A DNA stretch of 64,000 nt, taken from NCBI RefSeq assembly GCF_023544465.1, contig NZ_JALPVL010000007.1:124001-188000 (forward strand). Direction: 5' to 3'. Source of the stretch: Paractinoplanes maris (GTDB lineage Bacteria; Actinomycetota; Actinomycetes; Mycobacteriales; Micromonosporaceae). The notes beneath the pieces are model-generated. The model saw only the letters and a list, made by a program, of their open reading frames with translations, had not been told where the DNA came from and did not search any database. Position 1 is the first letter of the stretch. Every line of letters starts with the position of its first letter. Both the position numbers and the translations under genes were made by a program. This document shows, one piece after another, positions 1 through 64,000 of the stretch.

Positions 1-913
1 GCGCTTGCGAGAAGGCGTCCTTCAAGGCGGCCACCTGCTTGTCCCGGCCCACCAGACGGGACGGCGGCAGCAGCCGTACGGGAAAATCATGCTCGCCGAC
101 CGTGAACTCGCCCGGGACGGCCCGGGTGTCGCGCTGCTGCTCAAGATCATGAACGACGCCGTCCGCCGACTGGTACCGGTTGTCCGGCTCCTTCTCCAGC
201 AGATGCATGATGATCTTCGACAGCGGCTCCGGTATGTCGGGGTTGACGTCGGCCGGCGGGACCGGCAGCCGGGCGAGATGGTCATGTATCAGGCGGAAGG
301 GATCATCCTTGCCGAACGGCGGCTCGCCGGTGGCGAGCTCATAGAGGACCGCGCCCAGCGCGTACAGGTCAGCACGCTGGTCCACCGCCCGGCCCGTCCG
401 CCCGGTCTGTTCCGGCGCCAGGTACGCCAGCGTCCCCGGAATTTCGCTGTGGTGCGTGAAGGCCGGGCGGATCTCGGCCACCGACGTGGCGAGGGCGAAG
501 TCCACGAGGGTGGGAGTGCCGTCGGCGGCGAGCACGACGTTGGCCGGGGTCAGGTCACGGTGGATCACCTCGCGGCGGTGCAACTCGGCCACGGCGCGGG
601 CCAGCTCCAGAGCGAAGCGGGCCAGATCGCTCACCGGCAGCGGTTTCGGCAGGTCCGCCAGGGTACGGGCGCCGGCGTCCGCCAGCACGATCGAACCCTC
701 ATGCGATGGTTCGTCCCCCAGCTGAGCCACTCCAGTCGCGCCGCGCAACCGCTCCAGGATGGCGGTTTCATGCCGCAGGCGGGACTCGGCCTCCGGACCC
801 AGCGGTTCCTTCGCGACCAGCGTGCGGCCCGCACGCGACAGCCGAACGACACGCGTGCGGTTGCTTTCGTGCACGACTGCGAACCGCACGGACGGATCCA
901 GCTCGTCCGCCAT
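1..913 (-). CDS. Serine/threonine protein kinase, N-terminal part (cut by window edge)
   Basis: The first 304 residues of a kinase that runs off the left edge. The ATG at 913 has a GGAGGTG ribosome site just upstream. Kinase signatures in order: an ATP-site lysine in LVAKE (about residue 35), the catalytic loop HRDLTPANV (about 119-127), a DFG-equivalent reading DFALA, a PGTLAYLAPEQ activation segment and a DLYALGAVLYEL helix. The glycine loop is degenerate and the DFG glycine is alanine. The segment after the kinase domain (LVGRDKQVAALKDAF) looks like the start of an AAA/STAND ATPase, as in the large multidomain kinase/ATPase/sensor proteins of actinobacteria. That extension is inferred, because the gene continues outside the window. 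The small membrane-protein gene lies 39 nt upstream on the same strand. Confidence 0.88.
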   Translation of the reverse strand, partial: MADELDPSVRFAVVHESNRTRVVRLSRAGRTLVAKEPLGPEAESRLRHETAILERLRGATGVAQLGDEPSHEGSIVLADAGARTLADLPKPLPVSDLARFALELARAVAELHRREVIHRDLTPANVVLAADGTPTLVDFALATSVAEIRPAFTHHSEIPGTLAYLAPEQTGRTGRAVDQRADLYALGAVLYELATGEPPFGKDDPFRLIHDHLARLPVPPADVNPDIPEPLSKIIMHLLEKEPDNRYQSADGVVHDLEQQRDTRAVPGEFTVGEHDFPVRLLPPSRLVGRDKQVAALKDAFSQA

Positions 914-952
914 CCCGCACCTCCACGCCTGGCCGGTGATCCTGCATCATCC

Positions 953-1393
953 TTACGCTCCTGGAGCCCGAAAGCGACCGGCGCCCGGCAACTCGTCACT
1001 GCTCAGCGCGCCGGACGCGAGCGCGGAAGGCCAGCGGAACCCCATATCGACGTGCAGGATGATGGCGGCTCCGTCATAGCTGAGCGCGGCGGTGGTGATC
1101 CACTCATTCGGGGTTGCTCTGGTCCAAGGCGCGCTCCCGACGTACGCCGCCAGCGCCCGTTCCAGGGCGAACGCGGTCAGGGCGGGCAGGGCGGAGGTCA
1201 GGATCGGGCCCGCCGCCGGCAACAGCCGCGCGGCCGGCCAGCCCTCGAACAGCATGCTCATCACCAGGGCGGCGGTGAGCACGTACCCGCAGGCCGCACT
1301 GATGACGCCCTGCTTCCTGTGCGCAAGTTCACGCACGAGCAGACAGGTGAACGGGCGGAGGACGATGACCGGATGTTGTCGGCCAGCGATCAC
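953..1393 (-). CDS. Hypothetical small membrane protein
   Basis: A 146-residue protein I do not recognise. Two hydrophobic segments are visible, at about residues 30-52 (GVISAACGYVLTAALVMSML) and 58-88 (around LTSALPALTAFALERALAAYV), followed by a soluble tail containing LSYDGAAIILHVDMGF. The start is a GTG at 1393 with only a weak purine-rich stretch upstream. It lies 41 nt after the ABC-F gene and 39 nt before the kinase gene, all on one strand, so co-transcription with the kinase is possible. The start and the reality of the gene are less certain than for its neighbours. Confidence 0.5.
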   Translation of the reverse strand: MIAGRQHPVIVLRPFTCLLVRELAHRKQGVISAACGYVLTAALVMSMLFEGWPAARLLPAAGPILTSALPALTAFALERALAAYVGSAPWTRATPNEWITTAALSYDGAAIILHVDMGFRWPSALASGALSSDELPGAGRFRAPGA

Positions 1394-1434
1394 GCTGCTC
1401 AGCTCGCTGAGCGGTTCGCACGCTTCAGGGCAAC

Positions 1435-3057
1435 TCAGCCGACCTCGGTCAGTAGGCCGGCGACGAGTCTCATCCGGCGGTTCACGCCAACCTCGGCGAG
1501 GAACCGTTCATCGTGGCTGACCACCACGAAGGCCCCCTGATAAGCGGTGAGGGCGCTCTCCAGCTGCGCGACGCTGACCAGGTCCAGGTTGTTCGTCGGT
1601 TCGTCGAGCAGAAGCAACTGTGGCGCCGGTTCGGCGAACAGGATGCAGGCCAGAGTCGCGCGAAGGCGTTCGCCGCCGGACAGCACGGCGACCGGCAGGT
1701 GTGCCCGGGCGCCGCGGAACAGGAATCGGGCGAGCAGGTTCATTCGCTCCGGGTCGGACAGTCCTGGGGCGAAGGTGGCCAGGCTCTGGGCCACCGTGCG
1801 GTCGGGATCGAGCAGGTCGAGACGTTGGGAGAGGTAGGCCACTCGGCCGCTGGCGTGCCCGGCGGTGCCGGCGGCAGGCGTCTGGGTTCCGCTGATCAAG
1901 CGGAGCAGGGTGGACTTGCCGGCGCCGTTCGGGCCGGTGAGCGCGATTCGCTCGGGCCCACGGATGGTCAGATCGACACCGTGACCGGCGAACATCAGGC
2001 GTTCACCGTATCGGGCCTGCAACGCCCTGCCTTCGAAGACGGTGCGTCCCGCGGGCACGTTGGTTCCGGGCAGTTCGATCGCGATCCGGTCCTCCTTGCG
2101 GACCGCGCGGCTCGCCTGGTCGAGGCGAGTTTGCGCGTCGCCGACCCGCGAGGAGTGGGTTTCGTTGGCCTTGGCCGCCGACACCTGGGCGTCGCGTTTC
2201 AGATTTCCCGCCACGATCCGGGCCAAGCCGGCGTCGGCCAGGTTTCGGGAGGCGGTGGACGCGCGGCGCGCGGCGCGTTCCCGAGCCTGCTGCATCTCGC
2301 GCTTCTGCCGTTTCAGGTCCTGTTCGGCGTTGCGGACCTGCCGCTCCGCCACCTCACGCTCGGCCTGCACCGCGTGCTCGTACTCAGTGAAGGTGCCGCC
2401 GTACCAACGGATGCCGTCCTGGTCGAGAGCGGCGATGCGATCCATCTCGTCCAGCAGTGCCCGGTCATGGCTGACGACCAGCAGAGCTCCGGTCCAGGTG
2501 CGCAGAACCGCGGTCAGGCGTTCACGGGCATCGCTGTCGAGGTTGTTCGTCGGCTCGTCGAGCAACAGCACGTCCGGGCGTTTAAGGAGTTCGGCGGCAA
2601 GGCCGAGGGAAACCACCTGCCCGCCGCTGAGGGTCCCGAGCCGCCGATCCAGGTCGAGGTCGCCCAGGCCCAGCCGGTTCAGCTCAGCACGGGTGCGTTC
2701 CTCGATGTCCCAATCGTTGCCGACGACGGCGAAGTTCTCCTCGTCCGTGTCGCCGGCCTCGATGGCGTGCAACGCCACGATGGTGCGGTCGACGCCGAGC
2801 ACCCCCGCAATGCTCTGTTCCGCGAGGAAGGGCAGGTGCTGCGGGAGATAGCCCAGCACTCCGTGCACGGTGATCGTTCCCTTGGTGGGGCGCAGTTCAC
2901 CAGTGATCAATTTGAGCAGGGTGGTCTTGCCGGCGCCATTAGGGGCGACCAGTCCGGTGCGCCCACCGGGCACCGAGAAGGAGAGGTTGTCGAAAACCGG
3001 GGTGTCATCCGGCCAGGAAAAAGACACAGCGGAGCCAACGATAGAGCTGTCGGACAT
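1435..3057 (-). CDS. ABC-F family ATPase (ribosome-associated, no membrane domain)
   Basis: A 540-residue protein with two ABC ATPase domains in one chain and no membrane segments, which is the ABC-F layout. Domain 1 has Walker A APNGAGKTT and signature LSGGQVVSLGLA followed by LLLDEPTNNLD. A charged, arginine-rich linker of about 100 residues follows (residues about 220-320, coiled-coil-like). Domain 2 has Walker A GPNGAGKST, signature LSGGERLRA and again LLLDEPTNNLD. ABC-F proteins act on the ribosomal E site, either as translation factors or as antibiotic-resistance (ribosome protection) proteins; the sequence alone does not decide which. The start was set at ATG 3057, where MSDSSIVGS begins after a GAGG site, rather than at an in-frame codon 36 nt upstream. 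Confidence 0.92.
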   Translation of the reverse strand: MSDSSIVGSAVSFSWPDDTPVFDNLSFSVPGGRTGLVAPNGAGKTTLLKLITGELRPTKGTITVHGVLGYLPQHLPFLAEQSIAGVLGVDRTIVALHAIEAGDTDEENFAVVGNDWDIEERTRAELNRLGLGDLDLDRRLGTLSGGQVVSLGLAAELLKRPDVLLLDEPTNNLDSDARERLTAVLRTWTGALLVVSHDRALLDEMDRIAALDQDGIRWYGGTFTEYEHAVQAEREVAERQVRNAEQDLKRQKREMQQARERAARRASTASRNLADAGLARIVAGNLKRDAQVSAAKANETHSSRVGDAQTRLDQASRAVRKEDRIAIELPGTNVPAGRTVFEGRALQARYGERLMFAGHGVDLTIRGPERIALTGPNGAGKSTLLRLISGTQTPAAGTAGHASGRVAYLSQRLDLLDPDRTVAQSLATFAPGLSDPERMNLLARFLFRGARAHLPVAVLSGGERLRATLACILFAEPAPQLLLLDEPTNNLDLVSVAQLESALTAYQGAFVVVSHDERFLAEVGVNRRMRLVAGLLTEVG

Positions 3058-3194
3058 GAAAGACCTCGGAAAAGAAGATCCGGGCGCGCACACGGGTCAC
3101 CCGGAGCGGACAGGACACGACAAAGGCAACCGCGGCGTTGGCGCGTTCACGCGCTCGCCGGCTACCGGTCCGGACTCACCCGGAGATGTCGTCG

Positions 3195-3308
3195 TCACCT
3201 GCCATGCGGCCACGATAGCCCCACCTGCCTGCCGTGCCCTTGGCCCAGGAGGTGGACCTGGTCACAGCCGAGGTCGTCGAGGAGCCGGTCGAGCGCTGCG
3301 GGCTCATC
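3195..3308 (-). pseudogene. Alpha/beta hydrolase remnant downstream of the sigma factor
   Basis: A 37-codon frame that overlaps the last 5 nt of the sigma gene. It reads LDRLLDDLGCDQVHLLGQGH followed by GRQVGLSW, which matches the pattern around the nucleophile elbow of alpha/beta hydrolases (LLDDLGLDxVHLVGHSxGG). The nucleophile motif is degraded (GQGHGR in place of GHSxGG), and nothing of the rest of the fold is present. It sits where an anti-sigma gene would be expected. Homology is judged by eye over about 28 residues. Confidence 0.5.
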
Positions 3309-3924
3309 GGCACGGACCGGTGGCCGGGCGGCGGCCGTCGCGGACGGATCCGCGACGCGGGCGCGCGGCGAGCGACTCGTCGGCAGCGATCGCGCGGCGC
3401 ACGGACCGCAGCGCGTAGTGTGCCCGCGACTTCACGGTTCCCAGCGGTACACCCAACCGGGCCGCCGCCTCCTGCAGGCTGTGGCCCTCCAGATAGAGCG
3501 CAGCGAGGATTCGCTGGTGCTCGGCGCTCAGGGAGCGGAACGCGCCGCGCAGTGACTCCATGGCCACAACGGAATCGGTCGTGTCGTCCCGGCTCGGCGA
3601 AACCACGTCGTCGGCCAGATTCACCAGGACCGGCCGGGTCTGCGCGCGGCGGATCGCGTCGATGCCCACGTGGCGGGCAACGGTGAACAGCCAGCGCCGA
3701 GTGTGTTCGGGCTCGGCCGGTACGTCGTCGAGGTTGCGCCACACGTGGATCATCGTCTCCTGGAACAGGTCTTCCGCACTCAGCCGGCCGGCGGTCGTGA
3801 AGCCACCGAGAAATCTCAGGAGCGCGCGACCGTATTCGTGGTGCAGCTCGGTCATGCGTGCCTGGGCGTCCGCCGTGGTGGTCTCCGCCACCGTGTTAAG
3901 TGCGGCTGTCGTGATCGGACCCAT
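3304..3924 (-). CDS. ECF-type RNA polymerase sigma factor
   Basis: 206 residues with sigma-70 region 2 (about 25-95; RLSAEDLFQETMIHVWRNL, then RRWLFTVARHVGIDAIRR) and region 4 (about 130-180; LSAEHQRILAALYLEGHSLQ, ending GVPLGTVKSRAHYALRSVRR). Region 3 is absent, which defines an ECF factor. The chosen ATG at 3924 has a GGGGAG site; an in-frame codon further upstream at 3999 would add 25 non-conserved residues. No anti-sigma gene is adjacent: downstream is only a hydrolase fragment. The upstream neighbour on the same strand is an alpha/beta hydrolase 191 nt away. The regulon cannot be inferred from the window. Confidence 0.9.
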   Translation of the reverse strand: MGPITTAALNTVAETTTADAQARMTELHHEYGRALLRFLGGFTTAGRLSAEDLFQETMIHVWRNLDDVPAEPEHTRRWLFTVARHVGIDAIRRAQTRPVLVNLADDVVSPSRDDTTDSVVAMESLRGAFRSLSAEHQRILAALYLEGHSLQEAAARLGVPLGTVKSRAHYALRSVRRAIAADESLAARPRRGSVRDGRRPATGPCR

Positions 3925-4115
3925 GTCACTCCCCTGACTTCTGTGCTTGGTGAGGTCCACGGTGGCGGTAAAGGGGTGGGTTCCGAGCCAGTGCGGCACC
4001 CTGGCCGGCGCCCTGGCCCGGCCTGGCGGACACGGGGTGCCGCCATAGGCACGCGGGCATGGCGATGCGCAGCTGAGACCCGTACCGATGACTAGCGCCC
4101 TGGATATTTGCCTGC

Positions 4116-4973
4116 CTATTTGGTGGCGGCGACGAAGTCGGTGAGCGCGGTGGCGAACTTCTCCGGCTCCTCGATGTGGCCCAGGTGGCCGCTCTCCACA
4201 AGAATCAGCAGCTTCGAGCCGGGGACCAGATCGGCGATCTCACGGGCCCACCGCTCGCCGCAGATCACGTCGTACCTGCCGGCGATGGCCAGGGTCGGGA
4301 CGGTGAGTCCGGCGAGCAGCTCACGATCCTGCACCAGGCCGGAATCGGCGATGTATGCGACGCCCAGCCGGTCGCGGATCGGCTTGAATTCCGACTCTCG
4401 CTCCCAGTAGTGCGCGAAGTACGCCGGCAGCAGGCCTCGCAGCGCCTCGGTCAATCGGTCGTCGTCGGTGATGGAGCCGACCGTCTGCAGCGCTGCCAGC
4501 ACGCCCGGCAGTTCCGGGTTGCCTTCGTTGCGGGCGGCGAACGCAGCCAACTGCCGCATGGTCTCCTCGCCTTGCTCCGCGCCGGTGACCGGCGCGGAGT
4601 CGTAGAGCACCAGGCCGGCCAGTTTCTGCGGATGCCTGGCGGCGTAGTACTGGGCGACGAAGCCGCCGTGCGAGTGGCCGAGCAGGTAGACCTTCTCCCG
4701 TCCCAGGTCGTCGATGACCCGGTCCAGGGCCGCCGCGTACGCGTCCCGGCTGTACCCGTGCGGGTGTTCGGGCAGACGACCGGACTCGCCGGTACCGATC
4801 GGCTCGACGTAAACCACCGTCAGGTGCCGTTCGACCTCCGGCATGAGCAACGAGTCCCAGTCGACGCCCGGTCCGCCCGGCATCGCGACCAACACCGCGG
4901 CTCCCTGACCGCGGACGTGGTAGCGCTGGGCGACACCGTCGACGTCAACGACGTGAGTGCCTTTCTTCATCAT
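4116..4973 (-). CDS. Alpha/beta hydrolase, proline iminopeptidase-like (S33 type)
   Basis: 285 residues, cytosolic by sequence. The oxyanion segment is MPGGPGVDWDSL, the GGPG form typical of the S33 peptidase/hydrolase group. The nucleophile elbow is GHSHGG (about residue 103), the acid is probably in AGRYDVICG, and the histidine is in SGHLGHIEEPEKF near the C-terminus. The start lies in a tandem ATGATG: the ATG at 4973 overlaps the TGA stop of the small upstream ORF (4970-5164), giving an ATGA coupling, and a GAGGAG site precedes both codons. The ATG at 4970 is an equally possible start. The substrate is unknown. Confidence 0.88.
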   Translation of the reverse strand: MMKKGTHVVDVDGVAQRYHVRGQGAAVLVAMPGGPGVDWDSLLMPEVERHLTVVYVEPIGTGESGRLPEHPHGYSRDAYAAALDRVIDDLGREKVYLLGHSHGGFVAQYYAARHPQKLAGLVLYDSAPVTGAEQGEETMRQLAAFAARNEGNPELPGVLAALQTVGSITDDDRLTEALRGLLPAYFAHYWERESEFKPIRDRLGVAYIADSGLVQDRELLAGLTVPTLAIAGRYDVICGERWAREIADLVPGSKLLILVESGHLGHIEEPEKFATALTDFVAATK

Positions 4974-5164
4974 TTCTCTCCTCTGCGGGGCGACACCGAG
5001 ATCAGCTCGACCCAGGGATGCCATCGGGTCTCCCCCGACGGGTCCGGTCCGGTGGTACTGACCGCCGCGGCGTCGCCGATGGTCTTCTCGCCGTCACAGG
5101 GCGAGGCGAAGGCGAGACCGAACGCCGCTGCCACGGCGAACGGCCCGATGCGGTTAGCCAACAT
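4970..5164 (-). CDS. Small ORF with N-terminal hydrophobic segment, coupled to the hydrolase
   Basis: A 64-residue frame starting at ATG 5164 with an AAAGGA site about 9 nt upstream. The first 22 residues (MLANRIGPFAVAAAFGLAFA) look like a signal peptide or single membrane anchor; the rest is polar with no recognised domain. Its stop overlaps the start of the alpha/beta hydrolase (ATGA), so it may be a leader peptide that couples translation, or a small membrane partner. The overlap and ribosome site argue for it; the lack of recognisable homologues argues for caution. Confidence 0.45.
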   Translation of the reverse strand: MLANRIGPFAVAAAFGLAFASPCDGEKTIGDAAAVSTTGPDPSGETRWHPWVELISVSPRRGEK

Positions 5165-5354
5165 CAGTACGGTCCTTTCTCTGGTGCTTCGTTCCGATCC
5201 ACGCGCCGTGAGCCGCCGAGTTCACCGAGGGGATACGCGACACACCTCAACCGGCGAGGCAGCCCAGGGCCGCGACCAGTCACTGCCCCTGGGGCCGGAA
5301 CCGTCGCCTGCCGGAAGGCTGGGTCCGCAGCTACCGACAGGGAGGACAGCACCC

Positions 5355-6197
5355 ATGGACGAGCCCAAGGTATGGCTGGTCACCGGCAGTTCGAGAGGGT
5401 TGGGTCGGGCCATCGCCGAAGCCGCCGCCTCGTCCGGCGCCCGGGTGATGGCCACCGCGCGCCAACCCGGCCAGCTCGACGATTTGATCACGGCGTACCC
5501 GGGCCGGGTCGAGACCGTCGCGCTGGACGTCACCAACCCGGCCGCGGCCCGCCGGGCGGTCCGGGCCGGCGTCGACGCTTTCGGCCGTCTCGACGTGGTT
5601 GTCAACAACGCGGGGTACGCCGACAGCGCTCCGATCGAAGAGATGTCCGATGAGGACTTCCGCCGCCAGATCGACGCGAACCTGTTCGGGGTGGTGAACG
5701 TGACCCGGGCGGCGCTGCCGGTGCTGCGCGCGCAGCGCTCCGGCGTGTTCGTGCAGATCTCGTCGATCGGCGGCCGGGTCGGCGGCACCCCGGGCCTGGG
5801 CGCCTACCAGGCGGCGAAGTTCGCCGTCGAAGGCTTCTCCGAGGTGCTCGCCGCAGAGACCGGTCCGTTCGGCGTCAAGGTGATCATCGTGGAGCCAGGT
5901 GCGTTCCGCACAGAGTGGCAGGGATCGTCGATGGTCCGGCACCCGGTCGGCCCAGACTACGAGGCCACCGTGGGCCGGATCCATGCCTTCCGCGCCGAGT
6001 CGCACGGCGGCCAGCCGGGCGATCCGGTCCGGGCGGCCGACGCGATCGTCCAGGTGGCGGCTATGGATGACCCGCCACGGCGGCTGCCGCTCGGATCCGA
6101 CGCGTTGAGCGCGGCCCTGACCGCCGGCGTGGCCCGTAACGCCGAAGCGGAGAACTGGGCGGACCTGAGCCGCTCGACCGACCACCGAGCCGCCTGA
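5355..6197 (+). CDS. Short-chain dehydrogenase/reductase (SDR)
   Basis: 280 residues, the classical SDR size. It has the nucleotide-binding TGSSRGLG motif at residues 10-17, the NNAG motif (about 85), and the catalytic serine in QISSIGG with a YQAAK catalytic motif (about 155). It is NAD(P)H-dependent by family; the substrate (ketone or alcohol) cannot be told. The ATG at 5355 has a GGAGG site at 5341. It is divergent from the 64-residue ORF/hydrolase pair across about 190 nt, which should hold both promoters. Confidence 0.92.
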   Translation: MDEPKVWLVTGSSRGLGRAIAEAAASSGARVMATARQPGQLDDLITAYPGRVETVALDVTNPAAARRAVRAGVDAFGRLDVVVNNAGYADSAPIEEMSDEDFRRQIDANLFGVVNVTRAALPVLRAQRSGVFVQISSIGGRVGGTPGLGAYQAAKFAVEGFSEVLAAETGPFGVKVIIVEPGAFRTEWQGSSMVRHPVGPDYEATVGRIHAFRAESHGGQPGDPVRAADAIVQVAAMDDPPRRLPLGSDALSAALTAGVARNAEAENWADLSRSTDHRAA

Positions 6198-6294
6198 TCT
6201 GGTTCTGGTCTCGTCGCGGTGGTCTGGTCCTTCCGGTAACCCGGCCCTGGGCGGCGAAGCCGACCCGGGTATCGGCGACCAGGGTCAGGCACCG

Positions 6295-6663
6295 GTGCGG
6301 CCGCATCCCTTCACGAGTGACCGTGACGGCATGCATTGGCTGTTGACCGGCGCCTTCTGGCCCCACTTCCCTGACCTCTCCCAGCTACCGGGGTCCGTGC
6401 CGCTGCACGCGACCAATCTCTCCGACACCGATCTGCGGCTCGTACGCATCGTGTACGACTTCATCGCGGCCGAGACCCTGTGCGACAAGTGCGCGGCCCT
6501 GCTCGGCCGGTCATTGAGCCTCGCCGTCACGGGTGGTGGCCCCGGCCGCCCTGGTTGGCAGATTCTCGTCGTGACCCGATGCCGGGGATGGCGGCGGCAC
6601 CGGCACACCGCCGTCGTCACCGATTTGCTCGGGCACCTGCGGCTCGAGCCGTTGCGAGCGTGA
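6295..6663 (+). CDS. Hypothetical protein with a CxxC motif
   Basis: 122 residues from a GTG at 6295 (an ATG at 6331 is an alternative). The middle has the pair CDKCAALLGR, then a beta-rich stretch PGWQILVVTRC and a basic RGWRRHRHTAVVTD segment. CDKC plus the later cysteine could bind a metal, but no family is recognised. The ribosome site is weak at both candidate starts. It follows the SDR gene by 97 nt on the same strand. Confidence 0.45.
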   Translation: MRPHPFTSDRDGMHWLLTGAFWPHFPDLSQLPGSVPLHATNLSDTDLRLVRIVYDFIAAETLCDKCAALLGRSLSLAVTGGGPGRPGWQILVVTRCRGWRRHRHTAVVTDLLGHLRLEPLRA

Positions 6664-6715
6664 TCCGGATGCAGCCCGAGGTGCGGAGCACCCTGGTCCC
6701 CCGGGACCAGGGTTC

Positions 6716-6862
6716 GTGCCGGAGGTAGCCGGGCACGAGTTCCTGCAGGCGGCCACGATCGCCGTCGTCGGCGAGGTGGCGATGCGCCGCCTACGCCACG
6801 CCATCCCGGCGTTTCCCACCCGCAGCGAAATTCGGCTACACCTGTTCGACGGTGTGCGCTCA
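6716..6862 (+). pseudogene. C-terminal remnant of an FAD-dependent pyridine nucleotide-disulfide oxidoreductase
   Basis: About 49 codons reading AATIAVVGEVAMRRLRHAIP then AFPTRSEIRLHLF. This is the pattern of the C-terminal end of the dimerisation domain of pyridine nucleotide-disulfide oxidoreductases (mercuric reductase/lipoamide dehydrogenase type: LAVxxxxxLxxLxxxxxxxPTxSE). No FAD or NAD(P) domain precedes it, so it is a fragment. After it the frame runs into non-homologous sequence. Confidence 0.5.
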
Positions 6863-6972
6863 GCCCGGCAGGTCACTGGGCCACACACGGGACCAGTCCC
6901 TGGGGTCCTTGTCCACCTGCGCCCGCCCGGTCAACGTTGAACCGGTCAAGAACGCGGACAGGGGGCAACACG

Positions 6973-9714
6973 ATGCTACGGGGCCGAGACAACGAGCGAG
7001 CAGTTCTCACCGGATTGGTGCAGGCGTCCCGTGGCGGCCGCAGCGGTGCACTGGTGCTGACGGGTGCGGCGGGCATGGGCAAGACCGCGCTGCTGGACGA
7101 GGCGGTTGCCGCCGCCGGCGACCTCCAGGTCGCCCGGGTCGCCGGCATCGAGGCGGAGCAGGAGTTGCCGTTCGCGGCACTGCATCAGCTCTGCGGGCCA
7201 CTGCTCCCCCGCCTCGACCACCTGCCGCTGCCCCAGCGCGACGCGTTGGGAATCACCTTCGGCCTGCGGACGGGTGCCGCACCCGAACCATTCCTGGTCG
7301 GGCTCGCGGTACTCAGCCTGCTGGCCGAGGGCACCGCGGGACAGCCGCTGGTGTGCGTGATCGACGACGCGCAATGGCTCGATCAGGCATCCGCGCGGAC
7401 TCTGGCCTTTGTGGCCCGCCGGTTGCTGGCCGAGTCCGTGGTCATGATCTTCGCCGTCCGGGAGCCGGCCGCGGAGACCATGAGCATTCTGCGGAGCTTG
7501 CCAGAGCTGCGGATCACCGGGTTGCCTGACGCTGAGGCGCGAGCGCTGCTCGCCGAGGCGGTGCGGTGGCCGCTGGACGCAGACGTCCGTGAGGCTGTTC
7601 TGGCGGAGGCGCGCGGAAACCCGCTCGCCCTGCTGGAACTGCCGCAGACCTGGTCACCGGTCACGCTGGCCGGCGGATTCGGGCTGCCGCAGGGCCGCAT
7701 CGAGGAAAGTTTCCTGCGCCGCGTCGACATCTTGCCGGCTGATGCCCGCATGTTGCTGCTGCTCGCGGCGGCCGACCCGGTCGGCGACACTGCCCTGCTG
7801 CAGCGGGCTGCCGCTCATCTGGGGCTCGGCCCGGAGGCCGGGGACTCGCTGCGCGCGGCTGATCTGTTGCAGATCAGTTCGCGCGTGGTATTCCGCCACA
7901 CGCTGGTTCGTTCCGCAGTCTACGGCGCAGCGTCGTCGGCCGACCGGCGCAAGGCGCACCAGGCCCTCGCCCAGGCCACCTCGCCGGAAACGGATCCCGA
8001 CCGCCATGCTTGGCACCTCTCGCACGCTACGGTCGGCGCGGACGAGTCAGTCGCGGTGAAGCTCGAGGCGTCGGCTGGGCGCGCCCATGCACGAGGTGGT
8101 CTGGCCGCGGCCGCCGCATTCCTGCAACGGGCGGCCGAGTTGAGCGCCGACCCGGCGCGCCGGGCGGATCGCGCACTGCTGGCGGCCCGGGCGACGTACC
8201 GCGCCGGGTCGGCCGACGCCGCGACCGCGCTGCTGGCCGGTTCCTCGGCCGGCCCGCCGGACGAGCTGCGCGGCGCCCGCATCAGCCTGCTGCGCGCGGA
8301 GATGGTGTTCGCCTCGGCTACCCGCAGCACCGAGGCGCCCGGCCTGCTGCTCGACGCGGCTCAGCGGTTCGAGAGCATCGACGTCGATCGGGCGCGCAGG
8401 ACATACCTGGAAGCCTTCGCCGGAGCGGTGTTCGTGGGCCGGTTCGCCGGCGACACAGGATTGGTCGAGGTGGCGGCAGCCGCTCGCAAGGCCCCGCTCG
8501 CCGACGGCCCGGCTGCCGCGCCGGACTTGCTTCTCGACGGCCTGGCCCAGTTGTACACCGACGGGTTCGGCGGCGGTGCCGCTCTCGTGCGGCGGGCGTT
8601 GGACGGCATTCGCGGCAACGCCATCGACCAGGACACGGTCCAGCAGTTCTACGTCGTGTCGCACGCCGCCCATACGGTATGGGACGACGAGGCCTGGCAG
8701 GAGCTGACCTCCCGGCATCTGCGGATCGCGCGGACCACCGGCGCACTCAGCGGCTTGACCTTCATCCTCTACCAACGACTCGCCCTGCATCTGCATCAAG
8801 GCGAGATCTCGCAGGCGGCTGCGCTGATCGACGAGGTCGACGCGGTAGGCGTGGCCACCGGCGACAGTCAGCCGCCTATCGCGGCGCTCGCCGTGGCCGC
8901 GTGGCGTGGTCAGGAAGCCGACGTGGCGCGACTGCTTCCCGGCGTCACGGACACCCTGGCCGCACGCAGCCAGGGTGCGGTGCTGACGGCGATGCACATG
9001 TTCGCCGCGGTGCTGCACAACGGCCTGGGCCATTACGCGCAGGCACATGCCGCGGCGGCGAACGCGACGTCATACCCGCCGGAGGCCGGATTCGCGAACT
9101 GGGCCTTGGTCGAACTGGTCGAGGCGGCCGAACGCTGCGGTGACCGGGCAGCCGCTTCCCAGGCTTTGGAGCGGCTCGCCGCCCGCACCGGTCCGAGTGG
9201 CGGCGAATGGGGGATCGGCGTCGAAGCACGCTCGCGGGCCATGGTCACCGACGGCGCGGCTGCCGAGCCGCTCTATCGCGAGGCGATCGACCGGCTGGGT
9301 CGCTGCCGCGCCGCTTTCATGTTGGCCCGAACCCACCTGGTGTACGGGGAGTGGCTACGCCGGGCCGGCCGGACCTCCGACGCGCGCGCCGCCCTGCGTA
9401 CGGCGCACGAGATGTTCGTGTCCTTCGGCGCCGAGGCCTTCGCCGAAAGAGCCGGCCGGGAACTGGCCGCCACCGGGGCGCCGACCCGAACCCGGATGCT
9501 GATGGCACCGGCCGAGCTGACCGCTCAGGAGCGGCAGATCGCCCGGCGCGCCCGAGACGGCCAGTCTAATGTGGAGATCGGCGCCGAACTGTTTCTCAGC
9601 GGCCGCACCGTGGAGTGGCACCTGCGCAAAGTCTTCACCAAGCTCGGCATCAGCAATCGCCGCGAACTGCGGACCGCACTGCCCAGGAACGCCATGGCGG
9701 GACTGCCCGGCTGA
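6973..9714 (+). CDS. LAL-type LuxR family regulator with AAA/STAND ATPase domain (LAL-1)
   Basis: 913 residues, the usual LAL length. The N-terminal ATPase has Walker A GAAGMGKTAL (about residue 35) and a Walker B-like VCVIDDAQWLD (about 126-136). A long helical TPR-like middle follows. The C-terminal LuxR HTH (about 845-905) begins ELTAQERQIARRARDGQSN and contains GRTVEWHLRKVFTKLGIS. Family knowledge: LAL proteins sense a ligand through the ATPase/TPR part and activate transcription of nearby catabolic or secondary-metabolism genes. The ATG at 6973 has an AGGGGG site; an upstream TTG (6937) is less likely. It is convergent with the SRPBCC gene across a strong terminator. Confidence 0.95.
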   Translation: MLRGRDNERAVLTGLVQASRGGRSGALVLTGAAGMGKTALLDEAVAAAGDLQVARVAGIEAEQELPFAALHQLCGPLLPRLDHLPLPQRDALGITFGLRTGAAPEPFLVGLAVLSLLAEGTAGQPLVCVIDDAQWLDQASARTLAFVARRLLAESVVMIFAVREPAAETMSILRSLPELRITGLPDAEARALLAEAVRWPLDADVREAVLAEARGNPLALLELPQTWSPVTLAGGFGLPQGRIEESFLRRVDILPADARMLLLLAAADPVGDTALLQRAAAHLGLGPEAGDSLRAADLLQISSRVVFRHTLVRSAVYGAASSADRRKAHQALAQATSPETDPDRHAWHLSHATVGADESVAVKLEASAGRAHARGGLAAAAAFLQRAAELSADPARRADRALLAARATYRAGSADAATALLAGSSAGPPDELRGARISLLRAEMVFASATRSTEAPGLLLDAAQRFESIDVDRARRTYLEAFAGAVFVGRFAGDTGLVEVAAAARKAPLADGPAAAPDLLLDGLAQLYTDGFGGGAALVRRALDGIRGNAIDQDTVQQFYVVSHAAHTVWDDEAWQELTSRHLRIARTTGALSGLTFILYQRLALHLHQGEISQAAALIDEVDAVGVATGDSQPPIAALAVAAWRGQEADVARLLPGVTDTLAARSQGAVLTAMHMFAAVLHNGLGHYAQAHAAAANATSYPPEAGFANWALVELVEAAERCGDRAAASQALERLAARTGPSGGEWGIGVEARSRAMVTDGAAAEPLYREAIDRLGRCRAAFMLARTHLVYGEWLRRAGRTSDARAALRTAHEMFVSFGAEAFAERAGRELAATGAPTRTRMLMAPAELTAQERQIARRARDGQSNVEIGAELFLSGRTVEWHLRKVFTKLGISNRRELRTALPRNAMAGLPG

Positions 9715-9728
9715 TCGTCGAGCGGCCG

Positions 9729-9761
9729 GCGGTGTGGGCGTGGTACTGCCACCCACACCGC
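9729..9761. terminator. Bidirectional hairpin terminator
   Basis: A 10-bp inverted repeat, GCGGTGTGGG (9729-9738) and CCCACACCGC (9752-9761), with an inner TGG/CCA pair extending the stem. It sits between the convergent LAL-1 and SRPBCC genes. Confidence 0.65.
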
Positions 9762-9774
9762 GGGCCGCGCCCGG

Positions 9775-10227
9775 CTATCGGACGATGTGGTTGCGGGCCT
9801 CGATGGCTTTGACGGTGTTCTTCAGCGCCTTGCCAAGGACCCCTTTGCCGATGGTCCCGAGCAGCACACCGGTCAGGCGGCCCTTGAGGTTCTTGCCCTC
9901 CCGCACCACCACCACGTCCAGCACCGTGGTCCCGTCCGGCTGCGGCGTCAGCGTGTAGGTGTGCCCCGACCGGCCGCCCCAGATGTTGGAGTCGGTGGTC
10001 GTCATCACGACCCGGTGGGCATCGGACCAGTCGTAACGCAACCGCTCCCAGATGCCACCGGAGCCTTCGGTGACGTCGGCCCAGTCCGGGCCCTGGCCGT
10101 GGATCTTCAGATACTCGTCGGCGCTGTTGCCGAACAGCTGGGCGCGGCCCGGCCCGAAGTCGGTGAGGCCGGCGAGGAACTGCTCGGGCGTCGCGGTGGT
10201 CTTCTCGACGAAGTGAATCGTGGACAT
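9775..10227 (-). CDS. SRPBCC-fold (START/polyketide cyclase-like) protein
   Basis: 150 residues, a single small domain. The pattern IWERLRYDWSDAHRVVMTTT followed by GHTYTLTPQPDGTTVLDVVV is typical of SRPBCC (Bet v 1-like) ligand-binding proteins, and the C-terminal helix runs through GVLGKALKNTVKAIEARN. There is no signal peptide. The ATG at 10227 has a GAGGAG site. LAL-2 ends 109 nt upstream on the same strand, so it may follow LAL-2 in one transcript. Its ligand is unknown. Confidence 0.85.
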   Translation of the reverse strand: MSTIHFVEKTTATPEQFLAGLTDFGPGRAQLFGNSADEYLKIHGQGPDWADVTEGSGGIWERLRYDWSDAHRVVMTTTDSNIWGGRSGHTYTLTPQPDGTTVLDVVVVREGKNLKGRLTGVLLGTIGKGVLGKALKNTVKAIEARNHIVR

Positions 10228-10335
10228 GTCGTACTCCTCGGGCGATGGCAGGGGAACTTCCCTCAGACTGCCCGGTCCGAGGACACGGCGCGCCCGTGCC
10301 GGACCCTGGCGGGCCCGGGCCCGGGCCCTGGCGCC

Positions 10336-13062
10336 TCACCGGTCGCGCAGTGCGGCGGCCAGTTCCCGGCGCGAGCCGATGCCGAGCTTGGTGAAGACCT
10401 TCCGCAGATGCCACTCGATGGTACGCGGGCTGAGGAACAGCGCCGATGCGATCTCCGGGTTCGTCTGCCCGGCGATCGCCAACCGGACGATCGCGGCTTC
10501 CTGCCGGGTCAGGTGCTCACCCGCGCCCGCCGGCCGTTCTGCGACCGCCTCGCCGGTGACCGCCAGTGCCCGCGCGGCCCGCGCGGCGAACACCGGCGCC
10601 CCCATCGTCGAGAACGTCTCGTACGCCGCCCGCAACTCGACGCGAGCCTCGGTGCGCCGGTTGGCCCGCGCGAGCCACTCGCCGAAGAGCAGCCGTGCCC
10701 GGCAGCCATGAGTGGCGGTTTCGACGGCGCTCAACTGGTCGATGGCTTCGCGGTAGCGGTCCTCCGCCTGCTCGGGCGGCCCGGCGAGCGCGTCGGCGAG
10801 CGCCTGCACGCCGAGGGCGGCACGTGTCGGTGTGTCCGCGGTCCGCTCGGCGAGCCGGTCCCGAGCCTCGGCCGCCACCTCCGGCTCCCCCGCCCGGGCA
10901 GCCGCTTCGACCAACTCCCGCAGTGCCCAATGGCCAAGCGCCATCTCCGGGTACGCGGTCGCCTCCTGCGCCGCCGTCATCGCGGCACGGTGGTTGCCCA
11001 GCCCGTTCTGCAGCGTCGCGAGGGCGTGGTGTGCCACCGAGTGCAGCCGGCCGTTGCCGAGTGCCGCCCCCTCGTTCAGTCTCGCCTCGATCAGGTGCAT
11101 CGCCGCCTGCTCGGGGCCGCGGTGCGCCTCCAGGAACAGCCGGGACAACTGGTCGGCCGAGCCGTCGGTGGCCGCCGTGACCGCGTCGATCTCGTCCATC
11201 AGGTCCGCCGCCTCTGCGAACCGACCCGCGTCGACGAGGCTGTTCGCCCAGTTGTCCAGCGCACTGGACAACAGCGACAGCGCCCCGTTGCCCAGTGCGA
11301 AGCGCACCGCCTCCTGGTTCATCCGGAAGGCCAGGTCCAGCCGGAACATCTCGTAGGCGACGGCCGCCGCAGGCCAGACCGGACCGACGTCCCCGGCCGG
11401 GACCATCGCGTCCAATGCCCGGCACAGCAGCGGCACGGCCGCGGACCGCCCGTCCAGAACCCAGGAGACCACGCCGGCCAGTAGCAAGTCGGGAAATGCT
11501 TGTCCCGCCGATGCGCGGCTGCGCGCGGCTTCGGCGGCCAACCGCAGGGTGTCGTCACCGAATCGGCCGGCATACATGGCGGCGCTCATCGTGGTGAGCA
11601 AGGTGTCGCGGGCGGCGACCGGGTCGAGCTCATCCAGCCCCCGGGCTGCGGCGAGCAGCGCCGGCACGGACCCGCTTCCGGGGTTGAGCGCGTAGGCGAC
11701 CTGTGCGCGCAGCCGCTCGGCACGAGCCTGCCGCAGCGGGTCGAGCGGCCCAGTTTCGGCGGCCCCCAAAAGGTCCAGCCCTCGGCCGTAAGACCCTGCT
11801 TCGATCCGGGCGTGCGCCGCGGACACCAGCAGCTCACTGCGGTTGCCGGGATCCGGGGCCAGTTCCGCGGCCCGTTCCAGGAAGGCGGCCGCTGCTGCAC
11901 AGCCGCCGCGGGACTGTGCTCGCCGCGCTGAACCTTCCAGCTCTGCGGCGATCTCCTCGTCGGGGCCCAGCGCGGCGTGCGCGCGGTGCCACGCGCGGCG
12001 GTCCGGGTCTCTGGCATGGTCGGTCGCCTCGGCCAGCGCGGCGTGCACCGCCCGCAGTTCGGCCGCGCGGCCGGAACGCCATGCGGCCGAGCGGACCAGC
12101 GGATGCGGGAACCGCACCCGCACATCGAACTCGATCAAACCTTCGTGCTCCGCAGCGGCCGCCGCTTCCGGCTCCACCCCGAGCAGTTCCAAAGCCCGCC
12201 ACAGCAAAGGCACGTCGCCGACCGGCTCCACGGCCGCCGCCAGCAGCAGGGTGCGGGTCTGCTCCGGCAGCACCGCGATACGCCGCTGGAAGCCTTCCTC
12301 GACCCGGCTCGCCAGGGGCGTCGTGATGTGCCCGCCGAACCCGAACGCCAGCTCGGCCGGCGACAGTCCTCGCGGCAATTCCAGCAGCGCGAGCGGGTTG
12401 CCGCGGGTCTCGGCGACGATCCGGTCCCGGACGTGGGCATCAACCGGACCGGTCAGCACGGCATCGAGCAGCGCCCGGGCGTCCGCGTCCGGCAGACCGG
12501 GCACCTGCATCTCTGGCAGACCGGCGAGAATCCGGTCGTCGCCGGGACTGCGGGCGGCGAAGAAGAGCGCGACTGCTTCGACGCTCAGCCGGCGTGCCAC
12601 GAAAGTCAGGATCGCCGTGGACATGGCGTCGGCCCATTGCACGTCGTCGACCATGCAGACCAGCGGTTGCTCGGCGGCGGCCTCGGCGAACAGGCCGAGC
12701 ACCGCGAGCCCGATCAGCAGCGGTTCCGGCGTCCGCCCGGCGACCAGCCCGAACGCCGTGGCCAACGCCTCACGCTGCGGCGCCGGCAGTGCGTCGAGGT
12801 GGCCCAGCAGGGGCGCGCAGAGCTGCTGCAACGTCGAATACGCGATCTCGGACTCGGACTCGACCCCGGCGGCCCGCAGCACCCTGGCAAAGCTCGCCCG
12901 CTCAGTGAGGTGGTCGAGCAGTGCGGTCTTGCCGCAACCCGCCTCCCCGCGCAGCACCAGCACCCGGCTCTGCCCGTCACGTGCGTCACGCAGCATACGG
13001 TCGAGGGTCTCCCGCTCCTGCCGACGTCCGCGCAGCTTGGAACTTCTGATGCCATAGGCCAC
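10336..13062 (-). CDS. LAL-type LuxR family regulator with AAA/STAND ATPase domain (LAL-2)
   Basis: 908 residues. Walker A is RGEAGCGKTALLDHL (about residue 40), Walker B-like is VCMVDDVQWAD, and the C-terminal HTH runs from HLTRQEAAIVRLAIAGQTN to SPRTIEWHLRKVFTKLGIG. The start is GTG at 13062 with a strong GAGGAGG site; no better ATG exists. It is very similar in layout to LAL-1, LAL-3 and LAL-4, showing local family expansion. It is divergent from the alpha/beta hydrolase at 13440 across 377 nt, which makes that hydrolase a candidate target. Confidence 0.95.
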   Translation of the reverse strand: MAYGIRSSKLRGRRQERETLDRMLRDARDGQSRVLVLRGEAGCGKTALLDHLTERASFARVLRAAGVESESEIAYSTLQQLCAPLLGHLDALPAPQREALATAFGLVAGRTPEPLLIGLAVLGLFAEAAAEQPLVCMVDDVQWADAMSTAILTFVARRLSVEAVALFFAARSPGDDRILAGLPEMQVPGLPDADARALLDAVLTGPVDAHVRDRIVAETRGNPLALLELPRGLSPAELAFGFGGHITTPLASRVEEGFQRRIAVLPEQTRTLLLAAAVEPVGDVPLLWRALELLGVEPEAAAAAEHEGLIEFDVRVRFPHPLVRSAAWRSGRAAELRAVHAALAEATDHARDPDRRAWHRAHAALGPDEEIAAELEGSARRAQSRGGCAAAAAFLERAAELAPDPGNRSELLVSAAHARIEAGSYGRGLDLLGAAETGPLDPLRQARAERLRAQVAYALNPGSGSVPALLAAARGLDELDPVAARDTLLTTMSAAMYAGRFGDDTLRLAAEAARSRASAGQAFPDLLLAGVVSWVLDGRSAAVPLLCRALDAMVPAGDVGPVWPAAAVAYEMFRLDLAFRMNQEAVRFALGNGALSLLSSALDNWANSLVDAGRFAEAADLMDEIDAVTAATDGSADQLSRLFLEAHRGPEQAAMHLIEARLNEGAALGNGRLHSVAHHALATLQNGLGNHRAAMTAAQEATAYPEMALGHWALRELVEAAARAGEPEVAAEARDRLAERTADTPTRAALGVQALADALAGPPEQAEDRYREAIDQLSAVETATHGCRARLLFGEWLARANRRTEARVELRAAYETFSTMGAPVFAARAARALAVTGEAVAERPAGAGEHLTRQEAAIVRLAIAGQTNPEIASALFLSPRTIEWHLRKVFTKLGIGSRRELAAALRDR

Positions 13063-13439
13063 CTGAGCCTCCTCGCAGGGAGATTACCGTGGTGGTGCCG
13101 CCGGCCGGGTCGAGACGTGACAGCGCTCGCAGGTGGCCCCGGCTGGTACGGACCGGTGCCACCTGCTCACGGTGGAGCGCTGCGCTCGCGGGAGCGGGAC
13201 GGTGTCAGGCGCCGAACCCTGCGGCCTTCGCCATGGACCATGGCCGCGTCCCTTGTGACTTTTCCGCTGCCCGCCGCACCGCACAGGGCAGTAGGGCAGA
13301 CGACCCAGGTCACTGGCTTCGGCGCGCGCACCGCCAGGGTCCCCGGCCGGGGTGGACCAGTGCCCGCGCCGGGGGCGGACGGTGTCCTCGGCCAGCAAGG
13401 CTTCTCGGCACAGCCCAAACCGCATTTTCGGAGGAAGCC
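13063..13439. promoter_or_regulatory. Divergent intergenic region with a GCCATGG-A-CCATGGC inverted repeat
   Basis: 377 nt between divergent LAL-2 and the hydrolase at 13440, with no convincing gene on either strand. At 13230-13244 there is a perfect 7-bp inverted repeat, GCCATGG and CCATGGC around one A, a possible operator. Its role is inferred from position only. Confidence 0.35.
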
Positions 13440-14156
13440 ATGCCCGATGTCACCGTCGTCCTCGTCCACGGTGCGTTCGCCGAGTCGGCCAGTTGGAACG
13501 GCGTGATCGAGCGCCTCGCCGCCGTGGACGTCGCCGCCGTGGCGGTCGCCAACCCGCTGCGTGGCGTTGCCACCGACGCCGCTTACGTCCGTGACGTCGT
13601 CGCGTCGCTCAATACGCCCGTCATCCTGGCCGGCCACTCGTACGGCGGCCAGGTCATCACCCAGGCCGCCGCCGACGACCCAGCCGTACGCGCCCTGGTA
13701 TTCGTGGCCGCGTTCGCTCCGGACATCGGCGACACCGCGCTGGCTCTGTCGAACCGTTTCGCGGGCAGCACACTCGGCGACGCTGTAGTCGCCCGGCCGC
13801 TGACCGGCGGTGGCCGAGAACTCTCCATCTCCCCCGCCAAGTTCCCGCACCAGTTCGCCGCGGACGCCGACCCGGCTCAAGCGGCACTGATGGCGATCAC
13901 CCAGCGGCCGATCACCGAAGCCGCCCTCACCGAGGTCCTGACCGGCGACGAGCCCGCCTGGCGACGGCTGCCGAGCTGGTTCGTCTGGGGTAGCGAGGAC
14001 CGCAACATCCCAGCCGCCGCGCTGCGCTGGATGGGCGAACGCGCCGGCGGCAAGGAGCTCACCGAGATCCCCGGCGCCGGGCACGCCCTGCCGGTCTCCC
14101 AGCCCGGCCCGGTAGCCGCCACCATCCTGCAGGCCGTCGCCGCCGCGCGCGCCTGA
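13440..14156 (+). CDS. Alpha/beta hydrolase, cytosolic (VHGAFAES group)
   Basis: 238 residues. It opens directly into the first strand and oxyanion loop VVLVHGAFAESASWNGVI, then has the nucleophile elbow GHSYGG (about residue 65), a probable acid in VWGSEDRNIP and the histidine in PGAGHALPVSQP. There is no signal peptide. It is closely related to the exported hydrolase that follows 32 nt downstream, which looks like a tandem duplication with and without a signal sequence. The ATG at 13440 has a GGAGG site. The family is annotated as esterase or salicylate-esterase-like; the substrate is not known here. Confidence 0.9.
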   Translation: MPDVTVVLVHGAFAESASWNGVIERLAAVDVAAVAVANPLRGVATDAAYVRDVVASLNTPVILAGHSYGGQVITQAAADDPAVRALVFVAAFAPDIGDTALALSNRFAGSTLGDAVVARPLTGGGRELSISPAKFPHQFAADADPAQAALMAITQRPITEAALTEVLTGDEPAWRRLPSWFVWGSEDRNIPAAALRWMGERAGGKELTEIPGAGHALPVSQPGPVAATILQAVAAARA

Positions 14157-14188
14157 CCACCATCCGCACCGATCGAAAGAAGAAGACG

Positions 14189-15004
14189 ATGCTGCGCACC
14201 ACGAAGTCCCGCGTCCTGGCCACCGCCGTCGCCGCTGTCATCGCCGCCGGCGTGCTCAGCCCCGTCGTGGCACAAGCCCACGGCGGCGGCTCACACCAGG
14301 CCGAACCTACCGTCGTGCTGGTACACGGAGCGTTCGCCGACTCCAGCGGCTGGAACGACGTCGTCCAGCGCCTGCAGAACCACGGCTATCCGGTCGTCGC
14401 CGCGGCCAACCCGCTGCGCAGCGTCGCCGCTGACGCCCGCACGGTCCGATCGATCATCGACAGCATCGACGGCCCGGTGGTGCTCGTCGGCCACTCGTAC
14501 GCCGGAAATGTCATCTCCGCGGCGGCGACCGGCGAGAAGAACGTCAAGGCGCTGGTCTATGTCGCCGCGTTCCTGCCCGACACCGGCGAGTCGGCCGGGG
14601 AGCTCTCGAACAAGTTCCCCGGCAGCACGCTGGCCGCCACCCTGCAGCAGGTTCCGGTTGCCGGCGGCGGCACCGACCTCTACATCGATCAGGCGAAGTT
14701 CCCGCAGCAGTTCGCCGCTGATGTGCCGGTTCGCAAGGCGAAGCTGCTGGCCGTCAGCCAGCGCCCGGTCGACGCCGCGGCATTGGCCGAGCCTGCGACG
14801 GGCGTACCCGCGTGGCGGAGCATCGCGAGCTACGACCTGATCCCCGGCGCGGACCGCAACATCCCGCCGGCCGCCCAGTATTGGATGGCGAAGCGGGCAC
14901 GCGCCAAGGTCGTCAGCGTGCCGGGCGCCTCGCACCTGGTGCTCGCTTCGCACCCGGGCGTAACGGCGGAGCTGATCGAACGGGCGGCCCGCGAGACCAA
15001 GTGA
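14189..15004 (+). CDS. Exported alpha/beta hydrolase (VHGAFADS group)
   Basis: 271 residues with a Sec-type signal peptide: basic start, hydrophobic core AVAAVIAAGVLSPVV (about 13-27) and a likely cleavage after AQA. The hydrolase core has LVHGAFADSSGWNDVV, the elbow GHSYAG, an acid around PGADRNIPP and a histidine in PGASHLVLASHP. It is a paralogue of the preceding gene and of the exported hydrolases at 37571 and 50988. It is the second gene of a probable two-gene operon that ends at a strong terminator. Confidence 0.9.
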   Translation: MLRTTKSRVLATAVAAVIAAGVLSPVVAQAHGGGSHQAEPTVVLVHGAFADSSGWNDVVQRLQNHGYPVVAAANPLRSVAADARTVRSIIDSIDGPVVLVGHSYAGNVISAAATGEKNVKALVYVAAFLPDTGESAGELSNKFPGSTLAATLQQVPVAGGGTDLYIDQAKFPQQFAADVPVRKAKLLAVSQRPVDAAALAEPATGVPAWRSIASYDLIPGADRNIPPAAQYWMAKRARAKVVSVPGASHLVLASHPGVTAELIERAARETK

Positions 15005-15010
15005 TGTGAA

Positions 15011-15050
15011 CCCGAAGGGGCCCCGCGCGGTGCGCGGCGGCCCCCTTCGG
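15011..15050 (+). terminator. Hairpin terminator after the tandem hydrolases
   Basis: The arms CCGAAGGGG and CCCCTTCGG enclose a further CCGCGC/GCGCGG pair, giving a long GC-rich stem 7 nt after the hydrolase stop. Confidence 0.65.
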
Positions 15051-15173
15051 CACGTTCGGGACCGTGGTCCCCGCGCCGGGCGGCTGACGAGCGGGGGAAC
15101 TCGTGTCCGCCTGAATGCGGGCCAGTTCGCTGAGCGTCCCGCTCCGGCCGGCCTGTAGGAACCATATTCACTA

Positions 15174-15190
15174 TATGGACTTATGGTCGA
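15174..15190. promoter_or_regulatory. TGGACT-type operator-like site
   Basis: TATGGACTTATGGTCGA lies about 110 nt upstream of the Tat-exported hydrolase. It resembles the TATGGACTTGTCGGTCCA site at 29990-30007 in front of the second epoxide hydrolase, so it may be bound by a related TetR protein. The spacing differs by one base and the right half is imperfect. Confidence 0.3.
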
Positions 15191-15301
15191 TATACCCCAG
15201 GGTACTGGTCGTCGGCACCAGTGCCGCTCCCTGGGGAGGCCGGAACGGCTGCTGTGTGAGCGTGGAGAAACAGACGCCCAGCAGGAGAAAGGTTGGTCAT
15301 C

Positions 15302-16324
15302 ATGTTTGCCGACAACCCGAGCCGCCGCCAGGTCCTACTCGCCACCGGCACCGCCGCCGTCACCGCCGGCCTCGGCCCGCTCCTGTCGGCCGGCCCAGCG
15401 ACAGCGACAGCCGCCGGCGGGAAAGGGCCCACGTTCGGCCCGGTAAGGCAGATCAACACGGGCGTTCTCAGCACCGGGTACGTGGAACTGGGACCGGCCC
15501 GCGGCACCCCCGTGATCCTGATGCACGGCTTCCCGTACGACATTCACAGCTACTCCAAGGTTGCCCCGTTGCTCGCCGCCCGCGGGTACCGGGTGATCGT
15601 GCCGTACTTCCGCGGACACGGCAGCACCACCTTCCACTCGGCATCCACGCCGCGCGACGCCGACCAGGCTGCCTTCGCCCTCGACATCCTCGCCCTGATG
15701 GACGCACTGAAGATCCGCCGAGCAGTCCTGGCCGGATACGACTGGGGTTCGCGTACCGGCGACATCATCGCCGCGCTGTGGCCGGAGCGGGTCAAGGCTC
15801 TCGTCTCGGTGACCGGCTACCTGATCACCAACCTGGCCTTCAATCGCAAGCCCCAGTTGCCGTCGGCCGAGAACGCCTGGTGGTACCAGTACTACTTCGC
15901 CACCGAACGCGGCGTGCTCGGGCTGCAGGAGAATGCGTACGAGATCGGCGAGTTCATCTGGAAGTTCAATTCGCCGACCTGGAAGTATTCCCGCGCCGAA
16001 TACGACCGGACCGCCGCGGCGTTCACGAATCCCGACTACGTGCCCATCGTGATCGGCAACTACCGGTGGCGGCAGAGCCTGCTGCCCATCGAACCGCAGT
16101 ACGCCGCGTTGGAGAGCCGGCTGCAAGCCACTCCCGACATCACGGTGCCGACGATCACGATCGACGGCCGGGATGACCCGTTCACCCCGGCGGGCGACGG
16201 CAGCAGCTACCGCTCGCACTTCACCGGCAAATACCGGCATCGCACCTTCGACGTCGGCCACAACGTGCCGCAGGAGGCGCCCCGCGAGTTCACCCAGGCG
16301 GTTGTCGACGCGGACCGGCTCTGA
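15302..16324 (+). CDS. Tat-exported alpha/beta hydrolase with Asp nucleophile (epoxide hydrolase/dehalogenase-like)
   Basis: 340 residues. The N-terminus has a twin-arginine signal (SRRQVLLATGTAAVTAG) with an A-rich cleavage region near residue 40. The mature part carries the oxyanion motif HGFPYD, the elbow AGYDWGSRTGD with aspartate as nucleophile, an acid region DGRDDPFTP and the histidine in DVGHNVPQE. An Asp nucleophile with HGFP is the pattern of soluble epoxide hydrolases and haloalkane dehalogenases rather than esterases. The ATG at 15302 has AAAGG upstream; a TTG at 15293 lies closer to an AGGAG site and is possible. It is convergent with LAL-3. Confidence 0.87.
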   Translation: MFADNPSRRQVLLATGTAAVTAGLGPLLSAGPATATAAGGKGPTFGPVRQINTGVLSTGYVELGPARGTPVILMHGFPYDIHSYSKVAPLLAARGYRVIVPYFRGHGSTTFHSASTPRDADQAAFALDILALMDALKIRRAVLAGYDWGSRTGDIIAALWPERVKALVSVTGYLITNLAFNRKPQLPSAENAWWYQYYFATERGVLGLQENAYEIGEFIWKFNSPTWKYSRAEYDRTAAAFTNPDYVPIVIGNYRWRQSLLPIEPQYAALESRLQATPDITVPTITIDGRDDPFTPAGDGSSYRSHFTGKYRHRTFDVGHNVPQEAPREFTQAVVDADRL

Positions 16325-16342
16325 TCGACAGCACATCGCGTC

Positions 16343-16380
16343 GACCCGGCCCGTTCAGCTTTGAAGGGCGCGGCCGGGTC
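16343..16380. terminator. Hairpin between convergent genes
   Basis: Arms GACCCGGCC (16343-16351) and GGCCGGGTC (16372-16380) enclose a 20-nt loop. It lies between the hydrolase stop and the LAL-3 stop, overlapping the latter by 2 nt. Confidence 0.6.
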
Positions 16381-19108
16381 AGCGCGGGCGCAGGGTTGTA
16401 GCGAGTTCGCGCCGGGACGTGATGCCCAGCTTGAGATACACCTTGCGCAGGTGCCACTCGACAGTCCGCGGACTCAGGAACAACGTTGCCGCGATCCCCG
16501 GATTGGTCTCCCCGGTCGCCGCCAGCCGCGCCACCGCCGCCTCCTGCGCTGTCAGAGCGGCCAGGTCGGCCGCCCCCTCGACGTGCCGGCGTACCGTTTC
16601 TCCTGTCGCAGCCAGTTCACGCCCGGCCCGCTCGGCGAAAGCTTCGGCGCCCATCGAGGTGAACGCCTCGTGTGCCGCCCGCAGATGCGGCCGCGCCTCG
16701 GTGCGGCGATTGCCGCGGCGCAGCCACTCACCGAAGAGCAACTGGGCCCGGAAACCCTCGATCGCCGTCTCCGCGGTGGTGAGCAACTCGACTGCCTCCC
16801 GATAGCGTTCCTCGGCTTTCTGCGGTGGGCCGGCGAGGGCATCAGCGAGCGCCTGCAGGCCCAGTGCCGATGGGGCGCCGGCCGCTGTGGTCTGCTCAGC
16901 GAGCCGCTCCCGTGCCTCTCCCGCCGTCGGCAGATCCCCAGCTCGTACGGCTGCTTCGACGAGTTCGCTCAGCAACCGGCCGTGCAGGGCCAAATCTTCG
17001 TAGGCGGCGCCGTCCCGGGCGGCGTCCAGGGCGGCCTGGTGATCTCCGAGCCCGTTGCCGAGCACTGCTTTGGCGTAGCTGGCCAAGCTGTGCAGCCGGC
17101 CGTCACCGCGCTCGGTGGCGTCGCGCAGCTTCGAGTCGATCAGCTGAAGGGCCGGCTCTTGGTGACCCCGGTACGCGGCCAATTGCAGCTTGGCGGACTG
17201 CTGGACCGACCCGCCGGTCGCCTGGGTGACTGCGTCGGCCTCCGCCAGCAAATTCGTGGCGCCGGCGAAGCGGCCGGCGAACAGCAGGCTGCCGGCCCGC
17301 AACATCAGCGCGGCGGGCAGCAGGGAGAGCGCGCCGGTCTCGCGGGCGAAACAGACGGCTTGCTCACTCATCCGGTTGACGAGATCCATCCGATGAACCT
17401 CGTGCGCGACCGGTGACGCCAGCCAGATCAGGCTGACGTCCTCCGGCGCGCCCATCGCGTCCAGAGCGCTGCGCAACGCCGGCATCGCCGCGGCCCGGCC
17501 GTCGAGGACCCAGGAGACGAGGCCGGCCAGCAGCAGATCGGGGAAGCTCCGCCCGCACGGCACATCACGCGCTTCCTCGGCGGCCCGGCGCAGATCCTGG
17601 CCACCGAACCGGCCCGCGTACACCGCCGCGCCGATCGCAGTGAGGTACGCGTCGCGAGCGGCGTCCCGGTCGAACCTCCGGAGCCGGTTGGCGGCGGCGA
17701 GCAGGGCCGGCCCCGCCGTGCGGCCGGGGGTGAGCACGAATGTCACGTGTGCGCGCAGCCGCTCAGCCCGGGCGCGTTCGAAGTCGGACAGTGGCGTCAG
17801 TTCGGCTACAGCCAGCAGGTCCGGGACCTGAGCGTACGAGCCGGCGGTGGCCCGGGCGGCGGCAGCGTCCACCAGCAGCGCGCCACGGCGGGCCGGCTCC
17901 CCGGTCAATGCCGCCGCACGTTCCAGGAAGGCTGCGGCCGCTGACCGCCCGCCGCGGGTCAGCGCCCGGCCGGCCAGTCGCACCAGTTCCTTGGCCACCT
18001 CGTCGTCCGGGCCGGCTGCGGCGTGCGCCTGATGCCAAGCCCGGCGGTCCGGATCGCGGACCGGATCGGTCACCTCGGCAAGGGCCTGATGCACCCGTCG
18101 CAAGTCGGCTGCGGTGCTGGAACGCCACGCCGCCGAGCGCACCAGCGGATGCCGGAACCGCACCCAGATGCCGAACTCGATCAGCCCGTCGGCCTCCGCC
18201 GGCGTCGCGGCCTCAGGCTCGACGCCGAGAAGGCGCAAGGCCCGCCACAGCAGCACGGTGTCACCGATCGGCTCGACCGCCGCGGCCAGCAGCACCGTAC
18301 GGGTGTCCGGTGGCAGCGCCGCGATCCGCCGGCGGAAGCCCTCCTCGACCCGGCCGGCCAGCGGCGCCGTGCTCAGGCCACCGAACCCGAACGCCAGCTC
18401 CGCCGACGACAGCCCGCGCGTCAGCTCCAGCAGCGCGAGTGGGTTGCCACGCGTTTCGGCGACGATCCGGTCCCGTACGCGCGCGTCCACCGGCCCGGCC
18501 AGCACCGAGTCCAGCAACTCCTGCGCGTCGGACTCCGGCAGGCCGGGCACCGCCAGCTCCGGCACCCCGGCAAGGACGTCACCGCCGTCCTGCTCTCGGA
18601 CGGCGAACACCAGCGCCACCGACTCGGCGTCGAGCCGCCGGGCGACGAAGGCCAGGATCAGCCCGGACAGCCGGTCCAGCCATTGCACGTCGTCGACCAG
18701 GCATACCAACGGCTCCTCCAGGGCAGCCTCGGCGAGGAGGCCTAGTGTCGCCATTCCCAGGACCAGCAGATCGGGGGTCGGGCCGCCGCTCAGTCCGAAC
18801 ACGATGTTGAGGGCGGCGCGTTGCGGCTCCGGCAGCCGGTTCAGGTGGTTCAGCAGCGGTGCGCACAACTGCTGCACTCCGGAATAGGCGATCTCCGACT
18901 CCGACTCCACCCCGGAGGTCCGCAGGACGCGTACGCGTGACCCGCGCCCGGCCAGGTAGTCGAGGAGCGCGGTCTTGCCGCTGCCCGCCTCGCCTCGCAG
19001 CACCAGGGCGCGGCTGCGCCCGGCACGGACCTCCAGCAACAGTCTGTCGAGGACGTGCTGTTCCTTCCGACGGCCGCGCAACGTGACGCCGTTCGTCGTG
19101 GTTGCCAT
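16379..19108 (-). CDS. LAL-type LuxR family regulator with AAA/STAND ATPase domain (LAL-3)
   Basis: 909 residues. Walker A is RGEAGSGKTALLDYL, Walker B-like is VCLVDDVQWLD, and the C-terminal HTH runs from LTAQEAAVARLAATGETNPG to SPRTVEWHLRKVYLKLGIT. It is clearly the closest paralogue of LAL-2: the stretches VESESEIAYS and RDRIVAETRGNPLALLEL are near-identical. The start was placed at ATG 19108 so that the protein begins like its paralogues; an in-frame upstream codon at 19189 would add 27 residues. The ribosome site is weak (GGCGGC). The scrambled two-component remnants begin 137 nt upstream of its start. Confidence 0.94.
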   Translation of the reverse strand: MATTTNGVTLRGRRKEQHVLDRLLLEVRAGRSRALVLRGEAGSGKTALLDYLAGRGSRVRVLRTSGVESESEIAYSGVQQLCAPLLNHLNRLPEPQRAALNIVFGLSGGPTPDLLVLGMATLGLLAEAALEEPLVCLVDDVQWLDRLSGLILAFVARRLDAESVALVFAVREQDGGDVLAGVPELAVPGLPESDAQELLDSVLAGPVDARVRDRIVAETRGNPLALLELTRGLSSAELAFGFGGLSTAPLAGRVEEGFRRRIAALPPDTRTVLLAAAVEPIGDTVLLWRALRLLGVEPEAATPAEADGLIEFGIWVRFRHPLVRSAAWRSSTAADLRRVHQALAEVTDPVRDPDRRAWHQAHAAAGPDDEVAKELVRLAGRALTRGGRSAAAAFLERAAALTGEPARRGALLVDAAAARATAGSYAQVPDLLAVAELTPLSDFERARAERLRAHVTFVLTPGRTAGPALLAAANRLRRFDRDAARDAYLTAIGAAVYAGRFGGQDLRRAAEEARDVPCGRSFPDLLLAGLVSWVLDGRAAAMPALRSALDAMGAPEDVSLIWLASPVAHEVHRMDLVNRMSEQAVCFARETGALSLLPAALMLRAGSLLFAGRFAGATNLLAEADAVTQATGGSVQQSAKLQLAAYRGHQEPALQLIDSKLRDATERGDGRLHSLASYAKAVLGNGLGDHQAALDAARDGAAYEDLALHGRLLSELVEAAVRAGDLPTAGEARERLAEQTTAAGAPSALGLQALADALAGPPQKAEERYREAVELLTTAETAIEGFRAQLLFGEWLRRGNRRTEARPHLRAAHEAFTSMGAEAFAERAGRELAATGETVRRHVEGAADLAALTAQEAAVARLAATGETNPGIAATLFLSPRTVEWHLRKVYLKLGITSRRELATTLRPR

Positions 19109-19245
19109 GGCTATGCCGCCGTCGGTTCGGCGCGGGCGATGTCCCGCTCCAGCTGGTCGATGGACGCGCACGGAGGCCGGTGTTCGCACATGCCATCAGT
19201 GTGGGAAAGACGACCGCCCGGCACATCGCGGCCAGCCCGACTCTC

Positions 19246-19269
19246 CGGATACCAGCTAGCTGGTATCCG
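19246..19269. repeat. Perfect 24-bp palindrome
   Basis: The half-site CGGATACCAGCT is followed directly by its reverse complement, with no mismatch and no spacer. It lies 44 nt upstream of the ATG of the response-regulator remnant and 137 nt upstream of LAL-3. It could be an operator for either gene, or a leftover of the lost two-component system's promoter. Confidence 0.6.
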
Positions 19270-19313
19270 TGGCACTCGTGCGGTAGTCATAGTCTTTCAC
19301 CTTCAGGGGGATC

Positions 19314-19465
19314 ATGAGTGGCTTGCGCGTGGTGTTGGCGAAGGACGACGTCCTGTTGCGGGAGGGCATCGCCGGCCTCCTGGACCGCTCGGGACTGATG
19401 GCGCAGGGCAGTCCAACGCCAGCATCGCCCGGCGGTTGTTCATCGCCGAGGACACGGTAGAGAAG
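19314..19465 (+). pseudogene. Response regulator remnant (receiver start joined to LuxR HTH end)
   Basis: The ATG at 19314, with a CAGGGGG site, starts SGLRVVLAKDDVLLREGIAG followed by LLDRSGL, the first strand and helix of a NarL/LuxR receiver domain. The sequence then jumps straight to LMAQG and, after a one-base shift near 19406, to QSNASIARRLFIAEDTVEK, the recognition part of a LuxR HTH. About 150 residues between these points are missing. At 19465 it abuts the inverted end of the histidine kinase remnant. It is a deletion product and cannot be functional. Confidence 0.75.
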
Positions 19466-20451
19466 CCGCAGCGCGAGCGCGACGAGCCGCTGCTGCGCAC
19501 CGTCGTGCAGATCCCGCTCGATACGACGGCGAGCCTCATCGGCGGCGGCCACGATCCGAGCCCGGGAACTGATCAGCTCCGCATGGCTCTGCGCGTCGGC
19601 GACCGCGGTCGCCACCAACTCGGTGAACTCGGCCATCCGCGCCTCGGTGTCGTCCGGCAGCCGGCCCTCACCGGAACCCACCGCGATCATTCCCCATAGC
19701 GGGCCGTTGACGTGGATGGGCATGCCCACAGCGGAGATCAGGCCCTCAGCGGCGTACTTCTGCCCGCCGGGAAGATCACGGTAGTCGTCCACCGGGCAGT
19801 CTGCCCGGAGCGCTGCACGGTCGCGGTCAGCCCAGTCGGCGGGTAGCCCTTCCAAGCGTGGCCGACCTGCACGTGCGGGCCAGTGGTGCCCTCGTTGGCC
19901 AATAGCGTCGCGGTGCCGTCCAGTTCGTACCGGATCAGCCGAGCCGTGCCGTTGCCGAAGTGACGCAACACCTCCTTGGTCACAGCCGCGAACACCACGT
20001 CCGGCGCCACCCCCTGCGCGATGAGCAGGGCCAGGCGGCGCAGCGCCTCCTGTGTCCCGGCCAGGACGCGCAGCTCCTGTTCGGCCTGGGTGTTGGCGAT
20101 GGCCACAGCCGCAAGCTCGATGAAGTCGCGGATCCGAGACTCGGTGCCGGCGGGAAAGTCCTCCGCTTCCCCCGTGGCCGGCTCGTCGCGGCGAGCCACG
20201 AAGGTCGCGTCAGCGCCGATCAGGCCAGCCAGCTCATCGGCGACCGCGGTGAACACGGCGGCGGGCCGGGCCCCACCAGCGACCAGGGTGGCTACCCGCC
20301 GCAAGGCGGCCTGCTCCTGCGCCAGGTCACCGTGGGCCCGATCAGACTCCACGACACGCCGGCCGGCGGCCGTCGCCACCGCTCCCACGATCACCGCCAC
20401 CGTGACGAACATGGCGAGCACGATGAGGGCGTTGCTGTTTACCTCCCCCAT
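19466..20451 (-). pseudogene. GAF-domain sensor histidine kinase remnant (frameshift, catalytic domain lost)
   Basis: It starts at ATG 20451 with one membrane helix (NALIVLAMFVTVAVIVGAVA), then two GAF-like segments (one around AVFTAVADELAGLIGADATF, one around VVFAAVTKEVLRHFGNGTA). A one-base loss near 19792 breaks the frame before YRDLPGGQKYAAEGLISAVG. In the new frame the kinase dimerisation motif RRIERDLHDGAQQRLVALAL is intact, but the protein ends there: the HATPase domain is absent and the DNA switches to the inverted response-regulator remnant. Confidence 0.78.
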
Positions 20452-20507
20452 CGCCCAACGAATGCCCTGCGTGTGCCGCGTTACAGAAAGGCAGGTGACG
20501 GGGTCGG

Positions 20508-20636
20508 GCTCGGCGGCGCTCACGGGCGCGCCCGGGAAAAGTACGCCGGGCGTCGTCGGCCCACTCGTCCGGCGCCTCCCAGCTGCCGAAGTGGCCGAGC
20601 GACGTTCAGGATCGCCCCGTTGAAGACGAGTGGGCA
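20508..20636 (-). pseudogene. Remnant of an epoxide hydrolase C-terminus and the start of a coupled MFS gene
   Basis: Reading leftward, GHFGSWEAPDEWADDARRTF then PGRAR matches the C-terminus of the epoxide hydrolase ending at 31306 (GHFGTWEVPDEWADDARRTF then HGRAR). The DNA similarity continues through CGTGAGCGCCGCCG, which corresponds to the stop/start overlap of that gene with its MFS partner (CGATGAGCGCCGCCG). A frame disruption separates it from an upstream piece reading VFNGAILNVAR. It is the scar of a second copy of the epoxide hydrolase/MFS pair. Confidence 0.6.
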
Positions 20637-20743
20637 GCTGGGCAATCGACAAGACAAGGGCGAGATGCCGGTTCTCGGTGCCCCACATGGAAGGTCTCCA
20701 GCTTTCGCGGCTCCGCCCCGGGCGGAGACGGAGCCGAAGAAGG

Positions 20744-21961
20744 TCAGCGCAGTTTGCGGAAGGTGTCGCGGAGGTCGTTGATCCAGGCCTCGGGGTTCTC
20801 GAGAGCGCCGAAGTGGCCGCCCTTGCGGTGGGCCTTGACGTTGACCGGGTTGTACCAGTCGCGGGTGGGGCCGTTCTCGAAGGCAGCGATGCGTTCCTGG
20901 GGTGTGCGGACGCCGATCGGGTTGACGTCGCCGAGCGTCAGGGTGAAGCCGGCCGGGGCCTCGATCTGCGGGGTGCGATCGTGTGACGGCGTCCACGGGT
21001 AGCGTTCCGCATTGCGGTAGACGCGGATCGACGAGCCGAGCGCCTGGTTCACCCAGAAAATGGTGGCGGCGGTCAGGATGAAGTCGCGGGGAAAGACCTC
21101 GTCGAAGTCGTCGGTCCAGCGGTCGCTCCATGTCTGCCACTTGCGGAGCAGCCAGGCGAGCATGCCGGCCGGGGAGTCGTTGAAGCCATGGGCGACGGTC
21201 TGGCCGTCGAGCATGTGCACCGCGACATGGGCAGCGTAAGTGTCGACGAACTTACGCATGTCGTCCTTGAGCATCGGTGAGGCGTCCGCGGGCAGGTCGG
21301 CGCCGCCGGTCAGGTCCCAGAAGCGGTCGCCGCTGAAGATGCCCGGCACCATTTCCACGCCGGTGTGCAGGCCGTAGAGGTCCTCGGCGTATTTGTGGCC
21401 CAGCTGGGCTTGGATGAGGGCGCCGTAGTCGGAGCCGCCGACGGCGAACTTCTTGTAGCCGAGGACGCCGGTCATCAGCTCGTGGAAGAGGTCGGCCATC
21501 TTCCAGTAGTTGAGATCGCCGCGCCCGAGCGGCGTGGAGAAGCCGAAGCCAGGCAGGTCCGGCACGATGACGTCGAAGGCGTCGCCGGGGTCACCTCCGT
21601 ACGCAGCCGGGTCGGTCAGCGGGCGAATGATCTTGTTATATGACGTGGACGGCCACGGCCAGCCGTGCAGCAACAGCAGCGGGATCGGCTCCGGGCCCCG
21701 GCCCGGCTCGCGGATGAACTGGATCGGGGTGCCACCGACCTCGACGCGATGCCGGGTGAAGGTGTTCAACTCCTTCTCGGCCCGACGCCAGTCGTAGCTG
21801 TCGGCCCAGTACTCAACAAGCGGCTTGAGGCGCGCGGTGCTGAGCCCGTAGTACTCGTTCTCATTGTCGAGATCCTGGGCGAACCGGGTCGCCTTCAGCC
21901 GGCGCTTGAGGTCGTCGAGGGCCTCCTGCGGGACGTTGATGGTGAAGCGCTCGAGTTCCAT
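20744..21961 (-). CDS. Epoxide hydrolase, microsomal (EHN domain) type
   Basis: 405 residues. The N-terminal EHN cap (about 1-105; FTINVPQEALDDLKRRLKAT, then YWADSYDWRRAEKELNTF) is followed by an alpha/beta hydrolase core with oxyanion motif LLHGWPWP, nucleophile Asp in GGSDYGALI (about residue 180) and the catalytic His in KGGHFGALENPEAW near the end. Family reaction: opening of an epoxide to a vicinal diol. The ATG at 21961 follows AAAGGA. It lies 12 nt downstream of the NTF2-fold gene and shares its promoter, which carries a TGGACT palindrome next to a TetR gene. Confidence 0.93.
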   Translation of the reverse strand: MELERFTINVPQEALDDLKRRLKATRFAQDLDNENEYYGLSTARLKPLVEYWADSYDWRRAEKELNTFTRHRVEVGGTPIQFIREPGRGPEPIPLLLLHGWPWPSTSYNKIIRPLTDPAAYGGDPGDAFDVIVPDLPGFGFSTPLGRGDLNYWKMADLFHELMTGVLGYKKFAVGGSDYGALIQAQLGHKYAEDLYGLHTGVEMVPGIFSGDRFWDLTGGADLPADASPMLKDDMRKFVDTYAAHVAVHMLDGQTVAHGFNDSPAGMLAWLLRKWQTWSDRWTDDFDEVFPRDFILTAATIFWVNQALGSSIRVYRNAERYPWTPSHDRTPQIEAPAGFTLTLGDVNPIGVRTPQERIAAFENGPTRDWYNPVNVKAHRKGGHFGALENPEAWINDLRDTFRKLR

Positions 21962-21973
21962 GGGATTGTCCTT

Positions 21974-22432
21974 TCAGTACGTGAAGTCGAGTCGGAGCCG
22001 CGTCTGCACAAGGTCGGCGATCTGCCAGGAGTCGCCGGCCTTGACGAAACGCGCGCGGTAGTGCCCGTACCCGTGCATGCCTTTGAAGGGGAAATCCGCG
22101 GAGACTTCGGCGCCCTCCGGCCGGATGATGATGTCCTCCATGGCGAAGACGCCCCGGGCCTCACCGGCCGAGTCGACATCGATCTCATCGGAGAACAGGT
22201 GGTGGATCAACGTGTCGTCCGGGGTGTTGCTACCGCCGACGGTGGCCGCGATCTGCTCACGCCCTTCCATCCTGAGCCAGACGCTTCCGTCCGGCTTGTG
22301 CGGGGTGAAGGCGCCGTTCGGGGTGAACAGCTCGGCCAGGTCCCGCCAGCGGTGATGGTCGGCGTAACGCACGTACCGGGCCATGACCCGGCGAATCTCC
22401 TCGACGATGCCGAGCCGCTCGATGGCGTCCAT
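21974..22432 (-). CDS. SnoaL/NTF2-fold protein
   Basis: 152 residues forming one SnoaL-like domain: EIRRVMARYVRYADHHRWRD, then LAELFTPNGAF, GREQIAATV and a C-terminal strand pair ending ADLVQTRLRL. Members of this fold include isomerases, cyclases and limonene epoxide hydrolase-like enzymes, and the substrate cannot be read off. The ATG at 22432 has an AAGGAGGAG site. It is the first gene of a two-gene operon with the epoxide hydrolase, 50 nt downstream of the palindromic operator. Confidence 0.88.
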   Translation of the reverse strand: MDAIERLGIVEEIRRVMARYVRYADHHRWRDLAELFTPNGAFTPHKPDGSVWLRMEGREQIAATVGGSNTPDDTLIHHLFSDEIDVDSAGEARGVFAMEDIIIRPEGAEVSADFPFKGMHGYGHYRARFVKAGDSWQIADLVQTRLRLDFTY

Positions 22433-22481
22433 CAGACTCTCCTCCTTGTTGTGCCTGGTAGCGCCAAGGTAGGTCAGCAGG

Positions 22482-22497
22482 AATGGACTGGCCAGTC
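22482..22497. promoter_or_regulatory. 16-bp palindromic TetR operator candidate
   Basis: TGGACTGGCCAGTCCA is a perfect palindrome between the TetR gene stop and the SnoaL/epoxide hydrolase operon. The same half-site TGGACT recurs at 29349, 29992 and 30027 around the paralogous TetR/epoxide hydrolase pair. Confidence 0.65.
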
Positions 22498-22516
22498 CAG
22501 AAATTCATGGTGCTGA

Positions 22517-23113
22517 TCACGGTCTCGAGCAGTGGCCCTTGAGGCCTTCGATCACGTTGTCCACAGCGGATTCCAGATAGTCGGTGCGTCCGGTGCTGGT
22601 CAGTAGCAGCACTCCGCCCTGGATACCGGCGATCAAGCTCGCGGCTGTGCGCGATGCGTCGACCTCGGATGAGACTTCGCCGGTCTCCTGCATACATCGG
22701 ATGCCGGTGACGATCGAGGTCTGCCAGCGGTCGATGAGATCGGTCAACACCGACTGCGCCGCCGGGATACGCCGGCCGGTGTCGCCCAGCAGTCCGCGCA
22801 GCGGGCACCGATCACCCTGCCTCACATATCGGTCGATCAGCCGATCTCGCCAACGCTGCCAAGCCATCCAGGACGTCAGGTCGCTCAGGTAAGGCTCTTG
22901 ATCGGACAGGACCTGGTCGGCCTCCCGTCGCACCACGGCCAGCAGCAATCCCTCCTTACCGTCGGGAAAATAGTGGAACAGCTGGCCCTTGCTGACGCCC
23001 GTACGGGCCATGACGTCTTCGAGGCGCAATTCGTCGACGCCGCGCTCGCGCAGTTCTGCCGTCGCACCGTCGACGATGCGGTGAAGGGTCCGTCTCCCCT
23101 TCGCGGTCAGCAT
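22517..23113 (-). CDS. TetR family regulator (adjacent to epoxide hydrolase operon)
   Basis: 198 residues. The N-terminal HTH reads LRLEDVMARTGVSKGQLFHY followed by FPDGKEGLLLAVV, and the rest is a helical ligand domain containing YVRQGDRCPLRGLL. It is a clear paralogue of the TetR protein at 29396 (shared FHYFP, DLTxWxxWQxWR and GDRCPL). The ATG at 23113 has a GGAG site; a GTG at 23122 is an alternative. It lies upstream of, and in line with, the SnoaL/epoxide hydrolase operon, with a palindrome in between. By family, it probably represses that operon until an electrophile or ester binds. Confidence 0.9.
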   Translation of the reverse strand: MLTAKGRRTLHRIVDGATAELRERGVDELRLEDVMARTGVSKGQLFHYFPDGKEGLLLAVVRREADQVLSDQEPYLSDLTSWMAWQRWRDRLIDRYVRQGDRCPLRGLLGDTGRRIPAAQSVLTDLIDRWQTSIVTGIRCMQETGEVSSEVDASRTAASLIAGIQGGVLLLTSTGRTDYLESAVDNVIEGLKGHCSRP

Positions 23114-23118
23114 GCGGG

Positions 23119-23262
23119 TCACTCCGCCGCCCCGTTCAGCACTGGCCGAGCGCAATCCGCCGGCTCTTCGCCGATGGCCGGGCGGGGGCCGACGGGCATG
23201 GTTCCCAGGTCCAGGTGGCTGACGCGAAGTCCGGAGCGGCCGATCAGGCAGTAGCGACTCAT
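23119..23262 (-). pseudogene. Aldo/keto reductase N-terminal remnant
   Basis: From ATG 23262 the frame reads MSRYCLIGRSGLRVSHLDLG then TMPVG, the first strand and cofactor-pocket start of aldo/keto reductases; compare MKYTTFGNRTGLRVSEIALG of the intact gene at 34764. After about 25 residues homology stops, and the TIM barrel with its catalytic tetrad is absent. Confidence 0.6.
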
Positions 23263-23417
23263 GACGGCTACGGTGTCGTCGAAATCGTTGGCACACAAGG
23301 CTCTGGAGTCCACACAGCCATGGTCCCGCGTGTTGCGACGCGCATTCAGGTGGCCCACCGGTGAGTCGGCCAGGGTGCACCACGGGGGTCAGCGCGTCAG
23401 GGCCTCCGGCGAAGAGG

Positions 23418-23795
23418 TCAGGCTTGGAGCAGACGTCGCGCGTATTCCGGATTACTGTAGTCCCGCCATGCGGCGATCTTGCCATCCCGAATTTCATAGA
23501 CGGCCAGATTCATGATGGGCGCGACCGGGCCGCCGGGAAGGCCGAGGCCATGAACTTGCTCCGCCAGGACGACGTCGCCGTCAACCGCCTGATTGACCGT
23601 CTCGAACCTGATCTGAGGGAAGGCGCGCATTACTCCACGCCACAAATCGATAACTGACTCGCGGCCGTGCACCGCGTCCTCGCCGTAGTTCTGGAAAACG
23701 ACATCATCGGCCAGGAAGCGCGACAGTTCGTCTGCGTTCTTGGTGTTGAAGGCTTCTACGAAATCTCGAACAAGTGCATCATTTCCGCCTGCCAC
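23418..23795 (-). CDS. SnoaL-like/limonene epoxide hydrolase-fold protein
   Basis: 125 residues from a GTG at 23795 preceded by GAGGAG. It has the NTF2/SnoaL pattern ALVRDFVEAFNTKNADELSR then FLADDVVFQNYGEDAVHGRE, with a C-terminal AVYEIRDGKIAAWRDYSNP. The final IRDGKIAxWRDY is typical of limonene-1,2-epoxide hydrolase-like and ketosteroid isomerase-like members. It is divergent from LAL-4 across 240 nt, so it is a candidate target of LAL-4. Confidence 0.85.
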   Translation of the reverse strand: MAGGNDALVRDFVEAFNTKNADELSRFLADDVVFQNYGEDAVHGRESVIDLWRGVMRAFPQIRFETVNQAVDGDVVLAEQVHGLGLPGGPVAPIMNLAVYEIRDGKIAAWRDYSNPEYARRLLQA

Positions 23796-24035
23796 GGTGT
23801 ACTCCTCGTCTGCCTGTATCGCACGATCGTCCTGCTTGCACTCCCTACCACGGCCGCAATCGCACATCGTTCACGCGAGTGTTATGCGCCACATCTGTTC
23901 TCGAGAGAGCAGAGTGCAGGTGCTTTTCTCGAACACGGTCGCCTCGCTATCGGGCGACGGCGAGGAGCACGTGTCGTGAACCTCCCGACAATTCCTGCGT
24001 GGTGTCCTACAGAGGATCAATGCACGGAGGCGGAG

Positions 24036-26669
24036 ATGACGAAACCGATGGCTTGGTCGGCCGATCGGGTACTGCTGGGTCGGCAGCGGGAACAGCAGAC
24101 GCTCGTCGGGCTGCTGCGCGATGTGGAGGCCGGCGGCAGCCGAGTGCTGGTGTTGCGCGGCGGCGCGGGTTCCGGCAAGACCGCGTTGCTCGAGCATCTC
24201 GCCGCCGCCGCTCAGTTCGGCCAGGTCATCCGGGTTTCTGGTGTCGAGCTGGAGGCTGAGATCGCGTACGCCGGTCTGCACCAGCTCTGCGCGCCCCTGA
24301 TCGGTCATCTTGGCAGGCTGCCCGAATCACAGCGGATCGCGCTTTCGACTGCGCTCGCTCTCGCCGCCGGCGAACCACCGAATGTTCTCGTGGTCGGCTT
24401 GGCCGTCCTCAGCCTGCTCGAGGAGTCAGCGGCCGCGCGGCCGCTGATTTGTGTGGTGGACGACGTGCAATGGCTCGACAAGATCTCCGCGACGATCCTC
24501 ACTTTCGTTGCCCGCAGGCTGGGTTCCGCATATGTCGGCTTGGTCTTCGCGAGCCGAAGTCCCGGTGATGAACACCTGCTTGAGGACGTACCCGAGCTGA
24601 CGGTCCGTGGGCTCCCCTACCCCGCAGCGAGGGCGCTTCTTGACTCCGTCCTGACTGTTCCGGTCGACGTGCAGGTCCGCGACCAGATCATCGTCGAGAC
24701 CCAGGGCAACCCGCTGGCCCTGCTCGAACTGCCCCGCGGGCGGACCGCGGCCGAACTGGCCTACGGTTTCGGCGGCCGGAACACCACTCTGGTGGGGCAG
24801 CTCGAGGAAGATTTCCAGCAGCGGGTGAGGGCTCTGCCGCGGAAGACCCAGATGGTTGTGCTCGCCGCGGCTGTCGAACCGGTCGGCGACATGTTGTTGT
24901 TGTCGCGCGCGCTGGAACAGCTCGGCGTGGCGCCCGATGACGCCTCGCCGGCCGTCGCTGCGGGCCTGCTCGAGTTCGGCGCCCAAGTGCACTTCCGGCA
25001 CCCATTGGTTCGCTCCGCCGCATGGCGATCAGCGGATCCGGTGACGTTACGAAACGTACACCTGGCCTTGGCCGACGCAACCGACCCCCAGCTGGATCAG
25101 GATCGCCGAGCCTGGCACTTGGCGCACGCTGCGGTCGGGCCGGACGAACAGGTCGCCGCCGAGCTCGAACAATCAGCCCAGCGGGCAATGACGCGCGGCG
25201 GATGGTCCGCCGCGGCGAACTTCTTGGAACGCGCCGCCGAGCTCACGCCCGATCCGGAACCACGGGTCACCCGCCTCTTCTCGGCCGCCCAGGCTCATCT
25301 GGAAGCCGGCGCGCCTGACCGGATTCCGAATTTGCTGTCGGCGGCCGAGCTCAATCCGCTTTCCCCCTTGCTACAGGCCGAGCTCGAACGACTACGGGCG
25401 CGAGCTGCCTTTGCCGTCAATCCGGGACGCTCCGCCGGCCCGCGCCTCCTCGCGGCCGCCCAGCGGCTGGAGAACTCAGATTTGATAGCTGCGCGTGAGA
25501 CTTATCTGACCGCACTAGGCGCCGCCGTGCACGCAGGCCGGCTCGGCGGCGGCGACCGCGACCGGGCGGCAGTGGCCGCACGCGCAGTGCCGGCCGGAGA
25601 CGAGACCGCCGGCCTTTTCCTCAGCGCCTTAGCGACCTGGAGCTTGGACGGCTACGCGGCCTCTGTTCCCCAGCTGAAGCGAGCGATGACCCGCAACGCC
25701 AAGAACGCGGACCCCGGGTTGCTGTGGCTTTCCCTACCGGTCGCACACGAGATTTTCGACGATGTGGCTTGGCACGAGCTGTCCGAACGCTCGGTCGCCG
25801 TCGCCCGCTCAACAGGGGCACTGTCTGTACTGTCGTCCGCCCTGTCGTTTCACGCCGGCGCGCTGTTGTACGCCGGCCGGTTTGCCCGCGCGGCTGAGCT
25901 GATCGACGAGATGGAGGCGCTTGCCGGGGCCACGGGTTTGCCGCCTGACCCATCCGGGCCGCTCAACCTGCTCGCGCTGCGGGGGCGGGAACGGGAGACG
26001 CTCGCCATGATTCGAACGAAGACCTCCGATGCGCGGTCGCGTGTCGAAGGACGCCCCGTGAATATGGGTCACCACGTGAGAGCGGTGCTGTTCAACGGGC
26101 TCGGACGCCACTCGGAAGCGCTCACCTTCGCTCGACATGCCGCCGAGTACCCCGACCTCGGTTTCCACCACTGGGCGCTCAGTGAACTGGTGGAGGCGGC
26201 TGCCCTTTCCGGTGACCGGCAGACTGCAGCCGATGGGCGAAGGCGCCTGGCGGCGCGCACTGAGGTAGCGGGTACGACCTGGGCTCGGGGCGTACAGTCA
26301 CTTGCTGATGCGCTCGGCGGCACGCCTGCCGACGCCGAGCACAATTACCAGGCGGCCATCGCACTGCTCTGTCCAACCAGACTCAGACTGCAGAGAACAA
26401 GAGCCAGGCTGCTCTACGGGGAATGGCTGCGGCGGGTCGGTCGAAGCGCCGACGCCGGCGTTCAACTGGGGGCCGCCTACGGGGCCTTCAGCGCGATGGG
26501 CGCCGAGGGATTCGCGCAACGGGCCGCGGGCGAGCTCACCGCCTTGGGCGTTCGGCCGTCTACTCCTCAGTCTGAATGCGCCAGGCCGTCAACGCGGACG
26601 GCGGATCGGAGGTTGAGTCGGGCCTTGTTGGAGCCCCCTCCGTACGACAGCGGCGAACGGGCCAATTGA
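24036..26669 (+). CDS. LAL-type regulator lacking its C-terminal HTH (LAL-4)
   Basis: 877 residues with an intact ATPase (Walker A RGGAGSGKTALLEHL; Walker B-like VVDDVQWLDK) and TPR-like middle. At about residue 835 (MGAEGFAQRAAGELTALGVR), exactly where the paralogues enter the LuxR HTH, the sequence changes to a 30-odd residue tail ending LLEPPPYDSGERAN with no HTH in any frame. It should still bind nucleotide and ligand but cannot bind DNA through a LuxR domain. The ATG at 24036 has a strong GGAGG site, and the codon pattern is normal up to the break. It overlaps the convergent LAL-5 remnant by about 100 nt. It may be a pseudogene or a dominant-negative partner. Confidence 0.8.
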   Translation: MTKPMAWSADRVLLGRQREQQTLVGLLRDVEAGGSRVLVLRGGAGSGKTALLEHLAAAAQFGQVIRVSGVELEAEIAYAGLHQLCAPLIGHLGRLPESQRIALSTALALAAGEPPNVLVVGLAVLSLLEESAAARPLICVVDDVQWLDKISATILTFVARRLGSAYVGLVFASRSPGDEHLLEDVPELTVRGLPYPAARALLDSVLTVPVDVQVRDQIIVETQGNPLALLELPRGRTAAELAYGFGGRNTTLVGQLEEDFQQRVRALPRKTQMVVLAAAVEPVGDMLLLSRALEQLGVAPDDASPAVAAGLLEFGAQVHFRHPLVRSAAWRSADPVTLRNVHLALADATDPQLDQDRRAWHLAHAAVGPDEQVAAELEQSAQRAMTRGGWSAAANFLERAAELTPDPEPRVTRLFSAAQAHLEAGAPDRIPNLLSAAELNPLSPLLQAELERLRARAAFAVNPGRSAGPRLLAAAQRLENSDLIAARETYLTALGAAVHAGRLGGGDRDRAAVAARAVPAGDETAGLFLSALATWSLDGYAASVPQLKRAMTRNAKNADPGLLWLSLPVAHEIFDDVAWHELSERSVAVARSTGALSVLSSALSFHAGALLYAGRFARAAELIDEMEALAGATGLPPDPSGPLNLLALRGRERETLAMIRTKTSDARSRVEGRPVNMGHHVRAVLFNGLGRHSEALTFARHAAEYPDLGFHHWALSELVEAAALSGDRQTAADGRRRLAARTEVAGTTWARGVQSLADALGGTPADAEHNYQAAIALLCPTRLRLQRTRARLLYGEWLRRVGRSADAGVQLGAAYGAFSAMGAEGFAQRAAGELTALGVRPSTPQSECARPSTRTADRRLSRALLEPPPYDSGERAN

Positions 26670-26980
26670 CCGCGGATCCGGGTGAGCACGGCTACTGCGG
26701 GGCGACGCGGGTCGGGTACGGCAGACTCGCCGCTGGCCAGCAGTTCCCGCCGGGCGCGGTCGGCGAAGGCCTGAGCTCCGGTGGCGGTGAAAATCTCGTG
26801 GGCTTTGCGCAATTCAGTGCGGGCTTCGGCATGGCGGTCCCGGGTACGCAGCCATTCGCCGTACACAGTCTTGCCGACGCCAGGTTCACCGTGCAGCACC
26901 AGGACTCCGGCGTGACCCTCCCGCGCTGCGGCGAGAGCCTCGTCGAGTCTCCGGCACTCGGCACTTCGGCCCAGCAGCAT
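26567..26980 (-). pseudogene. LAL regulator with a large internal deletion (LAL-5)
   Basis: 137 codons from ATG 26980, with a GAGGGGTGATC leader that looks like an intact ribosome site. It begins as a LAL protein (MLLGRSAECRRLDEALAAAR, then Walker A HGEPGVGKT) and immediately continues as the far C-terminal TPR region (VYGEWLRTRDRHAEARTELR, then AFADRARRELLASGESAV). About 750 residues are missing in frame. The HTH is also missing: after PRRPAVAVLT the sequence is unrelated. Its 3' end meets the broken 3' end of LAL-4. Confidence 0.75.
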
Positions 26981-27051
26981 CTGATCACCCCTCCGCCGCC
27001 GATGCTACGACGACTGAGAGGGCTGCGGCCTTGCCCTGTGTCTCGGTTGCG

Positions 27052-27078
27052 CCGCGGTCGCGGTGGCCGCGACCGCGG
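27052..27078. repeat. 12-bp inverted repeat hairpin
   Basis: CCGCGGTCGCGG, loop TGG, CCGCGACCGCGG: a perfect stem in the 213-nt gap between LAL-5 and the SnoaL-like gene. It has no T tract, so a role as a terminator or structural element is uncertain. Confidence 0.45.
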
Positions 27079-27149
27079 GCAACCGCCATCGAGGAGAATC
27101 AGTCCCGCGACTACCGTCGCCGCACGGGCTTTCGTTGTGCGAGAAAGAC

Positions 27150-27186
27150 CTGATCCCTCACGGGTTTGGCGCCTGACCGGGATCAG
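27150..27186 (-). terminator. Hairpin downstream of the SnoaL-like gene
   Basis: CTGATCCC (27150-27157) pairs with GGGATCAG (27179-27186) just past the stop of the minus-strand gene ending at 27194. Confidence 0.45.
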
Positions 27187-27193
27187 AGCCCCT

Positions 27194-27550
27194 CTACTGC
27201 GTCGCGTCGAATCCCGTTTCGTTGACGCGGCGGAAGCGGCCGTCGTCGGAGTATTCCCCGAAGACGAAAATCTCCCGGCGGAGCGTGGTGCCGTTGGTGA
27301 GCGTGGCCTCGTACTGATGGCGTTCCGCGTACCGCCGGCCGTCGATGAACTCGTCGAGGACGGTCACACTGCCGTTGACGATCTGAGACTGCAGGCCGGC
27401 GACGAAGGCGCCGAAGGCTGCTCGGTCCTTCACGACGCCGTCGGAACGCCACTCGAGATCGGGTGCGTAGTACCGGTCCAGAGCGGTCTCCACCGGCTCG
27501 TGCGGGGCGAACGCCAGGTCGTCGAGGGCGTCCTTGATGTGTACGACCAT
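27194..27550 (-). CDS. SnoaL/NTF2-fold protein
   Basis: 118 residues: ALDRYYAPDLEWRSDGVVKD, AAFGAFVAGLQSQIVNG, RYAERHQYEATLTNGTTLRR and a terminal FGEYSDDGRFRRVNETGF. This is the NTF2-like pattern of a short helix pair followed by a curved sheet. The ATG at 27550 has an AGAAGGAG site. It follows the tannase-like gene by 132 nt on the same strand. Its function is unknown beyond the fold. Confidence 0.83.
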   Translation of the reverse strand: MVVHIKDALDDLAFAPHEPVETALDRYYAPDLEWRSDGVVKDRAAFGAFVAGLQSQIVNGSVTVLDEFIDGRRYAERHQYEATLTNGTTLRREIFVFGEYSDDGRFRRVNETGFDATQ

Positions 27551-27682
27551 CGTCGTCTCCTTCTGTTGACATCTTCCATCGACATCGACTTCCGGTCGGT
27601 ATCAGCCGATGTGGTCGCGACGCTCGCGAGCAGGCGGCGACCCCGGCGCGAGACCAGGGCCGCCGTGGGCGAGCGGTGCGGA

Positions 27683-29221
27683 TCAGGAGTGGTACACGTT
27701 GCCCTTGGTGGTCGGCAGGTAGGCCGGGGCATCGCCCTTCTCCACCCAGTTGATCAGGGCGTTCAGGTCGGCGCCGGGCTGCACGAGGCCACCGGTGGTG
27801 AACAGCGTCGTGCCGCAGTGGTCGACGCCCGGCAGCAGGAAGACGCGGTAGAACTTGTCGACCCGCTTGCTGCCACCGAGGGTGGCGTTGACGCGCTTGC
27901 GGTAATCGACGGTGCCCTGCGTCGGGATCAGCTGGTCGGACTGGCCGTGCCAGGTGAGGATCTTGCCGCCGGCCTTCGCGAACTTCGACAGGTTGGGGTC
28001 CCGATTGCCGATGATGCCGTCGAACTGCCGCGTCGCCGAGTTGAAGAGCTTCTCGAACGACTTGTAGGTGAGTTCGGTGCTGTCGAACGTGGGGTTCTTG
28101 GTGACGAAATACTTGGCCCACTGGTCCGGCACGGTGAACGGGACGCCGGGGTTGGCGATGAAGGCGAACGACGAGCCCTTGTTCTGTCCGTACCAGAGCT
28201 TCTTGCCGGAGGTCGTCACCGGCCCGGCCCAGATCTTGTTGACCGCAGTAGCCAGCTGCTCGGAGATGGCCAGCTCTTTGCCTTCACACAGGACCTTCTC
28301 GCCGACCAGCTCGCGGGCGTCCCACTTGCAGGCCTGGGGGTTGGCGATGACACCGTCCTTGGTCCCGTCGATGGTGTCGCAGGCGGCGACCGCGGCTGTG
28401 TTGAAGGCGGCCAGCTCGCACTGCGACGGGGTGACCTTCTCCTCGTTGAAGACGGCCTGCGACCACAGGGTCGCGATCTCGAAGCGGTTCCACTCGATCG
28501 CCGGGGCGTTCGCAAGGATGCCGTCGAAGTCGTTGGGGTAGTTCTGCGCCTCGGCGTAGCCCTGACGGCCGCCCGTCGAGCAGCCGGTGAAGTAGGTGTA
28601 CGACGCGGCACGCTGATAGAAGCCGGCCGTCACGCTCTTGCCGATGACCGCCATGTCGTGCACCGAGCGGGAGGCGAAGTTCGTGAGCAGTCCCTCGTTG
28701 ATCTTCCCAGCGGCGGTGAGGCCCCAGCTGGCGTCGGTGGAGCCCTTGACCCCTGCGTCGGTGGCCGCACCGACGAAGCCGCCCTTGACCGCGGCGATCA
28801 GCGCGACGCTGAGGTCGCCGATGTCACCGGTGGAGTAGCCGCTGCCCCCGGTGGCCTGGAAACGCCCGTTCCAGTTCTTCCGATCCTGGGGCAGCGAGAT
28901 CTTGATCTTGACGTTGTCCGCGGCGCCCGGGTGGGTCACCACGACGTTGATGTCGCACCAGGCCGGCACGCCGTTGATCGGCGGCACGGGCGGCAGGCCA
29001 GGCGTCTGAGGGAACGTGAAGTCCCCTCCCGCCCGTGCCACCGCCGTCACCGAAACGACCTTGGTGCCGGAAGGGGCGGACACGGGGACGGCGGCACAGG
29101 AAGTAGCGGGCTTCGCCACTACCGGAGCGCTGTCGCGGTTGGCCGCGCTGGACGCGGCCGGCACGAGTAGAGCGATAGCCGGTACCGCGGCGGCCATCAG
29201 GAAGTTCAGGCGTCGTTTCAT
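27683..29221 (-). CDS. Secreted tannase/feruloyl esterase family hydrolase
   Basis: 512 residues with a Sec signal peptide (basic MKRRLN, hydrophobic AAAVPAIALLVPAASSAA). The catalytic serine lies in GCSTGGRQG (about residue 205), the motif of the tannase/feruloyl esterase family. The acid is probably in TWHGQSDQLIPTQGT and the histidine in PGVDHCGTT; the cysteine beside that histidine is where the family's characteristic disulfide forms. Expected reaction: hydrolysis of aromatic esters such as gallate or hydroxycinnamate esters outside the cell. The ATG at 29221 was chosen over a GTG at 29236 because the signal peptide starts there and GAGGG precedes it. It is divergent from the TetR gene at 29396. 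Confidence 0.92.
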   Translation of the reverse strand: MKRRLNFLMAAAVPAIALLVPAASSAANRDSAPVVAKPATSCAAVPVSAPSGTKVVSVTAVARAGGDFTFPQTPGLPPVPPINGVPAWCDINVVVTHPGAADNVKIKISLPQDRKNWNGRFQATGGSGYSTGDIGDLSVALIAAVKGGFVGAATDAGVKGSTDASWGLTAAGKINEGLLTNFASRSVHDMAVIGKSVTAGFYQRAASYTYFTGCSTGGRQGYAEAQNYPNDFDGILANAPAIEWNRFEIATLWSQAVFNEEKVTPSQCELAAFNTAAVAACDTIDGTKDGVIANPQACKWDARELVGEKVLCEGKELAISEQLATAVNKIWAGPVTTSGKKLWYGQNKGSSFAFIANPGVPFTVPDQWAKYFVTKNPTFDSTELTYKSFEKLFNSATRQFDGIIGNRDPNLSKFAKAGGKILTWHGQSDQLIPTQGTVDYRKRVNATLGGSKRVDKFYRVFLLPGVDHCGTTLFTTGGLVQPGADLNALINWVEKGDAPAYLPTTKGNVYHS

Positions 29222-29348
29222 GCTCAACACCCTCACAGGGCAGGCACGGCTCTGGCCCCGGTAGACACCCCTGGCCCGGGCACTGGCCTGGGCACGGGAG
29301 GGGTGCAGGCGGCCATACGCCCGGCCGCGAGCAGGCGCAATACTCAGT

Positions 29349-29366
29349 TTGGACTATCCCCTCCAA
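29349..29366. promoter_or_regulatory. TetR operator candidate upstream of its own gene
   Basis: TTGGACTATCCCCTCCAA, 29 nt upstream of the TetR start. It matches TTGGACTATGCAGTCCGA at 30026-30043 in 14 of 18 positions, suggesting autoregulation. Confidence 0.5.
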
Positions 29367-29395
29367 TCGTGGAGCATGGAGAGGTGAACAGGGGT

Positions 29396-29974
29396 ATGAC
29401 TGCCAAAGGCGCCGCTACGCGGGGGCGCATCGTCGAGGCCGCTGCGCAACTCATCCGGGAGCATGGAGCCGCCGATACAAGTCTCGACGATGTGCGTGCC
29501 GCCTCGGCGACCAGCAAGAGCCAACTTTTCCACTACTTCCCCGAGGGGCGGGCCGACCTGCTGGTCGCCGTGGCCGAGCACGAGGCCGCGCAGGTGATAT
29601 CTGCGCAGATGCCGTGGCTCGACGACCTGACGACGTGGGAGTCCTGGCAGTCCTGGCGGGGTGCGGTGTTGCGGCACTACGTCGAGCTGGGGGACCGTTG
29701 CCCGCTCGGCGTGCTCACCGCCGAACTGGGCAAGTCGTCACCGCAGACCCGCACGGTGGTCAGTCGTCTGTACGACACATGGGAGGCGGCGCTGGCCCGC
29801 GGCGCGCAGGCCAAGGGCATCGACCGGCCCTTCGAGGTGGCACGGCACATCCTGGTCACCATCCAGGGTGGCGTGGTGATGTTGCGCGCAACCGGCCGAG
29901 TGGCCTATCTCGAAACCGGCCTGGACGCAGCACTCACGCCGCTCGCGCCTGGTGGTTCATCACCACGATTGTGA
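29396..29974 (+). CDS. TetR family regulator of the second epoxide hydrolase operon
   Basis: 192 residues. The HTH reads TSLDDVRAASATSKSQLFHY then FPEGRADLLVAV; the ligand domain contains YVELGDRCPLGVL. It is a paralogue of the TetR protein at 22517-23113. The ATG at 29396 follows AACAGGGG; a GTG at 29384 is possible. It sits directly upstream of the epoxide hydrolase/MFS operon on the same strand, and its gene and that operon are both preceded by TGGACT repeats. Confidence 0.9.
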   Translation: MTAKGAATRGRIVEAAAQLIREHGAADTSLDDVRAASATSKSQLFHYFPEGRADLLVAVAEHEAAQVISAQMPWLDDLTTWESWQSWRGAVLRHYVELGDRCPLGVLTAELGKSSPQTRTVVSRLYDTWEAALARGAQAKGIDRPFEVARHILVTIQGGVVMLRATGRVAYLETGLDAALTPLAPGGSSPRL

Positions 29975-29991
29975 TACTTGAGATCAGATTA

Positions 29992-30007
29992 TGGACTTGT
30001 CGGTCCA
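29992..30007. promoter_or_regulatory. TGGACT operator candidate 1 of the epoxide hydrolase/MFS operon
   Basis: TGGACTTGTCGGTCCA: TGGAC and GTCCA form an inverted repeat with the same 16-bp span as the perfect palindrome at 22482. Confidence 0.5.
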
Positions 30008-30026
30008 AAAATTCACCCACATTATT

Positions 30027-30040
30027 GGACTATGCAGTCC
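30027..30040. promoter_or_regulatory. TGGACT operator candidate 2, overlapping the start codon
   Basis: GGACTATGCAGTCC is a palindromic GGACT-N4-AGTCC whose spacer begins with the ATG of the epoxide hydrolase. A repressor bound here would cover the translation start and probably the transcription start. Confidence 0.55.
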
Positions 30041-31306
30041 GATCGCGAGAACGACATCCAGCAGATCCGCGAGCTCAAGGCCCGCACCAGGCCCTTCCCG
30101 CTGACCCCCACCCCCATCCACGTGCCGGACGACGTGCTGGCCGATCTCAAGACACGCCTGGCCGCCACCCGCTGGGCCGACGATCTGGGAAACGAGGACT
30201 GGCACTACGGCGTTCCCCGTACGTATCTGCAAGAACTCATCGGCAAGTGGCTCGACGACTACGACTGGCGGACCGCCGAGAAACACCTCAACGAGTACGA
30301 GAACTACTTCGTCGAGGTCGACGGCGTGAAGATCCACCTGCTGCGCAAGCCCGGCACAGGCCCTGACCCGAAGCCGCTGATCCTCACCGGCGGCTGGCCC
30401 TGGGTCGTGACCCACCTGCTGCCGGTGGCCGATCGGCTCGCCGACCCGGCCGCCTTCGGCGCCGACCCGGCCGAGTCGTACGACGTCATCGTCGCCACAC
30501 TGCCCGGCAGCGGCTTCTCCACCCCGGTCAGCCGCCCCGACCTCAATTTCTGGAAGATCGCCGACCTCTGGCACAAGCTGATGACCGAGACGCTCGGCTA
30601 CGAGAAATACTTCGCCGCCGGCAGCGACATGGGCGCCCTGGTCACCGAGCAACTCGGCCACAAATACCCGGACGAGCTGTACGCGATCCACCTTGGCTCG
30701 TCGATACCGCTCGACATGTTCGGCGGAGAGCGGCCGTGGGACCTTACTGGCGGCGCGGCCATCCCGCCCGGAGTTCCCGCGCCGATCCGCGAGCAGATCG
30801 AGAGCTTCCAGAAACGGTTCGTGGCGCACGTCGCCGTGCACGTCCTCGACTCCAGCACCATCGGCCACGGTCTGACCGACTCGCCGGCCGGCATGCTGGC
30901 CTGGGTCCTCGAACGGTGGACCAACTGGTCGGACAACGACGGCAATGTGGAGAACGTCTGGAGCAAGGACGAGATCCTCACCAACGCCACGATCTTCTGG
31001 GTCACCAACTCGATCAGCACGTCGATGCGGCTGTACGCCAACGCGGCCCGGTACCCCTGGCAGCCCTCACACAACCGCATCCCGGTCATCGAGGCACCGA
31101 CCGGCATCACCTTCGTCGGCTACGAGAACCCGCCCGGAGTCACCACCGAGCACCGGGTCGAGGATTTCCGCAACGGACCCAAGGCCAAGTGGTTCAACGC
31201 CGTCAACCTCACCGCGCACGAGCGCGGCGGCCACTTCGGCACCTGGGAGGTGCCGGACGAGTGGGCCGACGACGCCCGCCGTACTTTCCACGGGCGCGCC
31301 CGATGA
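30032..31306 (+). CDS. Epoxide hydrolase, microsomal (EHN domain) type, second copy
   Basis: 424 residues. The EHN cap contains PTPIHVPDDVLADLKTRLAA then KWLDDYDWRTAEKHLNEYE. The core has the nucleophile Asp in AGSDMGALV and the catalytic His in ERGGHFGTWEVPDEW. The oxyanion motif reads TGGWPW where the paralogue has LHGWPW, so the usual histidine is glycine. No ribosome site precedes ATG 30032, and the start sits inside a palindrome, consistent with a leaderless transcript. Its stop overlaps the MFS start (ATGA). Confidence 0.9.
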   Translation: MQSDRENDIQQIRELKARTRPFPLTPTPIHVPDDVLADLKTRLAATRWADDLGNEDWHYGVPRTYLQELIGKWLDDYDWRTAEKHLNEYENYFVEVDGVKIHLLRKPGTGPDPKPLILTGGWPWVVTHLLPVADRLADPAAFGADPAESYDVIVATLPGSGFSTPVSRPDLNFWKIADLWHKLMTETLGYEKYFAAGSDMGALVTEQLGHKYPDELYAIHLGSSIPLDMFGGERPWDLTGGAAIPPGVPAPIREQIESFQKRFVAHVAVHVLDSSTIGHGLTDSPAGMLAWVLERWTNWSDNDGNVENVWSKDEILTNATIFWVTNSISTSMRLYANAARYPWQPSHNRIPVIEAPTGITFVGYENPPGVTTEHRVEDFRNGPKAKWFNAVNLTAHERGGHFGTWEVPDEWADDARRTFHGRAR

Positions 31307-32748
31307 GCGCCGCCGTCCTCGGGGGTCCGGCCCCGGCCGTCACCGGCCGAGGCCGGACGGCTGGTTTCGTCGTCACTGTCCTGTCGGTCGCCGCCGTCTC
31401 GTACGCGCTGGTCCAATCCATGGTCAACCCCGGCCTCGAGGCCCTGCGTGCCTACGTGCACACCGACCAACTCGGCGTGAGCTGGGTACTCACCTCGTTC
31501 CTACTGGCCAGCGCGGTGCTCACGCCGATCCTGGGCCGCCTCGGCGACCATTTCGGCAAACGGCGGATGCTGCTCACGGTGATGGCTCTGCTGACTGCAG
31601 GCAGCGTCGTGGCGGCCCTGGCGCACACCCTGCCTGTGCTGCTTGTCGGCCGCGTGCTCCAAGGCGCCGGCGGCGCTACCCTCCCACTCGCCTTCGGCAT
31701 CGTCCGCGAGCTCCTGCCCCGCATGAAGGTCGGCTCGGCGGTCGGCACGATCGCAGCGGTGAGCTCGGTCGGCGGCGCCGTGGGCGTGCTGGTCACCGGC
31801 CCCATCATCGTCCACCTCGGCATTCCATGGCTGTTCTGGCTACCCGCCATCGCCAACGCCGTAGTCGCCTTCGCCTTGCTGGCGGGCATCCCACGCTCGG
31901 AGCGCGGAAGCACCGGCCCCGGCGACTTCCTGGCCGGCGCCACGCTCGCGGTCGCGCTTGTCCTGCTGATCCTGCCGCTGAGCCAAGGCGGCGACTGGGG
32001 CTGGGCCTCTCCCCGCACGATCGGCTCCTTCGTTCTCGCCCTGGTCTTCGGCGCACTGTGGATCCGCATTGAAGCCCACTCGAAATCGCCGCTGATCGAC
32101 ATGAGAGTCTTCCGGCTGCGGCCGGTCTGGACGGCCAATCTCGCCTCGTTGCTGTTCGGCGTGACGTTGTACGCCGCTTTCGGCTTCATCCCTACATTCC
32201 TGCAGACCCCTACCATGACCGGGTACGGGCTGGGCGCATCGATCACCCTGTCCGGGCTGCTGTTCGTGCCGGTAACCGTCGTCCAACTCGTGGCCGGCAT
32301 CGCCGCCGGCCCCCTGTCGAGCCGCCTGCCGGCCAAACTGCTCCTGGTCCTCGGCGGCATCCCCGTCATCGCCGGGTTCATCCTGCTTGCCTTCGCACAC
32401 GAATCCGCCTGGCAGATCGTGCTCGCCACCGCGGTCAGCGGTGCCGGTTTCGGCCTCGGGCTCTCGGCACTGTCGGCTCTGGTCGTGCACGCCGTGCCTG
32501 CTGCCCACACCGGAGCCGCCACCGGTATGAACGCCAACCTCCGAACCATCGGCGGCGCAATCGGCGCCGCCATCGTCACGGCAATCCTCGCCGCACACAC
32601 CGGCGCCGGCAGCTTCCCCACCGAGACGGGCTGGACGATCGCGTTCACCGTGCTAGCGCTGGCCGCCGTCCTCGGACTGGCCGCCTCTCTCCTCATCCCC
32701 AACACGACAATCCACAGCGACGAAGAATCCGCACCCATCACCACTTGA
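31303..32748 (+). CDS. MFS multidrug-type exporter (DHA2 family)
   Basis: 481 residues with about 14 hydrophobic helices, the DHA2 layout. Motif A is GRLGDHFGKRRML (about 76-88) and the motif C-like segment is GAVGVLVTGPIIVHLGIPW. Members export drugs and toxic organics with protons. Translation is coupled to the epoxide hydrolase by a 4-nt overlap, so the pair probably detoxifies an epoxide or its source compound and exports the product. It would be regulated by the TetR protein upstream. Confidence 0.92.
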   Translation: MSAAVLGGPAPAVTGRGRTAGFVVTVLSVAAVSYALVQSMVNPGLEALRAYVHTDQLGVSWVLTSFLLASAVLTPILGRLGDHFGKRRMLLTVMALLTAGSVVAALAHTLPVLLVGRVLQGAGGATLPLAFGIVRELLPRMKVGSAVGTIAAVSSVGGAVGVLVTGPIIVHLGIPWLFWLPAIANAVVAFALLAGIPRSERGSTGPGDFLAGATLAVALVLLILPLSQGGDWGWASPRTIGSFVLALVFGALWIRIEAHSKSPLIDMRVFRLRPVWTANLASLLFGVTLYAAFGFIPTFLQTPTMTGYGLGASITLSGLLFVPVTVVQLVAGIAAGPLSSRLPAKLLLVLGGIPVIAGFILLAFAHESAWQIVLATAVSGAGFGLGLSALSALVVHAVPAAHTGAATGMNANLRTIGGAIGAAIVTAILAAHTGAGSFPTETGWTIAFTVLALAAVLGLAASLLIPNTTIHSDEESAPITT

Positions 32749-32836
32749 GGTCCTTCAAACCAGGCTTGAGCTCCGCCCGGTCACCGGTACCACGCTGGCT
32801 CGCCGTCGGCGAGCCGATGGAACGGCGCAGGCGACC

Positions 32837-33274
32837 GTGCGCACACGCCTCGACCAGACCCTCGAACATTGCAACGGGCGCGCCTGGATGCAGGGCGAAT
32901 ACGTGTTCGATCCAGGACAGTGGCGCTCAGAGGTGGGAAGGTCGGACGAACGCAGAAAGACGATGGCCCACTGCATCATCCGCGGCGACGCTGTGTTCGC
33001 CGATGAGACTGCGCCCGACCTCGGGATTCCCTGGCGCTGCTCCACGGCTGGCTTTCTGACCGAGGTGGTCGAGCGCATCGATCGACTGGATGTTGCTGCC
33101 GCTCGTCACGAGTTCTCCGTCGCCGAGATGGTCCAGTTGGACTTATACAAGGTGCATCCAGAGGGTGAGACCGACGAGACCTTCGACCGGCTGATGACTT
33201 ACTTACGTGACTTTGCCGATCGCTGCCGCGGGATCGCCGCTCACGGCCTCGGACTGGTCATCACCATGCACTAA
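32837..33274 (+). CDS. Hypothetical protein, possibly DUF1877-like
   Basis: 145 residues from a GTG at 32837. The second half, TAGFLTEVVERIDRLDVAAA, HEFSVAEMVQLDLYKVHPEG, DRLMTYLRDFADRCRGIAAH and the closing GLGLVITMH, resembles the C-terminal layout of DUF1877/YfbM-type proteins (helix - IYP - helix - final strand). The first third shows no homology I recognise and might not be coding. There is no obvious ribosome site. Confidence 0.5.
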   Translation: MRTRLDQTLEHCNGRAWMQGEYVFDPGQWRSEVGRSDERRKTMAHCIIRGDAVFADETAPDLGIPWRCSTAGFLTEVVERIDRLDVAAARHEFSVAEMVQLDLYKVHPEGETDETFDRLMTYLRDFADRCRGIAAHGLGLVITMH

Positions 33275-33708
33275 GAAATCGCGCTGAGTGGCGGTGCCTC
33301 CATCGCTTGCCACAGCAGGTCGACTCCTTGCTCGAGCCGCCTCAGGCAGCCGTGGCCGGAGGCATTGCCCGCAAGCACCTACCCTGAAGAGAGGTCACAC
33401 CGTTCCGCTTCGTCATGATTGCGAAGCTTCCAGCGGTCTTGGTACGGGCGCAAGCGGCGGGAAATCCCGGTCAGCGCCGCCCGATCGCCCGTCTTTGCAG
33501 CACCGGGATTGCAGCTGACGTTCAGGATACGGGCTGCACCGGGGCAGCGCGACCACCGCGGTGTGGGGTCTGGTGTCGTCCGCGAGCAAGTACCCCAAGC
33601 GAGCCGCTCAACGCCGGTCAACTGTCAGCGATGACCCACTGACCCAGCGCGTCGAGCATGGTCCTTGCTCGACCCCGCCCCGGCCCGGATCTCTGCCCCT
33701 GCCATGGG
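33275..33708. other. 434-nt region without a recognisable gene
   Basis: Short frames exist on both strands, but none has a ribosome site plus a recognisable domain. It separates the end of the DUF1877-like gene from the convergent end of the aldo/keto reductase operon. I see no clear hairpin or transposase fragment. Confidence 0.5.
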
Positions 33709-34764
33709 TCAGTTTGCCGCCGCCTCCCGGGACCGGCGGATGATGAAGTTGTTGCCCTGGCCACCGAGGACGCTGTCGCGGATGGCGTGCGCGCCGTCGT
33801 GCGGGATGCCGAGGGCCGGCGCGCTGACGGTCTCCAGCCGCTCGTACTGGTCCTGGTCGAAGGGCACGGCGAGGGCCTTCAGGTAGGCGTCGAGTTGGTC
33901 GGGAGTCCGGGGGCCGATGATCGGGACGATCGCCGTGGCTGAGCGGCGGCCGCGTTCGAGCAGCCAGGCGATCGCCAGGACGGCCGGCTCGATTCCGGTC
34001 TGCCGGCCGATCGTCAGCAGCTCGTCGACCGTGGCGGTCTTCTGGGCGGTGTCCTCGCGTTGGATGATCGAGTTCATCGTGGTGAGCCGGCCTTCGGCGC
34101 TCGTGCGGTATTTGCCGGTGAGCAGGCCGCCGCCCAGTGGTGAGTAGACGGCGGCGCCGATGCCGAGGTGCTCGGCCATCGGCAGCAGGTCGCGTTCGCC
34201 GTCGCGCGCGGCGAGGCTGTATTCGAACTGGGTCGCGATGACGGGTGTGCGCTGGTGCCCGGCGATGGCGGCCGAGACCTGCCAGGCCGGGAAGTTCGAC
34301 AGCCCACCGTGCAGGATCTTGCCGGCCCGCACCAGGTCGTCGAGGGTGTCGACGACCTCGTCGAGGGGCGTGACGGAATCCGGGGCGTGGGCCCAGTACA
34401 GGTCGAGGTGGTCGGTGTTCAGGCGCTTCAGGCTCGACTCGAGGGCGTACGTGATGGTCTTGCGGCTGTTGCCGGTCTTGCTGACGCCGGTCTGCCCGGC
34501 CGTGCCGAAGGTGAACTTGCTGGCGAGCACGAAGTGGTCGCGGTCGGCGGCCAGCAGCGTCGCCAGGTAGGTCTCGGATTCGCCCTGCTGGTAGGTGTCG
34601 GCGGTGTCGATGAAGGTGCCGCCGGCCTCGGCGAAAGCGGTGAAGATGCGGGCGGAGGTGGCCTCGTCGGCCCCGGTCCCCCATCGGGTGCCGAAGTTCG
34701 ACGTGCCGAGGGCGATTTCCGAGACGCGCAGGCCGGTCCGGTTGCCGAAGGTCGTGTATTTCAT
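33709..34764 (-). CDS. Aldo/keto reductase
   Basis: 351 residues, the length of the AKR subfamily with a C-terminal extension. N-terminal GLRVSEIALGTSNFG; catalytic Asp/Tyr in FIDTADTYQQGESE; Lys in VLASKFTFG; His in LYWAHAPD; cofactor contacts in QFEYSLAARDGE and PIIGPRTPDQLDAYLKAL. NADPH-dependent carbonyl reduction by family. Its start overlaps the stop of the MFS gene (ATGA), and it is the last gene of the six-gene operon starting at 39243. Confidence 0.93.
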   Translation of the reverse strand: MKYTTFGNRTGLRVSEIALGTSNFGTRWGTGADEATSARIFTAFAEAGGTFIDTADTYQQGESETYLATLLAADRDHFVLASKFTFGTAGQTGVSKTGNSRKTITYALESSLKRLNTDHLDLYWAHAPDSVTPLDEVVDTLDDLVRAGKILHGGLSNFPAWQVSAAIAGHQRTPVIATQFEYSLAARDGERDLLPMAEHLGIGAAVYSPLGGGLLTGKYRTSAEGRLTTMNSIIQREDTAQKTATVDELLTIGRQTGIEPAVLAIAWLLERGRRSATAIVPIIGPRTPDQLDAYLKALAVPFDQDQYERLETVSAPALGIPHDGAHAIRDSVLGGQGNNFIIRRSREAAAN

Positions 34765-35993
34765 GGCTTCTCCACATCATGCGCTGGTGTGCGGGAGGTG
34801 GTGATGAAGGCGATGACCCCGAGGCCGGCCACCACGGCGCTGTAGCCGAGTGCGGTGTGGGTCAACCCCTCGTGGGTGCTGACGATCCCGGCGATGACGG
34901 CTGGGACGGCGAAGGTCGTGTAGCCGATGACGTAGGTGGCGGAGATGAGCGCGCCCCGCTCAGCGGGCCGGGCGAGTGCGACGAGGCTGCGGAACGTGCC
35001 GGAGAAGGCGAGGCCGAAGCCGACGCCGGACACGACAGTGCTGACGTAGAAGATGGTCGCGCTGGTGAGCGCGGTCGCGACAACGGTGAGGCCGGAGCCG
35101 GCCGCGAGAACGGCGCAGCCCAGGAGCGTGCAGGTGCGCGACGACCAGTTTCTGGTGATCACGGTGCTCGAGCACGAGCATCCGGTGAGCAGCGCGACCG
35201 AGATCGCTCCGGGCAGATGGCTGCTGCTGTGGCTGAGGGCCTTCGCGAGGGTCGGCCCGAGCGAGAGGTAGAAGCTGTTCAACGCCCAAGTCGACAGCAG
35301 CGCGGGGGTGGCTGCCCAGAAGGCGGCGCGGGCGTCGGCCGCGACGGCAACGCGGATCCGGATGCGGCTCAAGGGTCGGGCGGTGATCGTCTCGTCGGCC
35401 CGGGCGGCGACGGCGACTCCGAGCACGATCAGCAGGGCCAGGATGACCAGGTAGGTCAGGCGTGACGGGCTCCAGGCGTACTGGACGAGCAGACCGGACA
35501 GCAGCGCGCCGACGGCCAGACCGCCGGTCGACAGGCAGGCGCCGAGCAGGGACGCCAGGCCCGGCCGGTGGCGTGGTTGCAGGTCCAGCAGGGCGGCTGA
35601 GGCGACCGCGGTGAGCAGGCCGGTGGCGAAACCCTGCACCGCCCGGGCGGCGATCAACAGCGTCAGCCCGTCGGCGGCGGCGAACAGGACCATGCTCACC
35701 GTCAGCAGAGCGGTCGCGGTCAGGGCGACGGGTTTGCGGCCGATCTCGTCGGAGATGCCGCCGAAGACGAGCAGGGCAATCAGCAGCGGACCGGCGTAGA
35801 CGGCGAAGACGACGGTCAGGGTGCTGTCGGTGAAGTGCCAGCGGGTGGCGTAGTCGCCGTAGAGCGGGCTCGGGGCGCTGGCCGCGACGTAGAAGAGCCC
35901 GAGCAGCGCCGCGAAGGGCCAGAAGCCACGAGTGCCGCGGCCGGCCGCGGCGGTCCGCCGTGAAGGTACGACGGGCTGTGCCTGGATGGTCAT
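34761..35993 (-). CDS. MFS transporter (12-helix type)
   Basis: 410 residues with about 12 hydrophobic segments. Motif A is GGISDEIGRKPVALTATAL (about 78-96), and the N-terminal helix contains ALLGLFYVAASAPSPLYGDY. It is probably a drug or metabolite exporter. The N-terminal 22 residues are polar and cytoplasmic. It lies 66 nt after the enoyl-CoA hydratase gene and overlaps the aldo/keto reductase by 4 nt. Confidence 0.9.
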   Translation of the reverse strand: MTIQAQPVVPSRRTAAAGRGTRGFWPFAALLGLFYVAASAPSPLYGDYATRWHFTDSTLTVVFAVYAGPLLIALLVFGGISDEIGRKPVALTATALLTVSMVLFAAADGLTLLIAARAVQGFATGLLTAVASAALLDLQPRHRPGLASLLGACLSTGGLAVGALLSGLLVQYAWSPSRLTYLVILALLIVLGVAVAARADETITARPLSRIRIRVAVAADARAAFWAATPALLSTWALNSFYLSLGPTLAKALSHSSSHLPGAISVALLTGCSCSSTVITRNWSSRTCTLLGCAVLAAGSGLTVVATALTSATIFYVSTVVSGVGFGLAFSGTFRSLVALARPAERGALISATYVIGYTTFAVPAVIAGIVSTHEGLTHTALGYSAVVAGLGVIAFITTSRTPAHDVEKP

Positions 35994-36059
35994 GGCTGTG
36001 CTTTCTCGAGGGATGGATGGCGTCGCCGCACGAGCACTGGCCCGTGCGGCGACCGCCTC

Positions 36060-36905
36060 TCAGCGCGCGATGGGGGCGATGTCGTCGCCGAGGTGATATT
36101 CCAGCGGGCCGCGCTGCTGCAGTCCCTTGTCGAACAGCCGGGAGGCGGTGGTGCGGAACTCCGGACGGTGCGCGGCGGCGGCCCAGAAGGCGTCGGAGTG
36201 CAGCGGGAACTCCGCGTCGGGCAGCCGGGTGTACTTGTTGACGAAGGACTTGATCTCGGCGAGCGCCTGGTGGTTCCAGCCCGACACCCGGGTGGCGTAG
36301 GCGGTGACGAAGGCTTCGAACTGCTCGTCCGGGATGGCGCGGTTGACGTAGCCGTACTTCTCGGCCAGGGCACCGTCGTAGTCGTTGCCGCCGAGCAGGA
36401 TCTCGAACGCGCGGCCGCGGCCGACCAGCGCGGGCAGCCGTCCGCCGGCCCCACCGCCCGCGACCGCGGCGAAGCCGACCTCCATCTGGCCGAGAATGGC
36501 CTTCTCGAGGCTGGCGAAGCGGATGTCGGTGGCGAGCGCGAGCTCGCTGCCGGCGCCGCGGGCGATGCCGCGGATCGCGCTGATGGTGACGGCGGCGAGC
36601 TTGCTGATGCGTACGGTGACGTCGGCCCACGCCGCATAGCCGGTGGGGCTCGGCAGCGCCTCGGCCTGGGCCGGGTCGGCGGCGAGATCCCAGTGGGCGA
36701 GGAAGAAGTCGGGGTCGGCGCTGTCGAAGACTACGACGTTGACGGTGTCGTTGCTCTCGAGCTCGGTGAGCAGCGTCTTGAGGTCGCCGATCATGGTGGG
36801 GCCGATGACGTTGACCGGCGGATTGTCGAAAGTGACCCGCCAGAGAGCAGGCGACTCGGCGGTCAGTCGCAGGTGGGTGGGCTTGAAGTCGTCCAGGAAA
36901 GTCAT
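36060..36905 (-). CDS. Enoyl-CoA hydratase/isomerase family protein
   Basis: 281 residues with the crotonase pattern: VTFDNPPVNVIGPTM, DSADPDFFLAHWDLAADPAQ, the oxyanion strand SAIRGIARGAGSELALATDI and AVAGGGAGGRLPALVGRGRA. The usual catalytic Glu positions of true hydratases are not obvious, so the reaction may differ within the crotonase superfamily. It is a close paralogue of the protein at 42029-42895 (DSADPDFFLAHWD and GSExALATDIRFAS shared). It lies 12 nt after the TMEM175-like gene in the same operon. Confidence 0.9.
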   Translation of the reverse strand: MTFLDDFKPTHLRLTAESPALWRVTFDNPPVNVIGPTMIGDLKTLLTELESNDTVNVVVFDSADPDFFLAHWDLAADPAQAEALPSPTGYAAWADVTVRISKLAAVTISAIRGIARGAGSELALATDIRFASLEKAILGQMEVGFAAVAGGGAGGRLPALVGRGRAFEILLGGNDYDGALAEKYGYVNRAIPDEQFEAFVTAYATRVSGWNHQALAEIKSFVNKYTRLPDAEFPLHSDAFWAAAAHRPEFRTTASRLFDKGLQQRGPLEYHLGDDIAPIAR

Positions 36906-36917
36906 GAGAGCGACCGT

Positions 36918-37571
36918 TCAGTCAGAGGTGGAAGGAGGAAGAATCGGGGTCTGCTCGACCATGTAGAAGCCGGTCTGAGCGGCGTAGAGCAGCAGCATGA
37001 CCACCGGTGCGAAGAATCCGACCAGGGTGATCACCGGATAGAGAGCGGTGCCGAGGCCGAAGCGCCGCAGCGATCCGCGGGCCTCACCGGCACCGGGCGA
37101 CCACCGCAGCAGCTGGCGGCGCAGCAGGTGCCGCAGGATGAGCGTGAAACTGAGCGCCATCCCCTCGTTCGAGATGCCGTAGAGCAGAACCGCGAGGTGG
37201 GTGTCGAGGCCGCCGGTCCGCAGATAGTCGGCCAGCGCCGAGGTGCTGAACGGGATGGTGGTGACCCACATCAGAAGCAGCAGGTTGAGGAACACCACCG
37301 TCCGATCCACCCGGGCCACGAGCGCGAAGAGCGCGTGGTGGTTGACCCAGATGACGCCGACGACGAAGAAGCTCAGTGCGAACGCCGCGAACGACGGCCA
37401 CTCGTGGCGCAGCTGGGGGGCCAGACTGCCCGGCCCGTCGGCTTGGACGTGCAGGTCGAGCGCCAGCAGGGTGATTACGACGGCCAGCACTCCGTCGCTG
37501 AAGGCCTCGAGGCGCCCCTTGGACCCGCCGTAGGCCCGGCGCGAGAGCACCGGCTCCTCGGCGGCCGCCAT
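36918..37571 (-). CDS. TMEM175 family (DUF1211) potassium-channel-like membrane protein
   Basis: 217 residues. The first helix carries the family's filter-forming motif FSDGVLAVVITLLALDL (about 20-36), and five to six hydrophobic segments follow (FAAFALSFFVVGVIWVNHHA, VFLNLLLLMWVTTIPF, others). By family, a tetrameric or dimeric K+ leak channel. The ATG at 37571 shares its A with the TGA of the upstream hydrolase, so translation is coupled. The start was chosen for that overlap and because the conserved part begins soon after. Confidence 0.88.
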   Translation of the reverse strand: MAAAEEPVLSRRAYGGSKGRLEAFSDGVLAVVITLLALDLHVQADGPGSLAPQLRHEWPSFAAFALSFFVVGVIWVNHHALFALVARVDRTVVFLNLLLLMWVTTIPFSTSALADYLRTGGLDTHLAVLLYGISNEGMALSFTLILRHLLRRQLLRWSPGAGEARGSLRRFGLGTALYPVITLVGFFAPVVMLLLYAAQTGFYMVEQTPILPPSTSD

Positions 37572-38413
37572 CAGTGCGTGGCGGCGGTGAGGATCACGTC
37601 GGTGACCTCGGCCGGGTGGGAGATCAGCGACAGGTGCGACCCGTTGATCCGGGTGACCCGCGCGTGGGCGCGCGCCGCCATCAGCGTCTGGGCGGCGGGC
37701 GGGATCACCTTGTCCTGGCGGCTGATGACCGCCCATGAGGGGACGGTTTTCCAGGCCGGGGCGCTCGACGGTTCGGCGAACGCGGTCGTGGCGAACGGCG
37801 TCTGGGTCGCCGCGAGAACAGCGGCTTGATCACGGGGCAGGTCACCGGCGAACTCGGAGGCGAAGATCGCCGGGAGGACGTAGGAGTCGCCCGCTCCGGC
37901 CGGTGCCCCGGGGTATCCGGTGAGGCGGAAGACGCGGGCCGGGTCGGTCAGGGCGGGCTCGAGGACCGAGCCGGATCCGCCGGTGAGGCTGCCGATCGAC
38001 TCGCCCTGGTCGGGGGCGAAGGCGTCCACGTACACCAGGGCCTTGACGTTGGGGTTGCCGGTCGCGACGCCGGTGATGACGAATCCGCCGTACGAGTGCC
38101 CGACCAGCACGATCGGGCCGGTGACCGCGGCCAGGTAGTCGCGCAGGTAGGCGGAGTCCTCGGCGGGGCCGCGACCCGGCTGGGGTGCGACGTCGACGGT
38201 GTAGCCGCGGCGCTGGAGGCGGCTGATCTCGCCGGACCAACTGGAGCCGTCGGCCCAGGCGCCGTGCACGAGCACGATCGTCGGCCGGCCCGAGCCGGAC
38301 TGAGCTGGGGCGGCCGCCGCCGAGGACAGCGAAGAGGTCAGGGTGCCTGCGCCGAGCAGCAGGCCGGTGGCTACGGCGGCGGCGATGCGCCGGCCGCGTC
38401 GGGTGATGGTCAC
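37571..38413 (-). CDS. Exported alpha/beta hydrolase (VHGAWADG group)
   Basis: 280 residues with a Sec signal peptide (RRGRR then AAAVATGLLLGAGTLTSSLS). Core motifs: IVLVHGAWADGSSW, nucleophile elbow GHSYGG, YVDAFAPDQGES, acid near SRQDKVIPPAAQ and histidine in NGSHLSLISHPAEV. It is a paralogue of the hydrolases at 13440, 14189 and 50988. The start is a GTG at 38413 with AAGGA upstream, overlapping the preceding stop as GTGA. It is the second gene of the operon. Confidence 0.91.
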   Translation of the reverse strand: MTITRRGRRIAAAVATGLLLGAGTLTSSLSSAAAAPAQSGSGRPTIVLVHGAWADGSSWSGEISRLQRRGYTVDVAPQPGRGPAEDSAYLRDYLAAVTGPIVLVGHSYGGFVITGVATGNPNVKALVYVDAFAPDQGESIGSLTGGSGSVLEPALTDPARVFRLTGYPGAPAGAGDSYVLPAIFASEFAGDLPRDQAAVLAATQTPFATTAFAEPSSAPAWKTVPSWAVISRQDKVIPPAAQTLMAARAHARVTRINGSHLSLISHPAEVTDVILTAATH

Positions 38414-39243
38414 AGGGTTCCTTCCGAGAGGGACTGGTGGGAGCGTCGTGCTGCGGACAGGTCCTGCCGGTCGATCCAGCCCAGGACGTAATGGGCCACG
38501 TCCGACCAGCCGCTGTCGAAGACCAGGGAGTGGCCGCGGCCCCCAAAGGCGTGGTAGTCGGTCACCGCCGGTGAGCCGGAGTAGAGCCCGTAGGCCTGGC
38601 GGCTGACGACCTCCGGGACGGTGTGGTCGTCGGTGGCGCCGGTGATCAGCAGCGGGCCCCGATCGGCGGTGAGGTCGACCTCGGTCGGCGAGTGCGGGTC
38701 CTTCTTGGCCGCGATGAGCTCGAAGACCGGCCGCCCGGGACCGGGGATGGCGTACGCGTCGAACAACCGCCGCGACTCGTCGCGGTCGAGCGCGTTGCCG
38801 AACCCGTACCGGAACTGGCGCTCGCTGAGCGCGACCGCCCGGGTCTTGTTCCGGGGGTTGCGCAGCACCGGCAAGGCCGAGCGGATCTGGGCGAAGGGAA
38901 GTTTGCCGGCGCCCTTGATCGGTGCCGGGCTGATCGCGACGGCGGCGGCCGCGACACCGGCGGCAAGCAGCTTCTGGGCGATCAGGCCACCGAACGAGTG
39001 CCCGACGACGATGGGCTTGCCGGGGAGTTCCGCGATGTAGCGGGCGTAGCCGGCGGTGAGCTCGGCGACGCCGAGGCCGGCCACGGCCTCGGGCCGGGCG
39101 CGGGTGGCCGCCGGGGTGGCGTCGTCGCCGGTCCAGCCCGGGGCATGGGTCGCGTACCCGGCCTCGGCGAACATGTCGTGCCAGGGCTTCCAGGCGGCAG
39201 TGTGGATCCACAGACCGTGGATCAATACGACGGGGGTCGGCAT
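38410..39243 (-). CDS. Alpha/beta hydrolase, first gene of the six-gene operon
   Basis: 277 residues, no signal peptide. VVLIHGLWIHTAAW oxyanion region, elbow VVGHSFGG (about residue 83), AISPAPIKGAGKLP, an acid around TGATDDHTVPE and the histidine in GGRGHSLVFDSGW. It is a different subgroup from the VHGAW proteins. The ATG is at 39243. Its promoter region (39244-39391) is shared with the divergent HxlR gene and carries a perfect inverted repeat. Confidence 0.9.
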   Translation of the reverse strand: MPTPVVLIHGLWIHTAAWKPWHDMFAEAGYATHAPGWTGDDATPAATRARPEAVAGLGVAELTAGYARYIAELPGKPIVVGHSFGGLIAQKLLAAGVAAAAVAISPAPIKGAGKLPFAQIRSALPVLRNPRNKTRAVALSERQFRYGFGNALDRDESRRLFDAYAIPGPGRPVFELIAAKKDPHSPTEVDLTADRGPLLITGATDDHTVPEVVSRQAYGLYSGSPAVTDYHAFGGRGHSLVFDSGWSDVAHYVLGWIDRQDLSAARRSHQSLSEGTL

Positions 39244-39292
39244 GATGCGCTCCGCACGTTGGTGGGTCGGGGTCTCCCGCCACTGTGCGCCC

Positions 39293-39315
39293 CTGGATTG
39301 GGAAAAACAATCCAG
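39293..39315. promoter_or_regulatory. HxlR operator candidate A
   Basis: Arms CTGGATTG and CAATCCAG with a 7-nt spacer GGAAAAA, perfect 8-bp inverted repeat between the divergent hydrolase operon and HxlR-1. Confidence 0.65.
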
Positions 39316-39339
39316 ATGTCCGGGCCGTCACACCTGGGT

Positions 39340-39369
39340 TGGAAAAGTTGTACGCTGGAAAAGTTGAAC
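39340..39369. repeat. Two 14-bp direct repeats upstream of HxlR-1
   Basis: TGGAAAAGTTGTAC (39340) and TGGAAAAGTTGAAC (39356), 13 of 14 identical and 16 bp apart start to start. They end 22 nt before the HxlR-1 ATG and could be extra regulator contacts. Confidence 0.5.
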
Positions 39370-39391
39370 AGTTTCTCCGGAGGCGAACCTC

Positions 39392-39850
39392 ATGCCCATC
39401 ACGAAGCTGCGCGACAGCAGCTGCTCGGTCTCCCGCAGCCTGTCCGTCCTGGGCGAGCGCTGGACCCTGCTCATCCTGCGGCTCGCCTTCGAGGGCGAGA
39501 CCCGGTTCGACGGCTTCCGATCCAACCTCGGAATGGCCGCCGACGTGCTCAGCGACCGGCTCGGCACCCTGGTCGAGAACAGCATCATGACCAAGCAGGC
39601 ATACCAGGAACCCGGCCGCCGGACCCGCTACGAATACCACCTGACGCCGGCCGGTCAGGAACTGCACGTCGTCATCGCCGGCCTGCAGCAATGGGGCGAT
39701 GTCCACCTGCCCTGGGAGGGCGGCCCGACCGTGGTTCGCCAGGAGCATGAGACCTCGGCGCCGGTCCGGGTGGCCTTCGTCGACGGCGACGGCCACGAGG
39801 TTCCCCTCGACGAGGTCGACGCGGTGCGCACCGCCGTCTATCCGCGTTAG
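39392..39850 (+). CDS. HxlR family regulator (HxlR-1)
   Basis: 152 residues. Winged-helix pattern: CSVSRSLSVLGERWTLLILR then RFDGFRSNLGMAADVLSDRL, wing around GRRTRYEYHLTPAGQEL, and helix VVIAGLQQWGDVHLP. The conserved cysteine near the N-terminus (CSVSRSL) is the position that senses oxidants or electrophiles in several HxlR proteins. The ATG at 39392 follows CCGGAGG. It is divergent from the six-gene operon and 49 nt upstream of the FAD oxidoreductase on its own strand. Confidence 0.92.
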   Translation: MPITKLRDSSCSVSRSLSVLGERWTLLILRLAFEGETRFDGFRSNLGMAADVLSDRLGTLVENSIMTKQAYQEPGRRTRYEYHLTPAGQELHVVIAGLQQWGDVHLPWEGGPTVVRQEHETSAPVRVAFVDGDGHEVPLDEVDAVRTAVYPR

Positions 39851-39862
39851 GCCGCGTCCCTG

Positions 39863-39885
39863 CTAGGTTGTTTTTTACAACCTAG
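39863..39885. promoter_or_regulatory. HxlR operator candidate B
   Basis: CTAGGTTG, spacer TTTTTTA, CAACCTAG: a perfect 8-bp inverted repeat immediately upstream of the FAD oxidoreductase start (39900). Confidence 0.65.
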
Positions 39886-39899
39886 ATGGGAGTCGTGGC

Positions 39900-41552
39900 A
39901 TGGAACCGAACCCGACCGAGGCACGACCCGCTCTCACCGACGAGCAATGGCACCGATTGAGCGCGTACGGCGTCGCGGACCACCTGCCCGCCGGCACCTG
40001 GATCTTCCGCGCCGGGGACGAGGTGGCCGACATGATTCTCGTCGAGTCCGGCCGGGTGGCCATCGTGCGACCGTCGACCGCCGACGACAACGAGGCCGTC
40101 GTCGCCCGATACGGCCCGCGCGAGTTCACCGGCGAGCTCAACCTGCTCACCCGGCAATCGGCGTATCTCAGCGCCCGCACCACCGAGGCCTCGGCCGTTC
40201 TCCGGGTCGGCACAGACGCTTTCCGTACGCTCATGGACCGCGACCCGGAGCTGTCCGACATCGTGCTGCGGGCCCTGATCGCCCGGCGCCGCGACCTGCG
40301 CGACGGTCAGGCCGCCCGCAGCCTGGAGATCGTCGGGCACGACGCCTCCGCAGCCGCCCTGGCGCTGCGGACCTACGCCGGCCGCCTGCAACTGCCCCAC
40401 ACCTGGAATGACATCGATACACCCACCGGCTCCGCACTGGCCCGGGCGGTGTCGGCCTCGGCCGGGGACCTGCCGTTGGTGATCACCCCCGGCGCTGTCC
40501 TGCGGCGGGCCACACCCCTCCTGCTCGCCGACCACTTGGGCCTGTCCTACCGGCCTCGCAGCGGCGAAGAGGTCGACCTGGTCGTCATCGGCGCCGGCCC
40601 GGCCGGGCTCGCGGCCGGCGTCTACGGAGCCTCCGAGGGACTGCGCACGCTGGTGCTGGACTCGGTCGCGGCCGGCGGGCAGGCGGCGTCCAGCTCCCGC
40701 ATCGAGAACTATCTGGGCTTCACCTCCGGCATCAGCGGCAACGACCTCACCGCGGCCGCCGCCGTGCAGGCCCAGAAATTCGGCGCCCGCATCGCCAGCC
40801 CGTGCGAGGTCGCCGAACTGCACTCCGAGCCCGGCCAGGTCCGCGTCGTGCTCACCGATCGCACCACGATCTGCGCCGGCGCCGCGGTGATCGCCACCGG
40901 CGCCCGATACCGGGCCCTGCCCCTGCAGCGGTGGGCGCAGTTCGAAGGGGCCGGTATCTACTACGCCGCCACCGAGATCGAAGCCCGCGCCTGTGGCGAG
41001 CGCCCCGTCGCCGTGGTCGGCGGCGCCAACTCCGCCGGCCAGGCCGCGCTCTACCTCGCCGCCCGCGGCAGCCAGGTCACCCTGATCGTCCGCGGTCCCG
41101 ATCTGCGGGCCGGGATGTCGGCGTATCTGGCCGACCGCATCCTCGCCGACCCGGGCATCACCGTCCGCACCGGCACCCAGGTCACCGCGCTGCACGGTGA
41201 CGACCACCTGGAGGCGGTGACCCTGTCCGGGCCGTTCCCCGACGCCGGGCCGCAGGAGTGCGCCGGGTTGTTCTGCTTCATCGGCGCCACCCCGGCAACC
41301 GCCTGGCTGGAGGGTCTGGCCACCGACGATCACGGCTTCCTGCGTACGGACGCCCAGCTCGACGACGGCGACCTGGGCGCACAATGGGCGACGCTGGGAC
41401 GCCGACCATTGCCCTTCGAGACCAGCCGGCCGCGGGTCTTCGCCGCCGGGGACGTCCGCGCCGGCTCGATGAAACGCGTCGCGGCCGCGGTCGGCGAGGG
41501 CGCCAGCGCCGTCAGCTCGGTCCATACGGCGTTGGCTGCGATCGTCGCGTAG
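39900..41552 (+). CDS. Cyclic-nucleotide-binding-domain FAD oxidoreductase (thioredoxin reductase fold)
   Basis: 550 residues. An N-terminal cNMP-binding-like domain (about 15-135; AGTWIFRAGDEVADMILVES and GPREFTGELNLLTRQ) precedes a thioredoxin-reductase-like part with FAD motif VVIGAGPAGLAAGVYGASEG (about 226), GGQAASSSRIENYLGF, NAD(P) motif VVGGANSAGQAAL (about 365) and the closing FAAGDVR. The redox CxxC of thioredoxin reductase is absent: its place reads YYAATEIEARACGERP. The ATG at 39900 has GGGAG upstream, right after an operator-like repeat. It is probably an NAD(P)H-dependent quinone, nitro or flavin reductase; the substrate is unknown. Confidence 0.92.
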   Translation: MEPNPTEARPALTDEQWHRLSAYGVADHLPAGTWIFRAGDEVADMILVESGRVAIVRPSTADDNEAVVARYGPREFTGELNLLTRQSAYLSARTTEASAVLRVGTDAFRTLMDRDPELSDIVLRALIARRRDLRDGQAARSLEIVGHDASAAALALRTYAGRLQLPHTWNDIDTPTGSALARAVSASAGDLPLVITPGAVLRRATPLLLADHLGLSYRPRSGEEVDLVVIGAGPAGLAAGVYGASEGLRTLVLDSVAAGGQAASSSRIENYLGFTSGISGNDLTAAAAVQAQKFGARIASPCEVAELHSEPGQVRVVLTDRTTICAGAAVIATGARYRALPLQRWAQFEGAGIYYAATEIEARACGERPVAVVGGANSAGQAALYLAARGSQVTLIVRGPDLRAGMSAYLADRILADPGITVRTGTQVTALHGDDHLEAVTLSGPFPDAGPQECAGLFCFIGATPATAWLEGLATDDHGFLRTDAQLDDGDLGAQWATLGRRPLPFETSRPRVFAAGDVRAGSMKRVAAAVGEGASAVSSVHTALAAIVA

Positions 41553-41567
41553 CCCCCCGGCGGAGGA

Positions 41568-42032
41568 TCACAGACGGTTCGGATAGCCGTTGTGGTGGAC
41601 CACGTCGATCTTCTCCTCCGGCAGTTGCCGCCCGCCCTCATCGACGAAGGCGACCCGGACCGGCCTGCCGGTACGCCGATCGAGGCGCTCGGTCGACGGC
41701 CCGGCCGGCCTCGGCAGATTCGCGTCGCCCCAGAGCTGCAAGCCGCCGATGACGACGTGAAGCTGCCGTCCCGCCGCGGTCAGGTGGTATTCGCACCGCG
41801 CCCGCGCCCCGATCTCCTGGTAGCCGCGCTTCTCCAGGACACCGGCGTCGACCAGCGTGGCCAGCCGATCGGCCAGCACGTCGGCCCCGAGACCCAGGGA
41901 CTCCCGGAACGCCTCGAACTTGGTCAGCCCGCTCAGGGCGTCCCGGATGATCAGCAGTGTCCAGCGCTCACCCAGGACGGCCAGGCTGCGCGACACCGAA
42001 CAGCTGGAACCGGCGAGCTTGTCGATGGTCAC
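41568..42032 (-). CDS. HxlR family regulator (HxlR-2)
   Basis: 154 residues: CSVSRSLAVLGERWTLLIIR, FEAFRESLGLGADVLADRL, wing ARCEYHLTAAGRQL and LQLWGDANLPRPAGP. It is strongly similar to HxlR-1, including the N-terminal CSVSRSL cysteine. The start is GTG at 42032, overlapping the stop of the enoyl-CoA hydratase gene (GTGA), so it is translated from that gene's mRNA. Confidence 0.92.
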   Translation of the reverse strand: MTIDKLAGSSCSVSRSLAVLGERWTLLIIRDALSGLTKFEAFRESLGLGADVLADRLATLVDAGVLEKRGYQEIGARARCEYHLTAAGRQLHVVIGGLQLWGDANLPRPAGPSTERLDRRTGRPVRVAFVDEGGRQLPEEKIDVVHHNGYPNRL

Positions 42033-42895
42033 CGCGGCCCACTTTCCTCGAGGCCGGACTCCGGCCGGCTCAGGCGGTCCAGATAGCGGCCGAGGTGCAG
42101 CTCCGCGTCGCCGCGTTGCTGCAGGCCGAGCTCGAAAAGCTGACGGGTGCGGTCCTGCGTCTCGGGCCGGGCCACTGACGTCCAGAACGCGTTCATCTGC
42201 GGCGGGAACTCCGCCGCGGGCGGTAGCGTCACGGTGTCCACAAAGGCTTTCATCTCGCGCAGGGCCCGGGTGTCGAACCCGGCCATCCGCTCGGCGAACC
42301 GGTCGACGAAGGTGACGAACTCGGCGTCGGGGATCGAGCGGTTGACGTAGCCGTACCGTTCGGCCAGGTCGGCGTTGTAGTCCTCGGCGCCGGCCAGGAT
42401 CTCCAGGGCCCGCCCCCGGCCGACCAGACGCGGCAGCCGGGTGGCCGGGCCACCGCCGGGGACAGCGCCGGCGCCCAGCTCGAACTGCCCGAGCACGGCG
42501 CGTTCCCGGCTGGCGAACCGGATGTCGGTGGCCAGGGCGAACTCGCTGCCGGCACCGCGGGCCCGGCCCCGCAACGCCGAGATGGTGATCTGCGGCAGGC
42601 GGGCGAGCCGGACGAGCACGTCCAGCCACGGGTGCATCCCGGTCGGCCCGAGCGGCAACGCCTCCGTCGAGGCCGGGTCGGCGGCGATGTCCCAATGCGC
42701 CAGGAAGAAGTCGGGATCGGCGCTGTCGAAGACGATGACGGCGAGTTGCTCGTCGGCCTCCGCGGCCGTGAGCAGTTTCTGCAGCTGCAGGACCATCGGG
42801 GCGTCGATCAGGTTGATCGGCGGGTTGGCGAAGGTGGCGGTCCACAAAGTCGGCGACCGCCGGTCGATCCTCAGGCGTGACATGGCGTTCAACAT
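42029..42895 (-). CDS. Enoyl-CoA hydratase/isomerase family protein, second copy
   Basis: 288 residues, crotonase superfamily: ATFANPPINLIDAPMV, DSADPDFFLAHWDIAADPAS, SALRGRARGAGSEFALATDI, AVPGGGPATRLPRLVGRGRA. It is a paralogue of the 36060-36905 protein. ATG 42895 was chosen because it gives an N-terminus close in length to that paralogue; ATG 42883 is possible. Neither has a clear ribosome site, and operator C lies 5 nt upstream, so a short-leader or leaderless mRNA is likely. It is coupled to HxlR-2. Confidence 0.88.
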   Translation of the reverse strand: MLNAMSRLRIDRRSPTLWTATFANPPINLIDAPMVLQLQKLLTAAEADEQLAVIVFDSADPDFFLAHWDIAADPASTEALPLGPTGMHPWLDVLVRLARLPQITISALRGRARGAGSEFALATDIRFASRERAVLGQFELGAGAVPGGGPATRLPRLVGRGRALEILAGAEDYNADLAERYGYVNRSIPDAEFVTFVDRFAERMAGFDTRALREMKAFVDTVTLPPAAEFPPQMNAFWTSVARPETQDRTRQLFELGLQQRGDAELHLGRYLDRLSRPESGLEESGPR

Positions 42896-42900
42896 AGCGG

Positions 42901-42923
42901 CTGAATTGTTTTTTGCAACCCAG
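42901..42923. promoter_or_regulatory. HxlR operator candidate C
   Basis: CTGAATTG, spacer TTTTTTG, CAACCCAG (6 of 8 arm positions pair) just upstream of the second enoyl-CoA hydratase/HxlR-2 pair. Confidence 0.55.
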
Positions 42924-42965
42924 GTGAGCGCCACCACAAACCGGCCTTCCCGGCCCCGTCGACTG

Positions 42966-42988
42966 CTAGGTTGCATTTTCCAATGCAG
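42966..42988. promoter_or_regulatory. HxlR operator candidate D
   Basis: CTAGGTTG, spacer CATTTTC, CAATGCAG (5 of 8 arm positions pair), 14 nt upstream of the SDR start. The left arm is identical to that of site B. Confidence 0.5.
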
Positions 42989-43002
42989 CTCAGGAGGATC
43001 GC

Positions 43003-43704
43003 ATGACCAGCATCAAGAACGCCGTCGTCGTCGTGACCGGAGCCAACGGCGGACTCGGGCAGGAGTTCATCAAGCAGGCACTCGACCGCGGCGCCGCCAA
43101 GGTCTACGCCACCGCCCGCATGCCCCGGAAGTGGAACGACGACCGCGTGATCCCGTTGCCCCTCGACGTCACCGACCCGGCGTCCATCGGCGCCGCGGCC
43201 GCCGCAGCCGGTGACGCCACCATCGTCGTCAACAACGCCGGGATCTACGACTACGGCGACACCATCACGGGTACGCCGATGAAGCGCATCCGCGAACTGT
43301 TCGACACCAACTTCTTCGGCGCCGTCGAAGTCAACCGGGCTTTCGCGCCGATCCTCGGCGCCAACGGCGGCGGCGCCTTCCTGGATGTGCACTCCGTGCT
43401 CAGCTGGCTCGGCGTAACCGGCGGCTACAGCGCCACCAAGGCCGCGTTCTGGAGTGCCACCAACGCCTTCCGGGTCGAGCTGGCCGGCCAGCACACCCAG
43501 GTCGTCGGGCTGCACCTGGGCTACACCGACACCCCGATGATCTCGATGGTGACCGACGAGAAGAACGACCCGGCCGACATCGTGCGGGCCGGCTACGACG
43601 GTCTCGAGGCCGGCGAGCACGAGGTCCTGGCCGACGACCTCGCCGTCACCGTGAAAGCCGGCCTGGCCGGCACGATCGAAGACCTGTACGGCCTGAGCCG
43701 CTGA
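43003..43704 (+). CDS. Short-chain dehydrogenase/reductase (SDR)
   Basis: 233 residues. Cofactor motif TGANGGLG (residues 12-19), NNAG (about 77), a catalytic serine at about 131 in HSVLSWLGV and YSATK (about 143-147). Classical SDR with no C-terminal extension. The ATG at 43003 has an AGGAGG site. Divergent from the enoyl-CoA hydratase/HxlR-2 pair with candidate operators C and D between them, so probably in the same regulon. Confidence 0.92.
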   Translation: MTSIKNAVVVVTGANGGLGQEFIKQALDRGAAKVYATARMPRKWNDDRVIPLPLDVTDPASIGAAAAAAGDATIVVNNAGIYDYGDTITGTPMKRIRELFDTNFFGAVEVNRAFAPILGANGGGAFLDVHSVLSWLGVTGGYSATKAAFWSATNAFRVELAGQHTQVVGLHLGYTDTPMISMVTDEKNDPADIVRAGYDGLEAGEHEVLADDLAVTVKAGLAGTIEDLYGLSR

Positions 43705-43787
43705 TCCCGGGACCACAGCGGTGAGCCGGACGGGGTCATCGCGCGACTACAATGACCGCGACACTCGGAGGTTGGAGGGCCGGCACG

Positions 43788-44252
43788 ATGATGGTGCGGC
43801 ACTTCACTGCGAGCGCCATCGTGGTCCAGGAAGACCTCAAGCGGGTGTTGCTCGTCCACCACAACAAAATCGGGAAATGGCTGTATCCCGGTGGTCACGT
43901 CGAACCGAATCAAACGCCCGCCGAGACGGCGATCCGCGAGGTCGAGGAAGAAACGGGAATCCGCACGCGGGTGTTGGCCGACACGCGCTCGCACCACCCG
44001 TCCGTGACGAGACACCCGATGCCGTTCGCCATCATCGAGGTGACAGCGGACGACAGAGACGGACTCGGCCTCCACCACCACATCGACTTCGTCTATGTAC
44101 TGCGGGCCGTTTCCACGGACATCCGGATAGAGCTGGACGAGGTCGGTCTGGCGCGATGGGTCCCGATCGACGAGATCAGCCGACTGGATACACCGCCCGA
44201 TCTGCCGGTGCTCATCGAGAACGCGATTCGTTGGGCCGAGACCAACGCATGA
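43788..44252 (+). CDS. NUDIX hydrolase
   Basis: 154 residues with a complete Nudix box starting GGHVEPNQTPAETAIREVEE and ending ETGI (about residues 35-58), including the REVEEE metal ligands. Family reaction: hydrolysis of a nucleoside diphosphate linked to another moiety; the specificity is not evident. The second ATG of the frame (43788, in an ATGATG) is preceded by GGAGGG. Its stop overlaps the start of the cyclo-ligase-like gene (ATGA). Confidence 0.92.
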   Translation: MMVRHFTASAIVVQEDLKRVLLVHHNKIGKWLYPGGHVEPNQTPAETAIREVEEETGIRTRVLADTRSHHPSVTRHPMPFAIIEVTADDRDGLGLHHHIDFVYVLRAVSTDIRIELDEVGLARWVPIDEISRLDTPPDLPVLIENAIRWAETNA

Positions 44253-44977
44253 CCCGGATCAGCGGGGATCTCGGCGCTTGCAAAGCAGCCGTACGCGAAA
44301 GGATGTGGTCTCTGCTGGACGCACACGGTGTGTCGTACCCGCTGGGCGCGACCGGTCGCATTCCGCGCTTCAGCGCCGCGGACGTGGCTGCTCAGCGACT
44401 CGCCGAAACGGCCGCCTGGGAAGCAGCGGAAACGCTCAAGGTCAACCCGGACACAGCGCAGTTTCCGGTACGGCTCCACGCGTTGGCCGAGGGCAAAGTG
44501 GTTTACATGGCCGTTCCCTACCTCGCCGGCCCCCATCCTTTCTACTTTCTCGATCCGGCCGAACTCGGCGAGCAGGCTCCCGAGGCCGCCACCATCGACG
44601 GTGCGGCGCGGCTCGCTCCGTCAGTGGGCTTCGACGAGATGCGCGAGATCGATCTGGCGGTCTGTGGCAGCGTGGCGGTCAATCGCAACGGCGCCCGCGT
44701 CGGCAAAGGAGGCGGGTACGCAGATATCGAACTGGCGCTTCTCGTCGAGGCTGGACTGATCACCGCGCGTACCGTACTGGCGACCACCGTCCACGAGTTG
44801 CAAGTCGTGCACGAAGAGCTTCCCGAGACCGCGCATGACTTCCGCCTCGACGTGATCGCGAGCCCGGTCGAAGTGGTGCGCTGCGGATCACCGTATCGAC
44901 CCAGCGGGATCTATCCCAGTCACCTCACGTCCAGCAAGATCGCCTCTATCCCGATTCTGCGTGACCGCATGGGTTGA
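44249..44977 (+). CDS. 5-formyltetrahydrofolate cyclo-ligase-like protein
   Basis: 242 residues. The segment RVGKGGGYADIELALLVEAG (about 151-170) is the phosphate-binding motif region of the 5-FCL fold, and VHELQVVHEELPETAHDF is the usual downstream strand-helix. The motif GKGGGYADIE rather than GGGYYDR fits the 5-FCL-like clade (COG0212-like, MTHFSD-like) better than classical 5-FCL, so the activity on 5-formyl-THF is uncertain. The C-terminus contains RPSGIYPSHLTSSKIASIP. It is coupled to the NUDIX gene by a 4-nt overlap. Confidence 0.85.
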   Translation: MTRISGDLGACKAAVRERMWSLLDAHGVSYPLGATGRIPRFSAADVAAQRLAETAAWEAAETLKVNPDTAQFPVRLHALAEGKVVYMAVPYLAGPHPFYFLDPAELGEQAPEAATIDGAARLAPSVGFDEMREIDLAVCGSVAVNRNGARVGKGGGYADIELALLVEAGLITARTVLATTVHELQVVHEELPETAHDFRLDVIASPVEVVRCGSPYRPSGIYPSHLTSSKIASIPILRDRMG

Positions 44978-45026
44978 CGGACAAGCGGCGGCACCGGTGG
45001 CCTTTGAAGGGAGTGGTGGAGGGAAC

Positions 45027-47297
45027 GTGCGGCGGATATGGCGATGGGTGATCACCACCGGCTCCACGGTCGGTGCGGCGTCGGCGGTCTTCGGACTCGG
45101 CCGACTCTTCCCGGCCTGGGACGATGGCTGGGTCCAGACTGCGACCGGGCTCGCCGCCGCCGTCGTGGCCGCTCCGCTGTGTGTATGGGCCGGCAAGGCG
45201 AAGTCGGTCGCCGGCAAGAAATCCGTCACCGGCCCGGCCACGTGGAGCATCCCGATCCTGCCGAATCCCGAGTTCGTCGGCCGGGAGGTCGTGCTGGACA
45301 CCCTCTCCGCGCGGTTCTCCGAATCGGCCGGCGTGGCGGTGCAGACCGTGCAAGGGATGGGCGGAATAGGCAAGACACAGCTCGTGGCCCACTACGCTCA
45401 CACAAACCGAGCGAAGTACCGGATCGTGTGGTGGATACCGGCCGAGGATCCGACATTGATCGGGGCCCGGTTCGCTCAGTTGGCTGTGGCCCTTCACTTG
45501 GCGCGCTCCAGTGACGATCTCACCACGAGCGTGACACGCGTCTTGGGCCACCTGAACGCCACTTCCGGCTGGTTGCTGATCTTCGACAACGCGGTGTCCC
45601 CCAGCGATCTCCGCTCCTGGCTCCCGTCCGGGGCGGGGCACATACTGATCACATCCCGGACCGGCGCCTGGAACCACTTGGGGGCGACCACCGAGCTGCG
45701 GGAGATGCCCCGCGGCGAATCGGTGGAACTGGTCCGTCGAAGACATCCGGCGCTCTCGCGCGCGGACGCCAATCGGCTGGCGGAGGGTCTGGGAGACCTG
45801 CCGCTCGCCCTGATTCAAGCAGCCGGCTTCATGCAAACCAGCGGCACACCGGTGGCGGTATACCTCCAGCTGGTGGAGAAGTACGCCGGGGAGGTCATGC
45901 ACCACGGCCCGGTCGGGGACCACGACGGGACGCTCACCGCCTCGGTGACGATGAGCATGCGGCAACTCGCGGCCGGTGATGCCGCAAGCTTGAGACTCTT
46001 GCAGGTGGCCGCGTCGCTGGGCCCCGAGCCGATTCCCCTGACCTGGCTCGCCGGGCGCCGGGGAAGTTCCGGTGAACGTCCGCTGGAAGCGGAGCTGGAG
46101 ATTCGCGCGAGCGTCAGCACTTTCGTCGAGCTCGGTCTGGCCACCTCAACCAATGGCGGTATTCAGTTCCACCGCTTGACCCGGGCCGTCATCACCGATG
46201 CCATCGACCCCGATGTGCTGGTCTCGGTCCGCGACGAGGCCCGTGAGTTACTGAGCAGTCAGAGACCGGCGTCCACGGACGATTCGGCGTCCTGGGGCCA
46301 GTGGGCTCGGCTGATCCCGCACCTCCTCGTGACGGACCCCGCCGACAGCCATGATCCGGAAACCCGGCGGACGGCCTGCGATGCCACCCGCTACCTGCTC
46401 AAGAGTGGCCAGATCGACGCTGGGCACCACCTCGCGACCACGCTCCACGAGGCGTGGAGGGTCCGCCTCGGCGAGGAGGATGTCGACACCCTGCGCGCCG
46501 CCCAACAACTCGGTCACGCCCTGCGTATCCGGGGCGAATATCGCCAGGCGCAGGAGATGGACCTGGACACCGCGAATCGGCGTCGCCGGATTCTCGGCTT
46601 CGACCACCCGGACAGCCTGTGGGCAGCGAGCAACCTGGCAGTGGACTGGCGTCAGCTCGGTGAGTACCAGAAGGCCGAACAGGTCGATCAGGACACGTAC
46701 GATCGGCGTCGGCGGGTCCTCGGTGAGAGCCACCCCGATACGTTGTCGTCGGCGAGCAATCTCGCGGTGGACTGGCGTCAGCTCGGGGAGCACGAGCGAG
46801 CCAGTCAGCTTGACCGCCATACTCTCGACCTGCGAAAAAGAATCCTGGGTGAGAGCCATCCGGACACCTTGGATTCTGAGAACAATCTCGCCATTGATCT
46901 GTTGGAGCTCGGGCAGCCTGAGCAGGCCCTCGCAATAGGGCAGGACACACTCCGGCGACGACGGGCGATCCTGGGAGAGAACCACCCGGACACACTCTGG
47001 ACCGCGAGTAACGTCGCACTCGCGTGGCGGCGCCTCGGTGAGCACCAACGCGCGCGAAGACTCAATGAAGACACTCTGCACCGCCGCCGGCGCATACTGG
47101 GCCACGATCACCCCGACACACTGCGATCGGCGAGTCACCTGGGTGTCGATCTCCGAAACCTTGGTGAATACGAGCGCTCGCGGGAGCTGACCGAAGACAC
47201 CTTGCGGCGCCGGCGGCGAGTACTGAGTCCCGATCACCCCGACACGCTGCGATCGGAGAAGAACCTCGCGATCGTCCAAGGGAGGCTTCTGGGCTGA
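45027..47297 (+). CDS. NB-ARC/STAND ATPase with N-terminal membrane segments and TPR array
   Basis: 756 residues. The N-terminus has two hydrophobic segments (WVITTGSTVGAASAVFGLG and TGLAAAVVAAPLCVWAG), probably a membrane anchor. An NB-ARC domain follows: FVGREVVLDTL, P-loop GMGGIGKTQLVAHYA (about residue 118), Walker B GWLLIFDNA, a GHILITSRTG sensor, and GLGDLPLALIQAAGF. The C-terminal 270 residues are six full 42-residue TPR (kinesin-light-chain-like) repeats plus a partial one, each with HPDTLxSxxNLA and RRRRxLG. The start was set at GTG 45027 with GGAGGG; an upstream GTG at 44961 overlapping the cyclo-ligase gene is an alternative. STAND proteins are sensors/switches; the ligand is unknown. 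Confidence 0.9.
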   Translation: MRRIWRWVITTGSTVGAASAVFGLGRLFPAWDDGWVQTATGLAAAVVAAPLCVWAGKAKSVAGKKSVTGPATWSIPILPNPEFVGREVVLDTLSARFSESAGVAVQTVQGMGGIGKTQLVAHYAHTNRAKYRIVWWIPAEDPTLIGARFAQLAVALHLARSSDDLTTSVTRVLGHLNATSGWLLIFDNAVSPSDLRSWLPSGAGHILITSRTGAWNHLGATTELREMPRGESVELVRRRHPALSRADANRLAEGLGDLPLALIQAAGFMQTSGTPVAVYLQLVEKYAGEVMHHGPVGDHDGTLTASVTMSMRQLAAGDAASLRLLQVAASLGPEPIPLTWLAGRRGSSGERPLEAELEIRASVSTFVELGLATSTNGGIQFHRLTRAVITDAIDPDVLVSVRDEARELLSSQRPASTDDSASWGQWARLIPHLLVTDPADSHDPETRRTACDATRYLLKSGQIDAGHHLATTLHEAWRVRLGEEDVDTLRAAQQLGHALRIRGEYRQAQEMDLDTANRRRRILGFDHPDSLWAASNLAVDWRQLGEYQKAEQVDQDTYDRRRRVLGESHPDTLSSASNLAVDWRQLGEHERASQLDRHTLDLRKRILGESHPDTLDSENNLAIDLLELGQPEQALAIGQDTLRRRRAILGENHPDTLWTASNVALAWRRLGEHQRARRLNEDTLHRRRRILGHDHPDTLRSASHLGVDLRNLGEYERSRELTEDTLRRRRRVLSPDHPDTLRSEKNLAIVQGRLLG
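46479..47297 (+). repeat. 126-bp tandem coding repeats (TPR units)
   Basis: Units start at 46479, 46605, 46731, 46857, 46983, 47109 and 47235 (the last is cut by the stop). Each encodes exactly 42 residues. The uniform period and high similarity indicate recent unit duplication. Confidence 0.85.
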
Positions 47298-47603
47298 GCT
47301 GAACTCCGGGTACGCACGAGTGGTGTAGTTCGCGGGTTCCGGCACCACCTCACTCACCCTCTGTGATGGCACTGGGAAGCGGGAAGCCCTTTGTCGGCGG
47401 CAGAAGGGTGCACGTGATCTTGTGCGCGCGTCCCCGACCTTCGGCAACATCGCGTTGCCCCTTCCGCGAAGACGGCTTGGTCTTGACGTGACGACTTGGA
47501 CGGACGAGTCGGTCTCCTCGATGTAACGTCGGATGATCGGGTGATCCGCCGAGTCGGCGTGAGTGGCAGACTCTTGTCGACCTCGCCGGAGAAGGAGATC
47601 CAC
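47298..47603. other. 306-nt gap, no gene recognised
   Basis: Between the STAND ATPase stop and the TTG start of the small membrane protein. I find no convincing hairpin or coding frame. The sequence just before 47604 carries AGAAGGAG, the ribosome site of the next gene. Confidence 0.5.
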
Positions 47604-48290
47604 TTGAGCGTCGCGCTCGCGATATTTGCAGCCGTCGTCGCCGCACTGTTGGGCTGGGCAGTCAATCAATTGCCACCGCTGAAGGATCACGTCTCTGTCG
47701 GGTTGCGGCTGTGGCTGGTTGTGGGCCTCGTAGCCATCTCCGTGGTGGCGACCGTGACGGTTACCCGCCTGAATGATGATCAAGAAGTCACCGGCCGGTC
47801 CGAAGCCCAACCCGACCCGGCGGTCACCTCGATCCCAGGTAGCACCCTCGGGCCTGCAAATACCTCAATCCCCAGCCCAACGAGTGCGCCGACGAGCGCG
47901 TTGCTTCGTTCCGGTTCGGTGATCCTGAATGCCCGCCAAGTCATGAATCTGGATGCCCCTGCCCGAGACCTGAGGTGGGGAATCGATGACGACTGCGCTT
48001 GCCCCGGGACGAAGCAAGATCTTAAGTGGAGTTCCTCCGCCGGATTCGAACCTCCCACCTGGGTCAACGACACATTCTTGCTATTGCTGGACGGGCCGGT
48101 CGACGGCCCACAGGTGTGTCCGGCGCTTACCGGGTACAGCAAAGACCCGATCGGCCCGGACGAACTCGATCGAGGAAGCTCCCTCTGCGTCCAGACAGCG
48201 GAGAAAAACTTCGCGTTGGTCAATGTGACTCAAATCGACAAAGGAAACAAGGCGATCCACTTCGATGCGCGTGTCATCGCTGGCTCCTGA
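47604..48290 (+). CDS. Hypothetical membrane-anchored protein
   Basis: 228 residues from a TTG at 47604 with AGAAGGAG at 47590. Two membrane helices (VALAIFAAVVAALLGWAVN and LRLWLVVGLVAISVVATVTV) are followed by a Ser/Thr/Pro-rich linker (about 70-105) and an extracytoplasmic domain of about 120 residues with four cysteines (DDDCACPG, VCPAL, SLCVQTAE) ending in VNVTQIDKGNKAIHFDARV. The layout is common among secreted/anchored actinobacterial proteins with no known function. It follows the STAND ATPase on the same strand. Confidence 0.75.
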   Translation: MSVALAIFAAVVAALLGWAVNQLPPLKDHVSVGLRLWLVVGLVAISVVATVTVTRLNDDQEVTGRSEAQPDPAVTSIPGSTLGPANTSIPSPTSAPTSALLRSGSVILNARQVMNLDAPARDLRWGIDDDCACPGTKQDLKWSSSAGFEPPTWVNDTFLLLLDGPVDGPQVCPALTGYSKDPIGPDELDRGSSLCVQTAEKNFALVNVTQIDKGNKAIHFDARVIAGS

Positions 48291-48459
48291 GCGCCTACCG
48301 TCGAGCGTTTCTTGGCTGCCGATGTGGGCCGACGCGGTTCTCGCCGCCTACCGAAAGCTGATCGGCTTGGTGCACTGAGATGCGGTCGGTACCGACGCCA
48401 TGACAGTTCAGGACAGGGCGGTCGACATGTCGGTGGTGAACCGCTCGATGCGCCCGCCA

Positions 48460-49100
48460 CCGTTGTTCTTCGCTCATAAAGCGCCGAGTCAGCCTTCTGA
48501 ATCAATGTCTCCGGGCTGTCGGCCCGCGAGTCGGCCAGGGCGAGCCTGATCGAGACGCCGATGCCGACCTGGTGGCCGGCCACCTCGAACGGTGTGTTCA
48601 GGCACTGCTGGACCCGAGCGGCGACGGCTTCGGCGTCGTTTGCGTCCTCGGTGCCGGGGCACAGCACCAGGAACCCGTCGCCGCCGAAGCGACTCACATA
48701 GTCGCCGGGGCGGACCGCTTTGCGTAACCGCTCGGCGACCTTCTTCAGCAGTTCGTCGCCGGCCGCGTGGCCGTAGCTGTCGTTGACCGGTTTGAAGCCG
48801 TCGAGGTCGAGAAAGAGCGTGGCCACCGGACCGTTCGGATGGCGGTCCCGGTCCGGTTCAGGAACAACGTAAGGCCGGGCAGACCGGTCAGCTGGTCGTG
48901 CAGACGCGCGTGGCCCAGCCGAGCCAGGCTGATCAGCGAGGTACCTCCGATGATCAGCAGCAACAGCATGGCCGCGGCGAAGGCTGTGAAGATTTACCAG
49001 GCACGTCGAGTGGCGTCCTCAAGCGGCCCGAGCAGTCCGGCGTGCGAGGTGACGACGACGGTCCGCCAGCCGGCCCTGGACTTCGTGATCATGGCGATTA
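48460..49100 (-). pseudogene. Diguanylate cyclase (GGDEF) remnant with stop and frameshift
   Basis: Read leftward: a periplasmic sensor tail (SRAGWRTVVVTSHAGLLGPL, EDATRRAW), then an in-frame TAA at 48994-48996, then a membrane helix (AAAMLLLLIIGGTSLISLA), HDQLTGLPGLTLFLNR, a frame break near 48835, and the GGDEF domain (LFLDLDGFKPVNDSYGHAAG; RFGGDGFLVL). The active-site motif is GGDGF instead of GGDEF. The domain ends around ALYERRTT. No intact start is visible: the right end abuts the leader of the next gene. Confidence 0.75.
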
Positions 49101-49122
49101 ACGCGGAGCTGGGTGAGGTGAC

Positions 49123-49935
49123 GTGCCCTCCGGGCACCTGGTCATCACGGACGGGGGCTGTCTCGAGATGTGGTCCGGCGACCGGGTACCGGACGACGAG
49201 GAACGCCCGGCCACCGACTTCGTCATCGTCGGGCCGGATGCCGAGGCCGCCGGGGAGACCTTCGAGCGGCAGACCGGCACCCGGCTTTACAACATTCCCG
49301 CCCGCGCTGTCACCGAGTTCACGGCGACGTTCGACGACCACTGCCGGCAGCACGGGCACGATGCGAAGCTGCGGGCGTTCGAGCAGCAGGTCCCGCATCG
49401 GGAGCGGGTCCGGCACGCGGTCGCGGCCCGGGACCCGGGACCCGGGATTCATCGTCATGGGCGTACCGGTGCTGTCGATCGAGGTGCCGCCGGCCCGGGC
49501 CCTGCCGGTCACCGCCGTGCCTGGCGAGAGCACACCTGGTCGCTGGACGGGCTGGCCGACCTGGTCCTGTGGGGTCGCGACCAGGAGCGGGTCGCGGCCG
49601 AGTTCGGCGTCTCCGGGCTCGGCGGCTCCACTGATTCCTCGTACGAGTGGGTGGATCTGCCGGTCGAGGACGGGATCCGGCGTGGGCAGGCCATCGAGAG
49701 GCGCCGGGACCAACCGGACGGGCCGACGTTCGCGTTCGACTTCCGGCCGCACTCGCATCATTGGCAGGTCATGCGCCTGGTCCGAGCCGCCGAGCACGAG
49801 GCCGGGGTGATTTCCGTCGGTGGCGCGGACATCCTGATCGCGATGACCTCGGTCGGTGACGGCTTCTTTCCCGTCCACCTCGACGTCGACGCCGAGGGGA
49901 TCCCGGTCGCCCTGCGCATCGACATCGACGGCTGA
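49123..49935 (+). pseudogene. Unknown protein gene with two compensating frame breaks
   Basis: A GTG at 49123 with GAGG upstream opens 270 codons without a stop, but the protein-like frame switches twice. The flanks (GHLVITDGGCLEMWSGDRVP; ADLVLWGRDQERVAAEFGV; GGADILIAMTSVGDGFFPVH) are in one frame, while 49440-49525 makes sense only in the next (GFIVMGVPVLSIEVPPARAL). The first switch coincides with a tandem 7-bp duplication GGGACCC at 49430-49443; the second is near 49527. The C-terminal GDGFFPVHLDVDAEGIPVAL weakly recalls DUF4241-type endings; otherwise I do not recognise it. Confidence 0.6.
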
Positions 49936-49973
49936 TCTGTCGCCGTCAGCAGGCTCGGTCCCCCACCGCATCG

Positions 49974-50009
49974 TGGGCCGCCGGGAGTGGTTCCACTCGC
50001 GGCGGCCCA
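49974..50009. terminator. Strong bidirectional hairpin terminator
   Basis: TGGGCCGCC (49974) pairs with GGCGGCCCA (50009), and an inner GAGTGG/CCACTC extends the stem to about 17 of 18 pairs around a TT loop. It lies between the convergent unknown gene and the esterase. Confidence 0.75.
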
Positions 50010-50019
50010 TCGGTGCTTG

Positions 50020-50991
50020 TCAGAGGGCGATGAGCCGAGCGATCCAGGCCGCGCGGGCCTCGCGGGCCGCTACCGACAGCCCTGCCTCGGGAGCGAGAAG
50101 CTCGAAGAGGTGGTAGCCGCCGGGCCAGACGCGCAGTTCGGCTGTCCCTCCCTGGGCCCAGATCTTTGAGGCGTACGCGACATCCTCGTCCCGGAAGACC
50201 TCGGCCGAGCCGACCTCGACGTAGGTCGGTGGCAGGCCGGACAGGTCGGTGGCCAGCGCCGGTGACTCGTACGGGCTGACTTGCGGGGTGTGCCGGCGGT
50301 CGCCGAGGGAGAAGTCCCAGCCGGTGTTGTTGCTGGTGCGGTCCCAGATGCCGATGCCGTCGATCTGCCGGGCGGAGACAGTGTCGTTGCGTTCGTCGAG
50401 CATCGCGTACATGAGCACCTGCCCGGCCAGGGTGGGCCCGCCGCGGTCCCGCGCCAGGAGAGTGATGCCGGCCGTGAGGCCGCCACCGGCGCTGCCGCCG
50501 ATCGTGATCAGCCGTTCGGGATCGATGCCCAGCTCGCCGGCGTGCCCGGCGGTCCAGACCAGAGCGGCGTACGCGTCCTCGAGGGCCGCCGGGGCCGGGT
50601 TCTCCGGCGCCAGGCGGTATTCGACGGTGACCACGACGGCGTCGAAACGCTCCACGTAGTCGACGACCGGGCCGACGCCGACAAAACGATCGCCGAAGAT
50701 GAGGCCGCCCACGTGGGTGAAGAGGAAGCCGGGTCCGGCCGTACGGTGATCGGTGCGGCGGAAGACCGAGACGGTGATGTCGGGCGCACCCGGCGGTCCT
50801 TCGACGGTGTGTTCCTCGTGGGTGATCGGGCGTCCTTCGAGGAGCTGCTCGAGGGTGGGCGTGAAGCCCGGTCCGCGCAACGCCGGCAGGTCCCCGGGGA
50901 GCAGCGTGGGGCTGATCGATCGGTTGACGACCTCGAGTACCGCACCGAGTTCCGGGTCGAACGGCGGCGCGCTGTGCACGCTGGTGGTCAT
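50020..50991 (-). CDS. Alpha/beta hydrolase, hormone-sensitive lipase (HSL/type IV esterase) family
   Basis: 323 residues. The HGGG oxyanion motif reads HVGGLIFGD (about residue 96), and the nucleophile motif is GGSAGGG (about 168; GDSAGG in most members). YRLAPENPAPAALEDAYAAL is the family's classic segment; the acid is in YVEVGSAEVFRDE and the histidine in GGYHLFEL. It is expected to cleave short acyl esters in the cytosol. The ATG at 50991 overlaps the stop of the exported hydrolase (ATGA). Second gene of the pair downstream of HxlR-3. Confidence 0.9.
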   Translation of the reverse strand: MTTSVHSAPPFDPELGAVLEVVNRSISPTLLPGDLPALRGPGFTPTLEQLLEGRPITHEEHTVEGPPGAPDITVSVFRRTDHRTAGPGFLFTHVGGLIFGDRFVGVGPVVDYVERFDAVVVTVEYRLAPENPAPAALEDAYAALVWTAGHAGELGIDPERLITIGGSAGGGLTAGITLLARDRGGPTLAGQVLMYAMLDERNDTVSARQIDGIGIWDRTSNNTGWDFSLGDRRHTPQVSPYESPALATDLSGLPPTYVEVGSAEVFRDEDVAYASKIWAQGGTAELRVWPGGYHLFELLAPEAGLSVAAREARAAWIARLIAL

Positions 50992-51818
50992 CGCCGGGCC
51001 GCCTGCTCGATCGTGGCGGCCACGACGGTCGGCTTCTCCACCATGGACAGGTGGTCGGCGGTGACGGTCACCGTCGTACCGTGTGCGCGGGCGGCCATGA
51101 CCTGCTGCTCGGCGGCTGGGATGACCTTGTCCTGGGTACCGATGACGAACCAGCTCGGCTTGGACTTCCAGGCCGGGGCGCCGGACGGCTCCTGCAGGGC
51201 GCCGGCGGCGATCGGGGATTGGGAGGACGCGAGCAGCGTGCCGGCGGCGGCGGGCAGGTGCGCGGCGAACGCCTGCGGGAACAGGCTCCGCTTGACGTAG
51301 AGGTCGACGTCGCCCTGCGGGCTGGACGGGTCCTGCACGACGTCGAAGACGCTTTCGACCGGAGCCGCGAGCGCTGATCCCGGCTTCGCGCCGGTGAGCT
51401 GCACGACGGTCTCTCCTGCGTCCGGGGCGTATGCGTCGACGTAGGTCAGTGCGGTCACCCGGGGAGTGCTGGTGGCCGCGTTGGTGATCACGGCGCCGCC
51501 GTAGGAGTGGCCGACGAGCACGACGGGCCCGGTCGTGGCCTGGTTGACGAACGCGGCGACCGAAGCCGAGTCGGCGGCCAGGCCGCGCAGGGGATTCGGG
51601 GCGTTCAGCACGGTGTAGCCGCGGCGCTGCAGCAGCGCGGTGACCGGCGCGAAGCTCGACGCGTCGGCCCACGCGCCGTGCACCAGCACGATGGTCGGCT
51701 TGGCCGGGGTCTGGGTGGTCGCCGAGGCGGAGGCGGCTGGGACGACGGCCAGCGCGGCCGTGGTCGCGGCGGCCACCGCGGTGATGCGGAGCCGGCGGGT
51801 GTGGGAAGTGCTCGACAT
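50988..51818 (-). CDS. Exported alpha/beta hydrolase (VHGAWADA group)
   Basis: 276 residues with a signal peptide (RRLRI then AVAAATTAALAVVPAASASA). IVLVHGAWADASSF, elbow GHSYGG, YVDAYAPDAGET, acid near GTQDKVIPAAEQ and histidine in TADHLSMVEKP. It is a paralogue of the 37571-38413 and 14189-15004 proteins. The ATG at 51818 has a GGAGAG site. It lies 104 nt downstream of HxlR-3, with a palindrome in the gap. Confidence 0.91.
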   Translation of the reverse strand: MSSTSHTRRLRITAVAAATTAALAVVPAASASATTQTPAKPTIVLVHGAWADASSFAPVTALLQRRGYTVLNAPNPLRGLAADSASVAAFVNQATTGPVVLVGHSYGGAVITNAATSTPRVTALTYVDAYAPDAGETVVQLTGAKPGSALAAPVESVFDVVQDPSSPQGDVDLYVKRSLFPQAFAAHLPAAAGTLLASSQSPIAAGALQEPSGAPAWKSKPSWFVIGTQDKVIPAAEQQVMAARAHGTTVTVTADHLSMVEKPTVVAATIEQAARR

Positions 51819-51851
51819 GGTGCTCTCCTTGAAACTCGGGAGCCTGCGGTA

Positions 51852-51868
51852 AGTAGCAATTTGCTACT
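51852..51868. promoter_or_regulatory. 17-bp palindromic operator candidate (HxlR-3)
   Basis: AGTAGCAA and TTGCTACT around a single T, a perfect inverted repeat between HxlR-3 and the esterase pair, 33 nt from the hydrolase ATG. Confidence 0.6.
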
Positions 51869-51922
51869 CACTGCAACGTATGGCTGTGAGTTTCGAAAGG
51901 CAACGGACTCGGTGACGCCTTG

Positions 51923-52393
51923 TCAGTGAGCTGCGATACCCATCGCCTGAGGTTTGAGGTCCTCGGGCACGACGGGCTGATGGCAGTGGTGGCAGGTGTG
52001 ATCGACCTGCAGCGGCGCCCCGCAGGAATGCGGGAAGCTCTCGATCGGCTCGTCGTGGCCCCACCGGTCGCCCCACTGGGACAGGGCGATCAGGACCGGA
52101 ACCAGCTCGCGGCCGGCCGCGGTGAGATGGTATTCGAAGCGCGGCGGACGCTCGGAATACTGGCGGCGCTCGACGATGCCGGAGCCCTCGAGGCTCTTCA
52201 GCCGGTCGGTCAGGATGTTGCGCGGAGCGCCGGTGTATCCGGTGATCTGGTCGAAGCGGTGCACACCGTAGGCCATCTCGCGGATGGCGAGCAGCGACCA
52301 GCGCTCGCCGACCAGCTCCAGCGCACCGGCGATCGAGCAGGAGACGCGACGCTTGACGACATCCTGATCGGCGGTTTTGGGGGATCGTGGCAT
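51923..52393 (-). CDS. HxlR family regulator (HxlR-3)
   Basis: 156 residues. CSIAGALELVGERWSLLAIR then FDQITGYTGAPRNILTDRLK, wing RPPRFEYHLTAAGREL. It differs from HxlR-1/2 in a C-terminal cysteine/histidine cluster (HSCGAPLQVDHTCHHCHQPV), which could bind a metal. The ATG at 52393 starts MPRSPKTADQ. It probably controls the esterase pair downstream through the palindrome at 51852. Confidence 0.91.
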   Translation of the reverse strand: MPRSPKTADQDVVKRRVSCSIAGALELVGERWSLLAIREMAYGVHRFDQITGYTGAPRNILTDRLKSLEGSGIVERRQYSERPPRFEYHLTAAGRELVPVLIALSQWGDRWGHDEPIESFPHSCGAPLQVDHTCHHCHQPVVPEDLKPQAMGIAAH

Positions 52394-52459
52394 CCCCCCA
52401 GCTTAATCCGTTGTGTTTTGGAACTGACTCGCCGCTGTCCGGGCTGCCAAGATGTCGAC

Positions 52460-52939
52460 GTGCGAAACGCCGACTTCTACATCACGACCGCGCAGGTCCT
52501 GCCGGCGCTTCTGATCGCCTTCGCGATCGAAGCGAACGTCTTCTTCCGTCAACGTTTTCGGGCGCAGCAGCTCGGGATGCTACCCATTGGCTGGTTCGGC
52601 GACCGCTTCCATGACCCGGACGAGCGGGCCCGCGCGATCGAAGCTCGGCGCTGGCCGAATTATCGGACCGAGCCGCAGAGATATCGCACGGTCATGACGA
52701 GGCGACTCGTGCGGACGGTGCCCGTCGCCATCATCGTCTTTCTCGGCGAGGTCGCCGCTCTGACCGTGCTGTGGACCGGGACCGACGGATGGTTCCCCCT
52801 GCTTGCCGCTCCGATCTGCGCCATCGCCATGGTCATCATGACCGGCGTGGTGGTCCTCTTCCTGATGCTGCGCTTCGTCCTTCCGGACACCGAGCAGTAC
52901 GAGCCGCCTCAACCCACGGATACCACGACGCCAAGCTGA
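52460..52939 (+). CDS. Hypothetical membrane protein
   Basis: 159 residues from a GTG at 52460. Three hydrophobic segments: TTAQVLPALLIAFAIEANVF near the N-terminus, VAIIVFLGEVAALTVLW, and APICAIAMVIMTGVVVLFLM. A polar, arginine-rich stretch lies between helices 1 and 2. No family recognised. Divergent from HxlR-3 and convergent with the histidine kinase. The start has no strong ribosome site. Confidence 0.65.
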   Translation: MRNADFYITTAQVLPALLIAFAIEANVFFRQRFRAQQLGMLPIGWFGDRFHDPDERARAIEARRWPNYRTEPQRYRTVMTRRLVRTVPVAIIVFLGEVAALTVLWTGTDGWFPLLAAPICAIAMVIMTGVVVLFLMLRFVLPDTEQYEPPQPTDTTTPS

Positions 52940-52967
52940 CAACCGCAGCGACCACCGGGGCCGATCG

Positions 52968-54983
52968 TCAGGGCGTCTGGAGGGTGGCGGCCGCGGTGGT
53001 CAGCGGCAGGCGGCCCTCGACCCGGACGCCCGCGCCCGGGGCGGCGGTGATCTCGACCGTGCCGCCCACCGCGCCGACGCGGTCGGCGATGCCGGTCAGG
53101 CCCGTGCCGTCGCCGGGCTGCGCCGGGTCGAAGCCCGGGCCGTCGTCGGCCACGGTGAAGCGCAGCCAGCCGTCGTCGGCGTCGAAGCGCACGGTGACCG
53201 CGGTGCCCGGTGCGTGTTTGACCGCGTTCTGCAGGGCCTCCAGCACGGCGAAGTAGGCAGCAAGCTCGACGTCTTCCCCCGGGCGAAGACCGTCGAGGCC
53301 CGGGCCGGCCGTGACCTCGACGGTGGCCGGGGCGGCGCGCGCCCGGGCTTTGACCGCGGCGACCAGGCCGCGGGTGGCCAGCACCGGTGGGTAGATGCCG
53401 CGGGCCAGGTCGCGCAGGTCCTGGAGGCAGCGGTCCAGGTCGGCGCGGGCCCGGGCCAGCGCCGACGGGTCTGTCTCGGCCGCGCCGAGGCTGACCGCGA
53501 GGGCGACCATGTGCTGCTGGACGCCGTCGTGGATGTCGCGCTCCAGCCGTCGCCGGCCGCGGGCCTCGGCGGTGACGATGCGCCGCCGGCTGGCGGCCAG
53601 GTCGGCCAGCCGGTGCTCCAGCCGGCCGGCGAGGATGACACCGCGCAGCGCGGGCCCGGCTTGCGCGGCGAGGTCGGCGAGCAGCCGCCGGTCGGCCGGG
53701 GTCAGCGGCCGGTCCACTGAGGACCGTACGGCCACGTCGCCGACCACCTCGCCCAGGTGCCACACCGGCACCTCGATCAGATCGGGCGTCGCCTCCGGCG
53801 CCGGCGTAGCGGGGAACCAAGCCTCACCCGCCTGTGCGCCGGTGTAGGCGCGGACCCGGGCCGCGGGCACGCCGAGTCCCAGGGCGAGCGCGCGAGCTGT
53901 GCCCGGCAGCACATCGCCCGGCGCGGGCGTCTGGGCCAGCTGGCGGGGCAGGGCGGCCAAGGCCTCGTACGGCGTCGCGCGCACCCCCAGGACCATCCGC
54001 CGCGCTGTCCGGCTGATCCGTTCCTTCACCGGTGCGAACAGGATGGCGACCAGCGCCGTGGCGACGACCGAGGGCAGCAGCGCGGGCGTGGAACCGGTCG
54101 TGCCGGCTACACGGCCGAAGGTGACCACCACGCCGACGTACACCGCCGTGATCCCGATGGTCAGCGCGCCGTAGACGATGGTGGTGACCAGCACCTGGTC
54201 GAGGTCCCACACCCGGTAGCGCAGGGCGCCGACGATGAGGGCGGCGGGCAGCCCGACCGCCACCGCGGCCACGAAGCCGGCCACGGCGACGTCGTGCAGG
54301 CCGGGAACCGGCTGCAGCAACAGGAATCCCGCGGCGAGGCCACCGGCGAGGGCCAGCGGGATCAGCCGCCGGCGGTCCTCGCCGGTCGTCCGGGCCAGCC
54401 GGACGACCAGGTTTCCGGCCGCCACCACCAGAAGCAGCAGGCCGAGCGACGTGACGATCTGGCTCAGACCGGCCACCCGGTCGGCGGACGCGGCGGGCAG
54501 CGCGCCGGTCCACGGGATGTCGTAGTGGAAGGTCTCATCCGGAATCGGTCCTGGGCGGATCAGATTGAGGATGACGGCGACGACAGTCAGAAGGAGACCG
54601 GCGGCCAGAACCGGTCGCCAGCGTCGCGACGGCAGGCGTCCGTCCGGGAAGAGCAGCACCAGCAACGCGATCGGCACCGGGAAGAACAACGGGTCGAGGG
54701 CGAGACCGATCGCGGCGACGGCGGAGTGCTCACGGGCCGCGTACACCCGCAGGGCGAACTCGAGGGTGAGGGCGCCGCCCGCCGTGACCAGCAACGGCCC
54801 GAGCGGGTTGGCCGGGCGCAGACCCGTCAGCAACGCGCCGGTCAGCCCGAACATCAGCCCCGTGGCCAGCGACGTGAGCACGAACAGGCCGGCGCCGGAC
54901 CCGATCGCCGGAACGGCCCCGGCGACGGCCACCACGGTCAGCAGGGCGGCACCGGCGATGCAGGCGCGCAGGCGGAGGGTCAT
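52968..54983 (-). CDS. Membrane sensor histidine kinase (NarL/DesK-type HisKA_3)
   Basis: 671 residues. About ten membrane helices fill the first 340 residues, then a GAF-like segment (ALAALPRQLAQTPAPGDVLP to about 470). The dimerisation/phospho-acceptor motif is RRRLERDIHDGVQQHMVALA (His at about residue 498), and the ATPase has NAVKHAPGTAVTVRF, DDGPGFDPA and GTGLTGIADRVGAVGG. ATG 54983 was chosen where the first helix begins; a GTG at 55013 is in frame. Divergent from its probable partner, the response regulator at 55052, across a palindrome. Confidence 0.92.
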   Translation of the reverse strand: MTLRLRACIAGAALLTVVAVAGAVPAIGSGAGLFVLTSLATGLMFGLTGALLTGLRPANPLGPLLVTAGGALTLEFALRVYAAREHSAVAAIGLALDPLFFPVPIALLVLLFPDGRLPSRRWRPVLAAGLLLTVVAVILNLIRPGPIPDETFHYDIPWTGALPAASADRVAGLSQIVTSLGLLLLVVAAGNLVVRLARTTGEDRRRLIPLALAGGLAAGFLLLQPVPGLHDVAVAGFVAAVAVGLPAALIVGALRYRVWDLDQVLVTTIVYGALTIGITAVYVGVVVTFGRVAGTTGSTPALLPSVVATALVAILFAPVKERISRTARRMVLGVRATPYEALAALPRQLAQTPAPGDVLPGTARALALGLGVPAARVRAYTGAQAGEAWFPATPAPEATPDLIEVPVWHLGEVVGDVAVRSSVDRPLTPADRRLLADLAAQAGPALRGVILAGRLEHRLADLAASRRRIVTAEARGRRRLERDIHDGVQQHMVALAVSLGAAETDPSALARARADLDRCLQDLRDLARGIYPPVLATRGLVAAVKARARAAPATVEVTAGPGLDGLRPGEDVELAAYFAVLEALQNAVKHAPGTAVTVRFDADDGWLRFTVADDGPGFDPAQPGDGTGLTGIADRVGAVGGTVEITAAPGAGVRVEGRLPLTTAAATLQTP

Positions 54984-55020
54984 GGCCCGCAGTCTGCCGG
55001 TCGGGGTCGCCACAACGCAC

Positions 55021-55034
55021 TGGTGCAGGCACCA
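55021..55034. promoter_or_regulatory. Response-regulator operator candidate 1
   Basis: TGGTGCAGGCACCA: arms TGGTGC/GCACCA with a 2-nt spacer, between the divergent kinase and regulator genes. Confidence 0.6.
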
Positions 55035-55051
55035 CGATCTATTGTCGGTGC

Positions 55052-55705
55052 GTGCCTATTCGGGTGGTCGTCGCTGAGGACAGTCTGCTGGTCCGGGAGG
55101 GACTGCGCAGTCTGCTGTCCGGCCGGCCCGAGGTGGAGCTGGTGGCCGTCTGTGCCGACCTCGGCGAAGTCCTGACCGCGGTGGCCGAGCACGACCCCGA
55201 CGTGGTGCTGACCGACATCCGGATGCCGCCCACGATGACCGACGAGGGCATCCGCCTGGCGGCGCGGCTGCGGCAGGAGAAGCCGTCGACCGGGGTGGTG
55301 GTTCTCAGCCAGTACGACGATCCGGAGTTCGCGGTCGAGCTGCTGGCCGACGGCTCCCCCGGCCGGGCCTATCTGCTCAAGGAACGGATGTCCGACCCTC
55401 GGGAGCTGGTGGGGGCGATCGTCGCGGTCGCCGCGGGCGGCTCCGTGGTGGACGCCAAGGTGGTCGAGGCGCTGGTCCGCGGGCACGCCGAGCGGTCGCC
55501 GCTGGCCGGGCTGACGGCCCGTGAGCAGGACGTGCTGGCCTGGATGGCGACCGGCAAGGACAACCGGGCGATCGCCGCGGGCATGTTCCTGACCGTCCGG
55601 GCGGTCGAGAAGCACATCAACAGCATCTTCGCCAAGCTCGGGCTGGGCGAGGAACCCGAGGTGCACAAGCGGGTCAAGGCGGTGCTACTGCACCTGGCCG
55701 GATAA
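55052..55705 (+). CDS. NarL/LuxR family response regulator
   Basis: 217 residues. Receiver domain with acidic pair AEDS (about 8-11), phospho-Asp in VVLTDIRMPP (about 54) and Lys in YLLKERM; LuxR HTH beginning LTAREQDVLAWMATGKDN and containing VRAVEKHINSIFAKLGL. The start is GTG at 55052. The divergent kinase and the shared palindrome make it that kinase's output; the second palindrome in front of DUF998 gives a likely target. Confidence 0.93.
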   Translation: MPIRVVVAEDSLLVREGLRSLLSGRPEVELVAVCADLGEVLTAVAEHDPDVVLTDIRMPPTMTDEGIRLAARLRQEKPSTGVVVLSQYDDPEFAVELLADGSPGRAYLLKERMSDPRELVGAIVAVAAGGSVVDAKVVEALVRGHAERSPLAGLTAREQDVLAWMATGKDNRAIAAGMFLTVRAVEKHINSIFAKLGLGEEPEVHKRVKAVLLHLAG

Positions 55706-55730
55706 CGAGCGCTGGACAACGAGCGCTGGA
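55704..55730. repeat. Tandem 14-bp repeat at the end of the response regulator gene
   Basis: AACGAGCGCTGGA occurs at 55704-55716 and 55718-55730. The first copy includes the last two bases of the stop codon. Confidence 0.6.
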
Positions 55731-55732
55731 TA

Positions 55733-55748
55733 GTGGTGCCTGCACCAC
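55733..55748. promoter_or_regulatory. Response-regulator operator candidate 2
   Basis: GTGGTGCCTGCACCAC: the same TGGTGC-N2-GCACCA palindrome as at 55021, here 87 nt upstream of the DUF998 gene. Confidence 0.6.
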
Positions 55749-55834
55749 CATCGTTGTCGTGGGCGCACCCTGGGGTGGACGCGCCGGGTCCGTGAGTCTG
55801 TGGGAGCAAATAAAACCACGGAAGGACCTCACGA

Positions 55835-56500
55835 ATGTCCACCCAGACCGCGACCGCCACCGCCATCCACCGATGGCCGGTTCCGGCCCGCATCGGCGCC
55901 GCCGGCGTCGCCACCTTCTTCGCCGCGTCGATCGTCACCGCGGCTCTCACCCCGGGCTACCGCTCGACCCGGGACCAGATCAGTGCGCTGGCCGCGCTCG
56001 ATTCGCCGTACGCCGGCATCATGATCTTCGGTTTTCTGGCCGCGGCAATCGGGTTGGTATCGACCGGCGTCGGCCTCGCCCGGCGGTACGGCGCCACCCT
56101 TTCCGGCAAGATCGCGGCCGGTCTGGTGACGGTCGCCGGAGCATTGATGGTCCTCGCCGGCCTCGCCCGGCAGGACTGCTCGCAAGCATTGCCGAGCTGC
56201 GTCGACCACGGCGACGGGGCGCTCGCGTCGGGCAGCTTCTGGATTCACCAGTACGTGTCCCTGCTGCTCTTCCTGCTGCTCGTGAGCGCCTCGTTCGTGC
56301 TCGTCCGGGCGGTGCGCCGGACCGAGGGTTTCGGCTTCCTCAAGGTGGCGGCACGAATCATCGCGTACGGGACTCTGGCCCTGACCGTGGCCATGGTCGT
56401 GGTCGGCTTCGGTGACCACGACGGGCTGGTGCAGCGGCCCTATCTGGCCGTCCTGTTCGGATGGCCGATCCTGGCGGCGGCCATCGCCCCGCGCCGCTGA
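55835..56500 (+). CDS. DUF998 family membrane protein
   Basis: 221 residues with about six hydrophobic segments. The first loop, TPGYRSTRDQISALAALDSP, is the typical DUF998 signature, followed by a conserved cysteine pair region RQDCSQALPSCVDHGDG and HQYVSLLLFLLLVSAS. Function unknown. ATG 55835 follows GGAAGGA. It is preceded by the TGGTGC palindrome and is thus a probable target of the neighbouring two-component system; the EamA gene follows after 14 nt. Confidence 0.88.
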   Translation: MSTQTATATAIHRWPVPARIGAAGVATFFAASIVTAALTPGYRSTRDQISALAALDSPYAGIMIFGFLAAAIGLVSTGVGLARRYGATLSGKIAAGLVTVAGALMVLAGLARQDCSQALPSCVDHGDGALASGSFWIHQYVSLLLFLLLVSASFVLVRAVRRTEGFGFLKVAARIIAYGTLALTVAMVVVGFGDHDGLVQRPYLAVLFGWPILAAAIAPRR

Positions 56501-56514
56501 TCGGCGTGCCACTG

Positions 56515-57606
56515 ATGGCCCGCGGCAGCCACCTCACCACGTCGGGACCGGTCGTGCTGACCGTCGTTTCGATGACCAGTGTGCAGCTCGGCGACGCCTG
56601 GTCGGTCTCCCTGGTCGCCACGACCGGGGCGGCCGGCGCCGCCTGGCTGCGGGCGAGTTTCGGCGCCGTTCTCCTGCTCGTGCTGATCCGGCCCCGCGTA
56701 CGGTCGACCACATGGCCTCAGTGGCGCGCCATCGTGGCGCTCGGGGCGGCCTCGGCCGTCCTGAGCCTGAGCTTTCTGGGAGCCCTGCACCACCTGTCGC
56801 TGGGCACGGCGGTCGCCATCGAGTTCCTCGGACCGCTGGCCGTCGCGGTCCACCGGGGCGGCCGGCGCGGGCTGATCTGGATCGTCGTCGCGCTGGCCGG
56901 TGTCCTGGCCCTCACCCAGCCGTGGCAGGGAGCGGTGCCCGTGGTGGGAATCGCGCTGGCCGCCACGTCGGCGGTCGCCTGGGCCGCCTGCATCCTGCTG
57001 ACCACCCGGGTCGGCCGGCTAGTGCCCGGGCTGGACGGCGTGGCGCTCGCGATGCCGGTCGCCGCCCTGCTCCTGACTCCCTGGGGAAGCGTCGCGGCGC
57101 TCAGCCACCTCGGGGCGGGCACCGCCGCACAGGCACTGGGTCTGGCGGCGCTGATGCCTGCGCTCCCCTTCGTCCTGGAAACCGCCGCGCTACGACGGCT
57201 GCCGCAAGCCGCCTTCGCCACCCTGATGTCGCTCGAGCCGGCCCTCGCGGCCGTCGCCGGGGCGGTCGTCCTGCACCAACGCATCGGGTTCCCGCACGTC
57301 GTCGGCGGACTGCTCGTCGTCGCGGCCGGAGCCGGCGCCACCTATCGCCCCTCGCTGGTCACCCATCGCAAGGAGTCCATATGCTCACCGACCCCGGCAC
57401 CGCCGCCCACCGCCTCGTCACCCGCCTGCTCGACCTGTGGGCCGCACCCATCGCCGATCCGGGCGAGGCACTGCGCCGGTTCTCCGCCGTCTACACCGAC
57501 CCGGTCACCCTCAACGGGACCGCGCTGCCGCTCAGCACACTGGTCGAACGAGCCGCGGCGACCCACCGCGCTCTCGAGCGCACGGGCGTCGAAGTCCTCG
57601 AGGTAG
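56515..57606 (+). CDS. EamA/RhtA-type transporter with an overlong C-terminus
   Basis: 363 residues from ATG 56515 (a GTG at 56506 is possible). The first about 285 residues form ten hydrophobic helices in two EamA halves (WLRASFGAVLLLVLIRP; VAIEFLGPLAVAVHRGG; FATLMSLEPALAAVAGAVVL), the pattern of RhtA-like amino acid/metabolite exporters. The natural end should be near ATYRPSLVTHRK. Instead the frame runs on for about 75 low-complexity residues inside the next gene, a 226-nt same-strand overlap, so the original stop has probably been lost. Confidence 0.82.
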   Translation: MARGSHLTTSGPVVLTVVSMTSVQLGDAWSVSLVATTGAAGAAWLRASFGAVLLLVLIRPRVRSTTWPQWRAIVALGAASAVLSLSFLGALHHLSLGTAVAIEFLGPLAVAVHRGGRRGLIWIVVALAGVLALTQPWQGAVPVVGIALAATSAVAWAACILLTTRVGRLVPGLDGVALAMPVAALLLTPWGSVAALSHLGAGTAAQALGLAALMPALPFVLETAALRRLPQAAFATLMSLEPALAAVAGAVVLHQRIGFPHVVGGLLVVAAGAGATYRPSLVTHRKESICSPTPAPPPTASSPACSTCGPHPSPIRARHCAGSPPSTPTRSPSTGPRCRSAHWSNEPRRPTALSSARASKSSR

Positions 57607-57824
57607 TCGCCCAGGACAACAAGGTGGTGGTCGCCTTCGCGATGACCGCCCGGCACATCGGCACCTGGCCGTCCGCGCTCGGCGGGGTGCCCGCGTCCGG
57701 TCGCACGGTGACCGTCCGCACGATCGACGTCCTCACCCTGACCGGCGGACTCGTCAGCGGGATCTGGGTGGTCAGCGACGAAGCGGGAATGCTGTCGCAG
57801 GTGGGCGCTTCCCTGCGGCAGTGA
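57381..57824 (+). CDS. SnoaL-like/ester cyclase-fold protein
   Basis: 147 residues: RRFSAVYTDPVTLNGTALPL, AATHRALERTGVEVLEVVAQ, a strand run VVVAFAMTARHIGTW and TVRTIDVLTLTGGLVSGIWV. This is the SnoaL/NTF2 layout of ester cyclases and related proteins. The ATG at 57381 has a clear AAGGAG site, so this is the true frame rather than the overlapping EamA extension. Last gene of the DUF998/EamA run. Confidence 0.84.
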   Translation: MLTDPGTAAHRLVTRLLDLWAAPIADPGEALRRFSAVYTDPVTLNGTALPLSTLVERAAATHRALERTGVEVLEVVAQDNKVVVAFAMTARHIGTWPSALGGVPASGRTVTVRTIDVLTLTGGLVSGIWVVSDEAGMLSQVGASLRQ

Positions 57825-57833
57825 CGACGGTGC

Positions 57834-58283
57834 TCAGCCGAAGGTCATCGGCGGGCGGCCGGGCACGTCGGCCTCGATGCGTTCCTTGAGGACCTCGCCG
57901 GTGGCGACGTGCTGCTCGGTCTGCACGATCTTGCTGAGGCGGATGCGCTCCACCGGCACGACCTCGGTCGTGATGACGGGGCGTTCTTCGTGCAGGACGA
58001 CGTCGAAGATGACGCCGCCCTCGGGGCCGCCGAACTCCTCCAGGGTTCCGAACACATCGGGGTCCTCGACCGGCGTCCGGTGACCGTCGGCGATGGGTTC
58101 GCGCTCCAGGCGCAGCTCTTCGCGCCGGACCTGCACGGTGATCTGGACGTCTTCGGTGACCACGTACTTGCGCAGCCTGGCCCGGCCGACCTCGAACACC
58201 TCGGTGCCGGCGACCAGGCGTTGCTCGGAGCGGGTCATGGCGTCGTCGGTGGCGGGCGCCGCCGGTGGCTCGGGGGGATTCAT
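57834..58283 (-). CDS. DUF2382 (YsnF/AvaK) stress-type protein
   Basis: 149 residues. A short N-terminal linker, then MTRSEQRLVAGTEVFEVGRA, LRKYVVTEDVQITVQVRREE, PVITTEVVPVERIRLSK and EQHVATGEVLKERIEAD: the repeated beta-strand pattern of DUF2382. Unlike the next gene it has no PRC-barrel. ATG 58283 has a GGAGG site. Family members accompany general stress and envelope proteins in actinobacteria; the molecular role is unknown. Separated from the PRC/DUF2382 gene by a strong hairpin. Confidence 0.9.
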   Translation of the reverse strand: MNPPEPPAAPATDDAMTRSEQRLVAGTEVFEVGRARLRKYVVTEDVQITVQVRREELRLEREPIADGHRTPVEDPDVFGTLEEFGGPEGGVIFDVVLHEERPVITTEVVPVERIRLSKIVQTEQHVATGEVLKERIEADVPGRPPMTFG

Positions 58284-58320
58284 GTCGCCTCCGCGGATCG
58301 TCTTGATGGCCCTGCCCACC

Positions 58321-58350
58321 GGCGCCTCACCACTTCCGCGGTGAGGCGCC
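58321..58350 (-). terminator. Hairpin terminator between the two DUF2382 genes
   Basis: GGCGCCTCACC (58321-58331) and GGTGAGGCGCC (58340-58350) form a perfect 11-bp stem with an 8-nt loop, 17 nt after the stop of the upstream PRC/DUF2382 gene. Confidence 0.75.
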
Positions 58351-58366
58351 GACGGGAGGAGAAGGG

Positions 58367-59167
58367 TCAGCGACGGACGTCGGGACCGTCGAACTCGATC
58401 TGCTCCTTGCGGACCTCGCCGCTCACCGTCTCCTCGTCGCGGACGGTCTCCTTGCCCAGCCGCACCCGCTCGACGGGGACCGTCTCGGTGTCGACGACGG
58501 GCCGCTCGGCGCGCAGGGTCACCTCGTGCTCAGCCTCGGTGATGTCGGCACCGGCGTACGCGTCTCCGCGGTTGGCGTCGGTGATCGGCTCACGCTCCAG
58601 GCGGACCTCTTCACGGGCCACCGGCACACGGACCTGCTGCTGTTCGGTGACGACGTACTTGCGCAGCCGCGCCTTGCCGGTCTGCTCGGTACGGGTGTCG
58701 GCGACCAGCCGCTCCTCCGACCGCGTCATGGCGTCGTCGCCGGCCGTCGACCGGCCGCGGGAGTCGGCGTCGTCCTGTCGCGTCCGGCTTGTGCCTTCGG
58801 CAGTGCCAGACTCGGTGCCGGTCGTGTAGCTGTTGCTGCCGGACTCGGTGCCGGTGGACCGCACGCCGTAGTAGGTGTAGAGCTCGTTCTCCTCGGCGTA
58901 GCTCAGCGCGCCGTCCGGGTCGATCCGCGGGGCGCCCTTGACGGTCGCCTTGTCGTGAGCGACGGTGATCCGGTCGTCGGACAGGGTGGCCTGGTTCAGC
59001 GGGATGAAGGTTTCCTTGGTGCCGAACAGGCCGGTGCGCACGGCCACCCACTCGGGGTCGCCGGTGTCGGTGTCCAGGTAGATCTGACCGACCGAGCCGA
59101 TCTTGTCACCGTCGGGTCCGTACACGTCGGCGCCGTCGAGCCGGGTGAGGTCGTTCTGCGTGATCAC
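58367..59167 (-). CDS. PRC-barrel plus DUF2382 protein
   Basis: 266 residues. The N-terminal PRC barrel (about 1-90) contains DLTRLDGADVYGPDGDKIGS and TGDPEWVAVRTGLFGTKETF. A Ser/Thr/Gly-rich linker (about 105-150) follows, then a DUF2382 domain (MTRSEERLVADTRTEQTGKA; LRKYVVTEQQQVRVPVAREE; ETVPVERVRLGKETVRDEET). The start is GTG at 59167 with AAAGGAAACAC upstream. PRC barrels mediate surface or RNA contacts; this fusion is widespread in soil actinobacteria. Confidence 0.92.
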   Translation of the reverse strand: MITQNDLTRLDGADVYGPDGDKIGSVGQIYLDTDTGDPEWVAVRTGLFGTKETFIPLNQATLSDDRITVAHDKATVKGAPRIDPDGALSYAEENELYTYYGVRSTGTESGSNSYTTGTESGTAEGTSRTRQDDADSRGRSTAGDDAMTRSEERLVADTRTEQTGKARLRKYVVTEQQQVRVPVAREEVRLEREPITDANRGDAYAGADITEAEHEVTLRAERPVVDTETVPVERVRLGKETVRDEETVSGEVRKEQIEFDGPDVRR

Positions 59168-59290
59168 AGTGTTTCCTTTCCGAGGGGATACGCAATTGCG
59201 CAAGGGAATGAGGACATGACCGTCGGCCGATCCCGGGGAATCCGATGACCGAAGCGGTGCGCTGCCCTGACTCTCGAAACGTGCCCTCGT

Positions 59291-59305
59291 GTTTACGCGA
59301 TAAAC
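59291..59305. repeat. GTTTA-N5-TAAAC inverted repeat
   Basis: GTTTACGCGATAAAC, in the gap between the PRC/DUF2382 gene and the TetR gene. Nearly the same 15-mer occurs at 60289. Confidence 0.5.
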
Positions 59306-59342
59306 GACTCGGCCCGAGATTTACCACCCGGCCCGCTCGGCG

Positions 59343-60110
59343 TCACTTCTGTTCGGTCAGCCGAGGGGGCCGGCGCCGGCGCGGCAGCAGCAGCGCGACC
59401 CGGTCGAGCAGAGCCTCGAGGGCCTCTTCGAAGTCCTGCGCCGCGGCGTCGACCGACAGGTGCGGCTCGAGGCGCTGCAGGATCGGGTAGCCGGACAGGT
59501 CCTCGGTCGCCGCCACGTCGGGTTCCTCGACCGGGCCGGTCTCCACGCCCCGGCCGGAGACCTCCAGCAGCAGGTAGCCGAGCAGGAAACTGCTGAACGC
59601 CCGGTACACCGCGGCGGCGTTCTCGTCGGAGAAGCCGGCCTCGGTCATGACCTCGAGCATCGACTCGATCCAGCGCAGGCTGCGCAACGGCGGCCGCACC
59701 CAGGGCGCCGCCGGTGGACGCGTGGCCACCAGCGGGAACACCTCGGGATGGGCCAGCGCGATGCGGCGCAGCCCGTGCGCCAGCCGTTGCAGGTAGTCCA
59801 CCCAGCCGGCATGAGCCTCCAGGTGCACGTCGGGGTCGCCGAACAACTCGTCGACGACGGTCTCCACGACCCCGTCGAGCAGCGCCTCGCGCCCGGGCAC
59901 GTGCCGGTAGAGCGCCATGCCCTCCACGCCGAGGTAGGCGCCGAGGCGCTGCATCGTGAGCATCCGCAGACCGTGCTCGTCGATGAACCGCACCGCGGCC
60001 TCGATGATGCGCCGCTGATCCAGGGCACCGCGGCCGGATCCCGGACCGCCCCCGGTGAACGGCACGGCAGCGGATCCGCCGCGAGCCTCGGGTGTGTCCG
60101 GGTCGATCAC
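59343..60110 (-). CDS. TetR family regulator (TetR/AcrR, C-terminal TetR_C type)
   Basis: 255 residues. A 30-residue Gly/Pro-rich N-terminal extension precedes the HTH (RRIIEAAVRFIDEHGLRMLT then RLGAYLGVEGMALYRHVPGR). The ligand domain contains ALAHPEVFPLVATRPP and AFSSFLLGYLLLEVSGRG, as in the tetracycline-repressor-like C-terminal family. The start is GTG at 60110 with GAGGGG. It is flanked on both sides by the GTTTA-N5-TAAAC repeats. Confidence 0.9.
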   Translation of the reverse strand: MIDPDTPEARGGSAAVPFTGGGPGSGRGALDQRRIIEAAVRFIDEHGLRMLTMQRLGAYLGVEGMALYRHVPGREALLDGVVETVVDELFGDPDVHLEAHAGWVDYLQRLAHGLRRIALAHPEVFPLVATRPPAAPWVRPPLRSLRWIESMLEVMTEAGFSDENAAAVYRAFSSFLLGYLLLEVSGRGVETGPVEEPDVAATEDLSGYPILQRLEPHLSVDAAAQDFEEALEALLDRVALLLPRRRRPPRLTEQK

Positions 60111-60510
60111 GGCGCCCCTCCGTCACGTCGGTTGCGGCATACCGCTCAATTCTGTCAGAAGGGCGACAGCGGCAGCGAAGGGACAGCGCAGCAACGTGCG
60201 GCCGTCTCACGATCGGTCACCTCGGCGACGATGCCGACGGCTCCGGCTGCGCGGTCCGGACCCGTACGTGAATGATTTTCGACTGCGCGTTTACCTCATA
60301 AACCAGGAGACCGGCGCGTCCGGATGATCGTGGCAATGCGGCCCGGCCGGCACCGAAAGAATTGTCACCGAAGGGGATTAGCGAATCGATCGGGTGGGGA
60401 CTCACACCGACGAAACGCCGCCCCTGCCGCGGACACCGTGAGCGACCATCGACCGGTGCGTGCTCGGCTCCGTCGGGAGCAGCGAGTGCCGCATCCGAAG
60501 GACATCAGCT
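60111..60510. promoter_or_regulatory. Divergent intergenic region with a second GTTTA-N5-TAAAC repeat
   Basis: 400 nt between the divergent TetR and YihY genes, with no gene recognised. At 60289-60303 it contains GTTTACCTCATAAAC, which shares the outer GTTTAC/ATAAAC bases with the 59291 site. It presumably holds both promoters. Confidence 0.5.
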
Positions 60511-61572
60511 ATGAGCTCTGACCGCAGACCAGCCCGCGATGGCGTCGACCTCGACGCGGCCGCCACCACCAAGACCGGCGACGACAAGCCGAGAGACCTG
60601 TCCGCTGTCTCGCCCGACGCCGGCCCCGGCAGTCCAGCCAAGCTCGGCGGCAAGGGACTGCTCGCCGCGCTGAAACGCACCTTCAAGCAGTTCTCGCAGG
60701 ACAACGTGTCGGACTGGGCCGCCGCGCTGACCTACTACGGCGTGCTGTCGATCTTCCCCGGCGTGCTCGTGCTGGTGTCCGTGCTCGGCATGCTGAGCAG
60801 CAACGGCCAGCAGACGGTCCGGGACGCGGTCGAGGAGGTCGCCCCCAACGAGCAGCTGCAGAGCCTGGTCGACACGGTGCTCGGGCAGGTCAAGGACCCC
60901 GGGACCGCCGGCCTCGCCGCGATCATCGGTATCGTCGCCGCGTTCTGGTCCGCCTCCGGTTACATCGCCGCGTTCATGCGCGCCTCGAACGCCATCTACG
61001 ACGTCCCCGAGGGCCGCCCGATCTGGAAGACGCTGCCCATCCGGGTCGGCGTCACCGCGGTGGTCGGCCTGATGCTGGTCGTCTCGGTGGCCATCGTCAT
61101 CTTCACCGGTGACCTCGCCCGGGTGGTCGGCGATCAGATCGGATTGGGCTCGGCCGCGGTCACCACCTGGAACATCGCCAAGTGGCCGGTCCTCATCCTG
61201 CTGGTCAGCCTCATGTTCGCGATCCTCTACTGGGCCTCGCCGAACGCCAAGACCGGCGGGTTCCGCTGGGTCAGCCCGGGTGGCATCTTCGCCGTACTGC
61301 TGTGGCTGCTGGCCTCGGTGGCGTTCGCGATCTATCTGGCCAACTTCGCCAACTACAACAAGACCTACGGCACCCTCGGCGGCGTCATCGCCTTCCTGGT
61401 CTGGATGTGGATCACCAACATCGCCGTCCTGCTCGGCGCCGAGTTCGACGCGGAACTCGAGCGGGGCCGTGCCATCGCCGCCGGCCAGGACCCCACCGAC
61501 GAGCCGTTCCTGCAGCTGCGCGACGACCGCAAGGTCAAGAAGGGCAGCGAGCAGGGCCTGGGCTCGGCCTGA
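60511..61572 (+). CDS. YihY/BrkB family inner membrane protein
   Basis: 353 residues. A polar N-terminus (about 50 residues) precedes FKQFSQDNVSDWAAALTYYG, the YihY signature (D-x-A-A-x-T-Y-Y), then about six membrane helices, including VSLMFAILYWASPNAKTGGF then RWVSPGGIFAVLLWLLAS, and NYNKTYGTLGGVIAFLVWMW then ITNIAVLLGAEFDAELER. Function unsettled; once annotated as RNase BN. ATG 60511 follows GAAGGACATC. First gene of a run ending at 63014. Confidence 0.93.
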   Translation: MSSDRRPARDGVDLDAAATTKTGDDKPRDLSAVSPDAGPGSPAKLGGKGLLAALKRTFKQFSQDNVSDWAAALTYYGVLSIFPGVLVLVSVLGMLSSNGQQTVRDAVEEVAPNEQLQSLVDTVLGQVKDPGTAGLAAIIGIVAAFWSASGYIAAFMRASNAIYDVPEGRPIWKTLPIRVGVTAVVGLMLVVSVAIVIFTGDLARVVGDQIGLGSAAVTTWNIAKWPVLILLVSLMFAILYWASPNAKTGGFRWVSPGGIFAVLLWLLASVAFAIYLANFANYNKTYGTLGGVIAFLVWMWITNIAVLLGAEFDAELERGRAIAAGQDPTDEPFLQLRDDRKVKKGSEQGLGSA

Positions 61573-61618
61573 CGACAGAGGACGAATGCCCGATCCGCCA
61601 CCGTCGACAAGGAGTGAC

Positions 61619-62047
61619 ATGTCGCAGGAATTCTTTCGTGAGTCGCCACCCCCGGCGTCGTCCACCTCCGAGCTGGTCAGCCAGGCTGCCGAGCAGGTAT
61701 CGACCCTGGTCCGCGACGAGCTGGCGCTGGCCAAACTGGAGCTGACCGAGAAGGGCAAGCGCGCCGGCGTGGGCGGCGGCCTGTTCGGCGGCGGCGCGGT
61801 CCTCGCCCTGTACGGGCTGGGCCTGCTGCTGACCCTCGCCGTCGTCCTGCTCGACCTGGCCTGGCCGCTGTGGCTGGCCGTCCTGGTCGTGATGGTCGTC
61901 GTGTTCGCCGCCGCCGGCGTCGCCGCGCTGCTGGGCCGGAAGAAGCTCAAGGAAGCGACACCGCCGATGCCCAGTGACGCCATGGCCAGCACCCAGGCCG
62001 ATGTGCAGACCGTGAAGCACGCCGTACGGGAAGGACGTTCGTCATGA
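61619..62047 (+). CDS. Phage holin family/actinobacterial holin-X (DUF1469-type) membrane protein
   Basis: 142 residues. TSELVSQAAEQVSTLVRDEL then LALAKLELTEKGKRAGVGGG is the family's amphipathic N-terminal pattern, followed by two membrane helices (LALYGLGLLLTLAVVLLDLA and LAVLVVMVVVFAAAGVAALL). Despite the family name these are chromosomal envelope proteins. ATG 61619 has AAGGAG. Its stop overlaps the DUF3618 start. Confidence 0.9.
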   Translation: MSQEFFRESPPPASSTSELVSQAAEQVSTLVRDELALAKLELTEKGKRAGVGGGLFGGGAVLALYGLGLLLTLAVVLLDLAWPLWLAVLVVMVVVFAAAGVAALLGRKKLKEATPPMPSDAMASTQADVQTVKHAVREGRSS

Positions 62048-62403
62048 CCAACTCGGAGACCCCCACCGATCCGGAGCAACTGCGCGCCGAGATCGAGCAG
62101 ACCCGCGCCGAGCTCGGTGAGACGGTGCAGGAGCTCGCGGCCAAGACCGACGTCAAGGCGCGCGCCAAGCAGGCCATCGGCGACACCCGCGCGCGGGTGG
62201 GCCAGAAGGTGAGCGGCCTCAAGCACCAGGCCGGGCAGGCCACCGGCGCAGTCGCCGAGCGCGCGTCGACGGCCAAGCGGCAGCTGGCCGAGTCCGACCT
62301 TCCCGCCCCCCTGCGCCGGCCGTTGCCGCTGGCCGCCATCGGCGCGGCCGTCGCCGCCGCGCTTGTCGTCATCGTTGTCGTGACCCGTCGGAGGTCGTCA
62401 TGA
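62044..62403 (+). CDS. DUF3618 protein
   Basis: 119 residues. The N-terminal LRAEIEQTRAELGETVQELA then AKTDVKARAKQ is the DUF3618 signature, followed by a long amphipathic helix and one C-terminal membrane anchor (LAAIGAAVAAALVVIVVVT). It overlaps both neighbours by ATGA, so it is translated with them. Confidence 0.92.
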   Translation: MTNSETPTDPEQLRAEIEQTRAELGETVQELAAKTDVKARAKQAIGDTRARVGQKVSGLKHQAGQATGAVAERASTAKRQLAESDLPAPLRRPLPLAAIGAAVAAALVVIVVVTRRRSS

Positions 62404-62672
62404 GCAGCAAAGCAGCGAAGATCGCGTACAAGCCTGTCGGTTTGCTCCTCGGCGCGGGCGCCGGTGTCGTCTCCGGTCTGGTCTTCAAGCAGGTGTGGAA
62501 GGTCGCCGGCCACGACGACGACGCGCCGAACGCCACCGACGAGGATCGCGGCTGGACCGAGATCCTGCTCGCCGCGGCGATCCAGGGCGCGATCTTCGCG
62601 GTCGTGAAGGCCGCGGTCGACCGGGCCGGCGCCGCGGGTGTTCGCAAAGCCACCGGCCAGTGGCCGGCGTAA
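62400..62672 (+). CDS. DUF4235 membrane protein
   Basis: 90 residues: KIAYKPVGLLLGAGAGVVSG then LVFKQVWKVAG, a DUF4235 hallmark, and EILLAAAIQGAIFAVVKAAV as second helix. It overlaps the DUF3618 stop (ATGA). Confidence 0.92.
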   Translation: MSSKAAKIAYKPVGLLLGAGAGVVSGLVFKQVWKVAGHDDDAPNATDEDRGWTEILLAAAIQGAIFAVVKAAVDRAGAAGVRKATGQWPA

Positions 62673-62708
62673 ACAGCTCAGCAAACGCTGCAACGTAAGG
62701 AGAAATAC

Positions 62709-63014
62709 ATGAGGGTCATCAAACTCGCTGCCGGCCTGGCGGTCGGTTACGTGCTCGGCAGCCGCGCCGGTCGGGAGAAGTACGAGCAGATCGTCGCCAC
62801 GGCCCGCAAGGTGCAGGGCAGCCCGACCGTGACGCAGGCGCAACAGAAAGCCAAGGCCATGCTCGGCACCGAGTCGGAGTCGCGTCCCGCCCGCACCGAT
62901 CCGGCGCCGTCACCCGCGCCCGAGGCCTCCGTGACCGCTCTCCCCCGGCCGCCTCGCCGCCAGCCCAAGACCACGCCCGCGAAGCCGGCCGCATCCGTCG
63001 ACCCGCTGGCCTGA
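62709..63014 (+). CDS. YtxH-like small membrane-anchored protein
   Basis: 101 residues. One N-terminal glycine-rich helix (VIKLAAGLAVGYVLGSRAGR, then EKYEQI) typical of YtxH-like proteins, a helical middle, and a Pro/Ala/Thr-rich tail of about 45 residues. ATG 62709 follows AAGGAGAAA. Last gene of the cluster, followed by a strong terminator. Confidence 0.85.
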   Translation: MRVIKLAAGLAVGYVLGSRAGREKYEQIVATARKVQGSPTVTQAQQKAKAMLGTESESRPARTDPAPSPAPEASVTALPRPPRRQPKTTPAKPAASVDPLA

Positions 63015-63053
63015 GAATCCCGGCGTAGGCCGCCGGCGAAGCCCGCAACGCAG

Positions 63054-63089
63054 CCGAGGCCGAAGTGACGTGTCGCTTCGGCCTCGGCG
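63054..63089 (+). terminator. Hairpin terminator of the envelope cluster
   Basis: GCCGAGGCCGAAG (63054-63066) and CTTCGGCCTCGGC (63077-63089), a perfect 13-bp stem with a 10-nt loop that can pair further (GAC/GTC). Confidence 0.8.
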
Positions 63090-63157
63090 GCACCCTGGAC
63101 GGATGACCTGAGGTGCGCCGACGCCGGTGATGGCGGCCCGTCTAGGCTCTGCTGACC

Positions 63158-63748
63158 ATGACAGCCAAGCCGTCATATCGGGACCGTAACCAGATGACGT
63201 TGCGCGAAGCGCTGGTCGCCGCGGCCCGAGACCTCACGGTGTCCGCGGGGTGGGACAACGTCCGGATGATCGACGTCGCCACGGCGGTCGGCGTCAGCCG
63301 CCAGACCGTCTACAACGAGTTCGGCGGGCGCTCCGGACTGGCCGAGGAGCTGGCGACCACCGAGATCCAGCGGTTCGCCACGGCCGTACGGAATGAATTG
63401 TTCGCACACGGCGGTGACGTCAGGCAAGCCGGCCGGGCCGCGATCGCGCACGTGCTGAACGAGGCGGCGGAGAATCCCCTGGTGTCCGGGATCCTCAGGA
63501 GCGATCGGGCCGGTGGGGCGGAGCTGCTGCCGTACCTGAGCACTCGAGCCGACGTCATTCTGGCCGCGGCCGGGCAGATCATCGTCGAGTGGGCGTCAGT
63601 CCACCTGCCTCAGCTCGATGCCGCGGTCGTGAACGTGGGCGCTGATTCCATCGTCCGGCTCACCGTCAGCCACATCGTGTTGCCGGCCGACTCGCCCGAG
63701 GAGTCGGCCGACGCGCTGGCTGAGGTCTTCGTCCGCCTGCTGCGGTGA
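63158..63748 (+). CDS. TetR family regulator
   Basis: 196 residues. HTH: DNVRMIDVATAVGVSRQTVY then NEFGGRSGLAEELA; the ligand domain includes ENPLVSGILRSDRAGGAELL and LTVSHIVLPADSPEESAD, as in several mycobacterial/actinomycete TetR proteins. ATG 63158 chosen as the first in frame; the ribosome site is weak. The target is unknown; the nearest genes are the envelope cluster upstream and whatever lies beyond the right edge. Confidence 0.9.
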   Translation: MTAKPSYRDRNQMTLREALVAAARDLTVSAGWDNVRMIDVATAVGVSRQTVYNEFGGRSGLAEELATTEIQRFATAVRNELFAHGGDVRQAGRAAIAHVLNEAAENPLVSGILRSDRAGGAELLPYLSTRADVILAAAGQIIVEWASVHLPQLDAAVVNVGADSIVRLTVSHIVLPADSPEESADALAEVFVRLLR

Positions 63749-63820
63749 GTTCTTCAGTGCGGCCGCATCCCGGCCTCCACTGTGCCCCGTCGACCGGCGG
63801 CCTTCTCTCGTCTCACCGAA

Positions 63821-63847
63821 CTTGACAAAGGCCATGCGCGTGTCAAG
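63821..63847. repeat. Inverted repeat CTTGACA-N13-TGTCAAG
   Basis: Perfect 7-bp arms at 63821-63827 and 63841-63847. The left arm includes a TTGACA -35-like hexamer, so it may be a promoter-operator for the unit leaving the window. Confidence 0.4.
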
Positions 63848-63968
63848 CTGAAGACCTACGGTATCCCGCCCGGCCGCTACCCCTGCGCCGGAGGCGATAC
63901 CGCGGCGAGCAACCGCGCATCGGCAGTCTCCGCCCCCGAATCCGCCGTTGCGCGGCCTGTTTCCGGAA

Positions 63969-64000
63969 CCGCCAAATCCGGAGACGGGAGCCGCCGGTGC
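63969..64000 (+). promoter_or_regulatory. Possible 5' end of a ydaO/yuaA (c-di-AMP) riboswitch, cut by the window edge
   Basis: CCGCCAAATCCGG followed by ACGGGAGCCG resembles the 5' core of ydaO riboswitches (GCCGAATCC ... ACGGAGGAACCG ... GGGGTxAATC). The rest, including the diagnostic GGGG segment, would lie beyond the edge. In actinobacteria this riboswitch usually precedes cell-wall hydrolase genes. Recognition is by memory of the motif only. Confidence 0.35.

Follow-up and report, generated by a model that had tools for sequence, protein, structure and literature searches.

The DNA analysed here, referred to below as the window, is a stretch of 64,000 nucleotides in which two genes for HxlR-type regulators lie among genes for enzymes and transport proteins. 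The gene layout of the original prediction, namely a six-gene operon, HxlR-1, a cNMP-FAD oxidoreductase gene, a second hydratase gene together with HxlR-2, and an SDR gene, was borne out by coordinates and domain matches, and the six minus-strand genes span 33709-39243. The genes are as follows.

33709..34764, minus strand: aldo/keto reductase (PF00248, E 7.8e-70)
34761..35993, minus strand: MFS transporter (PF07690)
36060..36905, minus strand: enoyl-CoA hydratase/isomerase-like protein 1 (PF00378)
36918..37571, minus strand: TMEM175-like channel (PF06736, E 4.1e-28), start uncertain
37571..38413, minus strand: alpha/beta hydrolase 2 (weak BioH-like match, 30.9 bits, below cut-off)
38410..39243, minus strand: alpha/beta hydrolase 1, first gene of the six-gene operon (PF12697)
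39392..39850, plus strand: HxlR-1, 152 aa, one Cys, C11 (PF01638, E 3.6e-17)
39900..41552, plus strand: fusion of a cNMP-binding domain and a thioredoxin-reductase-like flavoprotein, without CxxC (PF00027, PF07992; alignment to 4gcm)
41568..42032, minus strand: HxlR-2, 154 aa, Cys 11 and 80 (PF01638, E 6e-15)
42029..42883, minus strand: enoyl-CoA hydratase/isomerase-like protein 2, ECH-2, overlapping HxlR-2 (PF00378)
43003..43704, plus strand: short-chain dehydrogenase (SDR), PRK08264 type (NF006119, 325.8 bits, cut-off 249)

Judged by eye, alpha/beta hydrolase 2 has a signal-peptide-like N-terminus and is perhaps exported. The cNMP-FAD protein was considered as a thioredoxin reductase and rejected, since in the alignment to 4gcm the redox-active CxxC is absent (the CAVC of 4gcm is unmatched) and the match to TIGR01292 reaches 186.6 bits against a cut-off of 343.45. 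No match listed above cut-off for the 11 cluster proteins bears the name of a quinone reductase. ECH-2 has an in-frame ATG further upstream, at 42895.

The dyad and its distribution

Sites of one inverted-repeat form had been claimed at 39293, 39863, 42901 and 42966, and each is present letter for letter. The bit scores given below come from a matrix built from 17 sites, all from outside the window.

39293..39315, no strand assigned: predicted operator 1, exact pattern, 32.4 bits; position kept in orthologous loci
39863..39885, no strand assigned: predicted operator 2, before the cNMP-FAD reductase-like gene, exact pattern, 36.9 bits
42901..42923, no strand assigned: predicted operator 3, before ECH-2/HxlR-2, exact pattern, 35.0 bits
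42966..42988, no strand assigned: predicted operator 4, before SDR, exact pattern, 30.2 bits

Operator 1 is common to two divergent promoters, those of the six-gene operon and of HxlR-1. The fixed 7-nt spacer stood up and is A/T-rich to the extent of 5-7 A/T out of 7, while the inverted repeat is perfect in two of the four dyads and imperfect in the other two. The next best score in the window, after the four sites at 30.2-36.9 bits, is 11.1. Equal density of the motif in other regions had been named as grounds for giving up the proposal; when the search was run, the exact pattern CTnnnTTG-N7-CAAnnnAG occurred at four places in 9,351,851 bases (31 contigs), all of them the named sites, and the reversed pattern (the same dyad backwards) occurred nowhere in the same bases. 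Allowing one mismatch added no site within the window, and shuffles of the window gave a mean of 0.53 sites, with four reached in 1 of 100. A narrower pattern with up to two mismatches found one additional place in the whole genome, which is unrelated; the genome-wide searches used patterns with mismatches, and matrix scoring was applied within the window and at selected loci. These results support one operator with four sites and, within the reach of the pattern, a regulon that this genome has at this locus only.

The perfect arms of two sites, and the position of one dyad between HxlR-1 and the next gene, would also fit RNA hairpins, that is, attenuators or terminators instead of protein sites. 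We consider this exceedingly improbable and rejected it, since no terminator-like site was found in 39200-43050 and, across 20 sites (near-identical G042 and two one-mismatch sites included), 24 of the 60 letter pairs at the three variable positions of the arms form neither a Watson-Crick nor a G-U pair. The left arm carries purines in 59/60 and the right arm pyrimidines in 56/60 of these positions, each arm being conserved independently.

Comparison of orthologous promoters showed the operator conserved in the genus. HxlR-1 orthologues occur in 4 of 59 other genus genomes (G040, G042, G013 and G015), and in all four the dyad is kept between reshuffled cluster genes, at two places 440 kb apart in G015. 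Three operators are kept in A. palleronii, where HxlR-2 survives only as a 65-residue remnant. No operator site was found at the G008 locus, whose HxlR has 46-53% identity, and among more distant HxlR loci of the genus a site of at least 15 bits was present in 1 of 20.

In other families, HxlR relatives at 46-63% identity have a site of at least 20 bits within 300 bp upstream in 21 of 31 cases, the other 10 lacking one in that interval; the same threshold was reached by none of 620 shuffles and by a single one of 620 other stretches. The form found there is close to CTGAGTTGG-N5-CCAACTCAG. Of 16 further order-level loci, 14 showed at least 15 bits close to the HxlR gene, four of the 16 being contigs already in the earlier related-loci set; that search used a profile built from 8 of 18 HxlR proteins. 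In a distant group of related HxlR loci a site of at least 20 bits was present in 1 of 46, mycobacterial loci that share the gene set carry no more than weak sites, and a fixed-width palindrome search of 13 loci without a good site returned only G+C-rich dyads, in 2 of the 13. An HxlR gene beside an SDR gene with this operator recurs across actinobacteria, and the system is thus less isolated than the word "self-contained" in the original prediction implied.

A different regulator might occupy the dyad, with the HxlR genes simply carried along. This is quite improbable in view of a search that started from the motif: its strict form was found at four places, spread over 3 of 394 genomes, against 0 in the control. 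Two of the four places were already in the matrix, and an HxlR gene is in all four loci, adjoining the site in three and about 1.2 kb off in one. The window's own sites do not fit the strict form, and the loose pattern by itself is unreliable, with an HxlR gene within 1.5 kb in 6 of 29 loci. From one family to the next the neighbouring genes vary and HxlR stays, in loci that were fetched through HxlR. As a prediction from genome comparison, it is well supported that the dyad is the operator of the cluster's HxlR proteins. In the literature searched, no operator was found for this HxlR branch.

Promoter geometry and mode of action

The elements recognized next to or within the operators are the following.

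39334..39350, plus strand: conserved half-site CTGGGTTGGAAAAGTTG of the HxlR-1 promoter (start-to-start distance to operator 1: 41 bp)
39351..39356, plus strand: candidate -10 of HxlR-1, TACGCT (orthologues TAACCT, TAAAGT)
39864..39869, plus strand: candidate -10 TAGGTT in the gene-side arm of operator 2 (arm-position-3 A in 8/8)
42967..42972, plus strand: candidate -10 TAGGTT in the gene-side arm of operator 4 (same basis)

Ahead of the genes for the SDR and the FAD reductase, the gene-side arm has the letters CTA and thereby contains a -10-like TAnnnT. With near-identical G042 excluded, this arm has adenine in third position in all 8 SDR/FAD operators of the genus, compared with 5 of 24 other arms; the figures for other families are 14 of 18 divergent HxlR/SDR promoters against 1 of 18. 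The half-site, which occurs once in the window, lies exactly 41 bp on in all five HxlR-1 promoters examined, two of them (G040 and G042) from close relatives, and is followed directly by TAnnnT in 5/5. The -10 reading rests on TAnnnT because a scan with an E. coli-type consensus found no promoter. A gene-side arm that holds a -10-like hexamer suggests repression by covering the promoter.

Family membership is no proof of repression, because B. subtilis HxlR and HypR are activators. The HxlR proteins could likewise activate here, as B. subtilis HxlR does at hxlAB, with the signal strengthening binding and aiding polymerase. Reaction of the Bacillus protein with formaldehyde leads to better DNA binding and activation (PMC7835342) and HypR is given as an activator (PMC10458429); moreover, at the HYD1, MFS and ECH1 promoters of relatives the operator lies upstream of a possible -10. 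We nevertheless hold activation to be unlikely, since the gene-side arm of the SDR/FAD operators holds the -10-like hexamer, and in 14 of 18 HxlR/SDR loci a gap of 9-20 bp separates the operator from the inferred start of the SDR downstream, an unusual position for an activator. Furthermore, the Lys13 of the Bacillus mechanism is missing in 95/95 aligned homologues, and passages of PMC8063818 and PMC6212828 describe YodB and CatR as repressors.

Therefore, we hypothesize that the four dyads are operators of the cluster's own HxlR proteins, which would repress by covering the core promoter and be released by a signal, a reading to which we assign a probability of about 0.88. The genome comparison shows the site and how it is conserved, the association with HxlR and the position relative to start codons and -10-like hexamers; from this we infer DNA binding, repression over activation and a single operator serving the two paralogues. 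HxlR-1 dimers, and probably those of HxlR-2 too, would bind the 23-bp site with one winged helix per CTRRRTTG arm, covering the core promoter: the -10 itself at the SDR and flavoprotein genes, and at the HxlR-1 gene by dimers on operator plus half-site. Bound HxlR would thus hold off the enzymes, the transporter and both regulators, until a signal sensed through the N-terminal helix with Cys11 causes release and the whole cluster is switched on.

A wider reading, which we advance tentatively and expect to fail somewhat more readily than to hold, is that the long actinobacterial HxlR branch uses an operator code, CTRRGTTGG-N5-CCAACYYAG, that doubles as core promoter, with tuned arms and fixed second sites. 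The gene-side third base would be tuned to A for the -10 element while the partner arm stays G, and a second dyad or half-site would sit mostly at 27-28 bp in other families and at 41 bp in HxlR-1 promoters. Acting on the same operators, paralogues with C11 alone and with C11 plus C80 would bring two inputs to one regulon. Shifted codes would have arisen, with outer GT/AC in the Actinomadura group and inner TTC/GAA or TTT/AAA elsewhere, and would have accompanied changes in recognition helix and wing.

The regulators, their signal and the role of the cluster

Both proteins match the HxlR winged-helix domain PF01638 (62.4 bits for HxlR-1 and 55.3 for HxlR-2, cut-off 20.8), and the N-terminal CSVSRSL attributed to them can be read in each, supporting two paralogues inside the regulon. 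The predicted model of HxlR-1 has a mean pLDDT of 90.2, with HxlR-family structures nearest. Cys11 is not diagnostic for these two proteins, because it is present in all 95 aligned HxlR homologues. Position 13 is Val here and I, V, L, A or M in 95/95, with Lys in none. The Cys80 of HxlR-2 is in the wing region and is absent from its G015 orthologue.

Several known systems invite comparison. QorR of Corynebacterium glutamicum is presumably a DUF24 protein. It is described as a redox-sensing regulator of a quinone oxidoreductase with C17 as the named sensor Cys; as an actinobacterial redox sensor with one named Cys it would resemble the present proteins. HypR is a two-Cys switch whose second Cys is disulfide-bonded to the N-terminal one. 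The HypR structures from B. subtilis (PDB 4a5m, 4a5n) share fold and N-terminal Cys with the proteins here, whereas HxlR-1 has a single Cys, which rules out a two-Cys switch for it, and HxlR-2 has its second Cys at 80. The closest solved structures, at 33-34% identity, are PA1607 and PA1374 of Pseudomonas aeruginosa (PDB 2f2e, 4gcv), which match over nearly the full length, including the C-terminal part. B. subtilis HxlR (PDB 7bzg, with DNA) has the same winged-helix fold and Cys11, but passages of PMC7835342 present it as an activator that senses formaldehyde with Lys13, which is Val here, so that Cys-Lys sensing is ruled out by residues. In B. subtilis, according to parts of PMC6212828 and PMC8063818, YodB and CatR are paralogous MarR/DUF24 repressors of a common catDE promoter, and Cys6 and Cys101 of YodB engage in disulfide exchange between subunits (PMC8063818). 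By description they are alike in having two same-family paralogues, an N-terminal Cys, promoter boxes and redox-enzyme targets; unlike them, the regulators here are about 40 residues longer at the C-terminus, HxlR-1 has one Cys, and there is one operator form. The YodB-type exchange does not fit the single Cys of HxlR-1 or the Cys80 of HxlR-2, unconserved in G015. S-alkylation of the N-terminal Cys alone would be compatible with the Cys count.

An electrophile or quinone may be the signal, and our guess is a thiol-reactive small molecule. A serious alternative, only a little short of even odds, is that the signal comes from the cluster's own substrates, as an acyl-CoA, aldehyde or aromatic metabolite, and that the cluster is catabolic, not protective; two hydrolases and a transporter beside a pair of enoyl-CoA hydratase-like proteins resemble a breakdown path as much as a detoxification one. 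Against this, Cys11 is conserved throughout, known relatives sense quinones, diamide and HOCl via that Cys (in parts of PMC8063818 and PMC6943732), and the top-scoring matches of the MFS protein, although below cut-off, are multidrug-type exporters.

The HxlR repressor family was known; what is new here is the predicted regulon and its operator. One switch would govern a cNMP/flavoprotein fusion without CxxC, two hydratase-like proteins and a TMEM175-like channel, and their function could therefore be approached via the inducer. The operator provides footprinting and co-crystal work with a defined DNA, and its natural variants would allow the recognition helix to be read against them. HxlR-like genes are numerous in actinobacteria and, with an operator supported by dozens of promoters, regulons of this branch should become callable from sequence; a first look at the present genome gave 19 candidate HxlR-like genes.

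Predicted operators and the genes they precede

As the original prediction had claimed, four 23-bp dyads of the form CTnnnTTG-N7-CAAnnnAG were found letter for letter in the window (39293, 39863, 42901 and 42966), and their placement ahead of the following genes also held:

39243 down to 33709, minus strand: six-gene operon (two hydrolases, TMEM175-like, enoyl-CoA hydratase-like, MFS transporter, aldo/keto reductase [AKR])
39392-39850, plus strand: HxlR-1
39900-41552, plus strand: cyclic-nucleotide-binding (cNMP) domain fused to a thioredoxin-reductase-like flavoprotein
Upstream of and overlapping HxlR-2, minus strand: ECH-2 (enoyl-CoA hydratase/isomerase-like protein 2)
41568-42032, minus strand: HxlR-2
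Beyond 42966, plus strand: short-chain dehydrogenase (SDR)

The six-gene operon and HxlR-1 diverge around the dyad at 39293, which is common to both sides; 39863 precedes the flavoprotein gene, 42901 precedes ECH-2/HxlR-2 and 42966 precedes the SDR gene. The exact pattern occurred at four places in the whole own genome, just the four named, and its backwards letters at none. With one mismatch allowed, the 64-kb window yielded zero extra dyads, the average being 0.53 sites in equally searched shuffles. Scored with a matrix of 17 sites from outside the window (three from other families; Winogradskya humida omitted as near-identical to W. consettensis), the window sites reached 30.2-36.9 bits and the runner-up place in 64 kb 11.1. 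Judged from sequence comparison, the regulon is real and ordinary in type, and its predicted operator stands out as unusually clear; no description of it was found in the literature searched, many subscription papers being outside that search.

The flavoprotein joins a cNMP-binding domain to a thioredoxin-reductase fold that lacks the CxxC, and it is probably not a disulfide reductase; four genus genomes hold relatives at 79-83% identity, and relatives at 61-70% occur in Actinacidiphila rubida and two mycobacteria. In a Blastococcus genome (L090), a 63% relative of the TMEM175-like channel gene (36918-37571) lies close to an HxlR/SDR pair; the orthologous clusters L060-L064 contain no match to this gene. 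A large protein encoded at 44961-47297 (plus strand) appeared, by eye from its translation, to be of NB-ARC/tetratricopeptide type.

Conservation of the dyads

The pattern occurred at 35 tabulated places in 60 genus genomes, own included. At 21 of these the locus also holds an HxlR relative (own 4, Actinoplanes palleronii 3, G015 5, G021 1, W. consettensis 3, W. humida 3, G048 2); the other 14, inspected in part, have no known one. Since the backwards control pattern summed to 73 places in the same genomes and an HxlR gene lay within 1.5 kb in 6 of 29 loci fetched by the loose pattern, single loose matches mean little and clusters are meaningful. Orthologues of HxlR-1 (78-84%) were present in four of the 59 other genomes sampled from the genus (W. 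consettensis, W. humida, A. palleronii and G015); comparison of their promoters, as the original prediction had proposed, revealed a reshuffled gene order with dyads still in the promoter gaps of the cluster. In G015, HxlR-1 and the MFS gene lie about 440 kb from HxlR-2 and the SDR, flavoprotein, hydrolase and hydratase genes, with dyads at both. In A. palleronii, HxlR-2 is reduced to a remnant (52% over 65 residues; L062:3568-3741) and three dyads are kept, so in that species HxlR-1 is probably enough on its own. A site of at least 15 bits was found at 1 of 20 distant HxlR loci of the genus, and the G008 locus had no dyad site.

Beyond the genus, the best 80 of 173 loci from an HxlR-profile search were taken and three genus loci already used were dropped. 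Among these, 21 of 31 HxlR relatives (46-63% identity) had a site of at least 20 bits within 300 bp upstream, and 25 of 31 at a threshold of at least 12 bits; such 20-bit sites occurred in 0/620 dinucleotide shuffles, in 1/620 other stretches of the same loci and in 1 of 46 more distant HxlR loci. The ten relatives without a 20-bit site in those 300 bp were L084, L087, L095, L098, L099, L106, L108, L110, L112 and L113, of which L087 and L098 had a site 0.9-1 kb upstream instead. In a second, order-level set, a site of at least 15 bits lay near the HxlR gene in 14 of 16 loci (own two loci and two used for the matrix omitted; four of the 16 being contigs already in the profile set). In a motif-first search of 394 genomes, a strict form, to which the four window sites do not conform, matched at four places in three genomes (control 0), two of these places being already in the matrix; all four loci had an HxlR gene, adjoining the site in three and about 1.2 kb away in one. 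Across 77 loci, the 901,621 bases around HxlR contained the relaxed dyad CTnnnTTN9AAnnnAG 29 times, and 24 of these copies lay no more than 400 bp upstream of the HxlR gene; two scrambled controls gave 0 and 1. In a tree of 53 proteins, HxlR-1, HxlR-2 and a Curtobacterium protein fell in one clade of eight rows (96/96), within which branching was not resolved.

Mycolicibacterium hodleri (L113) and Mycobacterium yunnanensis (L095) have relatives of the ECH, flavoprotein and HxlR genes at 59-78%, M. hodleri additionally of AKR (80%) and hydrolase (61%). Both loci hold weak dyad sites at best and no good copy, so that either the operator has shifted or control has changed. Four Actinomadura and Thermomonospora loci (L126, L140, L146, L148) bear a related dyad with outer GT/AC replacing CT/AG, about 1.2-1.3 kb upstream of HxlR, and the neighboring HxlR proteins have a shorter wing, a possible specificity switch. 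A 3.8-kb contig labelled Candidatus Melainabacteria (L092) has two good actinobacterial-type dyads together with a relative of HxlR-1 at 60%, and is probably misbinned.

Operator letters and proposed repression

The dyad arms read CTRRRTTG. A hairpin reading was rejected, as cross-arm pairing is not kept at the three variable positions, where 24 of 60 combinations form neither a Watson-Crick nor a G-U pair; purine identity is held per arm, as would be expected of a dyad recognised in DNA by a dimeric protein. The gene-side arm is CTA in 8/8 SDR and flavoprotein promoters versus 5/24 other arms (Fisher p 1.2e-4; our own tally, W. humida omitted), yielding TAGGTT, TAAGTT, TAGATT or TACGTT shortly before the start codon, a -10-like TAnnnT that fixes only three letters. 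In other families, 18 loci with divergent HxlR and SDR genes were compared: this A stands in the SDR-side arm in 14 and in the opposite arm in one (p 2e-5, kinship ignored), and in 14 of the 18 a gap of 9-20 bp separates the operator from the inferred start of the SDR gene. All five HxlR-1 promoters compared have an additional half-site, CTRRRTTGGAAAAnTTG, at exactly 41 bp downstream, with a TAnnnT behind it; W. consettensis and W. humida, which supply two of the five, are close relatives. Two or more dyads at 12 bits were found at 18 of 31 loci from other families, and 13 of the 19 spacings between them measure 27-28 bp.

We propose that a repressor dimer would sit over the core promoter and make a further contact at the HxlR regulator's own gene. 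Counted against the overall reading are Bacillus HxlR (PMC7835342) and HypR (PMC10458429), both described as activators, as well as the 10 of 31 close relatives lacking a clear upstream site, G008 with none and the weak sites of L095 and L113.

Candidate signals

The predicted HxlR-1 structure (mean pLDDT 90.2) is closest to PA1607 and PA1374, then to YodB, HypR and HxlR. Cys11 occurs in 95/95 homologues and Lys13, a residue of the formaldehyde switch of Bacillus HxlR, in 0/95; HxlR-1 has one Cys and HxlR-2 has Cys11 and Cys80. The signal may act by Cys11 alkylation, an inter-subunit disulfide or a non-covalent ligand. Thiol sensing in Bacillus relatives is supported by published work (PMC8063818, PMC6943732), and in C. 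glutamicum QorR is described as a redox regulator linked to quinones, its sensor residue being C17; none of these sources deals with this HxlR branch. For the electrophile signal originally proposed, we put the odds at about even.
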